Shown here piece after piece: positions 1-64,000 of a DNA stretch of 64,000 bases (positions are counted from its first letter, which is position 1; every line of letters begins with the position of its first letter). Both the position numbers and the translations under genes were made by a program. Under the pieces are notes generated by a model that was not told the DNA's origin, made no database searches, and saw only the letters and a program-made list of their open reading frames with translations. Source of the DNA: Curtobacterium sp. UCD-KPL2560 (GTDB lineage: Bacteria; Actinomycetota; Actinomycetes; Actinomycetales; Microbacteriaceae); NCBI RefSeq assembly GCF_001705035.1, contig NZ_MCIG01000005.1, positions 1-64,000 on the forward strand. Reading direction: 5' to 3'.

Positions 1-153
1 GGTCGGGCCTCCCGGCCGCGCCGAGGCACGACGCGGGTCGACGTGGCGGGGGTGGGTCGCGCCTCCAGACCGGTCGACCGGCCACGGGGCGGCGGCGACC
101 CGCCGTCGCACCGGTACCGGGCCCGGCCGACCGGACACGGACCGGGTACAGGA

Positions 154-191
154 CGGGGCCGCGCGGCGCATCAGCAGCCAGCGCGGCCCCG
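154..191 (-). terminator. Hairpin after livF
   Basis: A perfect 11-bp stem (154-164 CGGGGCCGCGC pairing with 181-191) encloses a 16-nt loop. It lies about 50 bp beyond the livF stop and is the likely end of the livHMGF transcript. There is no U-tract, which is common for GC-rich actinobacterial terminators. The rest of 1-239 holds no gene I can support. Confidence 0.55.
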
Positions 192-239
192 TCGGTGCGG
201 ATCCCGCCCCCACAGCGGTACCCGCGGGTCGACCGGGTG

Positions 240-1133
240 CTAGCGCGCCCCGTCGACGTCCTTGGCGAGCGTCCCCAGGTAGAGCTCGATGACCTTCGGG
301 TCGTCGGCGAGCTCCCGCCCGGTGCCCGAGTACGCGTTCTTCCCCTGGTCGAGCACGTACCCACGATCGCAGATCTGCAGACAGCGCCGGGCGTTCTGCT
401 CGACCATGATGATCGAGACGCCGGCCTTGTTGATGCGCCGCGTCCGGATGAAGGTCTCGTCCTGCCGCACCGGCGACAGGCCGGCGCTCGGCTCGTCGAG
501 GAGCAGCACCTTCGGGTCCATCATCAGCGCACGCGCCATCGCGACCGACTGCCGCTCACCACCGGAGAGCGAACCGGCGCGCTGGTTGCGCCGCTGGCCG
601 AGGACCGGGAACAGGTCGTAGATGACCTCGAGCCGCTCGGCGAACTTCTTCGGGCGCAGGTACAGGCCCATCTGCAGGTTCTCCTCGATGGACAGCGAGG
701 GGAAGACGTTGTTCGTCTGCGGGACGAAGCCGACGCCGGCCTGCACGAGCTTGTTCGCCTTGAGGTTCGTGATGTCCTCGCCCTGCAGCGTGACGGCGCC
801 CTCGCGGACGTTCACCAGGCCGAACAGCGCCTTGAGGAGCGTCGACTTGCCGGCACCGTTCGGGCCGATGATGCCGATGAGCTCGCCCGGGTAGCAGTCG
901 AGGTCGCAGCCGTTGAGGATGTTCACGCCCGGCAGGTAGCCGGCGACGAGGTTCTTGGCGCTGAGGACCGGTTCGCGGTCCAGGGTCGCCGTGCCGGTCG
1001 CGGTCGTCGCGCCGGTCGCGGTCGTCGCGCCGGTCGCGGTCGTCGCGCCGGTCGCGGTCGTCGCGCCGGTCGCGGTCGTCGGGTCCGGACTGGAGGCGCG
1101 GCTCGCGTCCGCTGCGTTCGGTGCGTCGGTCAT
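240..1133 (-). CDS. livF: Branched-chain amino acid ABC transporter ATP-binding protein LivF
   Basis: This is one of the two ATPases that drive import of leucine, isoleucine and valine (or a related small amide or amino acid) through LivHM. Walker A GPNGAGKST sits at about residues 90-98, the ABC signature LSGGERQ at 189-195 and Walker B VLLLDEP at 209-215. The product is 297 residues against about 235 for typical LivF. The excess is an N-terminal tail of about 50 residues built from five TTATGA hexapeptides ahead of the conserved core. The start codon overlaps the livG stop (ATGA), so the two are translationally coupled. It is the last gene of livHMGF. Substrate specificity within the family cannot be read from sequence. 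Confidence 0.93.
   Translation of the reverse strand: MTDAPNAADASRASSPDPTTATGATTATGATTATGATTATGATTATGTATLDREPVLSAKNLVAGYLPGVNILNGCDLDCYPGELIGIIGPNGAGKSTLLKALFGLVNVREGAVTLQGEDITNLKANKLVQAGVGFVPQTNNVFPSLSIEENLQMGLYLRPKKFAERLEVIYDLFPVLGQRRNQRAGSLSGGERQSVAMARALMMDPKVLLLDEPSAGLSPVRQDETFIRTRRINKAGVSIIMVEQNARRCLQICDRGYVLDQGKNAYSGTGRELADDPKVIELYLGTLAKDVDGAR
991..1080. repeat. Five 18-bp tandem repeats inside the 5' end of livF
   Basis: Five copies of an 18-bp unit (core GCCGGTCGCGGTCGTC) run head to tail in frame and encode TTATGA repeats in the LivF tail. Only the first copy differs slightly. Copies this uniform suggest recent slippage, so length may vary between strains. Confidence 0.9.
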
Positions 1134-2044
1134 CGGGTCGCCTCCTGCTCGTCCTGCTCGCGGTGGTCGGCCGCCGCGTCTTCTTCTGCGACCTCTTCGG
1201 CGAGTTCCTCGTAGGTCTCCTCGGTGAGGAGCGAGTCGTCGCCCAGGTCGGTGTCGTGGTGGGCGCCGAGGTACGCGTCGATGACGGCCTGGTCGTCCAT
1301 CACCGTGTCGGCCGGCCCCTCGGCGACGACCTTGCCCTCGGCCATGACGACGACCCAGTCCGAGATGTGCCGGACCATGTGCATGTCGTGCTCGACGAAG
1401 AGCACCGTCATGCCGTCGTCGCGCAGGGACTTGATGTGCCCGAGCAGCGACTGCGTCAGTGCCGGGTTCACGCCGGCCATCGGCTCGTCGAGCATGATCA
1501 TGCGCGGGTCGGACATGAGCGCCCGGGCCATCTCGAGGAGCTTCCGCTGACCGCCCGAGAGCGAACCGGCGTAGTCGTCCTTCTTCTCGAGGAGCTTGAA
1601 GCGGGCGAGGAGGTCCTCGGCCTTGGCCGTGATCTCCTGCTCGCGCTTCGACCAGAGCGGCTTCACGAGGGCGGCGAAGAAGTTCTCGCCCGGCTGGTCC
1701 CGCGCGCCGAGGAGCATGTTCTGCATCACGGTCAGGCGACTGAGCGCCTTCGTGAGCTGGAACGTGCGGACCATGCCCTTGTTCGCGATGTGCGTGGCGC
1801 TCGTCTTCTGCAGGGTCGCCCCGTCGAAGGTGGTCCGCGCGCCGGGGGTCGGCTTGTCGAACCCGGTGAGCAGGTTGAAGAACGTGGTCTTGCCGGCACC
1901 GTTCGGACCGATCAGGGCGGTGATGGAGCCGCGCTGGACCTCGAGGTGGTCGACGTCGACCGCGGTCATGCCGCCGAAGTGCCGGGTGACCCCGTCCACC
2001 GTCAGGATCGGGTCGGTCTTGCTGTGGGCGTACGTCTCAGACAC
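1130..2044 (-). CDS. livG: Branched-chain amino acid ABC transporter ATP-binding protein LivG
   Basis: This is the second ATPase of the Liv importer. It shows Walker A GPNGAGKTT at residues 46-54, signature LSGGQRK at 162-168, Walker B MIMLDEP at about 182-188 and the BCA_ABC family C-terminal ending (DTVMDDQAVIDAYLG). It is 304 residues, extended at the C-terminus by about 45 acidic residues (runs of Glu, Asp and Ala) beyond the usual LivG end at DAYLG. The start overlaps livM by 8 bp and the stop overlaps the livF start by 4 bp, so translation is coupled throughout. The acidic tail is unusual but low complexity, and no function can be assigned to it. Confidence 0.93.
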   Translation of the reverse strand: MSETYAHSKTDPILTVDGVTRHFGGMTAVDVDHLEVQRGSITALIGPNGAGKTTFFNLLTGFDKPTPGARTTFDGATLQKTSATHIANKGMVRTFQLTKALSRLTVMQNMLLGARDQPGENFFAALVKPLWSKREQEITAKAEDLLARFKLLEKKDDYAGSLSGGQRKLLEMARALMSDPRMIMLDEPMAGVNPALTQSLLGHIKSLRDDGMTVLFVEHDMHMVRHISDWVVVMAEGKVVAEGPADTVMDDQAVIDAYLGAHHDTDLGDDSLLTEETYEELAEEVAEEDAAADHREQDEQEATR

Positions 2045-3023
2045 TGAACGTCAGCTCCTTCTTGTTGCCGAGGAGTCCCTGTGGACGGAACACGATGAGG
2101 AGCATGAGCGCGACGCCGACGAGCACGTACGAGAACTGCTCGGCCTGCTGGGCGTTCATGATCGAGTCCGGGATGAAGTCACCCGCGAGGGTGCGGATGA
2201 ACAGGCGGACGACGAAGAACAGCACGGAGCCGAGCACCGGACCGAACACCGTCGCGGCACCGCCGAGGATGAGCGCCGTCCAGATGAAGAACGTCATCGA
2301 GCGGCCCATCGCGTCCGGCTGCACCGAGCTCGGCAGGACGTAGATCACCCCGGCGAGCGCACCGAGCGCGCCACCGAACACGAGCGCCTGCATCTTGTAC
2401 GAGTAGACGTTCTTGCCGAGGGAGCGCACGGCGTCCTCGTCCTCGCGGATGGCCTTCACCACGCGGCCCCACGGGCTGCGCATGAGCAGGAACAGCACGA
2501 GCGTGAACAGGGCGACGAGGCCCCACGCCGCGATGCGGATCCACCAGCCGTTGACGCCGTTGTTCGAGTACGTGAACCAGAGGATCGACGTGGTGCCGTC
2601 GGGCAGCGGGCTGAGCGCGTTGAACGGGTCGCGGTAGGCCGAGCCGGCGATGCCGTTCGAGCCACCGGTCGTCGTGGTGAGCAGGCTGGAGCGTCCGACC
2701 ATGCGGATGATCTCGGCGCCGGAGATCGTCACGATCGCCAGGTAGTCACCACGCAACCGCAGGGTCGGGACACCGAGGATCACCGCGAAGACGATCGCCA
2801 CGGCGAGCGCGACGAGGACGGCTACCACGAAGGGCAGTCCGTTCGTGATCGAGATCGCGAACCCGTAGGCACCGAGCAGCAGGAACGCCGCCTGGCCCAT
2901 GTTGATCAGGCCCGTGAGGCCGAAGTGCACGTTGAGGCCGATCGCCGCGAGGGCGAACGCCGCCGTGGTCGGCGCGAGGGCCTCCTGCGTCAGCGAGCTG
3001 AGCAGGTTCAGGATGTAGTCCAT
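2037..3023 (-). CDS. livM: Branched-chain amino acid ABC transporter permease LivM
   Basis: This inner-membrane permease of 328 residues forms the translocation pore with LivH. It begins with a hydrophobic segment and shows the family motif GLTGLINMGQAAF at about residues 34-46. Roughly eight to ten hydrophobic helices follow, with the cytoplasmic coupling loop RSPWGRVVKAIREDEDAVRSLG near residues 183-204. It ends FRPQGLLG as LivM proteins do. It starts 12 bp after the livH stop and overlaps livG by 8 bp. Length and motifs are normal for the family. Confidence 0.93.
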   Translation of the reverse strand: MDYILNLLSSLTQEALAPTTAAFALAAIGLNVHFGLTGLINMGQAAFLLLGAYGFAISITNGLPFVVAVLVALAVAIVFAVILGVPTLRLRGDYLAIVTISGAEIIRMVGRSSLLTTTTGGSNGIAGSAYRDPFNALSPLPDGTTSILWFTYSNNGVNGWWIRIAAWGLVALFTLVLFLLMRSPWGRVVKAIREDEDAVRSLGKNVYSYKMQALVFGGALGALAGVIYVLPSSVQPDAMGRSMTFFIWTALILGGAATVFGPVLGSVLFFVVRLFIRTLAGDFIPDSIMNAQQAEQFSYVLVGVALMLLIVFRPQGLLGNKKELTFSV

Positions 3024-3035
3024 GTCGGTGCTCCC

Positions 3036-4478
3036 TTAGCCGATGCGCTCGGCGCGGCCGAAGATGCCCTGCGGCCGGAACAGCAGGATGAGGATGAGGA
3101 TCACGAGGGCCGTGGCGTACTTGAAGTCGCCCGGCAGCACGAGGTTCGTGAGCTCGACGATGATGCCGATGATCATCGAGCCGACCAGGGCGCCGTACGC
3201 GGTGCCGAGGCCGCCGAGGGTGACGGACGCGAACATGAGCAGCAGCAGCTGGAGACCGGTCTGCCAGTTCACGCCGTTGAGCACGAGGCCGAGCATCACG
3301 CCGGACAGGCCGGCGAGGCCCGCCGCGAGCGTCCACACGAAGCGGATGACGCGGTCGACGTCGATGCCCGAGGCCGCGGCGAGCGCGGGGTTGTCCGACA
3401 CCGCGCGCGTGGCACGACCGAAGCGGGTCTTCGCGAGGAAGAGCCCGGTGCCGACGAGCACGACGAGCGCGACCGCCATCGCGACGTAGGACTGCACCGT
3501 CAGGGTGAGCCCGGCGAACGTCACCGTCTCGGGGTTGCCCTGCTGGATGCGGACGGTCGAGGCGCCGAACAGGTACTGGAAGGCGTACTGCGCGGCGATC
3601 GACAGACCGATCGTCACGATCATGAGCTGCGTCAGGCTGATCCGCTTGCGCCGCAGGGGCTTCCAGATCGCGGCGTCCTGCAGGTACCCGGTCGCGGCGC
3701 AGAGCAGCGTCACCACGATGCCGGTCAGCCAGATGTTCCACCCGAGCTGGTTCGCGAAGACGTAGGCCAGGAGCCCGCCGAGGGTGACCTGCTCGCCGTG
3801 CGAGAAGCTCGACAGGCCGGTGGTGCCGTAGATGAGCGAGAGGCCGACCGACGCCAGCGCGATGAGGAGCCCGAGGCGGATGCCGGACGCGAACTGCTGC
3901 CAGGCCCGCGCGGGCGTCACGCTCGACGTGTCGGTGTCCGTCGTCGCGCCCTTCTGGTCGGAGAGCTGGAAGATCTGCCCGACGTTGGCGTTCAGCGTGG
4001 CGTTCACCTTGCGCTCGGCGTCCGCGGCGTTCGTCAGGTACTGGCCCTTCGGCAGCGAGGACTGGTCGACGCTCACCGTGTACTGCCCGGCGGTCGTGAC
4101 GCTCACCGACCACCGACCGGTGGCGTCGGTCGTCGCGGTCTGGTCGAAGGACGCGGGTCCGGCGACCTCGACGTCGATGCCCTTCGCCGGCTTGCGCTCG
4201 GAGTCCAGGATCGTGCCGCGGATGCAGCCGTTGGTGGGGCTGACCGTGCAGGGCCCGGTGGCCGCCGTCCCGCCGGCCGGGCTGGTGCCGGCCGGGCTGC
4301 TGCTGGCGGACGGACTGCTCGTCACCGCGTCGGCTGCGGGCGACAGTGCCCAGTCGACCGCGAAGGTGGCGAGGAAGGCGAGGAAGAGCACGGCGGCGAG
4401 GACCAGGCGGCTGCGGCCTGGTGCCCCGCGGCGGAATCGGCGCATGAGCGCAGACCCCGGCGGAGTGATGGAACCCAC
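3036..4478 (-). CDS. livH: LivH-type permease fused to an N-terminal extracytoplasmic carboxypeptidase-regulatory-like domain
   Basis: The C-terminal 300 or so residues (from about 180) are a standard LivH permease with the signature YGTTGLSSFSHGEQVTLGGL and the ending FRPQGIFG. Upstream is a transmembrane or signal-anchor helix (about residues 24-42). A Ser/Pro/Ala linker follows, then a domain of about 80 residues opening GTILDSERKPAKGIDVEV and continuing TDATGRWSVSVTTAGQYTV. That is the pattern of carboxypeptidase-regulatory or Ig-like beta sandwiches. With this domain outside the membrane it may contact the binding protein or the envelope; that is inference. Total length is 480 against about 290-310 for LivH. 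The GTG start is favoured by GAGAGG eight bases upstream; ATG at 4445 is an alternative. First gene of livHMGF. Confidence 0.88.
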   Translation of the reverse strand: MGSITPPGSALMRRFRRGAPGRSRLVLAAVLFLAFLATFAVDWALSPAADAVTSSPSASSSPAGTSPAGGTAATGPCTVSPTNGCIRGTILDSERKPAKGIDVEVAGPASFDQTATTDATGRWSVSVTTAGQYTVSVDQSSLPKGQYLTNAADAERKVNATLNANVGQIFQLSDQKGATTDTDTSSVTPARAWQQFASGIRLGLLIALASVGLSLIYGTTGLSSFSHGEQVTLGGLLAYVFANQLGWNIWLTGIVVTLLCAATGYLQDAAIWKPLRRKRISLTQLMIVTIGLSIAAQYAFQYLFGASTVRIQQGNPETVTFAGLTLTVQSYVAMAVALVVLVGTGLFLAKTRFGRATRAVSDNPALAAASGIDVDRVIRFVWTLAAGLAGLSGVMLGLVLNGVNWQTGLQLLLLMFASVTLGGLGTAYGALVGSMIIGIIVELTNLVLPGDFKYATALVILILILLFRPQGIFGRAERIG

Positions 4479-6316
<1,838 letters not shown>

Positions 6317-6336
6317 CCGACCCTCCCGCTCGTCCC

Positions 6337-6388
6337 CACGTCGGCGGTTCCCCGCAGCGCCACCCCGCTGCGAGGAGCCGCCGACGTG
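6337..6388 (+). terminator. Long inverted repeat after guaB
   Basis: A 22-bp stem (6337-6358 with 6367-6388) with one wobble and one mismatch encloses an 8-nt loop, starting 20 bp after the guaB stop. It is the likely guaB terminator and separates guaB from the downstream binding-protein gene. Confidence 0.7.
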
Positions 6389-6672
6389 CTGTTCCCGGGG
6401 ACGTTCCGGCACGGCCGTCGAGGTCCGCGTCCACCGGACAGGACCGGTCCTCCCCGGCCAGCGGCGGGCCCGAGACCGTCCGGACGGACTCCTCATCAGG
6501 GGTTCCCGGGCGGCCGCTCAGATGAGTCACGGGTCTGTAACGAAACGTCCAGGGGAGGATCTCGGACACACACGCGAAACACATCGGCCCTAGTTTTCTC
6601 GGCAACCCACGCAGAGGACACTGCGCTCGACCCGATGCGGTCAGGCCTCCGCGCAGAGAAAGGGCTCCACGG
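6389..6672 (+). promoter_or_regulatory. Leader and promoter region of the Liv binding-protein gene
   Basis: This 284-bp stretch has no gene. It holds an AT-richer zone (6530-6600), including CTAGTTTTCTC around 6590, that would suit a promoter. I could not fix -35/-10 boxes with confidence. A purine-rich GAGAAAGG (about 6656-6663) ten bases before the ATG may serve as ribosome binding site. Confidence 0.3.
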
Positions 6673-8007
6673 ATGATCAGAACCACCCGTGCCACCACGG
6701 CACTGGCAGTGGCGGGAGCGGCAGCGCTCCTCCTCGCCGCGTGTTCCACCAGCGGCAGCGCCGAGTCCACGTCCTCGGCCTCGGCCGGCGGGGCGAAGAA
6801 GGACCCGGCGGCGAGCTGCAAGGCTCCCGCCACCCCGGGTACCGACGCGCTCAAGATCGGCACGATCCTGCCGCTCACGGGGACGCTCTCGTACCTCAAC
6901 CCGCCCGCGGAGTCCGGGGTCGGCCTGGCCGTCGAGGACATCAACGCCGCCGGCGGCGTGCTCGACAAGGACGTCAGCATCGACCCGGCGACCGACTCGG
7001 GTGACAGCAACGACATGACCGTGTCGAGCTCGGCCGCGACGAAGCTCGTCAACGCCAAGGTCCCGGTCGTCATCGGTGCGGAGTCGTCCAGCGTCACGCT
7101 GAACGTCATCGACCAGCTGACGAGCAGCTGCATCGTGCAGATCTCCCCGGCGAACACCGCGACCTCGCTGTCCGGCTACTCGTCGCACTACTTCCGGACC
7201 GCTCCGCCGGACTCGGTGCAGGGTTCGGCGCTCGGCCAGCTCATCACGGGTGACGGCAACGCCAAGGTCGCGTTCCTGGTCTTCAACGACACGTACGGCA
7301 CCGGCCTGCGCGACACCGTCCAGAAGGCCATCGAGTCCTCGGGCGGCCAGGTCGTCTACGGCGGCAAGGGCAAGGGCCAGGAGTTCCCGCCCGGCCAGAC
7401 GACGTTCTCGTCCGAGGTCACCGCGGCGCTCGCCACGAAGCCCGACGCGATCGTGGTCCTCGCCTTCGACGAGACGAAGTCGATCGTCCCCGAGCTCAAG
7501 TCGCAGAACGCCGACATGGCGAAGATCTACATGTCGGACGGCAACACGGCCGACTACTCGAAGGACTTCGACAAGGGCACGCTGGCGGGCGCGCAGGGCA
7601 CCATCCCCGGCGCGAGCCCGAAGGACGAGCTGAAGCAGCGTCTGTCGGACTTCTACCAGAAGACCGCCGGCAAGCCGCTCGCCGACTACTCGTACGCCGC
7701 TGAGTCCTACGACGCCACCACCCTCGCCGCGCTGGCCGCGGTCGCGGGCAAGGGCACCGACTCCGGCACCATCCAGGCCAACATGGCCAAGGTGTCCGGT
7801 GCGGACGGCGGCACCGAGTGCTCGACCTTCGCGGACTGCAAGAAGCTGCTCGACTCCGGTCAGCAGATCCACTACACCGGCCCGTCCGGCATCGGTCCGT
7901 TCGACAAGAAGAACGACCCGTCGAGCGCCTACATCGGCATCTACAAGTTCGACGGCGACAACAAGCCCGTGTACCAGAGCGCCATCCAGGGCTCGGTCTC
8001 GAAGTAA
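6673..8007 (+). CDS. Branched-chain amino acid ABC transporter substrate-binding lipoprotein (LivK/LivJ-like)
   Basis: This 444-residue extracytoplasmic binding protein begins with a lipoprotein signal peptide and a lipobox LLAAC, with Cys24 the lipidated residue. The mature part opens with the periplasmic-binding-fold type I pattern LKIGTILPLTGTLSYLNPPAESGVG and continues with GVLDKDVSI and the domain-exchange segment VPVVIGAESS. This is the Peripla_BP_6/LivJK class. It presumably delivers substrate to LivHMGF, whose genes lie about 2.2 kb away on the other strand beyond guaB. Four internal Cys residues after the lipobox may form disulfides. The ligand may be an amino acid or a short-chain amide or urea, which sequence alone does not tell. 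Confidence 0.88.
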   Translation: MIRTTRATTALAVAGAAALLLAACSTSGSAESTSSASAGGAKKDPAASCKAPATPGTDALKIGTILPLTGTLSYLNPPAESGVGLAVEDINAAGGVLDKDVSIDPATDSGDSNDMTVSSSAATKLVNAKVPVVIGAESSSVTLNVIDQLTSSCIVQISPANTATSLSGYSSHYFRTAPPDSVQGSALGQLITGDGNAKVAFLVFNDTYGTGLRDTVQKAIESSGGQVVYGGKGKGQEFPPGQTTFSSEVTAALATKPDAIVVLAFDETKSIVPELKSQNADMAKIYMSDGNTADYSKDFDKGTLAGAQGTIPGASPKDELKQRLSDFYQKTAGKPLADYSYAAESYDATTLAALAAVAGKGTDSGTIQANMAKVSGADGGTECSTFADCKKLLDSGQQIHYTGPSGIGPFDKKNDPSSAYIGIYKFDGDNKPVYQSAIQGSVSK

Positions 8008-8030
8008 CCACTGCACGGCAGCGAGCACGA

Positions 8031-8061
8031 CGGTCCCCCGCGGAACTCCCGCGGGGGACCG
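8031..8061 (+). terminator. Perfect 13-bp hairpin after the binding-protein gene
   Basis: A stem of 13 bp (8031-8043 CGGTCCCCCGCGG with 8049-8061) encloses loop AACTC, 23 bp after the stop. It is a strong factor-independent-type hairpin without a clear U-run. Confidence 0.8.
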
Positions 8062-8185
8062 TCGCGTTCGCGGGGGTCGTCGCGTGCGCCGGGAGCGCTG
8101 TCACGCGCACGGGGCCGGGCCGCGTGCACCGAGCACCGTCGCGGGAAGACCCGGATGACCGGCCGGGAGGCGCGCCCCGCCCCCG

Positions 8186-9148
8186 TCAGGCCGGCTCGAC
8201 CACCGCGGGTGCGAGCGCCCGGCGCCGCGCTGCCCGAGCGGCCACGAAGCCGTCGACGGTGAGCACCACGAGCGCGACCCACACGATCCCGAAGCCGATC
8301 CACCGTGCGGGCGGCATCGCCTCGTGCTGCACGACCACGCCGACCAGGAGCTGCATCACGGGCGCCAGGTACTGCGTCAACCCGAGCGTGGACAGGCTCA
8401 CCCGCCGGGCCGAGGACGCGAAGAGCAGCAGGGGCACCGCGGTCGCCGGGCCGGTCAGCACCGTGACGACGGTGTGCCCCCAGCCCTCGCTCGCGACGGT
8501 CAGCCCGCCGCCGAGCCCGGTCACCCCGAGCACCACGAGCGTCCCGACCGCGATCGGCAGCAGCCACACCGTCTCGAGGGTCAGCCCGCTCAGTGCGTCC
8601 ACCGTCCCGCCGACGCGCTTCTTCACCAGGCCGTACAGCCCGAACGAGAACGCGAGCACGAGCGAGATCCAGGGCACGTGCCCGTAGCCGATCGCGATGA
8701 CGACGACCGCGACGACGCTGATGCCGACCGCGGTCCACTGCGCCGCACGCAGGCGTTCCCGCAGCACGACGACGCCGAGGGCGATCGTGACGAGCGGGTT
8801 GATGAAGTAGCCGAGCGCGGCCTCGACCGTGTGCCCGGTCGTCGTGGCCGCGACGTACACCGTCCAGTTCACCAGGATGAGCACCGCGGCGAGCCCCATC
8901 ACGAGCATCACGCGACGCCGGGCGAGCAGGGAGCGGGTGCGCAGCCACGAGCGGGTGACCGCGATGGCGACGACGCAGAACAGCAGCCCGAAGACGATCC
9001 GCCACGCGACGATCTCGAACGCGCCGGCCGGGGCCATCGCCGCGAACAGCAGCGGCATGAGCCCCCAGAGCCCGTACGCGACGATCGCCTGCACGACCCC
9101 GACGGTCGCCTCGCTGCGGGCCGGTCGGGCGGACGTCGGTTCACTCAC
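8186..9148 (-). CDS. rarD: RarD-type EamA family transporter
   Basis: This 320-residue drug/metabolite-transporter-superfamily permease has about ten hydrophobic helices in two EamA repeats. It shows the RarD hallmarks YGLWGLMPLLF near residue 31, a middle region NWTVYVAATTTGHTVEAALGYFINPL, and the C-terminal GLTQYLAPVMQLL and FGIVWVALV. RarD is named from a chloramphenicol-sensitivity locus and its natural substrate is unclear. The GTG start lies 6 nt after a TAGGAT -10 box on the minus strand (9155-9160), consistent with a leaderless transcript. It converges with the Liv binding-protein gene. Confidence 0.88.
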   Translation of the reverse strand: MSEPTSARPARSEATVGVVQAIVAYGLWGLMPLLFAAMAPAGAFEIVAWRIVFGLLFCVVAIAVTRSWLRTRSLLARRRVMLVMGLAAVLILVNWTVYVAATTTGHTVEAALGYFINPLVTIALGVVVLRERLRAAQWTAVGISVVAVVVIAIGYGHVPWISLVLAFSFGLYGLVKKRVGGTVDALSGLTLETVWLLPIAVGTLVVLGVTGLGGGLTVASEGWGHTVVTVLTGPATAVPLLLFASSARRVSLSTLGLTQYLAPVMQLLVGVVVQHEAMPPARWIGFGIVWVALVVLTVDGFVAARAARRRALAPAVVEPA

Positions 9149-9154
9149 GGAACC

Positions 9155-9160
9155 ATCCTA
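9155..9160 (-). promoter_or_regulatory. -10 box (TAGGAT) of rarD, leaderless configuration
   Basis: TAGGAT on the minus strand ends 6 nt before the GTG start codon, so transcription would begin at or near the start codon. The -35 is not obvious. Confidence 0.5.
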
Positions 9161-9164
9161 GGAA

Positions 9165-9260
9165 GCCGGACCGACGCGGCGGACGGACACCGCGCCTCCC
9201 GGCCGACGAGCCCCGGGACGCGACGCGACACGGCGGACCGGCGCCGCGCCTCCCGGCCGA
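9165..9260. repeat. Two tandem copies of the dispersed GCGCCTCCCGGCC element
   Basis: CCGCGCCTCCCGGCC occurs at 9190-9204 and again at 9244-9258, each preceded by a CGACxCGGCGGAC segment and followed by GACxAG. The unit is therefore about 54 bp, tandemly duplicated. It belongs to the same sequence family seen at about 24.0, 27.8, 32.7, 39.3, 44.7 and 58.0 kb. It lies between rarD and the groES terminator. Confidence 0.7.
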
Positions 9261-9314
9261 CCAGCGCCCGCGCCGCGACCGGCACTCTACCTGCGTGCGC
9301 CCCCGGGAACGCGA

Positions 9315-9349
9315 GAACGCCCCGCCGGCCGGAGCCGAGCGGGGCGTTC
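9315..9349 (-). terminator. groES terminator hairpin
   Basis: An 11-bp perfect stem (9315-9325 GAACGCCCCGC with 9339-9349) with a 13-nt loop starts 19 bp beyond the groES stop. Confidence 0.7.
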
Positions 9350-9368
9350 GTCAGGTGCTGGCTGGGTG

Positions 9369-9665
9369 TCAGCGCTCGATGACCGCGAGCACGTCGCGAG
9401 CCGAGAGGACCAGCAGGTCCTCGCCCGAGTACTTGACCTCGGTGCCGCCGTACTTCGAGTAGATGACCTTGTCGCCGACGGCGACGTCGAGCGGGATGCG
9501 GTTGCCGTTGTCGTCGATGCGACCCGGTCCGACGGCGACGACCTCGCCCTCCTGGGGCTTCTCCTTCGCGGTGTCCGGGATGACCAGACCGGAAGCGGTG
9601 GTCTGCTCCGCCTCGACCTGGCGGATGACGATGCGATCCTCGAGCGGCTTGATGGTGACGGCCAC
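9369..9665 (-). CDS. groES: Co-chaperonin GroES (Hsp10)
   Basis: This 98-residue Hsp10 caps the GroEL folding chamber in the cytoplasm. It starts [20 protein letters not shown], shows the mobile loop [11 protein letters not shown] around residues 20-31, and ends with the conserved [18 protein letters not shown]. Length and motifs are standard. No groEL follows: the gene stands alone between two hairpin or operator regions, so its partner must be elsewhere. Two CIRCE operators lie upstream (9714-9740 and 9760-9786), which indicates HrcA control and heat-shock induction. Confidence 0.97.
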
Positions 9666-9713
9666 GGTGACCTCTTCTTTCTCGGTACTGACTCGGTACA
9701 GATGGGAACCGGG

Positions 9714-9740
9714 TTGGCACTACGCACAGGAGAGTGCCAA
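9714..9740. promoter_or_regulatory. CIRCE operator, groES-proximal copy
   Basis: TTGGCACTA, 9 nt, GAGTGCCAA matches the HrcA-binding CIRCE consensus (TTAGCACTC-N9-GAGTGCTAA), with one imperfect pair at the inner edge. It lies about 50 bp upstream of the groES start. Confidence 0.85.
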
Positions 9741-9759
9741 CGCCAACTCTAGGGGCTGC

Positions 9760-9786
9760 CTGGCACTCGGTCAATCCGAGTGCCAG
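9760..9786. promoter_or_regulatory. CIRCE operator, distal copy (perfect)
   Basis: CTGGCACTC, 9 nt, GAGTGCCAG is a perfect 9-bp inverted repeat with the canonical CIRCE spacing. Its centre is 46 bp from the proximal copy. It ends 39 bp before the start of the divergent methyltransferase gene, so HrcA could affect both genes. Confidence 0.88.
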
Positions 9787-9825
9787 CACGTGTCGGGCCG
9801 TCCGGCGACCTGCGAGGATCGTCGG

Positions 9826-11028
9826 GTGGACGCCGCCGAACTCGCACAGCTGCTGACCCCCGCGGGGATGGCCCTGCTCGACCGTACCCCGAGCGTCTCC
9901 GACGGGGGCGAGATCGTCCGGGTGGTCTCGAGGCTGCGCGCCGAGGGCCACGACCCGGCCCTCGTCGCCGGGGTGCTCACGCAGGCGAAGCTCCGGCAGA
10001 AGGCCCGCGGCAAGTTCGGCGACTTCGCCGCGCGCATGCTCTTCACCGAGGCCGGCCTCGAGCAGGCGACCCGGCTGCAGGTCGCCGCGCAGCACGCCGG
10101 CCGGTTCGCCGCTGCGGGGCTGACCCGCGTGGCCGACCTCGGCTGCGGGATCGGCGGCGACGCCATGGCGATGGCGGCGCTCGACCTCGACGTCACCGCG
10201 GTCGACCGCGACGAGGTCACCGCGGCCGTCGCGACGCACAACCTCGCGCCGTGGCCGAACGCCCGGGTCGAGCTCGGCGACGCCGCGGCGTTCGACACCG
10301 CGCGCGTCGACGGTGTCTGGATGGACCCCGCCCGGCGGACGGCCGGTCACGCGAACACGAAGCGCCTGGCCGACCCGGACGACTGGTCGCCCTCGCTCGA
10401 CACCGTGTTCGCGACCGCGACGACCACCCCGACGGGCGTCAAGCTCGGACCGGGCATCGACCGCGACCTCGTGCCGGACACCGCCGAGGCGCAGTGGGTG
10501 TCGGTCGACCGCGAGGTCGTCGAGCTCGTCCTGTGGTTCGGCCCCCTCGCGCGCCCGGGCGTCCGCCGGGCCGCGACGGTCATCGGCGCGCACGGCGTCG
10601 CCGAGCTGACCGGGGCGGCGGACGCCGAGGACGAGCCCGTCGGGCCGATCGGCGACTACCTGTACGAGCCGGACGGCGCCGTCATCCGCGCACGGCTCAT
10701 CGGGGACCTGGCGCGCTCGATCGACGGCCGGATGCTGTCCGACGGCATCGCGTACGTCACGTCCGACCGGGCCGTGTCGACGCCCTTCGCGCAGGGGTTC
10801 CGGGTCCTCGACACGATGCCGCTCGACGTCAAGAAGCTGTCCGCGCGGCTCGCCGCCGACGACGTCGGCACGGTCGAGGTGAAGAAGCGCGGGGTCGACG
10901 TCGACCCGGCGCAGTTCCGGAAGCGGTTGCGGCTGCGCGGCCGGCGGTCGGTCACGCTCGTGCTCACCCGTCTGGAGGGACGGCACACCGCGGTCCTGTG
11001 CGAGCGCCTGGGCGACGTGGCGGCCTGA
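9826..11028 (+). CDS. SAM-dependent methyltransferase with C-terminal THUMP-like domain
   Basis: This 400-residue cytoplasmic protein has a central class I methyltransferase fold with motif I VADLGCGIGGDAMAM at about residues 102-116. An acidic strand-2 end (VTAVDRDEV) and a DPAR motif (WMDPARRT) in the motif IV position follow. The C-terminal 70 residues (KKLSARLAADDVGTVEVKKRG onward) match the THUMP-like domain found with such enzymes. The substrate is unknown; an RNA or nucleoprotein base is possible. GTG at 9826 is chosen because the family homology begins there (VDAAELAQLLTPAG) and GAGGA lies eight bases upstream. It is divergent from groES across two CIRCE sites. Confidence 0.82.
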   Translation: MDAAELAQLLTPAGMALLDRTPSVSDGGEIVRVVSRLRAEGHDPALVAGVLTQAKLRQKARGKFGDFAARMLFTEAGLEQATRLQVAAQHAGRFAAAGLTRVADLGCGIGGDAMAMAALDLDVTAVDRDEVTAAVATHNLAPWPNARVELGDAAAFDTARVDGVWMDPARRTAGHANTKRLADPDDWSPSLDTVFATATTTPTGVKLGPGIDRDLVPDTAEAQWVSVDREVVELVLWFGPLARPGVRRAATVIGAHGVAELTGAADAEDEPVGPIGDYLYEPDGAVIRARLIGDLARSIDGRMLSDGIAYVTSDRAVSTPFAQGFRVLDTMPLDVKKLSARLAADDVGTVEVKKRGVDVDPAQFRKRLRLRGRRSVTLVLTRLEGRHTAVLCERLGDVAA

Positions 11029-11199
11029 GCGCGGGGCGCCGTCGGCCCCCGGGGCGAGCCGGGCCGGACGGGTGCGTGGTCGCGCTGGGCTGCGCGCTGC
11101 GCGCTGCGCGCCAGTGCCGTGCGCCGGGGGCCGTGCGCCAGCGCCGGGGGCCATCCGCCGTGCGCTGTGCGCCGTGCGCGGGCGGACGCGGCGCCCCCG

Positions 11200-11242
11200 A
11201 CGACGAGAGCACCCCGCGGGTCCCGCGGGGTGCTCTCGTCGT
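11200..11242. terminator. Bidirectional terminator, 20-bp perfect stem
   Basis: ACGACGAGAGCACCCCGCGG (11200-11219) pairs perfectly with 11223-11242 around loop GTC. It sits between convergent genes, the methyltransferase (+) and the DUF4190 gene (-), and can serve both. The preceding 11080-11190 is low-complexity GTGCGC-rich sequence with no gene. Confidence 0.85.
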
Positions 11243-11258
11243 GGCTGCTGTGGTCGGC

Positions 11259-12122
11259 TCAGCCGATGAAGGCGCCCGAGTCGTAGTCGTAGCCGTACGG
11301 GTCGGAGTTCCCCGCCGTGATCCCGACGATGATGACGATCCCCACGATGAGCACGTACAGACCGGTCAGGACCCACCCGCCGATGACCCCGGCGAGCGCG
11401 AGCCCCCGTCCAGCCTCACCGGTCTGCTTGATCTTGCCGAGGGCGATGTGCCCCATGATCGCGCCGGCCGGGCTGGTCAGGATGACGAGCGGCCAGATGA
11501 TGATGCCGGCGTAGGCGAACACGATCGACAGGATCGCGAGCGTGTTCGTCTTCGGACGCTGGGCGTACGGCTGGTAGCCCGTCGAGGCGTACGGCGCCGC
11601 GTACGGGTTCGCCGACTGCTGCGCGTACGGGTTCTGCCCGTACGCGTTCGACGGCTGCTGCCCGTACGGGTTCGACGGCTGCTGGCCGGAGGGGTTCTGG
11701 GACGCGTACGGGGACTGGCCCGCCGCGGGCGCCTGGCCCGGCTGCTGCGACGGCGCGGCGTAGGGGTTCTGCCCCTGCGGCGCGCCGTACGGGTTCTGCT
11801 GCTGGCCGGGCGCCTGGTGCCCTGCCCCCGGGTACTGCTGCTGCGAGGGCGCGGCGTACGGGTTCTGCTGCTGGCCGGGCTGGCCCTGGTGCTGGCCGGC
11901 GGCCTGCTGACCGGTGCCCGGGTACTGCTGCTGCTGCTGGGCACCGTACGGCTCGTGCGACGACTGCTGCCCCCCGGCACCCTGCGCCGACGATCCCTGG
12001 CCGGACTCCGCCCACGGGTCCGCGCTGCCGGGCGTCGTCGCGCCGTGTGACTGCGCGCCCTGCTGTGCGTCGTCGGAGCCCCGCTGCTCGCCCGGCTTCG
12101 GCCACTGGTTCTGATCGGACAC
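11259..12122 (-). CDS. DUF4190 family membrane protein with Gln/Pro/Tyr-rich N-terminus
   Basis: This 287-residue protein has a hydrophilic N-terminal two thirds dominated by Q, P, G, N and Y with repeated QNPYA and NPYGQQ blocks. Two transmembrane helices follow in the C-terminal 95 residues (TNTLAILSIVFAYAGIIIWPL and a GLALAGVIGGWVLTGLYVLIVGIVIIVG stretch). This is the DUF4190 architecture common in Actinobacteria, and its function is unknown. The GTG start at 12122 has GAGAGG about nine bases upstream. An upstream in-frame extension into the tsaD side is rejected because it is Arg-rich antisense-like sequence. It is probably monocistronic. Confidence 0.8.
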   Translation of the reverse strand: MSDQNQWPKPGEQRGSDDAQQGAQSHGATTPGSADPWAESGQGSSAQGAGGQQSSHEPYGAQQQQQYPGTGQQAAGQHQGQPGQQQNPYAAPSQQQYPGAGHQAPGQQQNPYGAPQGQNPYAAPSQQPGQAPAAGQSPYASQNPSGQQPSNPYGQQPSNAYGQNPYAQQSANPYAAPYASTGYQPYAQRPKTNTLAILSIVFAYAGIIIWPLVILTSPAGAIMGHIALGKIKQTGEAGRGLALAGVIGGWVLTGLYVLIVGIVIIVGITAGNSDPYGYDYDSGAFIG

Positions 12123-12211
12123 CGTTCCACCCCTCTCGACGCCCCGGTCGGTCGGCGCCTCACTGGATCCTCCCACAGACCGTCCCACCCGGTGCTGGAG
12201 GGGCGGCCCGG

Positions 12212-13267
12212 TCAGACCTGGACGGTCGTCACCGGCAGGGTCGAGTCGGCCGCGAGCCCGAGGTCGCTCGGCGCGTGCCCCTCGGCGACCAGGCGTGCGC
12301 CCACCGCGGCGATCATCGCGCCGTTGTCGGTGCACAGGTCGAACGGCGGGATCCGCAGCGCGACCCCGGCGGCGGCGCAGCGTTCCTCGGCCACGGCCCG
12401 GAGCCGCGCGTTCGCGACCACGCCGCCGCCGAGCAGCAGCCGGTCCACGCCGGTGTCCCGGCACGCGGCGAGCGCCTTCGTCAGGAGCACGTCGACCACG
12501 GCCTCGCGGAAGCTCGCGGCGACGTCGGCGACCGGGACCTCGCGGCCCTCGTCGCGGCACTTCTCCACCCAGCGCGCCACGGCCGTCTTGAGCCCCGAGA
12601 ACGAGAAGTCGTAGCGGTGCGCGGCCATGTCCTTCGGCAGGGTCAGCCCGCGGGGGAACCGGATCGCCGTCGGGTCGCCCTCGGCCGCCGCACGGTCGAT
12701 CTGCGGGCCGCCGGGGTACGGCAGGCCGAGGAGCCGCGCGACCTTGTCGAACGCCTCGCCCGCGGCGTCGTCGATCGTCTCGCCGAGGAGCTCGACGTCG
12801 CCGACCAGGTCGCGCACGAGCAGCAGCGAGGTGTGCCCGCCGGACACGAGGAGCGCCACCGTCGGCAGCTCGATCGCGGAACCGTCGGCGCGCAGGACGT
12901 CCGCACCCACGTGCCCGACGAGGTGGTTCACGCCGTACAGCGGCTTCCCCGTCGCGACCGCGAGGGCCTTCGCCGCTCCGACGCCGACCATGAGGGCGCC
13001 CGCGAGGCCCGGGCCCGCGGTGACCGCGACCGCGTCGAGTTCGTCGAGCGTCACGCCCGCGCGGTCGAGCGCCTCGTGCAGGGTGGGCGTCATCGCCTCG
13101 AGGTGCGCCCTGGCGGCGACCTCGGGCACGACACCGCCGTACCGGGCGTGCTCGTCCATGCTCGACGCGATGACGTTGGCGAGCAGCGTGGTCCCGCGGA
13201 CGATGCCCACGCCGGTCTCGTCACAGCTCGTCTCGATGCCCAGCACCAGGGGTTCAGCCGCGCTCAT
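12212..13267 (-). CDS. tsaD: tRNA N6-adenosine threonylcarbamoyltransferase TsaD
   Basis: TsaD transfers the threonylcarbamoyl group to A37 of ANN-decoding tRNAs (t6A) in complex with TsaB and TsaE. The 351-residue protein shows the ASKHA-fold start [17 protein letters not shown], the metal-binding HxxxH in NHLVGH (residues about 119-124), the [10 protein letters not shown] phosphate loop and the late [11 protein letters not shown]. Its start overlaps the end of rimI by 14 bp. It is the last gene of tsaB-rimI-tsaD; tsaE lies 5 kb away beyond a plus-strand insert. Length and motifs are normal. Confidence 0.97.
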
Positions 13268-13802
13268 CGAGGGTCTCCTGTCCGACGGGTCCGACGGGCG
13301 ACGTGGTGGGAGCGGCGGCGGGCAGTTCCGCGCGCATCACCCAGGCGTCGACGCCGTCGGGTTGGTAGTAGCGGGGGCGCACGGCGATCCGTTCGAAGCC
13401 GGCCGCCGTGTACATGGCCTGGGCCACGGGGTTGTCGGCGCGGACCTCGAGGAACACCTCGTGCACGCCGCGACGCCGTGCCTCGTCGAGCAGCTCCGTG
13501 AAGAGCGCCTTCCCGACGCCCCTCCCCCGCTGCTCGGCCGCGACGGCGATGGTCTGCACGTCGGCGACGGGGTTCCCCGCGAGCGAGGACAGGCCGCCGT
13601 ACCCGACGATCGACGGAGCCCCGTCGTCGGTGGTCTCCACCACGACGTAGTACCCGTGCGGGGACCACAGCTCGCCGGACATCTGCGACGCCGACCACGC
13701 GTCCGTCGGGAACGAGACCCGCTCGAGCCACATCACGTCGTCGAGGTCCTGCGGCACCGCCCGGCGCATCCGCAGCCCGTCGGGCAGGGACGGTGCGCTC
13801 AC
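13254..13802 (-). CDS. rimI: Ribosomal-protein-alanine N-acetyltransferase RimI
   Basis: This 182-residue GNAT acetyltransferase carries the acetyl-CoA loop QRGRGVG (within [19 protein letters not shown]) and the family ending [19 protein letters not shown] typical of RimI, which acetylates the N-terminus of ribosomal protein bS18. The GTG start at 13802 forms a 4-bp GTGA overlap with the tsaB stop, so the much longer upstream reading frame is rejected. Position between tsaB and tsaD is the conserved bacterial order. A short Pro/Thr/Val tail follows the domain. Confidence 0.93.
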
Positions 13803-14425
13803 CGGACCACCCGCTTCGGGGCCCCCGGCATCGTCACGTCGGGGTCGCGCAGGTACAGCGGGCTGTCGTCGGCGAAGGGCGCGCCGGAGGCGAGCCGGTC
13901 CGCGGCGAGCGCCCCGAGCCTCCAGGCCGGGATGGTCGCGACGGTCACGCGGTCCCAGCCCACCGCATCCGGACGGGAGGCGCGGATCGCCTCGTCCAGG
14001 TCGGCGGGCCTGGCGAGTCCCGGCCCCGCGACGCGCGTGCCGGTCCGGTCGTAGGCGCTCCAGTAGACCTCGCGCCGGCGCGCGTCCGTCAGGACGACGA
14101 ACGGCCCGTCCTGCTCCTGGTCGGCCGCGACCGCGTCGTGGCTGACGAGCGGGAGGACGGGGACGCCGCGTGCCGCGGCGAAGGTGCGCGCGGCGGCGAT
14201 GCCGACGCGCAGGCCGGTGAAGGGCCCGGGCCCCATGCCGGCGACCACACCGGTGACGTCGGCACCGGTGATGCCGGCCTCGGCGAGGACCTCGGCGAGG
14301 AACGGGCCGACGACCTCGGCGTGCCGGCGGGAGTCGTCGGTGCTGCGCTCGGCGACCGCGCGGCCGGAGGCGGGGTCGACGACGGCGACCGAGGTGCCGG
14401 CGGACGTGTCGATGGCGAGGAGCAC
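13799..14425 (-). CDS. tsaB: tRNA threonylcarbamoyladenosine biosynthesis protein TsaB
   Basis: This 208-residue inactive ASKHA-fold partner of TsaD scaffolds the t6A synthase. It starts VLLAIDTSAGTSVAVVD and contains GMGPGPFTGLRVGIAAARTFA (residues about 69-89) and DARRREVYWSAYD, all TsaB hallmarks. The GTG start lies 6 nt after TACGAT (14432-14437, minus strand), which suggests a leaderless transcript. In related genomes tsaB normally follows tsaE directly; here about 3.9 kb of plus-strand genes separates them, so this cluster now has its own promoter. Confidence 0.93.
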   Translation of the reverse strand: MLLAIDTSAGTSVAVVDPASGRAVAERSTDDSRRHAEVVGPFLAEVLAEAGITGADVTGVVAGMGPGPFTGLRVGIAAARTFAAARGVPVLPLVSHDAVAADQEQDGPFVVLTDARRREVYWSAYDRTGTRVAGPGLARPADLDEAIRASRPDAVGWDRVTVATIPAWRLGALAADRLASGAPFADDSPLYLRDPDVTMPGAPKRVVR

Positions 14426-14431
14426 GCGTCC

Positions 14432-14437
14432 ATCGTA
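14432..14437 (-). promoter_or_regulatory. -10 box (TACGAT) of tsaB
   Basis: TACGAT on the minus strand ends 6 nt before the tsaB GTG start. It marks a promoter at the edge of the inserted plus-strand cassette. Confidence 0.45.
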
Positions 14438-14476
14438 GGCGCGTCGGAACGCGCGGGATCTTTCCCCCTTGCCCCG

Positions 14477-14506
14477 TGAACTGATGTTCAGTACGTTGCA
14501 CATCAG
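14477..14506 (+). promoter_or_regulatory. Inverted repeats upstream of the SDP-like cassette
   Basis: Two overlapping inverted repeats sit 23-52 bp before the precursor start: TGAAC-N4-GTTCA at 14477-14490, and CTGATGT (14481-14487) with ACATCAG (14500-14506). They are candidates for a repressor or activator site controlling the cassette. I see no clear -35/-10 pair. Confidence 0.4.
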
Positions 14507-14528
14507 ACACCTCGATGGAAGGAGACTC

Positions 14529-14858
14529 ATGAAGAACGTGAAGCCTGCCACCGCAGCGACACTCACCGCGATCATCGCCGCGACGGTCCTCGTGCCGACA
14601 GCGGGTGCTTCCGCTCAGACCGGACCCTCGACTCCGGCGATGCAGCATGCCGCGACGAGCCCGACCCTGAACGGCACTGGCGAAGGACAGGATCCCCGTG
14701 GCGTCGGCGGAGTGGCGAAGGCCCTCTACGCGGGTTTCAAGGCGGCAACTTCCCCACGCGACGCGGCGAAGGTCCTCTCGTGGGCGAGCGTCGTGGGGAG
14801 GTCATCGTTGCCGAACGGCGAGACGGCCGACCTCGAAGCCGACTACTTCGACCGCTGA
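14529..14858 (+). CDS. Small secreted peptide precursor (SdpC-like by position)
   Basis: This 109-residue product has a clear Sec signal peptide (positively charged MKNVK, then a TLTAIIAATVLVP core, cleavage expected after ASA near residue 29). After about 30 linker residues comes a C-terminal segment of about 50 residues: AKALYAGFKAATSPRDAAKV, then a hydrophobic LSWASVVG, then an acidic tail. There is no cysteine, unlike the B. subtilis SDP peptide. AAGGAG four bases before ATG is an excellent ribosome binding site. It is the first gene of a tight operon with DUF5819 and HTTM genes. That context, not sequence homology, makes it the candidate toxin or signal precursor. Confidence 0.68.
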   Translation: MKNVKPATAATLTAIIAATVLVPTAGASAQTGPSTPAMQHAATSPTLNGTGEGQDPRGVGGVAKALYAGFKAATSPRDAAKVLSWASVVGRSSLPNGETADLEADYFDR

Positions 14859-14906
14859 CCCGGGGTGGCGCTCTGTGTGCGGAGCGCCACCCCCGCCGGA
14901 GGAATC

Positions 14907-15512
14907 ATGAAGAGACGGATGCTCTGTGCAGCCTCTGCCGTGGTCGTCAGCAGCTACACGCTGCTCGCCCTCGCCCTCGTCCTCGCGGGCCCGGTCACTC
15001 CGATCAGTTTCGCGCTCGCGCCCATCGCACATCGCATCGAACCCTGGTTCTCGCAGAGCTGGCAGCTCTTCGCCCCCGATCCGATCAGCGAGGAGCGAGG
15101 AGTCCTCGCCCGGCTCGCCTGCCGACGCGGAAACACCGAGTTCACCGACATCACGACCCCGGCGATCGTCAGGTCCAACTCGAGAAGGGTCTTCCCGTCG
15201 AGGGAGAGCCGGATCGTGAGCAACCTCCTCGTCCAACGGTTCATGCAAGACCCCGTCAGCCAACGCCTCGCGGAGAAGGACATCGATCGCCCGCGCGAGC
15301 TCACCGAGGTGGCCCGCAAGGCGGAACGGGACGCCGAACAGACATCGGCCCGCTACGCCGCACACCGGGTGGGTTGCGCCGACGGTTCGCAGGCCTCGGC
15401 GGCCCAGTTCCGGTACGTGTTCCACCGGTTCCCTGGCTGGTCCAGACGGACTGCGGAGGACGACCAGGAGAACACGCGCGTGGAGGAATCCGGATGGGTC
15501 GTGCTGCAGTGA
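14907..15512 (+). CDS. DUF5819 family protein (SdpA-like partner)
   Basis: This 201-residue protein has one N-terminal transmembrane segment (AVVVSSYTLLALALVLAGPV, residues about 10-29). A motif WFSQSWQLFAPDP at about 45-57 follows, the QxWxxFxPxP pattern of DUF5819 that resembles the PQGWxFF pattern of SdpA. The rest is a soluble, presumably extracytoplasmic domain with two Cys. GGAGGA three bases before ATG supports this start. In B. subtilis SdpA and SdpB are both needed to turn pro-SdpC into the mature toxin; a like role here is inference. It overlaps the next gene by 19 bp. Confidence 0.72.
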   Translation: MKRRMLCAASAVVVSSYTLLALALVLAGPVTPISFALAPIAHRIEPWFSQSWQLFAPDPISEERGVLARLACRRGNTEFTDITTPAIVRSNSRRVFPSRESRIVSNLLVQRFMQDPVSQRLAEKDIDRPRELTEVARKAERDAEQTSARYAAHRVGCADGSQASAAQFRYVFHRFPGWSRRTAEDDQENTRVEESGWVVLQ

Positions 15513-16477
15513 CCGCGATCGTCGATCGCATTGTCCGTTGGTTGAGTGACCGACCGCATTCGCCCACTGCGGTTTGTCTCCTCAGGGCCACGGTCGGTCT
15601 CGTCTCCGTGGCGTTCTACGTCACGGGATACGCTGAGCGGCGCTTCTTGTTCGGACCGGACGGCCTGTACGGCGCGGACATGACACGTGCCCTCCTCGCC
15701 GATCGCGGCGCAGTCAGCCTGTACATGGTGAGCGATTCCCCAGCCTGGTTCGAGGCCGTCTTCCACACAGGTCTTGCGCTCGCCGTCCTGGTCACGGTCG
15801 GCGTCGGTGGTCGCGTCTTGCTCGGATTGCACGGCGCCTTCATCTGGTCGTTGTACATGACGAATCCCACGCTCATGGACGGCGGAGACAACCTCGTCGT
15901 CCTGGTGATCCCCTTCCTCCTGCTCACCAGGTGCTACGACCGGATCGCGGTGCCATCGAAGCCGAGGCGCGGCGCGCCCACGATCGGGACATCCGTCGCC
16001 CACAACACCGGGCTGCTCCTCATCGCCGCGCAGGTCTGCATCGTCTACCTCCTCGCCGGTCTCTACAAGGTCCAGGGCCAGCTGTGGCAAGACGGCACAG
16101 CGCTGTACTACATCCTCCGAGTCCCAGAGTTCTTCTGGCCGGAGGTCACTCCGCTCCTCTTCCACTTCGGTTGGGCCCTCGTCGTTGCCGCTTACGCGAC
16201 CGTGCTGGTGTCCGTCTTCTTCCCCGCTTTCGTACTGTTCCGGGCCGGGCGGCCGATCGCCGTCTCCGCGATGGTCGTGTTCCATGCCGGGATAGCGCTG
16301 CTCATGAACCTCACGTCGTTCGCACTCGTGATGATCGCCCTCGACCTCGTCTTCGTCGATGCACATGCCGAGCGGATGGCCCGCCGGGCCGTGCTGGTGG
16401 TTCGAACAGCCACGCGCGCGGTCACGCGGACGATCAGGAAGGTGCACCGTGAACCTGTTCCGTCGTTCGAGGAATGA
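15494..16477 (+). CDS. HTTM domain membrane protein (SdpB-like)
   Basis: This 327-residue polytopic membrane protein has about seven to eight hydrophobic helices and the HTTM (vitamin K-dependent carboxylase-like transmembrane) pattern. It has an early helix CLLRATVGLVSVAFYVTGY, then FGPDGLYGADM, NPTLMDGGDNLV, and YLLAGLYKVQGQLWQDGTALYY. SdpB of the sporulation-delaying-protein system carries the same domain. The ATG at 15494 has GGAGG seven bases upstream; a GTG at 15509 overlapping the previous stop is a weaker alternative. Base composition is clearly lower in GC than flanking genes. The gene overlaps both neighbours, so the operon is coupled. Confidence 0.85.
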   Translation: MGRAAVTAIVDRIVRWLSDRPHSPTAVCLLRATVGLVSVAFYVTGYAERRFLFGPDGLYGADMTRALLADRGAVSLYMVSDSPAWFEAVFHTGLALAVLVTVGVGGRVLLGLHGAFIWSLYMTNPTLMDGGDNLVVLVIPFLLLTRCYDRIAVPSKPRRGAPTIGTSVAHNTGLLLIAAQVCIVYLLAGLYKVQGQLWQDGTALYYILRVPEFFWPEVTPLLFHFGWALVVAAYATVLVSVFFPAFVLFRAGRPIAVSAMVVFHAGIALLMNLTSFALVMIALDLVFVDAHAERMARRAVLVVRTATRAVTRTIRKVHREPVPSFEE

Positions 16478-17321
16478 CACAGGGGCCTGGATCGCCGGCA
16501 AGGTGGACGCGACCGGTCATCTGGAGATGCTGCGCGACCACGTCGAGCCGTACGCTCCCGAGCGCCTGGTCGAGTGGGGCAGCATCACGAAGGCGGTCAC
16601 GGCGACCGCCGTGCGGATCGCTGTCGACCGGGGTCTGATCGAGGACGGCCACGAGGTCGCTCGGGTGGTCCCCCGGCTGACGGGAGCGCACTTCTCCGTC
16701 GACGAGGTTCTCCGTCATCGTTCGGGCCTGCCTCGCATGGCCCACCCGATCAGAGCGTTCTTCCAGCGCGACCCGTACGCCGACGTGGTCGGACGCCGCC
16801 TCGACCCGGCGGTCGTGACGCCGTTGCTCCGCCGAGGCGACCTCCTCTACTCCAACCTCGGGTACGCCGTCCTCGGCGAGGTCCTCGACGAGGTGACCGG
16901 CGACTGGTGGGCGTGGGCCACCGACGAAGTCCTCCGTCCAGCGGGAGTCAAGACCGCGGTACTCCACCCTCCGCCGAGGGATCGCGTGCTGCCGCGGGAC
17001 CGCGGCGGCCGCGCACTCACGCCATGGTCCGTCGGTGCGGGACCGTACGCCGCAGCCGGCGGTGTCTGGTCGACGTTCGACGACCTGTGCTCGTTCCTCA
17101 GCACCGCGTTGCTGACCTCGGGGACGCCGCCCGGCTGGCAACGAGCGCCGGGAGCCGACGTGATCAACGGCGCGACCCGCCACAGCCGAGCGTGCGCGAT
17201 CAGACCGCTCGACGGGACTCAAGTCGTGGTCGCTCATGGCCTCGGTCTCGGCACGCGGCTGGAGCGGATGACGGTGGAACTCCTGAAGGAGATGCGCTCC
17301 GGAGGCACGCACCGTCCCTGA
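16449..17321 (+). CDS. Beta-lactamase-fold serine hydrolase
   Basis: This 290-residue protein of the serine beta-lactamase/DD-peptidase (class C-like, ABC-type esterase) family has the catalytic SxxK as GSITK at about residues 46-50, followed by TATAVRIAVDRGLI. The second motif YSN appears in LLYSNLGYAVLGEVLDEVTG, and HRSGLPRM is family typical. No signal peptide is seen, so it may act in the cytoplasm unless the start is further upstream. The GTG at 16449 has AGGAAGG six bases upstream and overlaps the HTTM gene by 29 bp. Its place as fourth gene of the SDP-like operon suggests a role in precursor processing or protection; that is inference. Confidence 0.75.
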   Translation: MNLFRRSRNDTGAWIAGKVDATGHLEMLRDHVEPYAPERLVEWGSITKAVTATAVRIAVDRGLIEDGHEVARVVPRLTGAHFSVDEVLRHRSGLPRMAHPIRAFFQRDPYADVVGRRLDPAVVTPLLRRGDLLYSNLGYAVLGEVLDEVTGDWWAWATDEVLRPAGVKTAVLHPPPRDRVLPRDRGGRALTPWSVGAGPYAAAGGVWSTFDDLCSFLSTALLTSGTPPGWQRAPGADVINGATRHSRACAIRPLDGTQVVVAHGLGLGTRLERMTVELLKEMRSGGTHRP

Positions 17322-17413
17322 ACCGCGGGCGTCCTCGTGGCGATGACGAGCGGACGTCCCCCGGAGTGGGGTACGTCACGGTGCTGTCGAGAACGGCGTG
17401 TCGACCGACAAGC

Positions 17414-17447
17414 CACCCTGCGGGCCGTCGGGTCGGCCCGCAGGGTG
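17414..17447 (+). terminator. Terminator of the SDP-like operon
   Basis: A perfect 13-bp stem (17414-17426 CACCCTGCGGGCC with 17435-17447) has an 8-nt loop. It lies 92 bp after the serine hydrolase stop and just before the GH16 gene, so the glycosidase is probably a separate unit. Confidence 0.7.
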
Positions 17448-17487
17448 CGGTGATCCACGGAAGGCCCGCACCCAGGAAGGGTCCGTC

Positions 17488-18243
17488 ATGCGCAACCGTA
17501 CCGTCCAGGTGGTCCTCACCACCGCCCTCCTCGCCTCGGCGCTCGTCGCCGCTCCCCTCGCCCAGGCGCCCGACCACGCGGAGGCGGCCACGCCGCCGAA
17601 GCGCGCCGGCACGTTCGTCCAGACGTTCCGCGAGGACTTCACCACCCCGGCGGCGGCGAACGGCCGGTTCGCTGCGCGGTACCAGGACTCCTGGCAGCCC
17701 TACCCCGACGGCATGGGCGACGGGAAGTACTGGTCCGGCTCGCAGGTGAGCGCGCACGACGGCGTGCTCGACGTCACGCTGAGCGGGTCGCGCGGTGCTG
17801 CCGGCACGTTCGGCACGAAGCGCGGAGCCTGGTCGAACGTCGGCGGCTCGTTCAGCGTGCGGGCGAAGGCGGTCGGCGCGGACGGGAACGGCGCGGCGTT
17901 CATCCTGTGGCCGACGTCGAACGTCTGGTCCGAGGGCGAGCTCGACTTCCCCGAGGGCGACTTCGACGCGGAGCCGTGGGCCCACCACCACTCGATGACC
18001 CCGGGCAACGAGGTCCAGGCCGTCAGCGCCGGCACCGGCGTCTCGTGGCGGCAGTGGCACACCTACACGATCCAGTGGATCCCGGGGAAGAGCGTCACGT
18101 ACCTCGTCGACGGTCGGGTGCTGCAGACCGTGACCCGCGACGTGCCGACGACGCCGCACCGCTTCATGTTCCAGACCGGGAACTGGGGCAAGGCGGGGCA
18201 CCTCACCATCGACTGGGTGTCGATGTCGGCCTACCGCCCCTAG
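17488..18243 (+). CDS. Secreted glycoside hydrolase family 16 protein
   Basis: This 251-residue extracellular glycosidase has a Sec signal peptide (about residues 1-33, ending AEA). The GH16 jelly roll follows: FREDFTTP at the mature start, then the catalytic ExDxxE motif read as ELDFPEGD at about residues 151-158, and WHTYTIQWIPGKSVTYLVDG downstream. GH16 enzymes cleave beta-1,3/1,4-glucans or galactans; the substrate is not determined. AGGAAGG seven bases upstream supports the ATG at 17488. It lies at the right end of the plus-strand insert between tsaB and tsaE. Confidence 0.85.
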   Translation: MRNRTVQVVLTTALLASALVAAPLAQAPDHAEAATPPKRAGTFVQTFREDFTTPAAANGRFAARYQDSWQPYPDGMGDGKYWSGSQVSAHDGVLDVTLSGSRGAAGTFGTKRGAWSNVGGSFSVRAKAVGADGNGAAFILWPTSNVWSEGELDFPEGDFDAEPWAHHHSMTPGNEVQAVSAGTGVSWRQWHTYTIQWIPGKSVTYLVDGRVLQTVTRDVPTTPHRFMFQTGNWGKAGHLTIDWVSMSAYRP

Positions 18244-18266
18244 GCGCCGACGCGGCACCGGTCCCC

Positions 18267-18293
18267 GGTGCCCGGGGTCATGCCCCGGGCGCC
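18267..18293. terminator. Bidirectional hairpin between GH16 gene and tsaE
   Basis: GCCCGGGG (18270-18277) pairs with 18283-18290 around TCATG; flanking bases extend the stem to 18267-18293 with one wobble. It sits between convergent genes. Confidence 0.6.
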
Positions 18294-18306
18294 GGGGGCA
18301 CGGCGG

Positions 18307-18876
18307 TCAGAGCGTGGTGTCCGCCCACCGGGCACCGGTCGCGGTGACGACCACGCGACGCGGCTCGTCGGGCACGTCGTCCGGGTCGGTGGCCTCGGCC
18401 TCGGGTCCGTCGTCGCCGGCCGGGGCCGCTGCGCCGGTGGCCCGGGTGATCTCGACGTCGAGCACCGCGTCCGAGACGCCGTCGACGAAGCCGCGCCCCC
18501 ACTCGACCACGACGATCGAGCCGTCCCAGTCGAGGTCGAGGTCGTCGAGCTCGAGCGGGTCGGACAGTCGGTAGGCGTCCACGTGCACCAGGTCCGGGCC
18601 GGCCGTCGTCGGGTGGGTCCGGGCGAGCACGAACGTCGGGCTCGACACCTGGCCACGAGCGCCGAGCGCGGCACCGAGGCCGCGCGTGAGGGTGGTCTTG
18701 CCCGCCCCGAGCGGTCCGGTCAGGACGACCAGGTCGCCGGCACGGAGCACCGCGGCGAGCCGGGCACCGAGCGCGGTCGTCTCGTCGGTCGTCGAGACCG
18801 TGGTGTCGAGCAGGACGCGGGCAGCACCGTCGACGGCGGCGTCCTGCACGCCGTCGTCCGCGCGCTCGTCGGTCAC
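18307..18876 (-). CDS. tsaE: tRNA threonylcarbamoyladenosine biosynthesis ATPase TsaE
   Basis: This 189-residue P-loop ATPase of the t6A pathway carries Walker A VLTGPLGAGKTTLTRGL, SSPTFVLAR (switch-like segment), HVDAYRL and VVVEWGRG, the family signature set. GTG at 18876 is chosen because it forms a GTGA overlap with the upstream alr stop and has a GGGGGGAG stretch just ahead. A second GTG seven codons upstream (18897) is possible. Separation from tsaB by the plus-strand insert is unusual. A low-complexity Asp/Glu/Ala segment precedes the last 20 residues. Confidence 0.92.
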   Translation of the reverse strand: MTDERADDGVQDAAVDGAARVLLDTTVSTTDETTALGARLAAVLRAGDLVVLTGPLGAGKTTLTRGLGAALGARGQVSSPTFVLARTHPTTAGPDLVHVDAYRLSDPLELDDLDLDWDGSIVVVEWGRGFVDGVSDAVLDVEITRATGAAAPAGDDGPEAEATDPDDVPDEPRRVVVTATGARWADTTL

Positions 18877-20036
18877 GGCTGCTCCCCCCGCAGCCACGAG
18901 CCGACCCGGCCCTCGACCTCGTGACCCTCGTACTCGCGCGGCACCCGGGCACCGATGCGGCAGGTGATCTCCTCACCGATGGTGCCGAGCGCCTCGCCCC
19001 ACTCGATGACGGTCATCTCGTCGTGCTCCCCCGTGCCGAAGAGCACGACGGTGTCCCCGACGCGCACGTCGTCGTCGCCGACGTCGACGAGGAACTGGTC
19101 CATCGCGACGCGACCGGCGACCGGGTACCGGCGGCCGGCGATCGTCACCTCGACCCGCCCCTGGGCGCGACGCGGCACCCCGTCGGCGTACCCGACCGGG
19201 ACGAGCGCCAGCGTGGTCTCCCGCGCGGTGCGGTAGGTGTAGTCGTAGGAGACGCCGGTGTCGACCGGGACGCGCTTGGTCTTCGCGACCGAGGCCGTCA
19301 GGGTCATCACCGGCTCGAGCCCGAGGTCGGCCGCCGAGACGCCGTCCGCGCCGGGGATGCCGAACAGGTTCGCCCCCATCCGGACCATGTCCTTGCGGAA
19401 CTCCTTGCGCTCGAGCCCGGCCAGGGACGCGGCGACGTGCTCGAACGGCACGTCGAGCCCGAGGTCCTCGGCCTGTGCGACCGCGGCGTCGAAGACCGCG
19501 ACGGCCGCGCTGTCGTCGTCGTCCGACGACTCGGCGAGGTGCGTGTACGCGGCGACGACCTCGATGCGACCGGCACGCTGCGCGTCGACGGCGAGCGCGA
19601 CGAGCGCGGGCCAGGCGTCCGGGGTCGCACCGTCGCGGTGCAGGCCGGAGTCGACCCCGAGGTGGACCCGGGCCGGACGCTGGTCGACGGCGTCGACGAC
19701 CCGCTGGAGCTCGGCCGCGTTCGAGACGCCGAGGTCCACCGCGGAGTCGATCGCGTCGCGGAAGTCGAGTGCGGGGTCGTGCTGCCACGTGAACAGGTGG
19801 ACGTCCTCGCCGACGCCGATCGCGCGCAGGCGCAGCGCGTCGGGGACCGTGAGCACGCCGATCCACCGGACACCGGCGTCGACGGCCGCGAGGGCGATCG
19901 GTTCGAGGCCGTGCCCGTAGGCGTCGGCCTTCATGATCGCCATCACCTCGACCGGCTCCATCCAGCCCCGGACCAGGTCGAGGTTCGAGCGGTAGGCGTC
20001 GAGGTCGATCCGGGCCCGTCGCAGCGGCGCGTTCAC
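18873..20036 (-). CDS. alr: Alanine racemase paralogue 1
   Basis: This 387-residue PLP-dependent racemase makes D-alanine for peptidoglycan. PLP-binding Lys36 lies in AIMKADAYGHG, the second-subunit catalytic Tyr in GVSYDYTYR, the substrate Arg in DSGLHRDG, and MDQ in the late beta domain (GRVAMDQFLVDVG). At the position where Alr usually has TIxYE it reads TIGEE, so the usual Tyr of the entry/active-site gate is Glu. GTG at 20036 overlaps the stop of the second racemase gene (GTGA), so both are translated from one message. Sequence identity to the neighbour is visibly low, so this is an old duplication. Confidence 0.9.
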   Translation of the reverse strand: MNAPLRRARIDLDAYRSNLDLVRGWMEPVEVMAIMKADAYGHGLEPIALAAVDAGVRWIGVLTVPDALRLRAIGVGEDVHLFTWQHDPALDFRDAIDSAVDLGVSNAAELQRVVDAVDQRPARVHLGVDSGLHRDGATPDAWPALVALAVDAQRAGRIEVVAAYTHLAESSDDDDSAAVAVFDAAVAQAEDLGLDVPFEHVAASLAGLERKEFRKDMVRMGANLFGIPGADGVSAADLGLEPVMTLTASVAKTKRVPVDTGVSYDYTYRTARETTLALVPVGYADGVPRRAQGRVEVTIAGRRYPVAGRVAMDQFLVDVGDDDVRVGDTVVLFGTGEHDEMTVIEWGEALGTIGEEITCRIGARVPREYEGHEVEGRVGSWLRGEQP

Positions 20037-21136
20037 GTCGTCCTCCGTTCGACGCTGCGGCCGACCCGGGCGACCACCTCGTAGTTGATGGTGCCGATCG
20101 CGGTGGCCCACTCCTCGACCGCCGGGTCGCCGTCAGCCGGGTCGCCCCAGAGCACGACCTCGTCGCCGACCTGCACGTCCGCGTCGCCGATGTCGATGTG
20201 CATGGCGTTCATGGCCACGCGACCCACGACCGGGAACCGACGGTCACCGATGCGCACCGAGACGTGGTTGCCGAAGTCGCGGTCGAACCCGTCCGAGTAG
20301 CCGAGGCCGATCACCGCGAGGCGGGTGTCGGTCGCCGCCCGCCAGGTGTAGCCGTAGCTCACCCCGTCGCCCGCCGGCACCGGGACCGTCCGGAGCACCG
20401 CGGCGGTCACGCGCATGGCGGGGCGCAGGCCGAGGTCGGCCGAGGTCCGGTCGGCGAAGGGGCTCAGGCCGTACAGCGCGAGACCGACCCGGGCGGCGTC
20501 GTGCCGGGTCTCGGGGACGGCGATGCCCGCGGCACTCGCGGCCAGGTGCACCACGTCCGGGACGACACCGTTGGCCGCGAGTCCGTCGAGCGCGCGCCGC
20601 AGGGCGGCGTCCTGGTCGAGGTCGTCGGCGCGTGACGCGTTCGACAGGTGCGACATGAGTCCCTCGACCCGTGTCCGCCCGCCCTGCTGCCGGATCCGTC
20701 CCGCCACCGCGAAGAGCTCGGCCCACTCGGACTCGACCGCACCGTTCCGGCTCAGCCCGGTGTCGACGCACAGGTGCACGGCGGGGACCTCGGAGTCGGC
20801 TGCGGCGGCGAGCTGCTCGACGCTCGACACCGCGGGGGTGACGTCGTACTGTGCCGCGCGCCGGAAGTCCTCGTCGGGGGCGTGCAACCACGCGAGGATC
20901 CGCACGTGCCGGTCGACCCCGGCCTGGCGGAGCGCGATGCCCTCGTCGAGGTCGGCGACGCCGAGCCACTCCGCGCCCGCGTCGACGAAGGCCCGCGCGG
21001 CGTCGAGGGCCCCGTGGCCGTAGCCGTTCGCCTTGACGACCGCGATGACCCCCGCCGGTGCGACCCGGTCGGCGACGGTCGCGTAGTTGGCGATGAGCGC
21101 CTCGCGGGAGACCGTGATGCCCGTGTACGCGCTCAT
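20033..21136 (-). CDS. Alanine racemase paralogue 2
   Basis: This 367-residue PLP-dependent racemase fold has Lys35 in VVKANGYGHG, the catalytic Tyr in GVSYGYTWR and the Arg in DTGLSRNG. It keeps the TINYE Tyr. However, the usual MD pair of the substrate pocket is MN (GRVAMNAMHIDIG), and the position often held by a carbamylated Lys (KVDTG) is CVDTG. It may be the housekeeping racemase with paralogue 1 specialised, or the reverse. A basic amino acid racemase role is possible in a family with D-ornithine-type walls; that is inference. Start overlaps the acpS stop (ATGA). Confidence 0.87.
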   Translation of the reverse strand: MSAYTGITVSREALIANYATVADRVAPAGVIAVVKANGYGHGALDAARAFVDAGAEWLGVADLDEGIALRQAGVDRHVRILAWLHAPDEDFRRAAQYDVTPAVSSVEQLAAAADSEVPAVHLCVDTGLSRNGAVESEWAELFAVAGRIRQQGGRTRVEGLMSHLSNASRADDLDQDAALRRALDGLAANGVVPDVVHLAASAAGIAVPETRHDAARVGLALYGLSPFADRTSADLGLRPAMRVTAAVLRTVPVPAGDGVSYGYTWRAATDTRLAVIGLGYSDGFDRDFGNHVSVRIGDRRFPVVGRVAMNAMHIDIGDADVQVGDEVVLWGDPADGDPAVEEWATAIGTINYEVVARVGRSVERRTT

Positions 21137-21507
21137 GCGCCCTTCCCTTCGATGACGACGAACGCCGTCGCGATCCCGCCGTCGTGCGAGAGCGACAGGT
21201 GCACCGATGCGACGCCCCGGTCGTCCGCGACGCGCTGGGCACCCTCGTGCAGGGTGAGCGACGGGTTCCGCTGGTCGTCCGCGACGACCTCGAGCTCCTG
21301 CCAGCTCAGCCCCGCGCTCGACCCGAAGGCCTTGATGAGCGCTTCCTTGGCGGCGAACCGCGCGGCCAGCGAGGTCACCGACCGGGGTTCACCGTCGCGC
21401 AGCAGTTCGGCCGGGGTGAACAGCCGCGCCCGGAGCGCGGGGGTGCGGTCGAGCACGCTCCGGAACCGCTCCGTGTCGACGACGTCGACCCCGATGCCGA
21501 TGATCAC
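21133..21507 (-). CDS. acpS: Holo-[acyl-carrier-protein] synthase AcpS
   Basis: This 124-residue phosphopantetheinyl transferase moves 4'-phosphopantetheine from CoA to acyl carrier protein, activating fatty acid synthesis. It begins VIIGIGVDVVDTERF with the metal-binding Asp, and contains FAAKEALIKAFG and the late VHLSLSHDGGIATAFVV, all standard. The GTG start is 5 bp after the glmS stop, and its own stop overlaps the racemase start. A longer upstream frame runs antisense-like through glmS and is rejected. Confidence 0.95.
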   Translation of the reverse strand: MIIGIGVDVVDTERFRSVLDRTPALRARLFTPAELLRDGEPRSVTSLAARFAAKEALIKAFGSSAGLSWQELEVVADDQRNPSLTLHEGAQRVADDRGVASVHLSLSHDGGIATAFVVIEGKGA

Positions 21508-21512
21508 CGCGA

Positions 21513-23360
21513 CTACTCGACGGTGACCGACTTCGCGAGGTTCCGCGGCTGGTCGACGTCGAGCCCCTTGGCAGCGGCGAGCTCCATGCCGAACATGTGC
21601 AGCGGCGCCACGGCGAGCAGCGGCTCGAACAGCGGCGTCGCGAGCGGGATGCGCAGGACCTCGTCGGCGAAGGGCAGCACCGCGGCGTCGCCTTCCTCGG
21701 CGATCGCGATCACCCGGGCACCGCGGGCGCGGATCTCTTGGATGTTCGAGACGACCTTGGGGTGCAGCGAGCGCGGGTCGCGCGGCGACGGCACGATGAC
21801 GAAGACGATCTGGCCGGGCTCGATCAGGGCGATCGGGCCGTGCTTGAGCTCGCCCGCAGCGAAGCCCTCGGCGTGGATGTACGCGAGCTCCTTGAGCTTG
21901 AGCGCACCCTCGAGCGCGATCGGGTAGCCGACGTGGCGACCGAGGAACAGCACGCTGCGGGTGTCCGCCATCCACTTCGCCAGCTCGGCGACCCCGGACG
22001 CGTCGTCGATGGTCTGCTGGAGCTTCGGCGCGAGGCCCTCGAGCTCGGCGACCTGCTCGGCGATCTCCTCGGTGGTGAGCGTCCCGCGCAGGGTCGCGAG
22101 GTGCAGCCCGAGCAGGTACAGCGCGACGCCCTGGGCGATGAAGGCCTTGGTCGACGCGACCGCGACCTCGGGACCGGCGTGCGTGTAGATCACGGCGTCG
22201 GACTCGCGGGGGATGGTCGCGCCCTGGGTGTTGCAGATCGAGAGCACCTGAGCGCCCTGCTCGCGGGCGTACTTGACGGCCATGAGCGTGTCCATGGTCT
22301 CGCCGGACTGGCTGATCGAGACCACGAGCGTGCGCCCGTCGAGCACGGGGCTGCGGTACCGGAACTCGTGCGCGAGCTCGACCTCGACCGGGATGCGGGC
22401 CCACTGCTCGATCGCGTACTTGCCGAGGATGCCGGCGTAGGCCGCGGTCCCGCAGGCGATGACGATGACGCGGTCCACCTGCTGCAGGCGGTCGGCGATC
22501 GGGTCGAGGTCGGTGAGGGTCACGGCGCCGTCGTGGACGCGGCCGAGGACGGTCTTGGCGACGGCCTCGGGCTCCTCGCTGATCTCCTTCGCCATGAACG
22601 AGCTCCAGCCGCCCTTGTCGGCGGCGCTGGCGTCCCAGGTGACCTCGAACTCGACGGGCGTCGCCGGGGAGCCGTCGAAGCCGATGACCTCGACCCCGCC
22701 GGGCCGGATCGTGGCGATCTCGTCCTGGCCGATCGCGAGGGCGCGCTGCGTGTACGCGACGAACGCGGCCACGTCGGAGCCCATGAAGTTCTCGCCGTCG
22801 CCGAGGCCGACCACGAGCGGGGAGTTGCGGCGGGCACCGACGACGACGCCCGGCTGCTCGGCGTGCACGACGAGGAGCGTGAAGGCGCCCTCGAGTCGCT
22901 GCACGACCTGCTGCATCGCGGTGGTCAGGTCGCCGGTCTCGCGGAACGCCCGGCCGACCAGGTGTGCCGCGACCTCGGTGTCGGTCTCGCTGCTGAAGGT
23001 CACGCCCTCGGCGAGGAGTTCGTCCTTCAGCGGCGCGAAGTTCTCGATGATGCCGTTGTGGATGAGGGCGAGCTTGCCGCCGTCGGCCAGGTGCGGGTGC
23101 GCGTTGCCGTCGGTGGGGCCGCCGTGCGTCGCCCAGCGGGTGTGGCCGATGCCCGTTCCGCCGTCGGCGATCGGGTGCTCGGCCAGGTCGTCGACCAGGG
23201 CCTGGAGCTTGCCGGCCTTCTTCGCCGAGGCGAGCTCGTGCCCGCCGTCGACGACGGCGATGCCCGCCGAGTCGTAGCCCCGGTACTCGAGCCGCCGCAG
23301 CCCACCGAGGAGGACCTCCTGGCTGCTCTTGTCACCGACGTAACCCACGATTCCACACAT
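21513..23360 (-). CDS. glmS: Glutamine-fructose-6-phosphate aminotransferase (isomerizing)
   Basis: GlmS makes glucosamine-6-phosphate for peptidoglycan precursors. The 615-residue protein starts MCGIVGYVG with Cys2 as the N-terminal nucleophile of the glutaminase domain, then RLEYRGYDSAG. Two SIS isomerase domains follow (CGTAAYAG, VSISQSGETMDT, and GRHVGYPIALEGALKLKELAY), with C-terminal PRNLAKSVTVE. The start is fixed by the required Met-Cys. A minus-strand TAGGAT box (23368-23373) ends 7 nt before ATG, so the message is probably leaderless and no glmS ribozyme is possible in a leader. It heads glmS-acpS-alr-alr-tsaE. Confidence 0.97.
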   Translation of the reverse strand: MCGIVGYVGDKSSQEVLLGGLRRLEYRGYDSAGIAVVDGGHELASAKKAGKLQALVDDLAEHPIADGGTGIGHTRWATHGGPTDGNAHPHLADGGKLALIHNGIIENFAPLKDELLAEGVTFSSETDTEVAAHLVGRAFRETGDLTTAMQQVVQRLEGAFTLLVVHAEQPGVVVGARRNSPLVVGLGDGENFMGSDVAAFVAYTQRALAIGQDEIATIRPGGVEVIGFDGSPATPVEFEVTWDASAADKGGWSSFMAKEISEEPEAVAKTVLGRVHDGAVTLTDLDPIADRLQQVDRVIVIACGTAAYAGILGKYAIEQWARIPVEVELAHEFRYRSPVLDGRTLVVSISQSGETMDTLMAVKYAREQGAQVLSICNTQGATIPRESDAVIYTHAGPEVAVASTKAFIAQGVALYLLGLHLATLRGTLTTEEIAEQVAELEGLAPKLQQTIDDASGVAELAKWMADTRSVLFLGRHVGYPIALEGALKLKELAYIHAEGFAAGELKHGPIALIEPGQIVFVIVPSPRDPRSLHPKVVSNIQEIRARGARVIAIAEEGDAAVLPFADEVLRIPLATPLFEPLLAVAPLHMFGMELAAAKGLDVDQPRNLAKSVTVE

Positions 23361-23367
23361 GCCGACG

Positions 23368-23373
23368 ATCCTA
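23368..23373 (-). promoter_or_regulatory. -10 box (TAGGAT) of glmS, leaderless
   Basis: TAGGAT on the minus strand lies 7 nt before the glmS ATG, a spacing that puts the transcription start at the start codon. Confidence 0.5.
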
Positions 23374-23417
23374 CGGTGTGTCCGGCCGCCCACCCTGCGG
23401 AGCACGGGTACCGGGGA

Positions 23418-23423
23418 TAACGT
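23418..23423 (+). promoter_or_regulatory. -10 box (TAACGT) of the glutathione peroxidase gene, leaderless
   Basis: TAACGT ends 7 nt before the ATG at 23431. No Shine-Dalgarno sequence is present, which supports a leaderless message divergent from glmS. Confidence 0.45.
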
Positions 23424-23430
23424 TTGGACC

Positions 23431-23916
23431 ATGGGCCGCTTCGACGACATCGCGATCACCACACTGCAGGGCGAGCAGACCACCTTCGGACAGTTCTCCG
23501 ACCGGGCGGTGCTCGTCGTGAACGTCGCCTCGCGCTGCGGGCTGGCACCCCAGTACGAGCAGCTCGAGGCGCTCCAGGAGACCTACGGCCCGCGGGGCTT
23601 CACGGTGCTCGGCTTCCCGAGCAACCAGTTCCTGCAGGAGCTCGGCTCGTCCGAGGCGATCGAGGAGTACTGCTCCACCACGTGGGGCGTGACCTTCCCG
23701 ATGTCCGAGAAGGTCAAGGTCAACGGCAAGGGTGCCCACCCGCTCTACCAGGCCCTCAAGGAGACCCCGGACGCCTCCGGCAAGGCCGGCCGCGTCGCGT
23801 GGAACTTCGAGAAGTTCCTCGTCGCCCCCGACGGCACCGTCACCCGCTTCCGTCCGACGACGAAGCCCGACGCCCCCGAGGTCGTCGCCGCCATCGAGGC
23901 GGCGCTCCCCGCCTGA
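23431..23916 (+). CDS. Glutathione peroxidase family protein (thioredoxin-dependent type)
   Basis: This 161-residue peroxidase reduces hydroperoxides. Peroxidatic Cys36 sits in VNVASRCGLAPQ, with Gln66 (FPSNQF) and Trp124-Asn125 (VAWNFEKFL) completing the GPx catalytic tetrad. A second Cys81 (EEYCSTTWG) is placed as the resolving Cys of bacterial GPx that use thioredoxin rather than glutathione; actinobacteria generally lack glutathione. No signal peptide, so it is cytoplasmic. It is probably monocistronic, ended by the large hairpin downstream. Confidence 0.92.
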   Translation: MGRFDDIAITTLQGEQTTFGQFSDRAVLVVNVASRCGLAPQYEQLEALQETYGPRGFTVLGFPSNQFLQELGSSEAIEEYCSTTWGVTFPMSEKVKVNGKGAHPLYQALKETPDASGKAGRVAWNFEKFLVAPDGTVTRFRPTTKPDAPEVVAAIEAALPA

Positions 23917-24026
23917 GCCGACCGGGCCGGTCCGGCACGCGCCGGTGCCGGCAGCACCGGTCCGGCACGCGCCGGTCCGTGCAGCACCGGCCCGTCGTGC
24001 GGCGCGCGGACGCGCGCGCGGCACCG

Positions 24027-24082
24027 GACGGGAGGCGCGGGGCACGTGAGCCGGTCGGCTCACGTGCCCCGCGCCTCCCGTC
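24027..24082. terminator. 26-bp perfect inverted repeat built from the GGGAGGCGCGG element
   Basis: Positions 24027-24052 pair perfectly with 24057-24082 around loop GGTC. The arm begins GACGGGAGGCGCGGGGCACG. It lies between the peroxidase gene and coaA on the same strand and probably ends the former. It is one member of a repeated intergenic element found across the window. Confidence 0.75.
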
Positions 24083-24084
24083 TG

Positions 24085-24090
24085 TACGCT
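24085..24090 (+). promoter_or_regulatory. -10 box (TACGCT) of coaA, leaderless
   Basis: TACGCT ends 7 nt before the coaA ATG at 24098, directly after the large inverted repeat. Confidence 0.45.
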
Positions 24091-24097
24091 CGTGCCC

Positions 24098-25042
24098 ATG
24101 CCGATCACGGAAGCCACCGTCGCGCACCCGACCCCGTTCGTGGAGATCCCGCGCGCGGAGTGGTCGCAGCTCGCGCCGAGGGAGCACCTGTCGCTCACCG
24201 AGACCGAGGTCGTGCAGCTGCGCGGCCTGGGCGACCGGCTCGACATGCAGGAGGTGCAGGAGGTCTACCTCCCGCTGTCCCGCCTGCTGACGCTGTACGC
24301 CGCCGGTGCCCGCGACCTGCACGCCGAGACGAGCCGGTTCCTCGGCGAACGCGCCGGGCGCACGCCGTTCGTCATCGGCGTCGCCGGGTCCGTGGCGGTC
24401 GGCAAGTCCACCGTCGCCCGCCTCCTCCGCGAGCTGACGAAGCGCTGGCCGGACACCCCGCGCGTCGAGCTCGTGACCACCGACGGCTTCCTGTACCCGA
24501 ACGCCGAGCTCGAGCGTCGCGGGATCATGGACCGCAAGGGCTTCCCGGAGTCCTACGACCGACGGGCGCTGCTGCGGTTCGTCAGCCAGGTGAAGAGCGG
24601 CGCGACCGAGGTGCGGGCGCCGTACTACTCGCACCTGGTCTACGACATCGTCCCGGACGCCGAGATCGTGGTGCGGCAGCCCGACGTGCTCATCGTCGAG
24701 GGGCTCAACGTGCTCGCGCCGCCGGTGCACGGTCGTCTGGCGCTGTCCGACCTGTTCGACTTCACGATCTACGTCGACGCGAAGACGAAGGACATCGAGT
24801 CCTGGTACGTCGACCGCTTCCTGGCCCTGCAGCAGGAGGCGTTCGCGAGCCCGGACTCCTTCTTCCACCGGTTCGCGTCGTTGTCCCGCGAGGACGCGGT
24901 GGACACCGCGACGAAGGTGTGGCGGGCGATCAACGAGCCGAACCTGCTCGAGAACGTGCTGCCCACGCGCTCCCGGGCGACCCTCGTGCTCAAGAAGGGC
25001 GCGAACCACAAGGTGAACTCGGTGCTGCTCCGCAAGATCTAG
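24098..25042 (+). CDS. coaA: Pantothenate kinase type I
   Basis: CoaA phosphorylates pantothenate, the first step of CoA synthesis. The 314-residue protein begins with the type I pattern [13 protein letters not shown]. The P-loop [17 protein letters not shown] lies at about residues 91-107, then [26 protein letters not shown] and IVEGLNVL, all family blocks. It ends [14 protein letters not shown]. The ATG at 24098 follows a -10 box by 7 nt and is preferred over a GTG two codons earlier. It converges with glmM across a 62-bp palindrome. Confidence 0.96.
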
Positions 25043-25095
25043 CGGGGCGCGGGGCGCGGCGCCGCGGCATGGCGCCGCCCAGCGCGACGTGCTCC

Positions 25096-25157
25096 CGCAC
25101 AACGGAAAGCAGCTCGCACCACGTGATCACGTGGTGCGAGCTGCTTTCCGTTGTGCG
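25096..25157. repeat. 62-bp perfect palindrome without a loop
   Basis: Positions 25096-25126 are the exact reverse complement of 25127-25157, with no spacer. The arm starts CGCACAACGGAAAGCAGCTC and its centre reads CACGTGATCACGTG. It lies between convergent coaA and glmM and could act as a bidirectional terminator. Its moderate GC content, exact symmetry and lack of loop set it apart from the GC-rich hairpins elsewhere in the window. Confidence 0.9.
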
Positions 25158-25208
25158 AACGCCGGCGGGACGGCCGGGCCAGCCAGGCCGGCCAGGCCCC
25201 GCCGGGCC

Positions 25209-26585
25209 CTACGCCGCCGCGTCGAGCGTGAGCCGCTCGCGCACGACCGCCGCGAGCTCCTCGGCGACGCGCTGGGCCTCGTCCTGCGACGCCGCCTCGA
25301 CCATCACGCGCACGACGGGCTCGGTGCCCGACGGCCGGAGCAGCACACGCCCGGCGTCCCCGAGCGCAACGGTGGCCGCGGTGACCGCGTCCTGCACGCC
25401 CTGGTCGTCGAGCCCGTGCCGGTCGACGCCCTTCACGTTGAGCAGCACCTGCGGGAACACGGTCATGCACGACGCGAGCTCCTGCAGGGTCTTGCCCGTG
25501 CGTGCCATCTCGGCCACCAGGTGCAGACCCGTGAGGACGCCGTCACCCGTGGTCGCGTAGTCGTTGAAGATGATGTGACCGGACTGCTCGCCACCGAGCG
25601 AGTAGCCGCCCTCGGTCATCCGCTCGAGCACGTAGCGGTCGCCGACACCGGTCTCGAGCACCGTGATGCCCGCGTCCGCCATGGCGCGCTTGAGCCCGAG
25701 GTTCGACATCACGGTCGCGACGAGCGTGTCGTCGACGAGCAAGCCGCGCTCCTGCATCGACAGCGCGAGGATCGCCATGATCTGGTCGCCGTCGATCGCG
25801 TTGCCGGCGGCGTCCACTGCGAGGCACCGGTCGGCGTCGCCGTCGTGCGCGATGCCGACGTCCGCACCGGCCGCGAGCACCGCGGCGGCGAGGTTGTCGA
25901 TGTGCGTCGACCCGACACCGTCGTTGATGTTCATGCCGTCCGGATCGGCACCGATCAGGGTGACCCGGGCCCCGGCGTTGACGAACACCTCGGGCGAGAC
26001 GCCCGCCGCGGCACCGTTCGCGCAGTCGAGCACGACGTGGATGCCGTCGAGCCGGTGCGGGAGCGTGCCGAGCAGGTGCACGACGTAGCGGTCCTCGGCG
26101 TCGGCGAACCGGGTGATCCGGCCGACGTCGGCGCCGGTGGGCGTCGGAGCGGACTGGTCGTGCATGGCCGCTTCGATGCGGTCCTCGACCTCGTCCGGGA
26201 GCTTGCGGCCACCCGTGGCGAAGAACTTGATCCCGTTGTCGGGCGCCGGGTTGTGCGACGCGGAGATCATCACGCCGAAGTCGGCGTCGATGTCCGCGAC
26301 GAGGAACGCGGCAGCGGGGGTGGGGATGACCCCGGCGTCGAGCACGTCGACGCCGGCGGAGGCGAGCCCGGCCGCGACCGCGGCACCGAGGAACTCGCCG
26401 GAGACGCGCGGGTCGCGCGCCAGGACCGCGCGGGGACGCGGTCGGCCGGACGCCCGACGGGCGTCCGCATGGTGTCCGTGCGTGAGCACGGCCGCGCTGG
26501 CCTGGGCGAGACCCAGGGCCAGCGCGGCCGTCAGCTCGCCGTTGGCGAGTCCACGAACACCGTCGGTACCGAACAGACGCGGCAT
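25209..26585 (-). CDS. glmM: Phosphoglucosamine mutase
   Basis: GlmM interconverts glucosamine-6-phosphate and glucosamine-1-phosphate on the way to UDP-GlcNAc, next after GlmS. The 458-residue protein starts [15 protein letters not shown], carries the phosphoserine loop [16 protein letters not shown] near residue 105, the metal loop AHDGDADRC, the sugar-binding GGEQSGHI, and the phosphate-binding [14 protein letters not shown] near the end. A 30-residue insert around the [17 protein letters not shown] stretch is normal for the family. It lies 22 bp after rpsI and probably shares its transcript. Confidence 0.96.
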
Positions 26586-26607
26586 TGCGATCGGGTCCGT
26601 CGCGCGA

Positions 26608-27093
26608 CTAGCGCTTCGAGAACTGCGACGCCTTGCGGGCCTTCTTGAGACCGGCCTTCTTGCGCTCGATGACGCGGGCGTCACGGGTGAGGAAGCCGGC
26701 CTTCTTGAGGGTGGCGCGGTTGTTCTCGCGGTCGATCTCGTTCAGCGCACGCGCGATGGCGAGGCGGAGCGCACCGGCCTGACCCGAGGGGCCACCACCC
26801 GTGATGCGGGCGACGACGTCGTAGGCACCGAGGAGCTCGAGCACCTTGAACGGGTCGTTGATCAGCTGCTGGTGCAGCTTGTTCGGGAAGTAGTCCTCGA
26901 GCGTGCGGCCGTTCACCACGAAGGTGCCGGAGCCCGGGACGAGGCGCACGCGGGCGATGGCCTCCTTGCGGCGCCCGACGGCACCGCCCGAGACGTTGAG
27001 GATCTGGCGGGGAGCGGCCTCCGAGGACGCCGGGGCGCTCTCGGTGGTGAAGCTCTCCGGGGTCTGGTCGAGGGAGTCAGCGATCTGAGCCAT
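26608..27093 (-). CDS. rpsI: 30S ribosomal protein uS9
   Basis: uS9 of 161 residues binds the small-subunit head, and its C-terminal tail reaches the P site. Conserved blocks are [59 protein letters not shown] variable N-terminal extension of about 35 residues rich in Ser, Glu and Ala precedes the core, as in other actinobacteria. It follows rplM by 36 bp and the pair form the usual L13-S9 operon. Confidence 0.97.
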
Positions 27094-27129
27094 GAGTGTT
27101 GTCAGTCCTTGATGTCGTCGTGGCCGGAA

Positions 27130-27576
27130 CTACTGTGCGACCTGGTCGAAGGTGTACGCCTTGGGCTGCTGCGCGGCGTGCGGGTGCTCGGGGCCGGCGT
27201 AGACCTTGAGCTTCTTGAGCTGCTCACGGCCGAGCGTGTTCTTCGGCAGCATGCCGCGGATCGCCTTCTCGACGGCGCGGGTGGGGTGCTTCTCGAGCAT
27301 CTCCGGGTAGGAGGTCGCCGTGAGGCCGCCCGGGTAGCCCGAGTGACGGTAGTAGACCTTCTTGGCGAGCTTGGAGCCGGTGAGGGCGACCTTGTCCGCG
27401 TTCACGATGATGACGAAGTCACCCATGTCCATGTGCTGGGCGAAGGTGGCCTTGTGCTTGCCGCGCAGGAGCGCCGCGGCGTGGGTGGCGAGACGGCCGA
27501 GGACGACGTCGGCTGCGTCGATGACGATCCAGTCGTGCTGGACGTCTGCCGGCTTCGGGGAGAACGTACGAGTCAC
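27130..27576 (-). CDS. rplM: 50S ribosomal protein uL13
   Basis: uL13 of 148 residues is an early-assembly 23S rRNA-binding protein. It shows [49 protein letters not shown] and [13 protein letters not shown]. The GTG start at 27576 ([13 protein letters not shown]) matches the family N-terminus; no strong Shine-Dalgarno sequence is visible. It heads rplM-rpsI-glmM from a promoter at 27715-27743. Confidence 0.96.
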
Positions 27577-27714
27577 AGGAGTGCTGCTTTCGTGTCGAGG
27601 TGAGGAGTCCGTGAATCCCGCTCCGGTGGGTGTTCCGTGGACGACGTCCGCGGAACCGCCCGGTGGAGGGCTCATCTGACTGTCCGGCGCACGGGGCGCA
27701 CAGACCAAGGTGAG

Positions 27715-27743
27715 AGCCTACCCGACGCGGCCCACCTTGTCGA
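27715..27743 (-). promoter_or_regulatory. Promoter of rplM-rpsI(-glmM)
   Basis: On the minus strand TCGACA (27738-27743), a 17-bp spacer and TAGGCT (27715-27720) form a good vegetative sigma-type promoter. It predicts a leader of about 130 nt before the rplM start, typical of ribosomal protein operons. Confidence 0.6.
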
Positions 27744-27755
27744 ACGCTCGCCACG

Positions 27756-27801
27756 ACGGACGGGAGGCGCGGTGCCGGCCGGCACCGCGCCTCCCGTCCG
27801 T
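27756..27801 (-). terminator. 46-bp palindrome of the GGGAGGCGCGG element after the nuclease gene
   Basis: A 21-bp perfect stem (27756-27776 with 27781-27801) flanks GGCC, itself palindromic, so the whole 46 bp is a perfect palindrome. The arm reads ACGGACGGGAGGCGCGGTGC. It starts 14 bp beyond the nuclease stop and abuts the rplM promoter. Confidence 0.8.
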
Positions 27802-27814
27802 GGGACCCACCGGA

Positions 27815-30800
27815 TCAGGCGGTGCGCACCTGCCGACGACGTCGTGCGACGAGCACCCCGGCCCCTGCGGTCAGCAGGAGCAGGGCCGCCGCGAGGCCGC
27901 CGCCGAGCTCGGCGCCGGTGAAGGCGAGCGTGCCCGTCGCGGGGTCGACGACCCGGATCGGCGTCCAGCCGACCAGCGAGCCGTCCGCCGCGGTCACGGC
28001 GAGGCGGTGCGCCCCGGCGGTCGTGCCGGCCGGGATCGTGACCCGGACGGTGCCGTCCGCGCGGACCGTGGCGGTCGCGAGGAGCACCGGGTCGGAGTAC
28101 AGCCAGACCGCGATCCGCTCGCCGGCGCGGGCGGTGCCGACGCCGACCGTGATCGTCTCCCCGGCACGCACGGTCGCCGGGGCGGTCACGCCGCCGCGGA
28201 CCGCGTCGGTCAGCGTCGGTGCGGTCGGAGCGACCGGTGACGGTCCGGTGCCGGGACCGCTGCCTGCGCCCGTGCCGTTGCCGCCGGTGCCGGTGCCGGT
28301 GCCGGGCGTGCCGCCGGCGCCGGGCGTCCCGCTGCCGGAGGCCACGTCGAACCCGACGAGGATCGGGTCGTGGTCGCTCGCTCGGTAGACGTCGTCGCGG
28401 TACAGGTCGGTGACGTTGTAGTCGTAGCGGCTGTACTCCAGACCGACCGACTCCACCGAGTTGATGTTCCAGATGTCCACGCCGGTGACGTCCGCGAGTG
28501 CCGCGGGTGAAGCGAGCACGTGGTCGAGCGACCCGCTCAGGCCGCCGAAGACGTACGACCACTCCGAGGCGTCGAGCGCCGGGCCGAGGTCGGTGTAGCC
28601 GGCCTCACGGAGGACGACCATCGGGTCCTCCTGGCTGTAGGCGTTGAAGTCACCGAGCATGAACACCCGGTCGGTGCCGTACTTCGCCTGCTCCGTGGTC
28701 GAGAACCCGGCGAGCGCCTTCGCCTGCGCCACGCGCGACGCGTTCGACGCACCCTGTCCGTCGCCGGTGTCGGCGTCCGCACCCGAGCCGGACCCCTTCG
28801 ACTTGAAGTGGTTCGCGATCACCAGGAAGTCGTCGTCCGCGGTGCCGCCGACCGGACGGAAGGCGTCGGCGACGGGCTGGCGGGCGTTCACGAAGGCGGG
28901 GTCGTCGAGGATCGTCGACTCCCCGACCGGCGCGACGCGGTCCTGCTTGTAGATCAGTGCGAGGCGGATGACGTCCTCGCTCGCGGGCAGCTTCGCGGGC
29001 GACTTCACGTACGCCCAGGTGTCCTGCCCGGTGGCGGCGTTGAGGGCGGCGACGAGCGTGCCCACCGCGGCGTCGCGGTCACGGCCGAAGCGGGCCGAGT
29101 TCTCGATCTCCTCGAGCGAGACGACGTCGGCGCCGAGGCCGTTGATCGCCTTGACGATCTTGACCTGCTGGCGGGCCAGGTCGTCGGCGTTCGCGGCACC
29201 GCGGGCGTCGCAGCCGCCGCGGACGGTCACGGGGTCGCCGTCACGGTCCGTGTAGTACGTGCAGCCGGTGAGCTGGTCGCCCGTGGTCGGGAAGTAGTTG
29301 AGCACGTTGAAGCCGGCGAGCTCGAGGTCGCCTCCGACCTGCGCGGGCGCCGCGGTGCGCACGTTCGAGAACGACGCCGGCAGGGTCGCCACCGGGGTCG
29401 CTCCCGTGATCGGCGACGTCGGCTGGAACTTCCACGTGTCGTTGCGGTAGTCGAGGACGACCGGCTTCGAGAAGGTCGCGGCGGCGCCGACCGTGACCGG
29501 GCCCTGGGTGAGCCAGGACACCGGGATCGACTGGTTCGCCGCACTGAGGAAGTTCGTGCTCGCGCCGTCGTCGAGCACCACCTTCCGTGCGGCGTTGTCC
29601 GCTGCGACCGCGGCGGCCTCGGCGCTGCCCGGTCGGGCGACCTCCGTCGGCTGGATCAGCCGCTTCGTCCCCGAGGCGAGCACGACCTCGCCGTACTGGT
29701 TCGTCGTGAAGGTGTCGGCGACCGTGTAGCTGCCCTGCGGTGCGAGGAGCATGCTCTCGAGCGACTCGCGCTGTGCGTCGGTGCGCGGGAACGCGAGCGT
29801 GGCCGGCACCGGCTGCGCGACGCCGGTCGCGGGGAGCCGCACCAGGTCGGCGGTCGACGCGACCGTGAGCTCGGTGAGGCCGTTGAACTCGGACACCTCG
29901 CCGGTCAGCCGGACGGCGTCGCCGATCGCGACGCTGCCGACCGTCGCGGCCGAGAACACGAACACGGCGTCGGACGCGGTGTGCGTGGTCAGGTCGAGCG
30001 CGCCGCCCGTGCCGGCCGTCTGGATCGTGTAGCCGTTCAGCCCGCCGGTCGGGTACACCGCCGTGACGACGCCCTCGGTGGTCACCCGCTTGCCCGCGTA
30101 CGGCGACGCCGCCCCGGTGCCCTGCAGCTGCGCGACGGTGACCTGCTCGGCCGGTGTCGTCGGCGTACCGGGGTCCGGTGTGCCGGTGCCGGGCGTCCCG
30201 GTACCCGGCGTTCCGCCGCCGCTCGTCTGGCCCGCACTGTTCCGCGGCGTCGGCGTGGTCGTCTCGACGAAGTCCGCGCCGTTGTCGTCGGTGTCGGTCG
30301 TCCCCGTCCGGGTGAGGGCGTTCGGCACCGCGTTGGTACCGGTGACCGGGCGCACCGTGCGCTCGAAGGTGTTGGACGCGCCGTACCCGAGCAGGTCCAC
30401 GACACCCGGGGTGCCGGTCGCGACGGCGCCGGCCGGCAGCGTCAGCGGTGCGGTGCGGTCGGAGAGGGCGAGCGTCCCCGTGGTGCCGGACACGTTCAGC
30501 GAGACGGTGTCGTCGGGCGTCGGCAGGTCGGCGCCGACGGGCGTCGCACCACCGTTGCCCGGCATCGCGACGAGGAACGTCCCACCGGCGGGCACGGTCC
30601 CCTCGAGCGCGCTCGCGGTGAAGCTCCCGGTGCCGGCCGCGGGGCGGTACTGCAGCGACCACCCGGCCAGGGACACCGGTGACGCCGTGGGGTTCGCGAT
30701 CTCGACGAACTTGCCGTTGTACGGGGCGTTCGCGCTGCCGCCCTTCAGGTACGCCTCGCCGATCACCAGACCGGTGCCGGCGGGATCCGCCAGCGCGGAC

Positions 30801-30880
30801 GAGACGGACACGAGCGGTGCCGCGACGAGCGTCGCTGCGACGGTGGCGCACGACACGGTGCGCCGGAGGGTCTTGGGCAT
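27815..30880 (-). CDS. Sortase-anchored extracellular nuclease (ExeM/NucH family)
   Basis: This 1021-residue secreted DNA/RNA hydrolase has a signal peptide (about 1-31). A lamin-tail-like domain follows (VIGEAYLKGGSANAPYNGKFVEIANP, split by a disordered GTPGTGTP linker near 215-245), then an OB-fold segment (YAGKRVTTEGVVTAVY). Next is an endonuclease/exonuclease/phosphatase domain with GFNVLNYF, VSLEEIEN, IANHFKSKG, MLGDFNAYSQ and SDHDPILVGFD, the full EEP active-site set. The C-terminus has LAFTG, a hydrophobic helix and an RRRR tail, the LAxTG cell-wall sorting signal of class E-type sortases. A role in extracellular DNA use or biofilm turnover is inferred. Monocistronic. Confidence 0.9.
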   Translation of the reverse strand: MPKTLRRTVSCATVAATLVAAPLVSVSSALADPAGTGLVIGEAYLKGGSANAPYNGKFVEIANPTASPVSLAGWSLQYRPAAGTGSFTASALEGTVPAGGTFLVAMPGNGGATPVGADLPTPDDTVSLNVSGTTGTLALSDRTAPLTLPAGAVATGTPGVVDLLGYGASNTFERTVRPVTGTNAVPNALTRTGTTDTDDNGADFVETTTPTPRNSAGQTSGGGTPGTGTPGTGTPDPGTPTTPAEQVTVAQLQGTGAASPYAGKRVTTEGVVTAVYPTGGLNGYTIQTAGTGGALDLTTHTASDAVFVFSAATVGSVAIGDAVRLTGEVSEFNGLTELTVASTADLVRLPATGVAQPVPATLAFPRTDAQRESLESMLLAPQGSYTVADTFTTNQYGEVVLASGTKRLIQPTEVARPGSAEAAAVAADNAARKVVLDDGASTNFLSAANQSIPVSWLTQGPVTVGAAATFSKPVVLDYRNDTWKFQPTSPITGATPVATLPASFSNVRTAAPAQVGGDLELAGFNVLNYFPTTGDQLTGCTYYTDRDGDPVTVRGGCDARGAANADDLARQQVKIVKAINGLGADVVSLEEIENSARFGRDRDAAVGTLVAALNAATGQDTWAYVKSPAKLPASEDVIRLALIYKQDRVAPVGESTILDDPAFVNARQPVADAFRPVGGTADDDFLVIANHFKSKGSGSGADADTGDGQGASNASRVAQAKALAGFSTTEQAKYGTDRVFMLGDFNAYSQEDPMVVLREAGYTDLGPALDASEWSYVFGGLSGSLDHVLASPAALADVTGVDIWNINSVESVGLEYSRYDYNVTDLYRDDVYRASDHDPILVGFDVASGSGTPGAGGTPGTGTGTGGNGTGAGSGPGTGPSPVAPTAPTLTDAVRGGVTAPATVRAGETITVGVGTARAGERIAVWLYSDPVLLATATVRADGTVRVTIPAGTTAGAHRLAVTAADGSLVGWTPIRVVDPATGTLAFTGAELGGGLAAALLLLTAGAGVLVARRRRQVRTA

Positions 30881-31015
30881 GCTGACCTTCGGGAAGAGGA
30901 GGGGGACTCCAGCACGCTAGCCACCTGCGGGGGCGTTCAGGTTTCCGGCAGGTGAACGATCCGGTCCACCCCCGTGCAGGGCACGCCGGTCCGGTCCGCC
31001 CGGGCGCCCTCGGCG

Positions 31016-31762
31016 TCAGTGCGCGACCGGCACCCACTCCGAGCCGACCCGGTGCACCGCGGGCCCGTGCCCGGGCAGCACGATCTCCGGGATCGGCAGC
31101 GCCCGCGCCGACTCGAGCGCCGTCGCCCCGTCGGCGGTGAAGAACGGCGTGATCATCCGGGGCCGCGGCTGCCACGACGCCGGCTGCGTGTCGTGGTGGG
31201 TGACGACGGCGTCGCCCGTGACGATCGCACCCGCCGCGGGCAGCAGGTACGCCGTCGACCCGGCGGTGTGCCCGACCGCGGGGAACGGCGTGATCGCACG
31301 CCCCGCGAACGTGACCGCGGTGAAGGCCGAGGCGCTCGGGACGGTGGTCGGACGGAGGGCGTCGGACCGGATCGCCCGGACCAGCCACCGCAGCACCCGC
31401 GGCGAGGCCAGGCGGCCACCGATCTCGGCGGGCGTCACCTGCTGCCGCTCGGGTCCGCGCACGTTGTCGAGCTCGTCCGCGTGCGCGAGGACCTGCACGT
31501 GCGGGTGTCGCTCGAGGATCCCCGGGATGCCGCCGACGTGGTCGACGTGCCCGTGGGTGACGTACACCCGGCGCAGGTCGGCGACGTCGTGGCCGGCCCA
31601 GCGGATCGTGTCGAGCACGAGCTCGCTGTCGGCGGGGTAGCCGGCGTCGACGAGCGCGACGCCGTCCTCCTCGGCGAGGACGACCCAGTTCGACACCGGC
31701 CCCTCGACGAAGACCACCCCGGGGGCGACGGAGACGACGGACCGGGGTTCGCGGGAGGTCAT
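31016..31762 (-). CDS. MBL-fold metallo-hydrolase
   Basis: This 248-residue metallo-beta-lactamase-fold hydrolase has the zinc motif HxHxDH as THGHVDHVGG at about residues 69-78. Next come VGHTAGSTAYLLP with the third metal His and GDAVVTHHD with the bridging Asp. It ends LPGHGPAVH. Such stand-alone proteins are often annotated as glyoxalase II-like or lactonase-like; the substrate is not clear. Its ATG overlaps the truA stop (ATGA), so it is translationally coupled to truA. There is no signal peptide. Confidence 0.88.
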   Translation of the reverse strand: MTSREPRSVVSVAPGVVFVEGPVSNWVVLAEEDGVALVDAGYPADSELVLDTIRWAGHDVADLRRVYVTHGHVDHVGGIPGILERHPHVQVLAHADELDNVRGPERQQVTPAEIGGRLASPRVLRWLVRAIRSDALRPTTVPSASAFTAVTFAGRAITPFPAVGHTAGSTAYLLPAAGAIVTGDAVVTHHDTQPASWQPRPRMITPFFTADGATALESARALPIPEIVLPGHGPAVHRVGSEWVPVAH

Positions 31763-32679
31763 CCCCCGACGCTACCGCCGGCGGGCTCGTGCTCGGACCG
31801 GCGCGCGCGGGTCTGCGATGCCCGGGCGGCGAGGGCGTCGTCGTCGGGGTACCCGACCTCGGTGAGGGTGAGACCCTTCGCGGGCGCGATCGTGAAGGCG
31901 CTGGTCCGCTCCTGCGCGACGCGCAGCTCCTCGAGGCGGTCCGGGCCGAACCGACCCTGGCCGACCGCGATGGTCGCGCCGACCATCGCGCGCACCATGG
32001 AGTGGCAGAAGGCGTCGGCCTGGAGGCGCGCCACCAGCACGCCGTCCGGCTCGCGGTCCCAGCGGAACTCCTGGAGCGTCCGGATGGTCGTCGCGCCCTC
32101 GCGCGGCTTGCAGAACGTCGCGAAGTCGTGCAGCCCCAACAGCGTCAGCGCACCGCGCTCCATCGCCGCCGGGTCCAGACGCGCCGGGTGCCAGAGCGTG
32201 TGCCCACGACGACGGGGATCGCGGGGGGCGTCGGCGTCCGCGACCCGGTACTCGTAGCGCCGCCAGAGCGGGGAGAACCGGGCGTCGAACCCGTCCGGCG
32301 CGACCGAGGCCCGCGTGACGACGACGTCACCGTCCGGCCCTGCGATGCCGTTGATCCGCTTGACGAGTCCGTCCAGGCTGGTCCGCGGCGGGCCGTCGGG
32401 GGCCGACCGGCGCGGCCGGCTGAGCGCGCCCCACTGCTCCGCGGTGAGGTCGAGGTGCGCGACCTGTCCGGTGGCGTGCACGCCGGCGTCGGTGCGTCCG
32501 GCGACGGTGAGCAGCGGCGGTTCCCCCCAGCGGGTGAACACCGTGGCGAGCGCCGACTCGAGCGCTCCCTGCACGGTCCGCAGCTCGGGCTGCCGGGCCC
32601 AGCCCGAGAACGCCGCTCCGTCGTAGGCGACGTCCAGACGGAGCCGCACACCGCCCTGGTCGCCGGCCGTCTCGTCCAC
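31759..32679 (-). CDS. truA: tRNA pseudouridine synthase A
   Basis: TruA converts U38-U40 of tRNA anticodon arms to pseudouridine. The 306-residue protein begins RLRLDVAYDGAAFSGWARQP, carries the catalytic Asp in VAGRTDAGVHATGQVAH, and shows RRYEYRV and AFCHSMVRAMVGATIAVGQGR. The GTG at 32679 lies 7 nt after a TACGCT -10 box on the minus strand (32687-32692), suggesting a leaderless message. A GTG ten codons later is an alternative. Short inserts (RPRRSAPDGPPR) lie in variable loops. Coupled to the MBL-fold gene. Confidence 0.95.
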   Translation of the reverse strand: MDETAGDQGGVRLRLDVAYDGAAFSGWARQPELRTVQGALESALATVFTRWGEPPLLTVAGRTDAGVHATGQVAHLDLTAEQWGALSRPRRSAPDGPPRTSLDGLVKRINGIAGPDGDVVVTRASVAPDGFDARFSPLWRRYEYRVADADAPRDPRRRGHTLWHPARLDPAAMERGALTLLGLHDFATFCKPREGATTIRTLQEFRWDREPDGVLVARLQADAFCHSMVRAMVGATIAVGQGRFGPDRLEELRVAQERTSAFTIAPAKGLTLTEVGYPDDDALAARASQTRARRSEHEPAGGSVGG

Positions 32680-32686
32680 ACGAGCG

Positions 32687-32692
32687 AGCGTA
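32687..32692 (-). promoter_or_regulatory. -10 box (TACGCT) of truA, leaderless
   Basis: TACGCT on the minus strand ends 7 nt before the truA GTG start. Confidence 0.45.
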
Positions 32693-32703
32693 CCGGGGCC
32701 GTG

Positions 32704-32718
32704 CCGCGCCTCCCGGCC
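32704..32718. repeat. Single copy of the dispersed GCGCCTCCCGGCC element
   Basis: CCGCGCCTCCCGGCC in the 143-bp divergent region truA/drrA-like. There is no partner arm nearby, so no hairpin is formed here. Confidence 0.5.
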
Positions 32719-32822
32719 GTCCCCGAGCAGCGCCGGACGGCCGCGCCGTGTCAGGACCGCGTCAGTGGCGCGTGAGCGCCCCTCGGCACGATCGACACCG
32801 ACATCGACGAAAGGACCCAGCG

Positions 32823-33830
32823 ATGACCAGCTCACCCCTCGCGGTCGAGGCGACCGGCCTCGTGAAGACCTTCGGGTCGAACCGTGCCGTCGACGGCGTC
32901 GACCTCCGTGTGGAGGCCGGGACCGTCTACGGCGTGCTCGGGCCGAACGGCGCCGGCAAGACGACCACCATCTCCATGCTCGCGACGCTGCTGCAGCCGG
33001 ACGGCGGCGAGGCCCGCGTCTTCGGGCACGACGTCCGCCGCGAGCCGCAGACCGTGCGCTCCCTGATCGGCGTGACCGGGCAGTACGCCAGCGTCGACGA
33101 GACCCTCAGCGCGACCGAGAACCTCGTCATCTTCGCGCGGCTGCTCGGCCTGTCCCGCGGCGACGCGCGGCGCAAGGCGACCGAGCTGCTCGAGCGCTTC
33201 AGCCTGACCGAGGCCGCGTCCCGTCCGCTCAAGGCGTTCTCCGGGGGCATGCGTCGTCGGCTCGACCTGGCCGCGAGCCTCATCGCGCAGCCGCCGCTGA
33301 TCTTCCTCGACGAGCCGACCACGGGTCTCGACCCGCGGACCCGCGCACAGATGTGGGACACGATCCGGGAGCTCGTCGCGACCGGCTCGACGGTCCTGCT
33401 CACCACGCAGTACCTCGACGAGGCCGACCAGCTCGCCGACCGCATCGCCGTGATCGACCACGGCCGCGTGGTCGCCGAGGGCACCGCCGACGAGCTGAAG
33501 TCCTCGGTCGGCACGTCCTCGCTGCAGCTCCGTCTGGCGGACGCCGACGCGGACGTCCTCGCGACGGCGGCGTCGCTCGTGGAGCGCGTGCTCGGCACCC
33601 CGGCGGTCGTCAGCCCCGAGGGAGCGCGACTGACCGCCCCGATGACGGCGCCGGACCGCGTCACCGACCTGCTCGTGTCGTTCCGCGACGCGGGCGTCTC
33701 CCTCGCCGAGATGAGCGTGCAGAAGCCGACGCTCGACGAGGTGTTCCTCACCATCACCGGCTCGCCGACGCCCGCGGACACTGCCGCGGACGACACCGCC
33801 GAGCGCACGCTCGAAGGGAGCCTCGCATGA
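32823..33830 (+). CDS. DrrA-type ABC transporter ATP-binding protein
   Basis: This 335-residue ATPase belongs to the daunorubicin-resistance (DrrA/CcmA) class of exporters. Walker A GPNGAGKTTTISML is at about residues 40-53, signature FSGGMRRRLDLAASL, Walker B LIFLDEPTTGLDPRTR, H-loop region TTQYLDEADQLADR. The C-terminal 90 residues are the DrrA-specific domain ending TLDEVFLTITG. The ATG at 32823 follows AAAGGA. It overlaps the permease gene by 4 bp (ATGA). The exported compound is unknown; antibiotic or lipid export is typical for the family. Confidence 0.92.
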   Translation: MTSSPLAVEATGLVKTFGSNRAVDGVDLRVEAGTVYGVLGPNGAGKTTTISMLATLLQPDGGEARVFGHDVRREPQTVRSLIGVTGQYASVDETLSATENLVIFARLLGLSRGDARRKATELLERFSLTEAASRPLKAFSGGMRRRLDLAASLIAQPPLIFLDEPTTGLDPRTRAQMWDTIRELVATGSTVLLTTQYLDEADQLADRIAVIDHGRVVAEGTADELKSSVGTSSLQLRLADADADVLATAASLVERVLGTPAVVSPEGARLTAPMTAPDRVTDLLVSFRDAGVSLAEMSVQKPTLDEVFLTITGSPTPADTAADDTAERTLEGSLA

Positions 33831-34657
33831 CCACGCTCACCCCCACCACGACCACCGCACCCCGGGTCACCCCGCGCCCCGGCGTCGGCTCGACCGGTCT
33901 GGGCGCGACCGTCCGCCAGTCGTTCACGATGGCGTACCGCGGGCTCGTGAAGATCCGCAGGACGCCCGAGCAGCTGTTCGACGTGACGCTCATGCCGATC
34001 GTCTTCACGGTGATGTTCACGTACATCTTCGGCGGCGCGATCTCCGGCGACGTCGGCAGCTACCTGCCCGTGATCATCCCCGGCATCCTCGTGCAGACCG
34101 CGATCACGTCGTCGGTCGTCACCGGCGTCCAGCTCCGCGAGGACATGGACAAGGGCGTGTTCGACCGCTTCCGGTCCCTGCCGATCGCGCGGATCGCCCC
34201 GCTCGCCGGGGCCCTGCTCGCCGACACCGTGCGGTACGCCATCGCGACGACGATCACCTTCGTGGTCGGCATCGTGATGGGGCTGCGGCCCGCCGGTGGC
34301 CTCGGCGCGGTCCTGCTCGCGGCGCTCCTGGTGATCGTGGTCGCGTGGGCGATCAGCTGGGTGTTCGCGTACTTCGGCGTGATCGCCCGCACCGCGTCGA
34401 GCGTCTCCGGCATCGCGAACCTCGTGCTGTTCCCGCTGACGTTCCTGTCGAACGCGTTCGTCCCGACGGACACGCTCCCCGCCTGGCTGCGCTGGTTCAC
34501 CGAGGTCAACCCGGTCTCGCACCTCATCACGGCGGTGCGGGAGCTCGTGAACCACGGCACCGTCGGCGGCGACCTGTGGCTCAGCCTGCTCGGTGCCGCG
34601 GTGGTCGTCGCGGTGTTCGCTCCGCTGACGGTGCGGGCGTACATGCGGAAGGCCTGA
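33827..34657 (+). CDS. DrrB-type ABC-2 permease
   Basis: This 276-residue ABC-2 type membrane protein has six hydrophobic helices, an N-terminal cytoplasmic Thr/Pro-rich stretch, the LVKIRRTPEQLFDVTLMPIVF entry and the family block GVQLREDMDKGVFDRFRSLPIARIAPL near residues 102-128. It forms the pore for the ATPase just upstream, with which it is translationally coupled. It converges with the SARP-type regulator gene, which may or may not control it. Confidence 0.92.
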   Translation: MTTLTPTTTTAPRVTPRPGVGSTGLGATVRQSFTMAYRGLVKIRRTPEQLFDVTLMPIVFTVMFTYIFGGAISGDVGSYLPVIIPGILVQTAITSSVVTGVQLREDMDKGVFDRFRSLPIARIAPLAGALLADTVRYAIATTITFVVGIVMGLRPAGGLGAVLLAALLVIVVAWAISWVFAYFGVIARTASSVSGIANLVLFPLTFLSNAFVPTDTLPAWLRWFTEVNPVSHLITAVRELVNHGTVGGDLWLSLLGAAVVVAVFAPLTVRAYMRKA

Positions 34658-34670
34658 GCGCCGGAAGGAC

Positions 34671-34710
34671 CGGGCGGGCTCGGGCGGCGTCGGCCGCTCG
34701 AGCCCGCCCG
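34671..34710 (+). terminator. Terminator of the DrrAB-type operon
   Basis: CGGGCGGGCTCG (34671-34682) pairs perfectly with 34699-34710 around a 16-nt loop, 13 bp after the permease stop. A second 10-bp stem (34728-34737 with 34753-34762) overlaps the 3' end of the convergent regulator gene and may serve that direction. Confidence 0.65.
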
Positions 34711-34751
34711 TCCGTCCCGACCGCGGCCGACGGCCTGGGCACACCGCGTGC

Positions 34752-37700
34752 TCAGGCCGTCGGCGCGATGCGGACGCCCTCGAGGAGCGCACGGGTCCTG
34801 GTGACGACCCGTGCGCGCCCCCAGTCGTGCGCGAGCGGGTCGTGGTCGGCAGCCGAGGCGTCCGCCGCCTCGGCCTCGGCCGCGGCGAGCGCCCGCTCCC
34901 CCGCGGCCGCCGCGAGGAGCGGACGGATCCGCGCGTGCGCGAGCACCGCGTAGTCCTGGCGCGTGCCGACCCGGGTCGCGAGGGCCCAGCAGCGGACGGC
35001 CGCGTCGGGCTGGCCGTCGCGGACGAGCGCGACGGCCAGCCCGAGCAGCGCCGTCCCGACGACCGGCAGGTCCAGCCAGGTCGACCCGAGCCGCAGCTGC
35101 ACGAGTGCTCCGGTGCGCAGGCGTCGTGCGACGTCGCGCTCGGCGGCCGGGAGGCGCACCCCGCCTCCGCCGGGTCCCTCCACCTGGTCGGTGGTCGCGC
35201 CCAGGGCCTCGTCCACGGCCGCGATCCGCGCTGCGCCCGCCATGAGGCGCCAGTGCACCGCGCGGGTGCGCGGGTCCCGCAGCAGGTCCCACGCCGCGGT
35301 GTACTCGGCGGCCGCGCGCTCGGGGTGTCGCTCGTACCGGGCGCACTCGGCACCGATCGCGCGGGCGAGCACGCCCACCTGGACCGTGCCGTCGGCCGGA
35401 CCGCCGCGCATCGTCACCGGGCGGAGGCGCAGGTCCTCGGCGATGGCGCGCGCCCGGACGAGGTCGCCCGTCGCCGCCGCGGCCAGGCCGACCGTCCAGC
35501 TGATCTCGTACAGGTCGTCGTCGGCGCCGAACCGTTCGAGCAGCTCCTGCGCCGACGCGGCCGTCTCGAGTGCCTCGCGGTACCGGCCGCCCTGCGCGTG
35601 CAGCTGGGTCAGGGTGACGGCGACGGAACCGGCCGTCCAGGCGTCGCCGGAGACCGCGGCGAGGTCCCGCGCGCGCTGGGCGTACCGGAGCGCGGCCGCG
35701 GGGTCGCCGGCGTTCTCGGCGAGCGGCGCGCTGAGCATCGCCCCGAAGCAGGCGACGCCCGGGTCCGGGTCGGCCCGCATCCGTCCGAGCAGCGCCGCTC
35801 CGGCCCGTTCCCCGCCGAGCACGAGCAGCAGGTCGCACTGCGCGTCGACCACGGGGTGCCCGGTGCCGCCGTCCCGTCGCATGCGCCGCAGCACCGAGCG
35901 GGCGCGGGCGGTGGTCCGGATGTCGGTGAAGGCCGCCGACGCCCCGCACAGCACGAGCGACACGACCGTCGCGGTGCGGTCGTCGGGGGCGACCGGCGCG
36001 GACCGGAGGGCGGCGATCACGTCGTGGGCGACGGCCACGACCTCGCCGTGGGTGCCGCGCAGGGTCCAGTAGCCGCCGAGCGCGGCGAAGACGTGCGCGA
36101 CGGTCGGCCCGTCCTCGTCGCGCACCGCCCAGCGCAGCAGGGTGACGAGCGTCTCGGCCTCCCGGCGCACCACGCCGAACGCCGCGAGCTGCGCGGGCCC
36201 GGTGAGGGCGAACAGGTTGCACGTGGCCGACAGCTCCCGGCCCCACGTGGTCATCGCCGCCCGCACCTGCCCGGTCGTGCCGCGCTCGTCGAGGCGGTCC
36301 GCCCCGAACTCGCGCACGGTCTCGAGCAGTCGGTAGCGCACCGGTTCGCCCGGCGTCTCGACGAGCTGCACGAGGGACTGCTCGACGAGCTCCGCGAGGT
36401 CGTCCGACGCGTCGGCCCGACGGTCGGGTACCGCGACGGCCTCGACCGCACCGTCGGGGACGCCGTCGGGGAACAGCGCGAGCCGCGTGAGGAGGTCCTG
36501 CGCCCCGGCGTCGAGCAGCCGCCAGCTCCACTCGATCACCGCGAGCAGCGTCCGGTGCCGCTCCGGGGCGCTCCGGTCCCCGCTGCGGAGCAGGGCGAAC
36601 CGGTCGTCCAGGCGCCGCTCCACCTCGTCGACGCTCATCCCGCGGACCCGCGCGGCGGCGAGCTCGATCGCGAGCGGCGACCCGTCGAGCCGGGTGCAGA
36701 TGCGGCGGACCGTGTCGACCGGGAGCACCGCACCCGGGCGGGCCGCTCGTGCACGGTCGGTGAACAGCCGGACCGCGGCACCGTCCGCCTCGACCGGCAG
36801 GGGCGCGAGCGGTGCCACGACCTCGCCGCCGATCGCGAGCGGCGCCCGCGAGGTCGCGAGCACCCGCAGCCCGGGCACCGCGGCGAGCAGGTCGGCGGTG
36901 AACGGCGCGACCCGGTCGAGCAGGTGTTCGCAGTTGTCCAGCACGAGCACGGTCGGGGCCTCGTCGAGCACCCGGGTGACGCGGCCCCACAGGTCCGTGA
37001 CCACGGCGTCGCGGAGGGACCGCGCCGACCGCACCTCGGCGACCCCGAGGAGTGCCGCGAGTGCCGGCAGCAGGTCGTCGGCGTCGGTGAGCGGTGCGAG
37101 CTCGCACACCACGACCGCCGTGGTCTCCGGCAGGCCGGCGGCGACCGCCTGCGCGAGCCGGGTCTTGCCGAGCCCGCCCGGCCCGAGCACGGTGACGAGT
37201 CGCCCCCGACCGAGCTCGGCGGTCACGGTCGCGACGTCGTGTGCGCGGCCGACGAGCTCGTTCGGCGCCGCACGCAGCCCGATGCGTCGGACGGTGCCGG
37301 TCGGGGCGGCCGGACCGCGCAGGAGTGCGGCGTGCAGGGCGACGAGCTCCGCGGACGGGTCGGCACCGAGCGCGTCGGCGAGCCGCCCACGGTGCGCCGC
37401 GAACACCGCGAGCGCCTCGGCCGGACGACCGTCCGCCGCGAGGGCGCGCATCGCACCGGCCGCGGCCACGTCGTCGTAGGGCGCCGCGGCGGACTCGTCG
37501 GTCCAGACCGCGGCGGCGGCCGTCGTGTCGCCGGACTCGAGCAGCAGGACACCCAGGCGTCGACGGAGGGCGTGCCGAGCCGCAGCCGCGCGGGCCGCCA
37601 ACGCCGTGCCGAGCTCGCCCTCGACGTCGTCGCCCGGTGCCCCGGTCCACCGGTCGAGCGCGGCCCGGACGGTCTCGAGGTCGGTCGCGTCCACGGCGCG

Positions 37701-38015
37701 CTCGGCAGCGTCGAGGTCGACGGTGTCCTGGCCGGGTGCGAGCGCGTAGCCGGTGGTGGTGGAGACGACGAGCCCCTCGGCCGTGCTCCGTCGCAGGCGG
37801 GACACCATGGTCTGCAGGGCCGCTCGCGCTCCCCGGGGGCGGTCGTCACCCCAGAGCGCGTCGATCAGCGAGTCGGTCCCGACCGCGTGGCCCTCGGCGA
37901 GCACGAGCGCGACGAGGAACGACCGGGCGAGGGCACCCGTGACTGGCACGCTCCCGCCGTCCGGCCCCGCGACGGTCACCGGTCCGAGGACGGCGACACG
38001 GGACGCGACGGGCAC
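34752..38015 (-). CDS. SARP/AfsR-like transcriptional regulator with ATPase domain
   Basis: This 1087-residue regulator begins with a winged-helix (OmpR-type) DNA-binding domain (VAVLGPVTVAGPDG, then ALVLAEGHAVGTDSLIDALWG, residues about 5-90). A bacterial transcriptional activation domain follows (about 95-235, ending DALGADPSAELVALHAALLRG). Next is an NB-ARC-like ATPase with ELVGRAHDV, Walker A LGPGGLGKTRLAQA near 270 and Walker B VLVLDNCEH, then Ala-rich helical repeats probably of TPR type. This is the AfsR layout. GTG lies 6 nt after TAGGAT (38022-38027, minus strand), so a leaderless message is likely. It might control the neighbouring DrrAB-like exporter; no biosynthetic cluster is in view. 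Confidence 0.88.
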   Translation of the reverse strand: MPVASRVAVLGPVTVAGPDGGSVPVTGALARSFLVALVLAEGHAVGTDSLIDALWGDDRPRGARAALQTMVSRLRRSTAEGLVVSTTTGYALAPGQDTVDLDAAERAVDATDLETVRAALDRWTGAPGDDVEGELGTALAARAAAARHALRRRLGVLLLESGDTTAAAAVWTDESAAAPYDDVAAAGAMRALAADGRPAEALAVFAAHRGRLADALGADPSAELVALHAALLRGPAAPTGTVRRIGLRAAPNELVGRAHDVATVTAELGRGRLVTVLGPGGLGKTRLAQAVAAGLPETTAVVVCELAPLTDADDLLPALAALLGVAEVRSARSLRDAVVTDLWGRVTRVLDEAPTVLVLDNCEHLLDRVAPFTADLLAAVPGLRVLATSRAPLAIGGEVVAPLAPLPVEADGAAVRLFTDRARAARPGAVLPVDTVRRICTRLDGSPLAIELAAARVRGMSVDEVERRLDDRFALLRSGDRSAPERHRTLLAVIEWSWRLLDAGAQDLLTRLALFPDGVPDGAVEAVAVPDRRADASDDLAELVEQSLVQLVETPGEPVRYRLLETVREFGADRLDERGTTGQVRAAMTTWGRELSATCNLFALTGPAQLAAFGVVRREAETLVTLLRWAVRDEDGPTVAHVFAALGGYWTLRGTHGEVVAVAHDVIAALRSAPVAPDDRTATVVSLVLCGASAAFTDIRTTARARSVLRRMRRDGGTGHPVVDAQCDLLLVLGGERAGAALLGRMRADPDPGVACFGAMLSAPLAENAGDPAAALRYAQRARDLAAVSGDAWTAGSVAVTLTQLHAQGGRYREALETAASAQELLERFGADDDLYEISWTVGLAAAATGDLVRARAIAEDLRLRPVTMRGGPADGTVQVGVLARAIGAECARYERHPERAAAEYTAAWDLLRDPRTRAVHWRLMAGAARIAAVDEALGATTDQVEGPGGGGVRLPAAERDVARRLRTGALVQLRLGSTWLDLPVVGTALLGLAVALVRDGQPDAAVRCWALATRVGTRQDYAVLAHARIRPLLAAAAGERALAAAEAEAADASAADHDPLAHDWGRARVVTRTRALLEGVRIAPTA

Positions 38016-38021
38016 GCGCCG

Positions 38022-38027
38022 ATCCTA
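38022..38027 (-). promoter_or_regulatory. -10 box (TAGGAT) of the SARP-type regulator gene
   Basis: TAGGAT on the minus strand ends 6 nt before the GTG start. Confidence 0.45.
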
Positions 38028-38068
38028 CCGACGCCGTGCGACGGCCCCGGTCGGCGACGCGTCCGGGG

Positions 38069-39181
38069 TCAGCGCTTCTCGCCGAACGGCCCCGTCTTCG
38101 TGTCGACGTCCTGGGTCGCCCGCTTCTCCGACTCCAGGATCCCCCGCAGGGCGACGATCGCGCTCGCGGTGACGGCCACGCTCGACGGGTTCTCCCGGCT
38201 GGCGTCGAGGGCGCGCTCGAGCGTCGGGAGTGCCTCGTCGCCCGCGTCCTCCGCGCAGTCCCCGCGCACCACGCACGCGACCTGGCGCAGGGCTGCGGCG
38301 AGCGGCTCCGCGAACGACGGGTCCGGACGGCCGATGTTGTCCGCGACCGGGCCGGACCGGGCGACGAGCTCGGTGAGGTCCGTCGTGTACCAGGCGGCCC
38401 GCTCGAGGGCACGGAACCGCGCCCCGTCGGTCGCCAGGCGCGCCCGCGACCCGCGGAGCACCCCACGGGGGTTCCACCGACGGCTCTCCTGCGCCACCGA
38501 CACCCGTTCGCGCACGTCCTCGATCGCCGCGTCGAGCCGCGCCTGCTGCCGGTCCCACGCGCGGGTGTCGGGCTCGCCCTGGTCGAGCACGGCCGCGAGG
38601 TCGTCGAGGTGCTCCGCGAGCACCGCGTTGACCTGGTCGATGCGCCGCTCGGCGTCCCAGAAGTGCAGCGGCGGCACGATCAGCGAGTTCACCAGCAGCC
38701 CGATGCCGATCCCGATGCCCATCTGCACGACGTACGCGAACGAGTACCCCTCGGCGTTGCCCCCACCGACGAGCAGGACGAACAGCGCCGCCATCGGGAC
38801 CCACGAGTACCCCTCGCCGAGCACCCGGAACCCGCTGACCAGCACGCCGAGGCCCACCGCGAGGGCCACCGCGACCACGCCCGGGTCGCCGATGAGCATC
38901 GTGAACCCGGCGATGAGGATGCCGAGCGTGATCCCGACGAGCGTCTGCAGACCGGCCCGGACGCCCGCGAACACCGTGGTCCGCATCGCCACGATCGCCC
39001 CGAGGGGTGCGTAGTACGGGTAGTCGGCCGCGACCCCGGGGGCGTGCTTCGCGAGCGTCCACGCGATCGTCGCCGCGAGCGCGGCCTTCGCCGCGAGCAG
39101 CAGCCGCGGCTGGGTGCCCGAGTCGCGGCTCCACTGCCAGAGGCGGCGCCCGGCGCCCGTGATGCGTTCTGCTCGTGCCAT
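38069..39181 (-). CDS. FUSC/aromatic acid exporter family membrane protein
   Basis: This 370-residue inner-membrane protein has about six helices in its first half (LLLAAKAALAATIAWTLAKH; YAPLGAIVAMRTTVFAGVRAGLQTLVGITLGILIAGF; VALAVGLGVLVSGF; WVPMAALFVLLVGG; MGIGIGIGLLVNSLIVPP). A long cytoplasmic helical half with several Arg/Glu-rich stretches follows. This is the ArAE_1/FUSC pattern, whose members export aromatic acids or remain uncharacterised. ATG at 39181 is preferred over a TTG four codons upstream. It lies between the SARP gene and rplQ and appears monocistronic. Confidence 0.8.
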   Translation of the reverse strand: MARAERITGAGRRLWQWSRDSGTQPRLLLAAKAALAATIAWTLAKHAPGVAADYPYYAPLGAIVAMRTTVFAGVRAGLQTLVGITLGILIAGFTMLIGDPGVVAVALAVGLGVLVSGFRVLGEGYSWVPMAALFVLLVGGGNAEGYSFAYVVQMGIGIGIGLLVNSLIVPPLHFWDAERRIDQVNAVLAEHLDDLAAVLDQGEPDTRAWDRQQARLDAAIEDVRERVSVAQESRRWNPRGVLRGSRARLATDGARFRALERAAWYTTDLTELVARSGPVADNIGRPDPSFAEPLAAALRQVACVVRGDCAEDAGDEALPTLERALDASRENPSSVAVTASAIVALRGILESEKRATQDVDTKTGPFGEKR

Positions 39182-39235
39182 GTCGGCGGCCAAGCTAGCC
39201 GCGGACCGCTGTGAGCGTTGACGGCGAGCGGGGCG

Positions 39236-39328
39236 GGACGGGAGGCACGTGGCGGCCGTGCTGTGCGCCTCCGTCCGTCGGACGATCAGACGGGAGGCGC
39301 GTGGCGGCGGTGCACCGCGCCTCCCGTC
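39236..39328. repeat. GGGAGGCGCG element, direct and inverted copies
   Basis: GACGGGAGGCACG starts near 39236. GACGGGAGGCGCG at 39289-39301 is the inverse of 39316-39328, giving a 13-bp stem with a 14-nt loop. It is the same family as the hairpins at 24.0 and 27.8 kb. It lies in the 221-bp gap between the FUSC gene and rplQ. Confidence 0.65.
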
Positions 39329-39347
39329 CGGCGAGCGGTCGCCGACG

Positions 39348-39387
39348 CGGAGAAGCCCCCGCGACGTGCGTCGCGGGGGCTTCTCCG
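39348..39387 (-). terminator. Terminator of the infA-rplQ operon
   Basis: An 18-bp perfect stem (39348-39365 CGGAGAAGCCCCCGCGAC with 39370-39387) with loop GTGC starts 16 bp beyond the rplQ stop. Confidence 0.85.
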
Positions 39388-39402
39388 ATGTTGGTGCTGG
39401 AC

Positions 39403-39951
39403 CTACTTGGCGTCGTCCGCCTTGGCGGCGGCGTCGGCCTCGACCTCGGCAGCTGCGTCGGTCTCGGTCTCGGCCTCGGCCTCGACCGGGGTCGACTCCT
39501 CGGTGGTCTCGGTCTCGTCGACCGGGGCCTCCTCGACCGGCGCGGCGGCGGCCGGGGCCGCCTTGCGCTGCACCGGGGCGGGCGAGCTCGAGACCGGCTC
39601 GAGCACGAGCTCGATCGACGCGAGCGGCGCGTTGTCACCCTTGCGGAAGCCGAGCTTCGTGATGCGGGTGTACCCGCCCTGGCGGTCCTCGACCTGGGGC
39701 GCGATCTCCGTGAACAGCGTGTGCACGACGGACTTGTCACGCAGCTGCGCGATGACGCGACGGCGCGCGTGCAGGTCGCCACGCTTCGCGAACGTGATGA
39801 GACGCTCGGCGACGGGACGGAGGCGCTTGGCCTTCGTCTCGGTGGTGGTGATGCGGCCGTGCGTGAACAGGGCGTTGGCGAGGTTGCTCAGGAGCAGGCG
39901 CTCGTGGGCGGGGCCGCCACCGAGGCGGGGGCCCTTGGTGGGCTTCGGCAT
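39403..39951 (-). CDS. rplQ: 50S ribosomal protein bL17 with acidic Ala/Glu-rich tail
   Basis: bL17 of 182 residues has a core ([25 protein letters not shown] to [20 protein letters not shown], about residues 1-118) that is standard. A 60-residue C-terminal tail of Ala, Glu, Val and Thr follows that most bacteria lack. It is the last gene of rpmJ-rpsM-rpsK-rpoA-rplQ behind infA. Such tails on L17 occur in actinobacteria; no role is known to me. Confidence 0.96.
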
Positions 39952-40017
39952 GTCAGTTCTCCAGTGGTGATGGTGGTGCGCGCTGCGTCAGCGGCGCGCG
40001 TGCGCGTCAGCGCGAGG

Positions 40018-41013
40018 TCAGTTGCTGGACTCGTCCTCGTCGTACCCGCTGTAGAAGTGGGCGCCGTCGAATCCGGGGACGGTGTCCTTGAGGGACAGGC
40101 CGAGCTCGGTGAGCTTGTCCTTGACCTCGTCCACCGACTTCTGACCGAAGTTGCGGATGTTCATGAGCTGCGTCTCCGACAGGGCGACGAGCTCGGACAC
40201 CGTGTTGATGCCCTCCCGCTTCAGGCAGTTGTAGCTGCGCACCGACAGGTCGAGGTCCTCGATCGGGGTCTGCAGCTCGTTCGAGAGCACGGCGTCGACC
40301 GGCGCGGGGCCGATCTCGATGCCCTCGGCCGCGGTGTTCAGCTCGCGGGCGAGACCGAACAGCTCGACCAGCGTGCGACCGGCCGACGCGATGGCGTCGC
40401 GCGGCGTGATCGCGGGCTTCGACTCGACGTCGACGACCAGGCGGTCGAAGTCCGTGCGCTCACCGGCACGCGTCGCCTCGACGCGGTAGGTGACCTTGAG
40501 GACCGGCGAGTAGATCGAGTCGATCGGGATCTGACCGGCCTCGCTGAACTCCGAGCGGTTCTGGGTCGCCGAGACGTAGCCGCGGCCACGCTCGATCGTC
40601 AGCTCGAGCTCGAAGCGCGCGGTGTCGTTCAGGGTCGCGATGACGAGGTCCGGGTTGTGGATCTCGACGCCGGCCGGAGCGGAGATGTCCGCTGCGGTGA
40701 CCTGACCGGCACCCTGCTTGCGCAGGTACGCGGTGATCGGCTCGTCGTGCTCGCTGGAGACGACGAGGCTCTTGATGTTGAGGATGATCTCGGTGACGTC
40801 TTCCTTGACACCGGGGACGGTGCTGAACTCGTGGAGGACGCCGTCGATGCGGATGCTGGTGACAGCCGCGCCGGGGATCGAGGAGAGGAGCGTGCGGCGC
40901 AGCGAGTTGCCGAGGGTGTAACCGAAGCCCGGCTCGAGCGGCTCGATGACGAAGCGCGAGCGGAACTCGGAGATCGACTCCTCGGTCAGGGTGGGGCGCT
41001 GTGCAATGAGCAC
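40018..41013 (-). CDS. rpoA: DNA-directed RNA polymerase alpha subunit
   Basis: RpoA of 331 residues nucleates RNA polymerase assembly. The N-terminal domain has [31 protein letters not shown]. The C-terminal domain has [45 protein letters not shown], which binds UP elements and activators. An acidic YDEDESSN tail ends it. The GTG at 41013 ([13 protein letters not shown]) has AAAGGA eight bases upstream; the 13 codons before it are not conserved. A 223-bp gap to rpsK may contain an internal promoter. Confidence 0.97.
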
Positions 41014-41236
41014 TGTGGGATTCCTTTCGGCGGAGTGTCCGCTATATGACACTCGGCGGTACGACGGGGCCGACCGGGCCCCGACGGGTCTGTTGAGTTG
41101 TGATCACGCGCACCGACCGGCCACGGGGACCGGCGGTGTGCGATCGAACGACCAGGAATGGCCGCGGGCCCCGCCCGCCCCGGACCGGGATGACCCGGTC
41201 AGGGGACGAGCAGGGCGCGGCCGGTTGCTCCTCGCG

Positions 41237-41635
41237 TCAGACGCGGCGGCGCTTCGGCGGGCGGCAGCCGTTGTGCGCCTGCGGGGTGACGTCGTTGATC
41301 GAGCCGACCTCGAGGCCAGCGGCCTGGAGGGAGCGGATCGCGGTCTCGCGACCCGAGCCCGGGCCCTTGACGAAGACGTCGACCTTCTTGACACCGTGCT
41401 CCTGCGCCTGACGGGCGGCGGACTCGGCGGCGAGCTGCGCCGCGAACGGCGTCGACTTGCGCGAACCCTTGAAGCCCACGGCACCCGAGGACGCCCAGCT
41501 GAGGACGGCGCCCGACGGGTCGGTGATGCTGACGATGGTGTTGTTGAACGTGCTCTTGATGTGGGCCTGGCCCACGGCGACGTTCTTCTTCTCCTTGCGG
41601 CGCGGCTTGCGCGCGGCAGTCTTGGGGGTAGCCAT
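41237..41635 (-). CDS. rpsK: 30S ribosomal protein uS11
   Basis: uS11 of 132 residues is a platform protein near the mRNA exit. It is recognised by [46 protein letters not shown] and [18 protein letters not shown]. The N-terminus is basic and disordered as usual. It starts 9 bp after rpsM in the alpha operon. Nothing odd is seen. Confidence 0.98.
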
Positions 41636-41644
41636 GATGATCTC

Positions 41645-42019
41645 CTATCGGGCCTTCTTCTTGCCTGCCACGGTGCGCTTCGGTCCCTTGCGGGTACGCG
41701 CGTTGGTCTTGGTGCGCTGACCACGCACCGGGAGACCACGACGGTGGCGGAGACCCTCGTAGCTACCGATCTCGACCTTGCGGCGGATGTCGGCGGCGAC
41801 CTCACGGCGGAGGTCACCCTCCACCTTGAAGTTGCCCTCGATGAAGTCACGGAGGGCGACGAGCTGGTCGTCGGTCAGGTCCTTGACGCGGATGTCACCG
41901 GAGATACCGGTCTCGGCGAGTGCCTGGACCGCGCGGGTCCGGCCGACGCCGTAGATGTACGTGAGTGCGATCTCCACGCGCTTCTCGCGCGGGATGTCGA
42001 CGCCTGCTAGACGTGCCAT
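41645..42019 (-). CDS. rpsM: 30S ribosomal protein uS13
   Basis: uS13 of 124 residues is a head protein contacting the 50S subunit and P-site tRNA. It begins [21 protein letters not shown] and has YGVGRTRA and [25 protein letters not shown], all canonical. It lies between rpmJ and rpsK in the order infA-rpmJ-rpsM-rpsK-rpoA-rplQ, typical for high-GC Gram-positives in which rpsD is placed elsewhere. Confidence 0.98.
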
Positions 42020-42167
42020 GTGCTGGCTGCTCCTGTTGTCGATGGAGGTGTGGCGCAGTACCGGTGCCCGGGCCTCCGCCCCGAGGTGTCCCCCCGCCGG
42101 TGACCTGGGTCACGACGGGGTTCTGGTACTGCGTGTTCGGTGTTGAGTTGTGGGTCCTGCTGGGAGC

Positions 42168-42284
42168 TCAGCCCTGGCGCTGCTTGTGACGCGGGTTGCT
42201 CTTGCAGATCACCATGACGCGGCCCTTGCGGCGGATGACACGGCAGTGCTCGCAGATGGGCTTGACGCTGGGGTTGACCTTCAT
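42168..42284 (-). CDS. rpmJ: 50S ribosomal protein bL36
   Basis: This 38-residue protein, read directly from the minus strand, is [17 protein letters not shown] followed by [21 protein letters not shown]. It has the zinc-ribbon C-x2-C-x12-C-x4-H ligands, so it is the zinc-binding form. It sits between infA and rpsM as usual. This form is lost or replaced by a Cys-free copy under zinc limitation in some species. Confidence 0.97.
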
Positions 42285-42354
42285 GGTTGTTTCCTCGTGC
42301 TCGCTGGCTTCGTGCTCGGCGGGTTCGCCGGGCCGTTCCTTTCCAGCTCGCGGA

Positions 42355-42576
42355 TCACTTGTAGCGGTAGACGATCCGGCCGCGGGTCAGGTCGTACGGG
42401 CTCAGCTCCACGATCACGCGGTCCTCGGGGAGGATGCGGATGTAGTGCTGGCGCATCTTCCCGGAGATGTGCGCGAGGACCTTGTGTCCGTTGGTCAGCT
42501 CAACGCGGAACATCGCGTTGGGCAGAGCTTCGAGCACCGAGCCTTCGATCTCGATGACGCCGTCTTTCTTGGCCAT
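42355..42576 (-). CDS. infA: Translation initiation factor IF-1
   Basis: This 73-residue S1/OB-fold protein ([20 protein letters not shown] to [14 protein letters not shown]) blocks the A site during initiation and assists IF-2 and IF-3. It is full length and highly conserved. It is the first gene of the alpha operon, about 95 nt downstream of a well-formed promoter at 42671-42699. Confidence 0.98.
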
Positions 42577-42670
42577 AGCCTCACTGTCGCTTGATTGGAT
42601 TACCGGTGTGATCCCCGAGCCGGTCTGCGGGTCGGGCGCCACGCCATAAGGCATGGCACACCAAGGGTCG

Positions 42671-42699
42671 ATCCTAGGCGACAGCGGGCCGATTGCCAA
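42671..42699 (-). promoter_or_regulatory. Promoter of infA-rpmJ-rpsM-rpsK-rpoA-rplQ
   Basis: On the minus strand TTGGCA (42694-42699), a 17-bp spacer and TAGGAT (42671-42676) give the best vegetative promoter in the window. It predicts a leader of about 85-90 nt before infA. Confidence 0.75.
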
Positions 42700-42864
42700 G
42701 TGCGGGCCGGTCCGACCCCTCGTCTGGGGCTTCCGCAAGGGTTCCTGAGCGTTCCACAGTGGGTTGTCGGGCTGCTCCGGGCCGCGGAGCAGCGGTGCGC
42801 CCGTAGCCTGGCCGACGCACCGACCGGGTCCCGGTCGGCGACCGGACCCCCGATCGGAGACCCC

Positions 42865-44160
42865 GTGCCGCACGATCCCCGCCGCCCCATCGCCCGACAC
42901 GGCCGACTCCCCCGCCGTCGGGCGTGGACCACGGCCGCCACGGTGGTCGCCGCCGCGCTCGCGGTCGTCCTCGTCAGCGGCACCAGCGTCGCCGGCATCG
43001 CGGCGGTCCAGCTCGCGACCGCGCCGCACACCGTGCAGCTGAGCACCGACGACCAGAACACCGCGAAGGTCGCCGACATCACGGCGATCAAGGGCGGAGC
43101 GAACATCCTCCTCGTCGGCAGCGACACCCGCATCGGCCAGTTCGACTCGGACGAGAACGTCGAGGGCGCGCGCAACGACGTCACGATCCTCGTGCACGTC
43201 TCCCAGGACCACCAGCAGCTCACGGCGGTCAGCTTCCCGCGCGACCTCAAGGTCCCGATCCCGGCGTGCACCAACCCCCAGACCGGCACCACCTACCCGG
43301 CCGCGAGCAAGGAGCTGCTCAACGAGGCGCTCGGGCACGGCGGCCTGTCGTGCGTCGTCGACACCGTCGAGAACCTCACCGGCCTGACCGTCCCGTACGC
43401 CGGCCTCATCACCTTCGACGGCGTCATCGAGATGTCGAACGCCCTCGGCGGCGTCGACGTCTGCGTCGCGAAGCCGATCCACGACTCGTACACCGGGCTG
43501 CAGCTCACCGCGGGCGACCACACGCTCGAGGGGCAGGACGCCCTCGCCTTCCTCCGCAGCCGCCACGGCGTCGGCGACGGCAGCGACCTCGCCCGGATCA
43601 GCTCGCAGCAGGTCTTCCTGTCCGCCCTGCTCCGCAAGGTCGCCTCGGACGGCACCCTGTCGAACCCCGTGACCCTCTACAAGCTCGCGGGTGCCGCGCT
43701 GTCGAACATGACCCTGTCCGACGGCCTCGCCCAGACCCGCACACTCGTCGGCCTCGCCTCGACGCTGCGCGGCATGAGCACGTCCAACATGCTCTTCGTG
43801 CAGTACCCCGTGGTCGACGACCCGACGGACACGTCGCACGTGCTCGTCGCGCAGGAGCCCGCGCACGCCCTCAACGTCGCGCTGCAGCAGGACGTGAAGA
43901 CCTCGCTGACCGACTCGAGCACGGGCCGGGCGTCGACGCTGTCACCGGACGCGCAGGCCTCCGCGCCCGCGCAGGCACCGGCCTCCGGGACGGGTGGCGG
44001 GACCGGCACCGGGACGGGCGGCGGCACGGACACCGGGGCCGGCACCTCGGGCACCGGGGACGCTGCGGCCGGTTCGACCCCGAGTCCGAGCGCCACCCCG
44101 CTGCCGTCGAGCATCACCGGGCAGAGCGCCTCCGAGCAGACCTGCTCGCGCGGCAACTGA
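42865..44160 (+). CDS. LytR-CpsA-Psr (LCP) family cell-wall glycopolymer ligase
   Basis: LCP enzymes attach teichoic acid-like or other glycopolymers to peptidoglycan at the outer membrane face. The 431-residue product has a short basic cytoplasmic start, one transmembrane helix (about 22-45), then the LCP domain. This shows [72 protein letters not shown] and [24 protein letters not shown] disordered Gly/Thr/Ser tail ends in QTCSRGN. GTG at 42865 has GGAGA five bases upstream. A TAGCCT -10-like box at 42804-42809 may drive it, divergent from infA. Confidence 0.93.
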
Positions 44161-44221
44161 CGCGGTCGCCACGGGGCGGGGCCGGCCAGGCAGCTGTCCC
44201 GGACCGCGAGGCCGTGGTCAG

Positions 44222-44440
44222 GGTCCACAGGGCCACTGACCCGGCAGGCAGGGGCGTGTTCACGGTCCGCACAGGGCCCGCTCAACCGACCCGCAGGGTC
44301 GTGGTGACGGTCCACAGCGCCGCTGACACGTTCCGCAGCGCCGTGGTCTCGCGTCATCGGCCATGGGCCACGGACCACGGACCACGGGCTCCGCCCCCAG
44401 GACCGCAGGCATGGTCCGCAGGACCGCTGACCCGTGCCCG
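44222..44440. repeat. Degenerate GGTCCRCAG repeats
   Basis: Copies of GGTCCACAGxGCC or GGTCCGCAGxxCC begin at 44222, 44264, 44309 and 44413, roughly 42-45 bp apart for the first three, each followed by a CxGCTGAC-like segment. No gene lies here. Confidence 0.5.
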
Positions 44441-44540
44441 GGCAGCCCACCTGTCGGGATGTCGGCGTAGAACCCGACGAAAGGCCCACCGCCGGGCAGG
44501 AGTCGAACCGAGGCCCGACGCGTGTCTGGAAACCCGGCGC

Positions 44541-44800
44541 GCCGACGGACGGAGACCGACCAGGCGGAACCGCCCCGCATCTCCTGACCTGCCAGGCCGA
44601 CGGACAGCAACCGTCCCGGCTGTGCCGTCCTACCTGCCACGCCGACGGACGGGAACCGACACGACCGAACCGCCCCGCGCCTCCCGAGCTGCCATGCCTG
44701 CGGACGGGAACCGTCGCGGCCGAGCCGCGCGGCGCCTCCCGAACCGACCCACGGACGGGCTGGACCCGACACGGCGGAACCCACCCGCGCCTCCCGGCCC
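44541..44800. repeat. Tandem 45-55 bp minisatellite (five units)
   Basis: Units start near 44541, 44596, 44641, 44696 and 44748. Each has a GCCGACGGACGGGAACCG-like head and, in four of five, a CCCGCGCCTCCCG-like core. The core is the same element found dispersed in other intergenic regions. The array fills the 656-bp gene-free gap between the LCP gene and map. Confidence 0.65.
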
Positions 44801-44816
44801 GAGCGACCGACGCTGC

Positions 44817-45647
44817 CTAGGCGATCGGGACGGGCGTCACGCCGAGCGCTGCGAGGCCTGAGGCGCCCCCGTCGGAGGCCGTCGTGACCCAGATGCCGTC
44901 CGCGTGCACGGCAACCGTGTGCTCCCAGTGCGCGGCGTCCGAGCCGTCGAGCGTCCGGATGGTCCAGTCGTCGTCGTCCGTCGAGCTGTCGATCGTGCCG
45001 GCGGTGACCATCGGCTCGATCGCGACCACGAGTCCGGGCCGGACCGCGGGCCCGGCGCCGCGGACGCGGTAGTTGAAGACGGGCGGATCCTCGTGCATCG
45101 AACGGCCGATCCCGTGCCCGGTGAAGTCCTCGACGATGCCCCAGGCGCCGGTCTCGTCGATCGCGTCCTCGATCACCGCGCCGACCTCGTTGAGGTTGCG
45201 GGCGTGCGCGAGTGCCGCGACGCCGTGCCACAGCGCACGCTCGGTGGTGTCGCACAGCGTCTGCCGCGCTGCGGTCAGCGGTGCGTCCCCACCCGGGAGC
45301 ACCGTCGTGAACGCGCTGTCGCCGTTCCACCCGTCGACCTCCGCGCCGGCGTCGACCGACACGATGTCGCCGGGCTGCAGGACACGGTCACCGGGGATGC
45401 CGTGCACGACCTCGTCGTTGACCGAGACGCACAGCGTGTGGCGGTAGCCCGGCACGAGCTGGAAGTTCGGGATGCCGCCGCCGTCACGGATGGTGCGTTC
45501 TGCGACCGCGTCGAGCTCGCCGGTGGTGACACCGGGTCGGATCGCCTGCCGCACCGCCGTGAGGGCCGCCTCGGTCAGCAGCCCGGGACGGACCATCGCC
45601 CGGAGTTCCTCGGGGCTCTTGTAGATCGACGGCTTGCGACGTCGCAC
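44817..45647 (-). CDS. map: Methionine aminopeptidase type I
   Basis: MetAP removes the initiator Met from nascent proteins. The 276-residue enzyme shows the five metal ligands in order: Asp and Asp in SVDAGAEVDGWNGDSA, His in FTGHGIGRSMHE, Glu in VAIEPMV and Glu in WEHTVAV. HGIPGDRVLQPGD and the absence of an N-terminal SH3-binding zinc finger mark the type Ia short form. It starts 8 bp after the adk stop with GTG and ends the secY-adk-map operon. Confidence 0.96.
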   Translation of the reverse strand: MRRRKPSIYKSPEELRAMVRPGLLTEAALTAVRQAIRPGVTTGELDAVAERTIRDGGGIPNFQLVPGYRHTLCVSVNDEVVHGIPGDRVLQPGDIVSVDAGAEVDGWNGDSAFTTVLPGGDAPLTAARQTLCDTTERALWHGVAALAHARNLNEVGAVIEDAIDETGAWGIVEDFTGHGIGRSMHEDPPVFNYRVRGAGPAVRPGLVVAIEPMVTAGTIDSSTDDDDWTIRTLDGSDAAHWEHTVAVHADGIWVTTASDGGASGLAALGVTPVPIA

Positions 45648-45655
45648 GAGCGGGC

Positions 45656-46246
45656 TCAGACGCTGGCGGTGAGGCCGCGCGAGACCAGGGCCGCCTGGAT
45701 GCGGTCGCCGACCTCGTCGATGGTGCCGAGGCCGTCGACCTCGACCACGAGTCCACGCTCGGCGTAGGACGCGACGATCGGTGCGGTCTCCTGCGTGTAG
45801 ACCTCCTGGCGACGACGGATGGTCTCCTCGTTGTCGTCGCTCCGACCCTGCTTGGCGGCACGGTCGAGCAGACGGCTGACGAGCGCGTCCTGGTCGGCCA
45901 CGAGCTGCACCACGGCGTCGATCCCGGCGCCCTGCTCGGCGAGCAGTGCGTCGAGGTAGGCCACCTGCCCGACGGTGCGGGGGTACCCGTCGAGCAGGAA
46001 CCCGTCGACCGCGTCGGCCTCGGCGAGACGGGACTTCACGAGCTCGTTCGTCAGTTCGTCGGGCACGTAGTCCCCGGCGTCCATGATCGCCTTCGCCTGG
46101 ACCCCGAGCGGGGTGCCCTCGGACACGTTCTTGCGGAAGATGTCACCGGTCGAGATCGCGGGGACCCCGAACGACTCGGCGATGCGGCCCGCCTGGGTGC
46201 CCTTCCCGGCTCCGGGAGGTCCGACGATGATGAGACGTGCGCTCAA
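45656..46246 (-). CDS. adk: Adenylate kinase
   Basis: This 196-residue kinase equilibrates AMP, ADP and ATP. P-loop [15 protein letters not shown] is at about residues 8-22, then [33 protein letters not shown] and [16 protein letters not shown]. It is a short form with a minimal lid, as in other actinobacteria. The start appears to be TTG, forming a TTGA overlap with the secY stop; no better in-frame ATG or GTG precedes it within the conserved region. Confidence 0.96.
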
Positions 46247-47565
46247 CGGAGAAGCCCTTCGTAGTGACGTTGCTGCAGCTGCGAGTCGATCTGCTTCACG
46301 GTCTCGAGACCGACACCCACGATGATGAGGATGCTCGCGCCACCGAACGGGAAGTTCTGGTTCGCGCCGAACAGCGCCAGTGCTGCCAGCGGGATGAGCG
46401 CGATGAGACCGAGGTAGAGCGCACCGGGCAGCGTCACCCGGGTCAGGACGTAGTCGAGGTACTCCGCCGTCGGACGGCCGGCCCGGATGCCCGGGATGAA
46501 GCCGCCGTACTTCTTCATGTTGTCGGCGACCTCTTCGGGGTTGAAGGTGATCGCGACGTAGAAGTACGTGAAGCCGACGATGAGCAGGAAGTACAGGACC
46601 ATGTAGAACCAGTTGTCACCCGAGGTCAGGTTCGCCTGGATCCAGGTCACCCACGCGGCCGGCGCGGAGCCGTCCGAGGGCTGGTTGAACTGCGCGACCA
46701 GGGCCGGCAGGTACAGCAGCGACGAGGCGAAGATGACGGGCACGACGCCGGCCATGTTCACCTTGATCGGGATGTAGGTGTTGTTGCCCCCGTAGGTGCG
46801 ACGGCCGACCATGCGCTTGGCGTACTGCACGGGGATCCGCCGCTGCGACTGCTCGACGAAGACGACGGCCATCATGATGACCAGGCCGACCAGGATGACG
46901 AACAGGAAGAGCTCGAAGGACTGCGACTGCTCGATCGCCCAGAGCGCGGACGGGAACTGCGCTGCGATGGACGTGAAGATGAGCAGGGACATGCCGTTGC
47001 CGATGCCGCGCTCGGTGACGAGCTCGCCCATCCACATGATGAGGCCGGTGCCGGCGGTCAGCGTGACGACCATGAGCATGATCGCGTACCAGCTGTCGTT
47101 CGAGATGATCGACGAGCAGGAAGCCGAGGCGTTCGTGCCGAACAGGGCGCCGGAGCGGGCGACGGTGATCAGGGTGGTGGACTGCAGCACGCCCAGCGCG
47201 ATGGTGAGGTAGCGCGTGTACTGCGTCAGCTTCGCCTGACCGGACTGCCCCTCCTTGTAGAGGGCGTCGAAGTGCGGGATGACCACGCGCAGGAGCTGCA
47301 CGATGATCGACGACGTGATGTACGGCATGATGCCGAGCGCGAAGACCGAGAGCTTCAGCAGCGCGCCGCCGGAGAAGAGGTTGATCAGGTCGTAGAGGCC
47401 GCCGGAGGACGACGCGCTGGCGAGACAGCTCTGCACGGCGGCGTAGTCGACGAACGGTGCGGGGATGTACGACCCCAGACGGAACAGCGCGATGATCGCG
47501 AGGGTGAAGCCGATCTTCTTGCGAAGATCGGGGGTGCGCATGATGCGCGCGACCGCTCTGAACAC
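46243..47565 (-). CDS. secY: Protein translocase channel subunit SecY
   Basis: SecY of 440 residues forms the Sec pore with SecE and SecG. Ten transmembrane helices are visible, starting [31 protein letters not shown] and including the plug region, [27 protein letters not shown] and [22 protein letters not shown] at 47565 is the best start (VFRAVARIM). Between secY and rplO lies a strong hairpin, so secY-adk-map is probably its own transcription unit. Confidence 0.97.
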
Positions 47566-47652
47566 GAGGACTCCGAACTGCTGGGACCGGCGACCTGGTC
47601 GAGGTCGGCACGGTGTCGATCGGCAGGGCCGACCCGGCCGACGGACGGCCAC

Positions 47653-47658
47653 TGTCAA
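47653..47658 (-). promoter_or_regulatory. -35-like box (TTGACA) upstream of secY
   Basis: TTGACA on the minus strand lies just beyond the rplO terminator and could belong to a secY promoter. I do not find a convincing -10 at 17-bp spacing. Confidence 0.3.
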
Positions 47659-47669
47659 GGAAACCGTAA

Positions 47670-47701
47670 CGGCGGCCCGTGCGCAAACGCACGGGCCGCC
47701 G
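47670..47701 (-). terminator. Terminator between rplO and secY
   Basis: A 14-bp perfect stem (47670-47683 with 47688-47701) with loop CAAA lies 8 bp beyond the rplO stop and is followed on the minus strand by GTTACGGTTT. It likely ends the spc block. Confidence 0.75.
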
Positions 47702-47708
47702 ACGGGGA

Positions 47709-48173
47709 TTACTGGGAGACGGAGCCGCCAGCAGCTGCGATCTTCTCGGCGGCGGACGCCGAGACCTTGTCGACCGCGACCGTGAGCTTCACGCTGATGT
47801 CACCCTGACCGAGAACCTTGACCTTCTCGTTCTTGCGGACGGCGCCCTTGGCCACCAGGTCCGCGACGGTGACGTCGCCACCGTTCGGGTAGAGCTCCGC
47901 GAGCTTGTCCAGGTTCACGACCTGGTACTCGACGCGGAACGGGTTCTTGAACCCGCGGAGCTTCGGGGTGCGCATGTGCAGCGGCATCTGCCCACCCTCG
48001 AAGCCGACCTTGACCTGGTAACGAGCCTTCTGGCCCTTGGTACCACGGCCGGCGGTCTTGCCCTTCGAGCCCTCACCGCGACCCACGCGGGTGCGGTCCT
48101 TCTTGGCGCCCGCGGCGGGGCGGAGGTGGTGCAGCTTCAGCACCTGCACGCGCTCGTTCTTCTCGTCGCTCAT
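47709..48173 (-). CDS. rplO: 50S ribosomal protein uL15
   Basis: uL15 of 154 residues is a late-assembly 23S rRNA-binding protein. Blocks [55 protein letters not shown] and [24 protein letters not shown] identify it. Its ATG overlaps the rpmD stop by 4 bp. The spc operon normally continues into secY, but a hairpin follows here. Confidence 0.98.
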
Positions 48174-48355
48174 GCGTCGACCTCCTCGACCTTCACGAGG
48201 TGCGCGACCGTCGCGACGTACCCGCGGTTCTGGGCGTTGTCCTCACGCAGGACCGTACGGCCGATGCGCTTGAGACCCAGGCTGCGGAGCGTGTCGCGCT
48301 GGTACTGCTTCTCGCTGATAACGGACTTCGTCTGCGTGATCTTCAGCATCGCCAT
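48170..48355 (-). CDS. rpmD: 50S ribosomal protein uL30
   Basis: uL30 of 61 residues ([19 protein letters not shown] start, [21 protein letters not shown] core) is standard length. ATG at 48355 overlaps the last base of the rpsE stop, so a longer upstream frame is rejected. It sits between rpsE and rplO as in all spc operons. Confidence 0.97.
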
Positions 48356-49176
48356 CACGCACCTGCCTTCTCGGTCGCGGCACGCAGGGCTGCGGCCTCG
48401 GCGCGGAGCAGGCGGGCCGGGACGACCCGGTCGACGTCGAGGCCACGACGGCTGGCGACGGCGCGGGGCTCCTCGAGCTGCTGCAGCGCCTCGACGGTCG
48501 CGTGCACGATGTTGATGGTGTTCGACGAGCCGAGCGACTTGCTCAGGACGTCGTGGATGCCGGCGCACTCGAGCACGGCGCGGACCGGACCACCGGCGAT
48601 GACACCGGTACCGGCAGCAGCCGGACGCAGCAGGACGACACCGGCAGCGGCCTCACCCTGGACGGGGTGCGGGATCGTGTTGCCGACGCGCGGGACGCGG
48701 AAGAAGTTCTTCTTCGCCTCCTCGACGCCCTTGGAGATCGCGGTGGGGACTTCCTTCGCCTTGCCGTAACCGACACCGACGAGGCCGTTGCCGTCACCGA
48801 CGACGACGAGCGCCGTGAAGCTGAAGCGACGACCACCCTTGACGACCTTCGAGACGCGGTTGATGGTCACCACGCGCTCGAGGAACTGGCTGTCGCCACC
48901 GCGGTTGTTGCGGTCACGACCCTGCTGACGGTCACGGCCACCGCCACGACGGCCGCGCTGGTCGGCGTTGTCGCGGTTGTTGGACGCGGAGCCCGCAGCG
49001 GTCTCGACGGGGCGCTCGGCGACCGCAGGAGCGTCCGCCTCCTTGCCGGTCGTCGCCTTCGCAGCGGTCTCGGTCGCAGCAGCGGTGTCGGTCTCGACAG
49101 CGGTCTCGGTCTCGACAGCGGCCTCGGCCGGCGTCTCGGTCTCGGCCGCTTCGTTGTTGTTCGCGATGTCGCTCAC
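48355..49176 (-). CDS. rpsE: 30S ribosomal protein uS5 with long acidic/RG-rich N-terminal extension
   Basis: uS5 of 273 residues has a core from about residue 96 ([49 protein letters not shown]) that is canonical and works in decoding fidelity. The first 95 residues are unusual: about 60 of Ala, Glu and Thr, then an Arg/Gly/Asp/Asn-rich stretch ([20 protein letters not shown]). E. coli uS5 is about 167 residues. GTG at 49176 overlaps the rplR stop (GTGA), which supports the long form. Confidence 0.96.
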
Positions 49177-49544
49177 AGGTTCAGCCCTCCTTCACGGGCA
49201 CCATCGGCGATCGCGGCGACGCGACCGGCGTACTTGCTACCACCGCGGTCGAAGACCACGGCCTCGACGCCGGCAGCCTTCGCACGCTCGGCGAGGAGCT
49301 CGCCGACGCGACGGGCCTTGGCCGTCTTGTCGCCGTCGAACGACCGGAGGTCGGCCTCCATCGTCGACGCGCTGGCCAGGGTGTGACCCTGGGCGTCGTC
49401 GATGACCTGGACGAACACGTGGCGCGACGACCGGAAGACAGCGAGGCGCGGACGCGACTCGGTGCCGGTGATCTTCTTGCGGAGACGGTTGTGACGGCGC
49501 GCCTTGGCGGCCGACTTGCTCTTTCCTCGGATACCGAGAGCCAT
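49173..49544 (-). CDS. rplR: 50S ribosomal protein uL18
   Basis: uL18 of 123 residues binds 5S rRNA with uL5 and bL25. Blocks [34 protein letters not shown] and [27 protein letters not shown] identify it. ATG at 49544 is chosen; a GTG two codons earlier is possible. Its stop overlaps the rpsE start. Confidence 0.97.
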
Positions 49545-49546
49545 GA

Positions 49547-50083
49547 TCACTTACCTGACTTTCCGGCCTTGCGGCGCACGATCTCGCCGGCGTAGCGGAC
49601 ACCCTTGCCCTTGTAGGGCTCGGGCTTGCGCAGCTTGCGGATGTTGGCAGCCACCTCGCCGACGGCCTGCTTGTCGATGCCCGAGACGGTGAGCTTGTTG
49701 TTGCCCTCGACGGCGAAGCTGATGCCCGCCGGCGGCTCGACCGTGATCGGGTGGGAGTAGCCGAGCGCGAACTCGACGTTGCTGCCCTTGGCCTGCACGC
49801 GGTAACCGGTGCCGACGACCTCGAGGCCCTTGGAGTAGCCCTGGGTCACGCCGACGATGTTGTTCGCGATCAGGGTGCGGATGAGGCCGTGCAGGGCACG
49901 GGACTCACGCTCGTCGTCCGGGCGGGTGACGAGGACCTGGTTCTCCTCGACCTTGGCCTGGATGGGCTCGGCGACGACGAGCGCGAGCTCGCCCTTCGGG
50001 CCCTTGACCGCCACGGTCTGACCGTCAACGGAGACGGAGACCCCGGCGGGGATGTCGATGGGAAGACGTCCGATACGAGACAT
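49547..50083 (-). CDS. rplF: 50S ribosomal protein uL6
   Basis: uL6 of 178 residues lies near the sarcin-ricin loop. It begins [19 protein letters not shown] and contains [23 protein letters not shown] and [26 protein letters not shown]. Length is standard. It starts 6 bp after the rpsH stop and ends 2 bp before rplR. Confidence 0.98.
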
Positions 50084-50089
50084 TGTCGA

Positions 50090-50488
50090 TCACCACACGT
50101 AGGCGAGGACTTCCCCACCCACGCCCTTCTGCTCGGCTTCACGGTCGGTGAGCAGTCCCGAGGAGGTCGAGAGGATCGCCACGCCGAGGCCACCGAGGAC
50201 CTGGGGGAGCTCCGTCGACTTCGCGTAGACCCGGAGACCGGGCTTCGAGACGCGCTTGATGCCGGCGATCGAACGCTCGCGCTCGGGGCCGTACTTCAGG
50301 TCGATCGTGAGGGTCTGCCCGACGCGGGCGTCCTCGATCTTCCACTCGCTGATGTAACCCTCGCGCTTGAGGATCTCGGCGATGTTCTTCTTCAGCTTGG
50401 AGCTGGGAAGCGAGACGGCGTCGTGGTGCGCCGAGTTCGCGTTCCGCAATCTGGTCAGCATGTCTGCGACCGGATCGGTCATCGTCAT
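50090..50488 (-). CDS. rpsH: 30S ribosomal protein uS8
   Basis: uS8 of 132 residues binds central-domain 16S rRNA and in many bacteria represses the spc operon. It starts [23 protein letters not shown] and ends [31 protein letters not shown] at 50488 gives the standard length. The gene upstream should be rpsN, but the 154-bp gap to rplE holds hairpins instead. Confidence 0.97.
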
Positions 50489-50555
50489 GATGGTCGTCCA
50501 TTCTTCGCCTGGTTTCGACACCCGTTCCACGAATGCCGACCTGAGCGATCGGGGT

Positions 50556-50580
50556 GATCCCGGAGCGGTTCCCCGGGATC
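50556..50580 (-). terminator. Second hairpin between rplE and rpsH
   Basis: GATCCCGG (50556-50563) pairs with 50573-50580 around a 9-nt loop. It may be a regulatory or attenuating structure rather than a terminator. Confidence 0.4.
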
Positions 50581-50592
50581 GGTGTGTTCAAG

Positions 50593-50630
50593 GGTGCGGG
50601 CCGGAGGACGTGAATCCTCCGGCCCGCACC
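50593..50630 (-). terminator. Hairpin after rplE in place of rpsN
   Basis: A 16-bp perfect stem (50593-50608 GGTGCGGGCCGGAGGA with 50615-50630) with loop CGTGAA starts 12 bp beyond the rplE stop. It lies inside what is usually an uninterrupted spc operon. Confidence 0.7.
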
Positions 50631-50642
50631 GCCCGAAGTAGC

Positions 50643-51233
50643 TTAGACCGTCTGGTCGGCCGAACGGAACGGGAACCCGAGCTGGCGGAGCAGCGCGCGT
50701 CCCTCGTCGTCCGTCTTCGCGGTGGTCACGACGGTGATGTCGAAGCCACGCACGCGGTCGATGCGGTCCTGGTCGATCTCGTGGAACATCGACTGCTCCG
50801 TGAGACCGAACGTGTAGTTGCCGTTGCCGTCGAACTGCTTGTCGCTGAGACCGCGGAAGTCGCGGATGCGGGGCAGTGCGAGGGTGACGAGCCGGTCGAC
50901 GAACTCCCACGCGCGGTCACCACGGAGGGTGACGTGCGCGCCGATGGCCTGACCCTCGCGCAGCTTGAACTGCGCGATGGACTTGCGGGCCTTCGTCACG
51001 ATCGGCTTCTGACCCGTGATCGCCGTGAGGTCCTTGACGGCCCCGTCGATGATCTTCGAGTCGCGAGCGGCCTCGCCGACGCCGGTGTTCACGACGACCT
51101 TGACCAGGCCAGGGACCTGCATGACGTTCGCGTATCCGAACTGCTCGGTGAGGGCAGCCTTGATCTCGTTCTTGTACTTCTGCTTGAGGCGCGGTTCGAC
51201 CTTGGTCGCCGGCGCTGCAGTCGTGTCGGTCAT
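50643..51233 (-). CDS. rplE: 50S ribosomal protein uL5
   Basis: uL5 of 196 residues binds 5S rRNA and contacts P-site tRNA. Blocks [68 protein letters not shown] and [26 protein letters not shown] identify it. A short Thr/Ala N-terminal extension is present. It overlaps rplX by 1 bp. Confidence 0.98.
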
Positions 51234-51592
51234 CAGAGCTTCTCACCCGACTTCTTGGCGTAGCGGACGCGGACGGTCTTCTTGACGCCGTCCTTCTCCA
51301 CCTCTTCGATGCGGAAACCGACGCGGGTCGGCTTCTTGGTCTTCGGGTCGACGATCGCGACGTTCGAGACGTGGATCGGAGCCTCGTGCTGCTCGATGCC
51401 ACCGGTCTTCGAACCGCGCTGCGTCTGGCCGACGCGGACGTGCTTCGTGACGAAGTTCACGCCCTCGACGACGACCCGGTTCTTGTCCTTGAGGACCTCG
51501 AGGACCTTGCCCTGCTTGCCCCGGTCACCGCCGCGCTCCTGCTTGGCGCCCGTGATGACCTGGACGAGGTCGCCCTTCTTGATGTTCGCCAT
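51233..51592 (-). CDS. rplX: 50S ribosomal protein uL24
   Basis: uL24 of 119 residues has a KOW fold ([31 protein letters not shown]) and starts large-subunit assembly. The [20 protein letters not shown] block is present. The C-terminal [16 protein letters not shown] is typical of actinobacteria. It starts 3 bp after the rplN stop. Confidence 0.98.
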
Positions 51593-51595
51593 GGC

Positions 51596-51964
51596 TTACA
51601 GCACCTCCGGCGCGAGCGAGATGATCTTCATGAACTTCTTGTCACGGAGCTCGCGACCGACCGGACCGAAGATGCGCGTTCCGCGCGGGTCGCCGTCGGC
51701 CTTGAGGATCACTGCCGCGTTCTCGTCGAACTTGATGTAGGAGCCGTCCTGACGACGGGTCTCCTTCTTGGTGCGAACGATGACCGCCTTGACGACGTCA
51801 CCCTTCTTCACGTTGCCGCCGGGGATGGCGTCCTTCACCGTGGCGACGATGACGTCACCGAGGCCGGCGTAGCGACGACCCGAGCCACCGAGCACGCGGA
51901 TGGTCAAGATCTCCTTGGCACCCGTGTTGTCGGCGACCTTCAGGCGGGATTCCTGCTGAATCAC
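51596..51964 (-). CDS. rplN: 50S ribosomal protein uL14
   Basis: uL14 of 122 residues is an interface protein and the docking site of silencing factor RsfS. It begins [20 protein letters not shown] and ends [20 protein letters not shown], invariant blocks. It is standard in every respect and the first gene of the spc block after rpsQ. Confidence 0.99.
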
Positions 51965-51995
51965 TGCTGTCTCCTATTCCGAAGCAGGCCGGGGC

Positions 51996-52280
51996 CTACT
52001 TGGCCTTCTCGAGGATCTCGACCAGGCGCCAGCGCTTCGAGGCGCTGAGGGGACGGGTCTCGCTGATCACGACGAGGTCGCCGACACCGGCGGTGCCGAG
52101 CTCGTCGTGGGCCTTCACCTTGGACGTGCGGCGGATGATCTTGCCGTAGAGCGCGTGCTTCACGCGGTCCTCGACCTCGACCACGATGGTCTTGTCCATC
52201 TTGTCGCTCGTCACGTAGCCGCGACGCGTCTTGCGGTAGCCGCGGGTGGAGGCGGCGGAGTTGAGCTCTTCGTTCGCCAT
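51996..52280 (-). CDS. rpsQ: 30S ribosomal protein uS17
   Basis: uS17 of 94 residues is an OB-fold protein binding the 5' domain of 16S r[38 protein letters not shown] and [24 protein letters not shown] identify it. Its ATG shares one base with the rpmC stop (TGATG). Confidence 0.98.
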
Positions 52281-52600
52281 CAGTTCTCCTCGGCGGTAGC
52301 GGCCTCGGTCGACTCGGCGGGCTTGTCAGCCTTCTTCGTCGTCTTCTTGGCCTTGGTGGCGGTCTCGACGGGCGCGGGAGTGGCACGGATGCCGAGCTCG
52401 CGCTCGCGGAGGACGGTGTAGATGCGTGCGATGTCGCGCTTGACGGCACGGAGACGACCGTGGCTCTCCAGCTGGCCGGTGGCCGACTGGAAGCGGAGGT
52501 TGAAGAGTTCCTCCTTGGCCTTCTTCAGCTCGTCAGCGAGACGCTCGTTCTCGAACGTGTCGAGCTCCGTCGGACGGAGCTCCTTGGAACCGATCGCCAT
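52280..52600 (-). CDS. rpmC: 50S ribosomal protein uL29 with Lys/Ala/Thr-rich tail
   Basis: uL29 of 106 residues has a core (about 1-72: [47 protein letters not shown]) at the peptide exit tunnel, a docking region for trigger factor. A 34-residue tail rich in Lys, Thr, Ala and Glu follows, longer than the usual 60-80-residue protein. It overlaps rplP by one base. Confidence 0.96.
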
Positions 52601-53019
52601 TATGCGTCGCCCTCCTCGCGCTTGATGATGCGTGCCTTGAGGGGCAGCTTGTGGATTGCACGGGTCAGCGCCTCACGGGCGATGTCCTCGCTGACGCCGG
52701 AGAGCTCGAAGAGCACACGACCCGGCTTGACGTTGGCGACCCACCACTCGGGCGAGCCCTTACCGGAACCCATGCGGGTCTCAGCCGGCTTCTTGGTGAG
52801 CGGGCGGTCCGGGTAGATGTTGATCCAGACCTTGCCGCCACGCTTGATGTGACGCGTCATGGCGATACGAGCGGACTCGATCTGACGGTTGGTCACGTAG
52901 GCGGGGGTCAGCGCCTGGATGCCGTAGTCACCGAACGACACCTTGGTGCCACCGGTCGCCTGGCCCGAGCGCTTCGGGTGGTGCTGCTTGCGGTGCTTGA
53001 CTCGACGGGGGATAAGCAT
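52600..53019 (-). CDS. rplP: 50S ribosomal protein uL16
   Basis: uL16 of 139 residues lies close to the peptidyl transferase centre and A-site tRNA. It starts [19 protein letters not shown] and shows [54 protein letters not shown]. The [17 protein letters not shown] loop, target of evernimicin-type resistance changes, is wild type. It starts 2 bp after rpsC. Confidence 0.98.
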
Positions 53020-53021
53020 GG

Positions 53022-53828
53022 TTACGCCTCAACTCCTGCGCCGGCCGGCGCGTCCTGCGGGGCCTGCTGCTGGCGGCCGCCGCGGTCGCCGCCACGGCGG
53101 TCCCCACGGTCGCTGCGCTCGCCACGCGGGCCGCCACGACGCTCGGGGCGCGACGAACGCTGGTTCGCCTGCTCGCGAGCGAGCTCCTTGTTCGTGATGT
53201 CGCCCTTGTAGATCCAGACCTTCACGCCGATGCGGCCGAACGTGGTCCGGGCCTCGTAGAAGCCGTAGTCGATGTTCGCGCGGAGCGTGTGCAGGGGCAC
53301 ACGGCCCTCGCGGTAGAACTCCGAGCGCGACATCTCGGCGCCGCCGAGACGACCGGACACCTGGATGCGGACACCCTTGGCGCCGGCGCGCTGTGCACCC
53401 TGCAGACCCTTGCGCATGGCGCGACGGAACGCGACACGAGCGGAGAGCTGCTCGGCGATGCCCTGCGCGACGAGCTGGGCCTCGGTCTCGGGGTTCTTCA
53501 CCTCGAGGATGTTGAGCTGGATCTGCTTCTTGGTGAGCTTCTCGAGCTCGCCACGGACGCGCTCCGCCTCGGCGCCACGGCGACCGATGACGATGCCGGG
53601 ACGCGCGGTGTGGATGTCCACGCGGACGCGGTCACGGGTGCGCTCGAGCTCGATGCGGGCGACGCCTGCGCGGTCGAGGGTCTTCTTCAGGTACTCGCGC
53701 ACCTTGATGTCCTCGGCCACGTAGTCGGCGTAGCGCTGGCCGGCCTTCGTGCTGTCGGTGAACCAGTGCGAGACGTGGTCCGTCGTGATCCCGAGACGGA
53801 AGCCGTACGGGTTGACCTTCTGGCCCAT
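53022..53828 (-). CDS. rpsC: 30S ribosomal protein uS3
   Basis: uS3 of 268 residues forms the mRNA entry channel and helicase centre. [23 protein letters not shown] starts it; the KH domain ([22 protein letters not shown]) and the C-terminal fold ([35 protein letters not shown]) are standard. The last 50 residues are an Arg/Gly/Asp-rich disordered tail ([17 protein letters not shown]), common in actinobacteria. It overlaps rplV by one base. Confidence 0.98.
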
Positions 53829-54220
53829 TAGTTGCTCGCCTTCTTGCTCGTCGCGGCAGCCTCGACCTCGTCCGGCGTCGCGAGGACGACCGTGATGTGG
53901 CTGGTGCGCTTGTTGATGCGGAAGGCGCGGCCCTGGGCGCGCGGCTGGAACCGCTTCAGGGTCGTGCCCTCGTCGACGAAGACGCGGCTCACGTAGAGGT
54001 CGCGCTCGTCGAGGAAGCTGTTCGTCGAGTCAGCCTTGACCCGTGCGTTGGCGATCGCCGAGGCGACCAGCTTGTACACGGGCTCCGAAGCGCCCTGGGG
54101 GGCGAACTTCAGGATGGCGAGCGCCTCGTGGGCCTGCTTGCCGCGGATCAGCTCGATGACGCGACGGGCCTTCTGAGGCGTGACGCGGATGTGTCGCACA
54201 CGTGCGATCGACTCCACCAT
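53828..54220 (-). CDS. rplV: 50S ribosomal protein uL22
   Basis: uL22 of 130 residues lines the peptide exit tunnel where macrolide resistance can arise. It starts [21 protein letters not shown] and has the tunnel loop [23 protein letters not shown] unaltered. A short Ala/Ser/Lys tail follows. It lies between rpsS and rpsC. Confidence 0.98.
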
Positions 54221-54245
54221 TTCGTTCCTCCTCTGCGTCGCCGCC

Positions 54246-54527
54246 TCAGCGGCGACGGCCCTTCTTGTCGTCCTTCACGTGACCACGGAAGGTGCGGGTC
54301 GGCGCGAACTCGCCGAGCTTGTGACCGACCATCGACTCGGTGACGAACACCGGGATGTGCTTCCGACCGTCGTGCACGGCGATCGTGTGACCGAGCATGT
54401 TCGGCACGATCATCGAGCGACGCGACCAGGTGCGGATCACGTTCTTGGTGTTGGCCTCGTTCTGCGTGACGACCTTGCGGAGCAGGTGCTCGTCGACGAA
54501 GGGGCCCTTCTTCAGACTGCGTGGCAT
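54246..54527 (-). CDS. rpsS: 30S ribosomal protein uS19
   Basis: uS19 of 93 residues forms a head complex with uS13. [19 protein letters not shown] and [47 protein letters not shown] are invariant family blocks. It starts 11 bp after rplB. Nothing odd. Confidence 0.99.
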
Positions 54528-54538
54528 CTTCTGAACTC

Positions 54539-55378
<840 letters not shown>

Positions 55379-55396
55379 GATTTATCCCTCTGGTCC

Positions 55397-55696
55397 TCAG
55401 CCGACAGCCGTGAAGATGTCGATCGAACCGGACTTGAGCGTCACGATGGCGCGCTTGGTGTCCTTGCGCTTGCCCATGCCGAACTTCGTGCGGCGGGTCT
55501 TGCCCGGACGGTTCAGGGTGTTGATGCTCGCGACCTTGACGTCGAAGATCTTCTCGATGGCGAGCTTGATCTCGGTCTTGTTCGACCGGGGGTCCACGAT
55601 GAACGTGTACTTGCCCTGGTCGATCAGGCCGTAGCTCTTCTCCGAGACGACCGGCGAGATGATGATGTCGCGCGGGTCCTTGTTGAAGCCGCTCAT
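55397..55696 (-). CDS. rplW: 50S ribosomal protein uL23
   Basis: uL23 of 99 residues sits at the exit tunnel and binds trigger factor and [62 protein letters not shown] is the family core. ATG overlaps the rplD stop by 4 bp. The product is compact, without extensions. Confidence 0.98.
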
Positions 55697-56352
55697 GCGG
55701 AGATCTCCTTCGCGGTCTTCGACGCGATGAAGGCGTCGAGTGCGCTCTTGCTGAAGACGAGGGCGTCGGACTTGAGCACGTCGTAGGCGTTGAGCTGGCC
55801 GTACGAGAGCGCGTGGACACCCGGCAGGTTGCGGATCGACTTGAGCGTCAGCTCGTCGTCCGACTCGAGCACGACGAGCACGTTCTTGACGGGCGCGACC
55901 TTCTCGATGAGCGTGCGGGCGGTCTTGGTCGACGGCACGTCGGCCGAGACGAAGCCCTCCACCGCGGAGATGCGGCCACCGCGGGCGCGGTCCGAGAGCG
56001 AGCCGAGCAGAGCCGCGGCGATCATCTTCTTCGGGGTGCGCTGCGAGTAGTCGCGCGGGGTCGGTCCGTGGACGACGCCACCGCCGGTGTGCTCCGGTGC
56101 GCGGACCGAACCCTGACGGGCGCGGCCGGTGCCCTTCTGCTTGAACGGCTTGCGACCAGCACCGCGGACCTCGCCGCGGTTCTTGGTCTTGTGGGTGCCC
56201 TGACGCGCGGCGGCGAGCTGCGCGGTGACGACCTGGTGGATCAGCGGGACGTTGGTCTCGACGTCGAAGAGCTCAGCGGGCAGCTCGATGCTGCCGGCGA
56301 CGGCCCCGGTCGCGTCGAGGACGTCGATCGTGGTTGCGGTCTCGGTGGCCAT
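55693..56352 (-). CDS. rplD: 50S ribosomal protein uL4
   Basis: uL4 of 219 residues is an early-assembly protein lining the tunnel; in E. coli it autoregulates the S10 operon. [53 protein letters not shown] is the long tunnel loop. ATG at 56352 is chosen; GTG two codons earlier is possible. It follows rplC with a 3-bp overlap region typical here. Confidence 0.97.
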
Positions 56353-56354
56353 GA

Positions 56355-57008
56355 TCACTTACCCTTCACGGCGGTGCGGACGAAGACGGAGCGGCCACGA
56401 GCACCGGGGACGGCGCCCTTGACGAGCAGCAGACCCTTCTCGGCGTCGACGGCGTGCACCGTGAGGTTGAGGACGGTCACGCGCTCGCCGCCCATGCGAC
56501 CAGCCATGCGCATGCCCTTGAAGACACGCGACGGGGTCGACGAGGCGCCGATCGAACCGGGCTTGCGGTGGTTGCGGTGCGCACCGTGCGATGCGGAGAC
56601 GCCGGCGAAGCCGTGGCGCTTCATGACACCGGCGAAGCCCTTGCCCTTGGAGGTGCCGACGACGTCGACCTTCTGGCCCGCCTCGAACGTGTCGACGGTG
56701 AGCTCCTGGCCGAGCGTGTACTCAGCGGAGTCGTTGGTGCGGATCTCGGTGAGGGTGCGACGCGGGGTCACGCCAGCGGCCTCGAAGTGGCCAGCGGCCG
56801 GCTTGTTGACCTTGCGCGGGTCGATGGCGCCGGCGGCGATCTGGATCGCCTCGTAGCCGTCGCGCTCGACGTTGCGGATCTGGGTGACCACGTTCGGGCC
56901 GACCTCGATCACGGTCACGGGGATGAACTTGTTGTTCTCGTCCCACACCTGGGTCATCCCGAGCTTCTTGCCGAGGAGGCCCTTGACGGTCTTGGTTGAG
57001 TTCGCCAT
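56355..57008 (-). CDS. rplC: 50S ribosomal protein uL3
   Basis: uL3 of 217 residues initiates 50S assembly and reaches the peptidyl transferase centre. It shows [79 protein letters not shown]. The N-loop HR-x-PGSIG region linked to pleuromutilin and linezolid sensitivity is unaltered. It lies 12 bp after rpsJ. Confidence 0.99.
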
Positions 57009-57020
57009 TGGTCAGCCCCC

Positions 57021-57329
57021 TTACAGCTTGATCTCGATGTTGACGTCAGCCGGGAGGTCGAGTCGCATGAGCGAGTCGACGGCCTTCGGCGTCGGGTCGA
57101 CGATGTCGATGACCCGCTTGTGCGTGCGCTTCTCGAAGTGCTCGCGCGAGTCCTTGTACTTGTGAGGGGAACGGATCACGGTGACCACGTTCTTCTCGGT
57201 GGGGAGCGGCACCGGGCCGACCACGGTCGCACCGGCACGGGTCACCGTGTCGACGATCTTCCGGGCCGACGTGTCGATGACCTCGTGGTCGTACGACTTG
57301 AGCCGGATGCGGATCTTCTGTCCCGCCAT
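57021..57329 (-). CDS. rpsJ: 30S ribosomal protein uS10
   Basis: uS10 of 102 residues is a head protein and also NusE, which joins NusB in antitermination. It begins [19 protein letters not shown] and contains [37 protein letters not shown], invariant. It is the first gene of the S10 block; the long upstream region (57330-58105) must hold its promoter and leader. Confidence 0.99.
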
Positions 57330-57920
57330 GTGTCTCTTTGTCCTCTCTGCGCCGCGCACCCTTCCGGGCCGCCTGACGCCGCCGCCACCGTGCATTCCTG
57401 CAGGGCTTGGCTGTTTTCCTGAACCAACCGGCCGCATCCCGGGGGATGACCGCTGTTCTCCTGTCAACCGCGCGGAGCGACCTTGGCCGTCCAGCGTGGG
57501 CATGTCGCGTCCCCCGCACTCCGGGCACAGCTGCGCCCGAGGTGGTGTTGGGGACTCGATCGTGTTCTGCTGCCTGCGGCCCAACCCAGCTCCGCTGAAC
57601 GGAGGGGTTGTGCACTGCCAGAGCAGTGATCCTGCGGGCGCGGGCCCGCGGAGTTCGGAACCGGACAAGTCTCTCACGGGTGTGGCATCCCTGCAACCCG
57701 GGCGTGTCGCTTTTTTCCGGAGGCCGACTCCCCCGGGAACACGGGGATCGGACGGGTACCCGGGCAGGGTGTCCGGTCGCCGCGGAGACCGCACCGGACG
57801 CCGTCGTGGAGGGCCCGGCAGCGAGGGGCGGGCACGCGCGTCACACACCTTCGCGACGGGTCCCCCGATGGTCGGCAGGCGCGTCAGCCCTGGGCAGAGC
57901 AGCCCGCCTCCGCCATCGGT
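57330..57920 (-). promoter_or_regulatory. Long leader/promoter region of the S10 operon
   Basis: This stretch of about 590 bp upstream of rpsJ has no gene I can support on either strand. It is less GC-rich than its surroundings in places (T-runs at 57410-57420 and 57710-57716). A TTGACA lies on the minus strand near 57460, but no matching -10 was found. Regulation by L4 binding, as in enterobacteria, cannot be judged from sequence alone. Confidence 0.4.
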
Positions 57921-58090
57921 CACCGACGGCCGGGAGGCGCGACGCGACGCCGCCACGGACCTCGCCTCGCGCCTCGGTCGCCGACTGCCCGGAGGCGCGG
58001 CGCGGCTCCGCCGAGGTCCGCGCCTGCGCCTCGGTTCGCCGACGGGCCGGAGGCGCGGCGCGGCTCCGCCGAGGAGCCGCCTCCGGCACC
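57921..58090. repeat. Three tandem 58-59 bp repeats of the GGAGGCGCGGCGCGG element
   Basis: Units start near 57921, 57980 and 58038, each with CCGACxGxCCGGAGGCGCG, then GGCTCCGCCGAGG in units 2 and 3. This is another variant of the dispersed intergenic element. No gene. Confidence 0.65.
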
Positions 58091-58105
58091 CTCAGACGTC
58101 GAACG

Positions 58106-58143
58106 CACGAGGCCCGCCCGACATCGGTCGGGCGGGCCTCGTG
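58106..58143 (-). terminator. Terminator of the DarT-like gene
   Basis: A 17-bp perfect stem (58106-58122 CACGAGGCCCGCCCGAC with 58127-58143), loop ATCG, lies 18 bp beyond the stop of the gene at 58161. Confidence 0.85.
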
Positions 58144-58160
58144 ACGGGCTCCGGGCGGTC

Positions 58161-58976
58161 CTACTCGGCGACCACCGGGGGCACGAACCACGGCGGGAAG
58201 ACCGCGACGCGCGGCCCGGTGACGCGGTGCTCGGCCAGGAGCGTCTTCACCTGCTGGCGCACGCGGTCGTTCGGGACGCCGATCACGGCGACGGAGGACA
58301 GCGGCACGCGGGGCCCCGCGAGCAGCTCGAGGCCGTGCATCTCCGGGTCGGTGAAGTCGGTCCGGCGGATGAGGTTCGTCGCGGCCGCGGGGCCCACGGC
58401 GAACCGCACGTCCTCGGCCTCGGCGTCCTGGTCGGCCACGATGACCGAGGCACCGAACGCCGACATCGGGACGACGAGCACGACGTACTCGGTCGCGCGG
58501 GTGCGGCGAGCCGCGTCGGACCACCGCTCCCCCTCGGCACCGCGGCGCAGCTCGTCCCACCGCGTGGCGTCGGGCGACAGGCTGAAGGACACGTGTGCTG
58601 ACACCGGGGCGCCGTCGGGCGCGGTCGCCTCGGCTCGTGCGGCGCGGGTCGCAGCGGAGCTCACATCGACGGCCGGTGAGGCCTGGTCGGCCGCGAGCAC
58701 GGCGCCATCCGCGACGATCGCCGCGAGGTTGTCGACGTGGGTGGCGTGGTGGGCACGCAGGGCGGCGAAGTCCCGGGGTTCGGGGAGTTCCGGTGCGGAT
58801 GCGGACCGCAGGGATCCGCCGGCACCGCGGGTCGGCGCCGGGGTCGACCGGAGGTCGGTGGTGATGCGGGTCCGGCGCGGTGCCGGAGCCGTGGGGACCG
58901 CCGGCGTCTCGCGCTGGCGGGGGGAGCAGATGTCGCAGAGCTCGGTGGGGAAACCGTGGATGCACTCGTCGGTCAC
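58161..58976 (-). CDS. DarT-like (DUF4433) ADP-ribosyltransferase family protein with N-terminal zinc-ribbon motif
   Basis: This 271-residue protein opens with DECIHGFPTELCDICSPR (Cys5, His7, Cys14, Cys17), a probable small zinc ribbon. A Pro/Arg/Thr-rich linker follows (about 20-68). The C-terminal 200 residues fit the DarT ssDNA-thymidine ADP-ribosyltransferase family: HATHVDNLAAIVADGAVLAAD (NAD-binding His80 region), then FAVGPAAATNLIRRTDFTDPE. The late GLELLAGPRVPLSSVAVIGVP has a candidate catalytic Glu. DarT modifies DNA, and its antitoxin DarG reverses this; no DarG-like gene adjoins it. GTG at 58976 is chosen because the ribbon follows at once; GTG at 59021, 8 nt after TACGGT, is an alternative. 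Confidence 0.7.
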   Translation of the reverse strand: MTDECIHGFPTELCDICSPRQRETPAVPTAPAPRRTRITTDLRSTPAPTRGAGGSLRSASAPELPEPRDFAALRAHHATHVDNLAAIVADGAVLAADQASPAVDVSSAATRAARAEATAPDGAPVSAHVSFSLSPDATRWDELRRGAEGERWSDAARRTRATEYVVLVVPMSAFGASVIVADQDAEAEDVRFAVGPAAATNLIRRTDFTDPEMHGLELLAGPRVPLSSVAVIGVPNDRVRQQVKTLLAEHRVTGPRVAVFPPWFVPPVVAE

Positions 58977-59057
58977 GACTGGTGAGGGTCCTTCCGTGCC
59001 CGTGTGGGGGTGGTCGGGCACGGTGACCAACCGTACGTCATCTCCGCGCCCGCGTCG

Positions 59058-60035
59058 TCACTGGCGGTAGAGCAGGGCGCGGACCTCGGACTCCGCGGCG
59101 TGCAAGCGCTGCGGGTCGATCGTCTCCCCGTGCTCGTAGGCGTCGAGGAGCCGCGGGTCGATGTAGCTCTGCCGGCACACCGTCGGGGTGTTGCCGAGCT
59201 CCTCGCTCGCGGCCTTGACGGCGTGGGACACGGCTTTCTTCCGCTTCGCCTGGGACGACTCCGGACCGGTCTTCGCCAGGTCGACGGCGGCGGCGACCGT
59301 GCCGTGCAGCGTCCGGAAGTCCTTCGCCGTGAACTCGTCGCCCGCCCGCTCCTTCACGTACTCGTTGATGTCCTCGGCGGCGAGCGGCTCCCACTCTGCC
59401 CCGCGGCGCTCGCGGAACGAGAGCAGGCGGGCGTTCGCGCCGCGACGCTTCATCCCCGCGATCACCTTCGCGAGGTCGGCGTCGTGGATCGTCGAGGACC
59501 ACTCCTGGCCGCTCTTGCCCGGGAAGTCCAGCTCGATGTCGTCGCCGGAGACGTGGGCGTGCGCGCAGAGCAGCGTCGACAGCCCGCGACTGCCGTGCTC
59601 GGTCGCGTACCGCTCGGAACCCACACGGAGGGAGCCCTGGTCGAGCATGCGGAACGCGGCGGCGAGGGCGCGACGTCGGTCGGGTTCCGGGCGGCGCAGG
59701 TCCTGCGTGACCATGCGTCGCGCCGACGGCAGCGACTCCGCGAGGGCGAGTGCGCGGTCGTACTTGATCTTGTCCATCCGCTCGCGCCAGCCCGGGTGGT
59801 ACATGTACTGCCGGCGCCCGGCACCGTCGATACCCGTCGCGAGGATGTGGCCGTTCTCGTACGGCGAGATCCAGACCTCGTCCCACGCCGGCGGGATCAC
59901 CAGCTCCTCGAGCCGCTGCCGCACGGCCGGGTCGGTCACCGTCGCGCCGTCGGGGTCGCGGAACGAGAAGCCGCGGCCACTCCGCACGCGGTGGTAGCCA
60001 CGGCCGTTGGTCGTCGAGCGTCGGAGACGGGTCAC
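59058..60035 (-). CDS. DNA topoisomerase IB (poxvirus/bacterial type)
   Basis: This 325-residue tyrosine topoisomerase relaxes supercoils via a 3'-phosphotyrosine. N-terminal domain: [37 protein letters not shown]. Catalytic domain: [38 protein letters not shown] with the first Arg of the tetrad, HDADL, and [14 protein letters not shown]. The nucleophile Tyr is in [17 protein letters not shown] at 60035 is chosen as homology begins there ([17 protein letters not shown]). The two lead genes here are adjacent on the same strand but 81 bp apart. Confidence 0.92.
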
Positions 60036-60165
60036 CCGACCGATCCAACCCGACGGGCCCTGTGACGGGTCACGGCAGCGATCCGCCCACCCCCTGACTC
60101 CGTTCTCCGACCGGCCAGGTCGAACACGGACGGCGGTGCCGACGACAGGACGGCAGGAACGACGA

Positions 60166-60197
60166 AGCGGGGCCGGACCCGAAGGCCCGACCCCGCT
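60166..60197 (-). terminator. tuf terminator with UUCG-type loop
   Basis: A 14-bp stem (60166-60179 with 60184-60197), with wobble pairs on the transcribed strand, encloses CGAA, which reads UUCG in the minus-strand RNA, a hyperstable tetraloop. It lies about 30 bp beyond the tuf stop. Confidence 0.75.
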
Positions 60198-60225
60198 GAC
60201 GCAGTGTCTTCCGGAGAACCGGGAG

Positions 60226-61413
60226 TTACTTGACGATCTCCTCGACCGTACCGGCGCCGACCGTACGACCACCCTCACGGATGGCGAAACGGAGGCCGGC
60301 CTCCATCGCGATCGGCTGGATCAGCTCGACCGACATGGCGACGGTGTCACCGGGCATGACCATCTCGGTGCCCTCGGGCAGCGTGATGACGCCGGTGACG
60401 TCCGTGGTGCGGAAGTAGAACTGCGGACGGTAGTTCGCGTAGAACGGGTTGTGACGCCCGCCCTCTTCCTTGGTCAGGATGTACGCGTTCGCCTTGAACT
60501 CGGTGTGCGGCGTGACCGAACCCGGCTTCACGACGACCTGGCCGCGCTCCACGTCCTCGCGCTTGAGGCCACGGATGAGCAGACCGGTGTTGTCACCAGC
60601 CTCGGCCTTGTCGAGCAGCTTGCGGAACATCTCGATGCCCGTGACCGTGGTCTTCTGCGTCGGGCGGATGCCGACGATCTCGACCTCGGAGTTCAGGTCG
60701 AGCGTGCCACGCTCGACACGGCCGGTGACGACCGTGCCACGTCCGGTGATCGTGAAGACGTCCTCGATCGGCATGAGGAACGGCTGGTCGGTGGCGCGCA
60801 CCGGGTCCGGGACGTTCTCGTCGACGGCGGACATGAGGTCCTGGACCGACTTGACCCACTTCTCGTCGCCCTCGAGCGCCTTGAGCGCCGAGACCTGCAC
60901 GACGGGGGCGTCCTCGTCGAACTCCTGCGAGCCGAGGAGCTCACGGACCTCGAGCTCGACGAGCTCCAGGATCTCCTCGTCGTCGACCATGTCGGACTTG
61001 TTCAGCGCGACGACGATGTAGGGGACGCCGACCTGGCGGGCGAGCAGGACGTGCTCACGCGTCTGGGGCATCGGGCCGTCGGTGGCGGCGACCACGAGGA
61101 TCGCGCCGTCCATCTGGGCCGCACCGGTGATCATGTTCTTCACGTAGTCGGCGTGACCAGGAGCGTCGACGTGCGCGTAGTGGCGCTTCTCGGTCTGGTA
61201 CTCGACGTGCGAGATGTTGATCGTGATGCCGCGGTCGCGCTCCTCGGGAGCGCTGTCGATCTGTGCGAAGTCGCGGGCCTCGTTGAGGTCCGGGTACTGG
61301 TCGTGCAGAACCTTGGTGATCGCCGCCGTGAGCGTGGTCTTGCCGTGGTCGACGTGACCGATGGTTCCGATGTTGACGTGCGGCTTGGTCCGCTCGAACT
61401 TGGCCTTGGCCAC
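60226..61413 (-). CDS. tuf: Elongation factor Tu
   Basis: EF-Tu of 395 residues delivers aminoacyl-tRNA to the ribosome. G1 [10 protein letters not shown] is at about residues 19-28, G2 RDRGITI, G3 DAPGHADY, G4 NKSD, then domain II and III blocks ([30 protein letters not shown]). The kirromycin-binding interface shows no obvious change. A strong GGAGG lies just before the GTG start. Part of the str cluster with fusA and rpsG upstream. Confidence 0.99.
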
Positions 61414-61550
61414 TGTGGGTCCTCCTCAGGACTCGGAGAGCATGCCCCCGGTCGCGAGACCGTTGGCGTGCAGGGTGTGTGTCATTACTGTACTTGGTGG
61501 CGAGGGGCCCGTCGCCGGGCACCCTCGCCTGTGGAGTGAACGCCGGAGCG

Positions 61551-63665
61551 TTACTCCCCGGTGTTCTTCGCGATGATCTCCTCGGCGACCTTGGCCGGGA
61601 CCTGGCTGTAGGTCTCGAAGGTCATCGAGTAGACCGCACGACCAGAGGTCTTCGACCGGAGGTCACCGACGTAGCCGAACATCTCGGACAGCGGAACGCT
61701 CGCGCGGACCACCTTGACGCCCGAGGCGTCCTCCATCGAGGCGATCTGGCCACGACGGGAGTTGAGGTCACCGATGACGTCGCCCATGTACTCCTCCGGA
61801 GTACGCACCTCGACGGCCATGATCGGCTCGAGGATGGCGGGACCGGCCTTGCGGGCGGCCTCCTTGTAGGCGATGGAACCGGCGATCTTGAACGCCATCT
61901 CGGACGAGTCGACGTCGTGCGCCGCGCCGTCCTTGAGGATGGCCTTCACGCCGACGGTCGGGTACCCGGCCAGGATGCCGACCTGCATGGCGTCCTGGAT
62001 ACCGGCGTCGACCGAGGGGATGTACTCACGCGGGACGCGACCACCGGTGACGGCGTTCTCGAACTCGTAGACCTTCTCGGCCGTGACTTCCATCGGCTCG
62101 AGGGCGATCTGCACCTTCGCGAACTGGCCGGAACCACCGGTCTGCTTCTTGTGCGTGTAGTCGTAGCGCTCGACGACCTTGGTCAGGGTCTCGCGGTACG
62201 CGACCTGCGGCTTGCCGACGCTGGCCTCGACCTTGAACTCGCGCTTCATGCGGTCGACGAGGATGTCGAGGTGGAGCTCGCCCATGCCCTTGATCGTCGT
62301 CTGACCCGTCTCGGCGTTGAGCTCGACGCGGAACGTCGGGTCCTCTTCGGCGAGCTTCTGGATGGCCGTGGAGAGCTTCTCCTGGTCAGCCTTCGTGTTC
62401 GGCTCGATGGCGACCTCGATGACCGGCTCCGGGAACGTCATCGACTCGAGGACGACCTGGTTGGTCGGGTCGCACAGGGTGTCACCGGTGGTGGTGTCCT
62501 TGAGGCCGATGACCGCGTAGATGTGGCCAGCGGTCACGTTGTCGACCGGGTTCTCCTTGTTGGAGTGCATCTGGAAGATCTTGCCGATGCGCTCCTTCTT
62601 GCCCTTGGTCGAGTTGATGACCTGGGCACCGGACTCGATCGAGCCGGAGTACACGCGGACGTACGTGAGACGACCGAAGAAGGGGTGCACCGCGACCTTG
62701 AACGCCAGGGCCGAGAACGGCTCCGTCGCCTCGGGCTTGCGGATGATCTCCTTCTCCTCGTCCTTGACGTCGTGGCCGATCATCGGCGGCACGTCGAGCG
62801 GGGACGGGAGGTAGTCGATGACCGCGTCGAGCATCGGCTGCACGCCACGGTTCTTGAACGCCGAGCCGCAGAGGACGGGGTAGACCTCGGACGCGATGGT
62901 CAGCTTGCGGATCGCGGCCTTGATCTCGTCCTTGGTGAGCTCCTCGCCACCGAAGTACTTCTCGAGCAGTGCGTCGTCGGTCTCGGCGACGCGCTCGATG
63001 AGCTTCGCGCGGTACTCCTCGGCACGGGCCTGGAGGTCCGCGGGGATCTCCTGGACCTCGTACTGGGCGCCCATGGTGACGTCACCCTTGGCATCGCCCG
63101 GCCAGACCTTGGCGTGCATCTCGATGAGGTCGATGACACCGACGAAGTCGTTCTCGGCACCGATCGGGAGCTGGAGCACGAGCGGCTCCGCACCGAGGCG
63201 GTTGATGATGGTGTCGACGGTGAAGTAGAAGTCCGCGCCGAGCTTGTCCATCTTGTTGACGAAGCAGATGCGGGGGACGTCGTACTTGTCGGCCTGACGC
63301 CACACGGTCTCGGACTGGGGCTCGACGCCCTCCTTGCCGTCGAAGACGGCGACGGCACCGTCGAGGACGCGGAGCGAGCGCTCCACCTCGACCGTGAAGT
63401 CCACGTGACCGGGGGTGTCGATGATGTTGATCTGGTTGTTGTCCCAGAAGCAGGTCGTCGCGGCCGACGTGATCGTGATGCCGCGCTCCTGCTCCTGCGC
63501 CATCCAGTCCATCGTCGCGGCGCCGTCGTGGACCTCACCGATCTTGTGCGTGATGCCCGTGTAGAACAGGATGCGCTCGGTCGTCGTGGTCTTGCCGGCA
63601 TCGATGTGCGCCATGATGCCGATGTTGCGGACCTTGTTCAGGTCGGTGAGCACGTCCTGTGCCAC
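61551..63665 (-). CDS. fusA: Elongation factor G
   Basis: EF-G of 704 residues catalyses translocation. G1 [19 protein letters not shown], switch [45 protein letters not shown], domain [31 protein letters not shown] and domain [21 protein letters not shown]-like blocks are all present. GTG at 63665 has GGAGG upstream, fixing the start; the upstream in-frame codons are not conserved. It lies between rpsG and tuf. Confidence 0.99.
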
Positions 63666-63752
63666 AGGTTCCTCCGGAAGAGTTGTAGGAGAGGTTGGCG
63701 GTCGGGTGGGCGTCGGCGGTTCATGACCACCGACACCCACCCGCAGCCGGGA

Positions 63753-64000
<248 letters not shown>

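Follow-up and report, generated by a model that had tools for sequence, protein, structure and literature searches.

A dispersed family of long palindromes behind Curtobacterium genes and its putative role as a bidirectional terminator

Why should a long, perfect palindrome persist between two convergent genes? The question is raised by the gap between coaA and glmM in the stretch of 64,000 nucleotides from Curtobacterium sp. UCD-KPL2560 analyzed here (the window), in which positions 25096–25157 are, as the original prediction had it, an exact palindrome with no spacer, identical to its own reverse complement over 31 bp per arm. The element lies 53 bp past the coaA stop codon and 51 bp ahead of the end of glmM, and its GC content is 61%, compared with 71% for the window; after it, the longest near-palindromes in the window reach 29 bp per arm, with a mismatch (Table 1). 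A chance origin is excluded by the length of the arms together with their repetition across the genome. SbcD is part of a nuclease that attacks long palindromes, and as an SbcD homologue scores above the curated cut-off in all 60 of the Curtobacterium genomes sampled, the survival of the palindrome is not owed to the absence of this protein.

The reading that we favor, and that we regard as fairly probable, is that the palindrome belongs to a REP-like repeat, dispersed and specific to the genus, that serves as a bidirectional terminator, is retained for that reason and spreads by some form of copying, where both the termination and the spread are what we infer. According to this reading, the RNA of either strand would fold into a hairpin, the inner GC-rich part of which, followed by the U-richer outer arm, would act as an intrinsic terminator, such that a single element would end transcription of both coaA and glmM. 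A copying mechanism would spread copies into 3′ intergenic DNA, selection would retain those that are helpful while deletion would clear the others, and hence palindromes of unlike sequence would come to replace one another at the same site between species.

Table 1. Palindromic features and flanking genes in the window
Feature	Position	Strand	Details
Family-A palindrome	25096..25157	.	28-bp arms and 6-base loop, the loop here itself palindromic, giving 31+31
coaA, type I pantothenate kinase	24092..25042	+	TIGR00554 (NCBIfam), 442 bits; converges on the palindrome
glmM, phosphoglucosamine mutase	25209..26585	-	TIGR01455 (NCBIfam), 546 bits; converges on the palindrome
Flanking half-site	25080..25095	-	GCGCGACGTGCTC at 25082-25094; third copy of the inner arm
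Family-B palindrome	24025..24084	.	one mismatch in arms of 29 bp, loop of 2 bases; between coaA and the gene with its end at 23916
Family-B palindrome	27754..27803	.	one mismatch in arms of 25 bp, no loop; between genes with end at 27576 and start at 27815 (gene-finder coordinates)

Copy number and taxonomic spread

The repeat to which the palindrome belongs, here called family A, is multi-copy, extragenic, biased to the 3′ ends of genes, structurally conserved and slow to change. The genome that contains the window is a draft assembly (3,480,487 bases in 156 contigs), and an assembly error was rejected as the source of the palindrome, which recurs between the same two genes, with 1 of its 62 bases changed, in G043, a genome of the same species in a single contig. 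The arm, for its part, is not unique, being multi-copy in its own genome and common to the relatives. A first search of this genome with the region returned 93 matches, and a covariance model built from 44 aligned copies (28 pairs and a 6-base loop) returned at least 136, corresponding to at least 68 places, each matched in both directions and one truncated where its contig ends. In G043, the same model found at least 149 matches, or at least 74 places and one fragment; a separate count of arms in G043 agrees with 74 palindromes. All copy numbers from the covariance-model searches, in these two genomes and in the other samples, are lower bounds.

Family A is present in 59 of the 60 Curtobacterium genomes sampled. 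The one genome with no match in the covariance-model search, G041, is the most divergent member of the genus by coaA and has the longest branch on the coaA-glmM tree. Scanning named genomes by pattern yielded 21 stretches, of which 17 are from Curtobacterium and 4 from Microbacteriaceae bacterium PS02333, and at E 1e-4 the family was found in 15 of 299 Microbacteriaceae genomes, of which 6 are Curtobacterium and the other 9 score lower. Four loci were read outside Curtobacterium, and two of them, in G339 and (weakly) in G301, resemble the family-A arm layout. These two loci (L107 and L109, respectively) come from another genus of Microbacteriaceae, with several matches in each of the two genomes; a 9-bp motif repeated at a distance of 19 bp agrees at 8 of 9 positions in the G339 palindrome and at 6 of 9 in that of G301.

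No Rfam family reaches its gathering score within the window, and a 78-bp query had no match at E 0.001 among 72,556 plasmid and 50,697 phage records. Among the matches listed in our literature search, no paper deals with repeats of this kind in either Curtobacterium or other Microbacteriaceae.

Anatomy, placement and divergence of the copies

In the 44-copy alignment, the family-A arm consists of CGCACAAC, a part that is paired but variable, AGCA, two variable bases, TCGC, a purine and CCACG, such that conserved blocks alternate with positions that pair but vary, and the loop is variable. The CACGTGATCACGTG centre that had been highlighted is correct for the window copy, but is not a trait of the family, as the middle six columns form the variable loop; the spacer-free perfection is therefore a property of the window copy and some others. 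Overall, 92.5% of the cells are paired, with 11 pairs showing changes on both sides, and 72 cells are double-changed, compared with 31 in shuffles (none of 500 as high), an excess that kinship among the copies can also produce without structure, while alignments that are slid drop to 26–49% paired. Between the draft genome and G043, there is 1 double-sided arm change against 56 single-sided changes, and thus the covariation is an older product.

Gene calls for the placement analysis came from a home-made, codon-based gene finder. None of the 141 copies placed lies inside a gene (0 of 67 in the draft genome, where the 68th copy was left out, and 0 of 74 in G043), with 21 of the 67 having only one neighboring gene in the stretch read. 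In G043, the copies occupy 52 distinct gaps, of which 35 are convergent, 15 are tandem and 2 are divergent; the corresponding numbers for the draft genome are 24, 9 and 2. The background was taken from 800 kb of six other Curtobacterium genomes, where gaps of 90 bp or more number 53 convergent, 162 tandem and 87 divergent (n = 302; p 1.5e-12 against G043). Of the copies in tandem orientation in G043, 15 of 17 are closer to the upstream stop codon.

The composition of the arms is asymmetric: over the 141 copies, A outnumbers T by 1070 to 166 in the 5′ arms, and T outnumbers A by 1060 to 163 in the 3′ arms. Within the 3′ arm, T accounts for 36% of the 12 outermost bases and for 6% of the 12 that follow. 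This pattern fits a hairpin in which the outer arm would serve as the U-rich part in both directions. Bidirectional intrinsic terminators lie between convergent genes, form a hairpin on both strands, and have A-rich 5′ and T-rich 3′ arms; family A resembles them in its place, in its predicted hairpin on both strands and in the base composition of its arms, and differs from them in being a sequence family of approximately 70 copies. When 102 nt were folded as RNA, the energy was −75 kcal/mol for one strand and −80 kcal/mol for the other. There is no U-tract after the hairpin, the T's sitting within the stem instead, and a simple terminator and promoter scan made no call at the palindrome.

With family A masked, another hairpin (score of at least 12) was found in 16 of 35 convergent gaps in G043 and 12 of 24 in the draft genome, whereas in comparison gaps of at least 60 bp in six other Curtobacterium genomes the counts were 53 of 70 for convergent and 5 of 107 for divergent gaps. 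Other hairpins are thus rarer in the convergent gaps that hold family A (p 0.004 for G043, p 0.02 for the draft genome). Transcription from both sides probably terminates at the palindrome.

Each of the 67 readable copies of the draft genome pairs with a G043 copy (63 distinct copies, 56 pairings unambiguous). Rates of change were compared over 34 single-copy loci, chosen by setting aside array contigs, pairs that were ambiguous and copies with fewer than two neighboring genes. At these loci, the palindromes differ at 25 of 2108 positions (1.2%), compared with 262 of 8599 (3.05%) in the intergenic flanks and 72 of 11107 in the genes, and there is 1 indel event in the palindromes against 88 in the intergenic flanks. 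The expectation that survival points to a function is borne out to the extent that the palindromes change more slowly than their flanks despite the SbcD homologue, and the overall interpretation is partly supported. Hairpin-templated repair or conversion among copies could also slow divergence, without selection.

Eleven of the 74 G043 copies lack a partner in the draft genome, 6 of them in arrays and 5 isolated. The isolated copies (at 664418, 820018, 1491938, 1796437 and 2307850 of contig C1) are possible presence/absence differences within the species; because their counterpart genome is a 156-contig draft, absence and an assembly gap are not separable for these five. Of the three roles that had been proposed, a terminator for convergent genes and a mobile palindromic unit both fit the data, the third being a protein-binding site; the comparison of the two same-species genomes gave no clear case of recent movement.

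The arms also contain finer regularities. A half-site (at least 13 of 17 positions matching) adjoins 42 of the 67 copies in the draft genome and 42 of the 74 in G043, or 84 of 141 in total; the one in the window matches at 14 of 17, and none of 141 shuffled right flanks reaches the threshold. Within the arm of the window copy, a 9-bp motif recurs at 19 bp with 8 of 9 positions identical (11 of 1000 shuffles as high). These features are what would be expected if the palindrome were a protein-binding site, with two 9-bp near-copies 19 bp apart in each arm and hence four phased candidate sites per palindrome, to which the half-site would often add a fifth. The lag-19 repeat is present, at 8 or 9 of 9 positions, in 7 of 15 chosen representative arms (A, A4, D, D2, G, one from G052 and one from G339 of the other genus; 0–38 of 1000 shuffles as high), and the conserved blocks are set apart by the pairing-but-variable positions. 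However, the lag lacks significance in the remaining 8 arms (A2, A3, B, C, E, F, H and G301), with those of C and G301 reaching only 6 of 9, the motif differs among palindromes at the same site, and the lag can be a relic of the way the arm originated. We consider binding by a protein an improbable explanation.

Palindrome types at orthologous gaps

We examined the coaA-glmM gap in 59 of the 60 genomes, leaving out G009, which has no full coaA match. With an ungapped finder, a hairpin scores at least 15 in 51 of the 59 and at least 11 in 54. The five that fall below 11 are G012 and G058, which are D-type by pattern with a short inner stem only, G022, a degenerate F, G051, where the gap is only 12–13 bases, and G041. 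In the last of these (locus L149), the convergent coaA and glmM stop codons abut, with zero intergenic bases. The lack of a gap in G041 and the 12–13 bases in G051 imply that no terminator is required between coaA and glmM in these genomes.

The hairpins of the 59 genomes sort into about eight sequence types, with two types side by side in the gaps of G057 and G008. Types here and at pheA and ribH were assigned by pattern and eye, and some of them may be distantly related to one another, namely D to D2, and A, G and H among themselves. Near neighbors with unlike types include the pairs G044/G039, G048/G059, G013/G042 and G005/G011. Treated as a label with 12 states (including “none” and two mixtures), the coaA-glmM type requires at least 31 changes on the 59-genome tree, where the minimum possible is 11, the shuffled mean is 37.2 and 0 of 200 shuffles are as low, although this tree is built from the two flanking genes only and leaves 21 of its 56 inner branches open, and interspecies recombination can make the count of 31 too high. 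The number of changes, taken together with the shuffles, indicates partial inheritance of the type along with frequent replacement.

Two further gaps were read in 30 genomes each. At pheA, 5 genomes have an A-type palindrome, 4 a clear E-type (with 3 more partial) and 2 a G-type (one weak); 11 have gaps of 0–55 bp without any hairpin of more than 15-bp arms, and 5 genomes were left unassigned. At ribH, we assigned 7 A-type, 5 G-type, 2 C-type and 2 D2-type palindromes; G003 and G006 carry apparent C-type remnants, 8 genomes have no assignable long palindrome, and G017, G027, G037 and G040 have a different neighbor gene and an unassigned hairpin with 18–30-bp arms. An ordinary terminator was found by pattern at ribH in 25 of the 30 genomes, with its own sequence kept across species, and all 16 genomes with an assigned palindrome retain this local terminator further on, so that a palindrome can be an add-on to a terminator. 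Losses of palindromes seem to occur, and the palindrome is not indispensable, as G041 has no coaA-glmM gap and the short gaps at pheA are palindrome-free.

These same gaps bear on a rival account, in which the palindrome is a selfish repeat with no host function that inserts where it does no harm, behind genes, and is seen wherever it is tolerated. Such a repeat would fit the additional palindromes that accompany an ordinary terminator at ribH, the 11 of 30 pheA gaps that do without a long palindrome, the missing gap of G041 and the local arrays, whose copy number is unlike between two same-species genomes. Against it stand the slower substitution and near absence of indels relative to the flanks, the A/T asymmetry of the arms and the reduced number of other hairpins in the gaps that hold family A. 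We judge a purely selfish repeat to be rather unlikely, and retain a selected bidirectional terminator as the preferred reading.

Palindromes other than family A are likewise found beyond these gaps. In a sample of six genomes away from coaA, for example, G015 has types C and E, G001 has F, G006 has D, G034 has D2 and G040 has G. Family B, the consensus of which is GACGGACGGGAGGCGCGGTGCCAGC and its mirror, occupies (allowing up to 3 mismatches) 90 places in the draft genome. Four other Curtobacterium genomes have 75–97 places each, the divergent genomes G052 and G041 have 6 and 1, respectively, and the remaining 292 of the 299 Microbacteriaceae genomes have none.

Relation to known repeats and to possible routes of spread

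REP sequences are described, in the available text of PMC1525189, as extragenic, palindromic, 21–65 bases long and often between convergent genes. Family A, which is repeated, palindromic, 62 bp long, extragenic and biased to gene 3′ ends and convergent gaps, shares these properties with the REPs, palindromic units and BIMEs of enterobacteria and pseudomonads, and is a REP-like repeat in the broad sense. It departs from them in its near-perfect stem of 28–31 bp, in the several sequence types that share one site across Curtobacterium species, and in the lack of a Y1 transposase (PF01797) in the Curtobacterium sample.

A closer parallel might be sought in REPINs, which the accessible part of PMC8049555 describes as nonautonomous, present in many copies per genome and in most strains, built of two inverted arms, found locally in tandem and copied by RAYT transposases. 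Family A resembles these elements in its many copies, its presence in most genomes, its inverted arms and its local arrays. A classical REPIN moved by a RAYT (Y1 HUH) transposase would also account for the size, palindromy, extragenic place and convergent bias that it has in common with REPs. Against this, Y1_Tnp (PF01797) was found in 0 of 60 Curtobacterium genomes, in a search where 5 of 14 controls were positive, and the element is one long, near-perfect hairpin. Furthermore, single arms are not in surplus in G043 at up to 3 mismatches, where there are 147 arm matches for 74 palindromes and the approximately 100 listed places checked by eye all lie within palindromes. The foot of a REPIN hairpin carries a GTAG-type tetranucleotide, whereas family-A arms begin with CGCACAA and GTAG is absent from the consensus. 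A REPIN system with a RAYT is not supported as far as tested, and we regard it as most improbable.

We can only tentatively suggest, as a conjecture that we hold to be possible though short of probable, that a RAYT-free system of Curtobacterium copies several kinds of symmetric hairpins of approximately 60 bp behind genes, and that hairpins of unlike sequence and shared layout would then swap as exchangeable terminators; in several of the hairpins, this layout includes a pair of 9-bp motifs at a distance of 19 bp within each arm. What is new here is the genus-wide load of long palindromes with no known mobiliser, in which dozens of long, near-perfect palindromes per genome coexist with SbcD and with no RAYT found, and the swapping of palindromes of unlike sequence at fixed gene ends. 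Such swapping at one orthologous gap makes both the route of hairpin copying and the idea of terminators as interchangeable parts testable.

Other classes of repeat were considered as well. Neisserial DNA uptake sequences are repeated, form inverted pairs that act as terminators at gene ends, and exist in species-specific versions; family A is similarly repeated, with inverted arms at gene ends and species-specific versions, but its arms are not found singly and its unit is 62 bp. A MITE of an insertion sequence is not supported, as G043 shows no surplus of arms over palindromes at up to 3 mismatches. A CRISPR repeat was rejected, most copies standing alone and the spacers of the arrays being themselves repeated (by eye). 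No CRISPR is reported in the available sections of the genome paper (PMC5054313).

Some copies of family A do stand in arrays, with steps of approximately 130–240 bp and, in places, in alternation with a second palindrome type (both by eye). Tandem arrays are found at loci L014, L028, L032 and L040, some of them alternating with other repeats, and array copy number differs within the species, with 4 copies on contig C24 of the draft genome and 6 and a fragment at its G043 counterpart. Finally, 17 of the 68 copies in the draft genome have a contig end no more than 300 bp away, where approximately 2 would be expected, at 12 contig ends (C10, C20, C27, C69, C84, C103, C108, C127, C139, C148, C150 and C153); short-read assembly tends to break at family-A copies.
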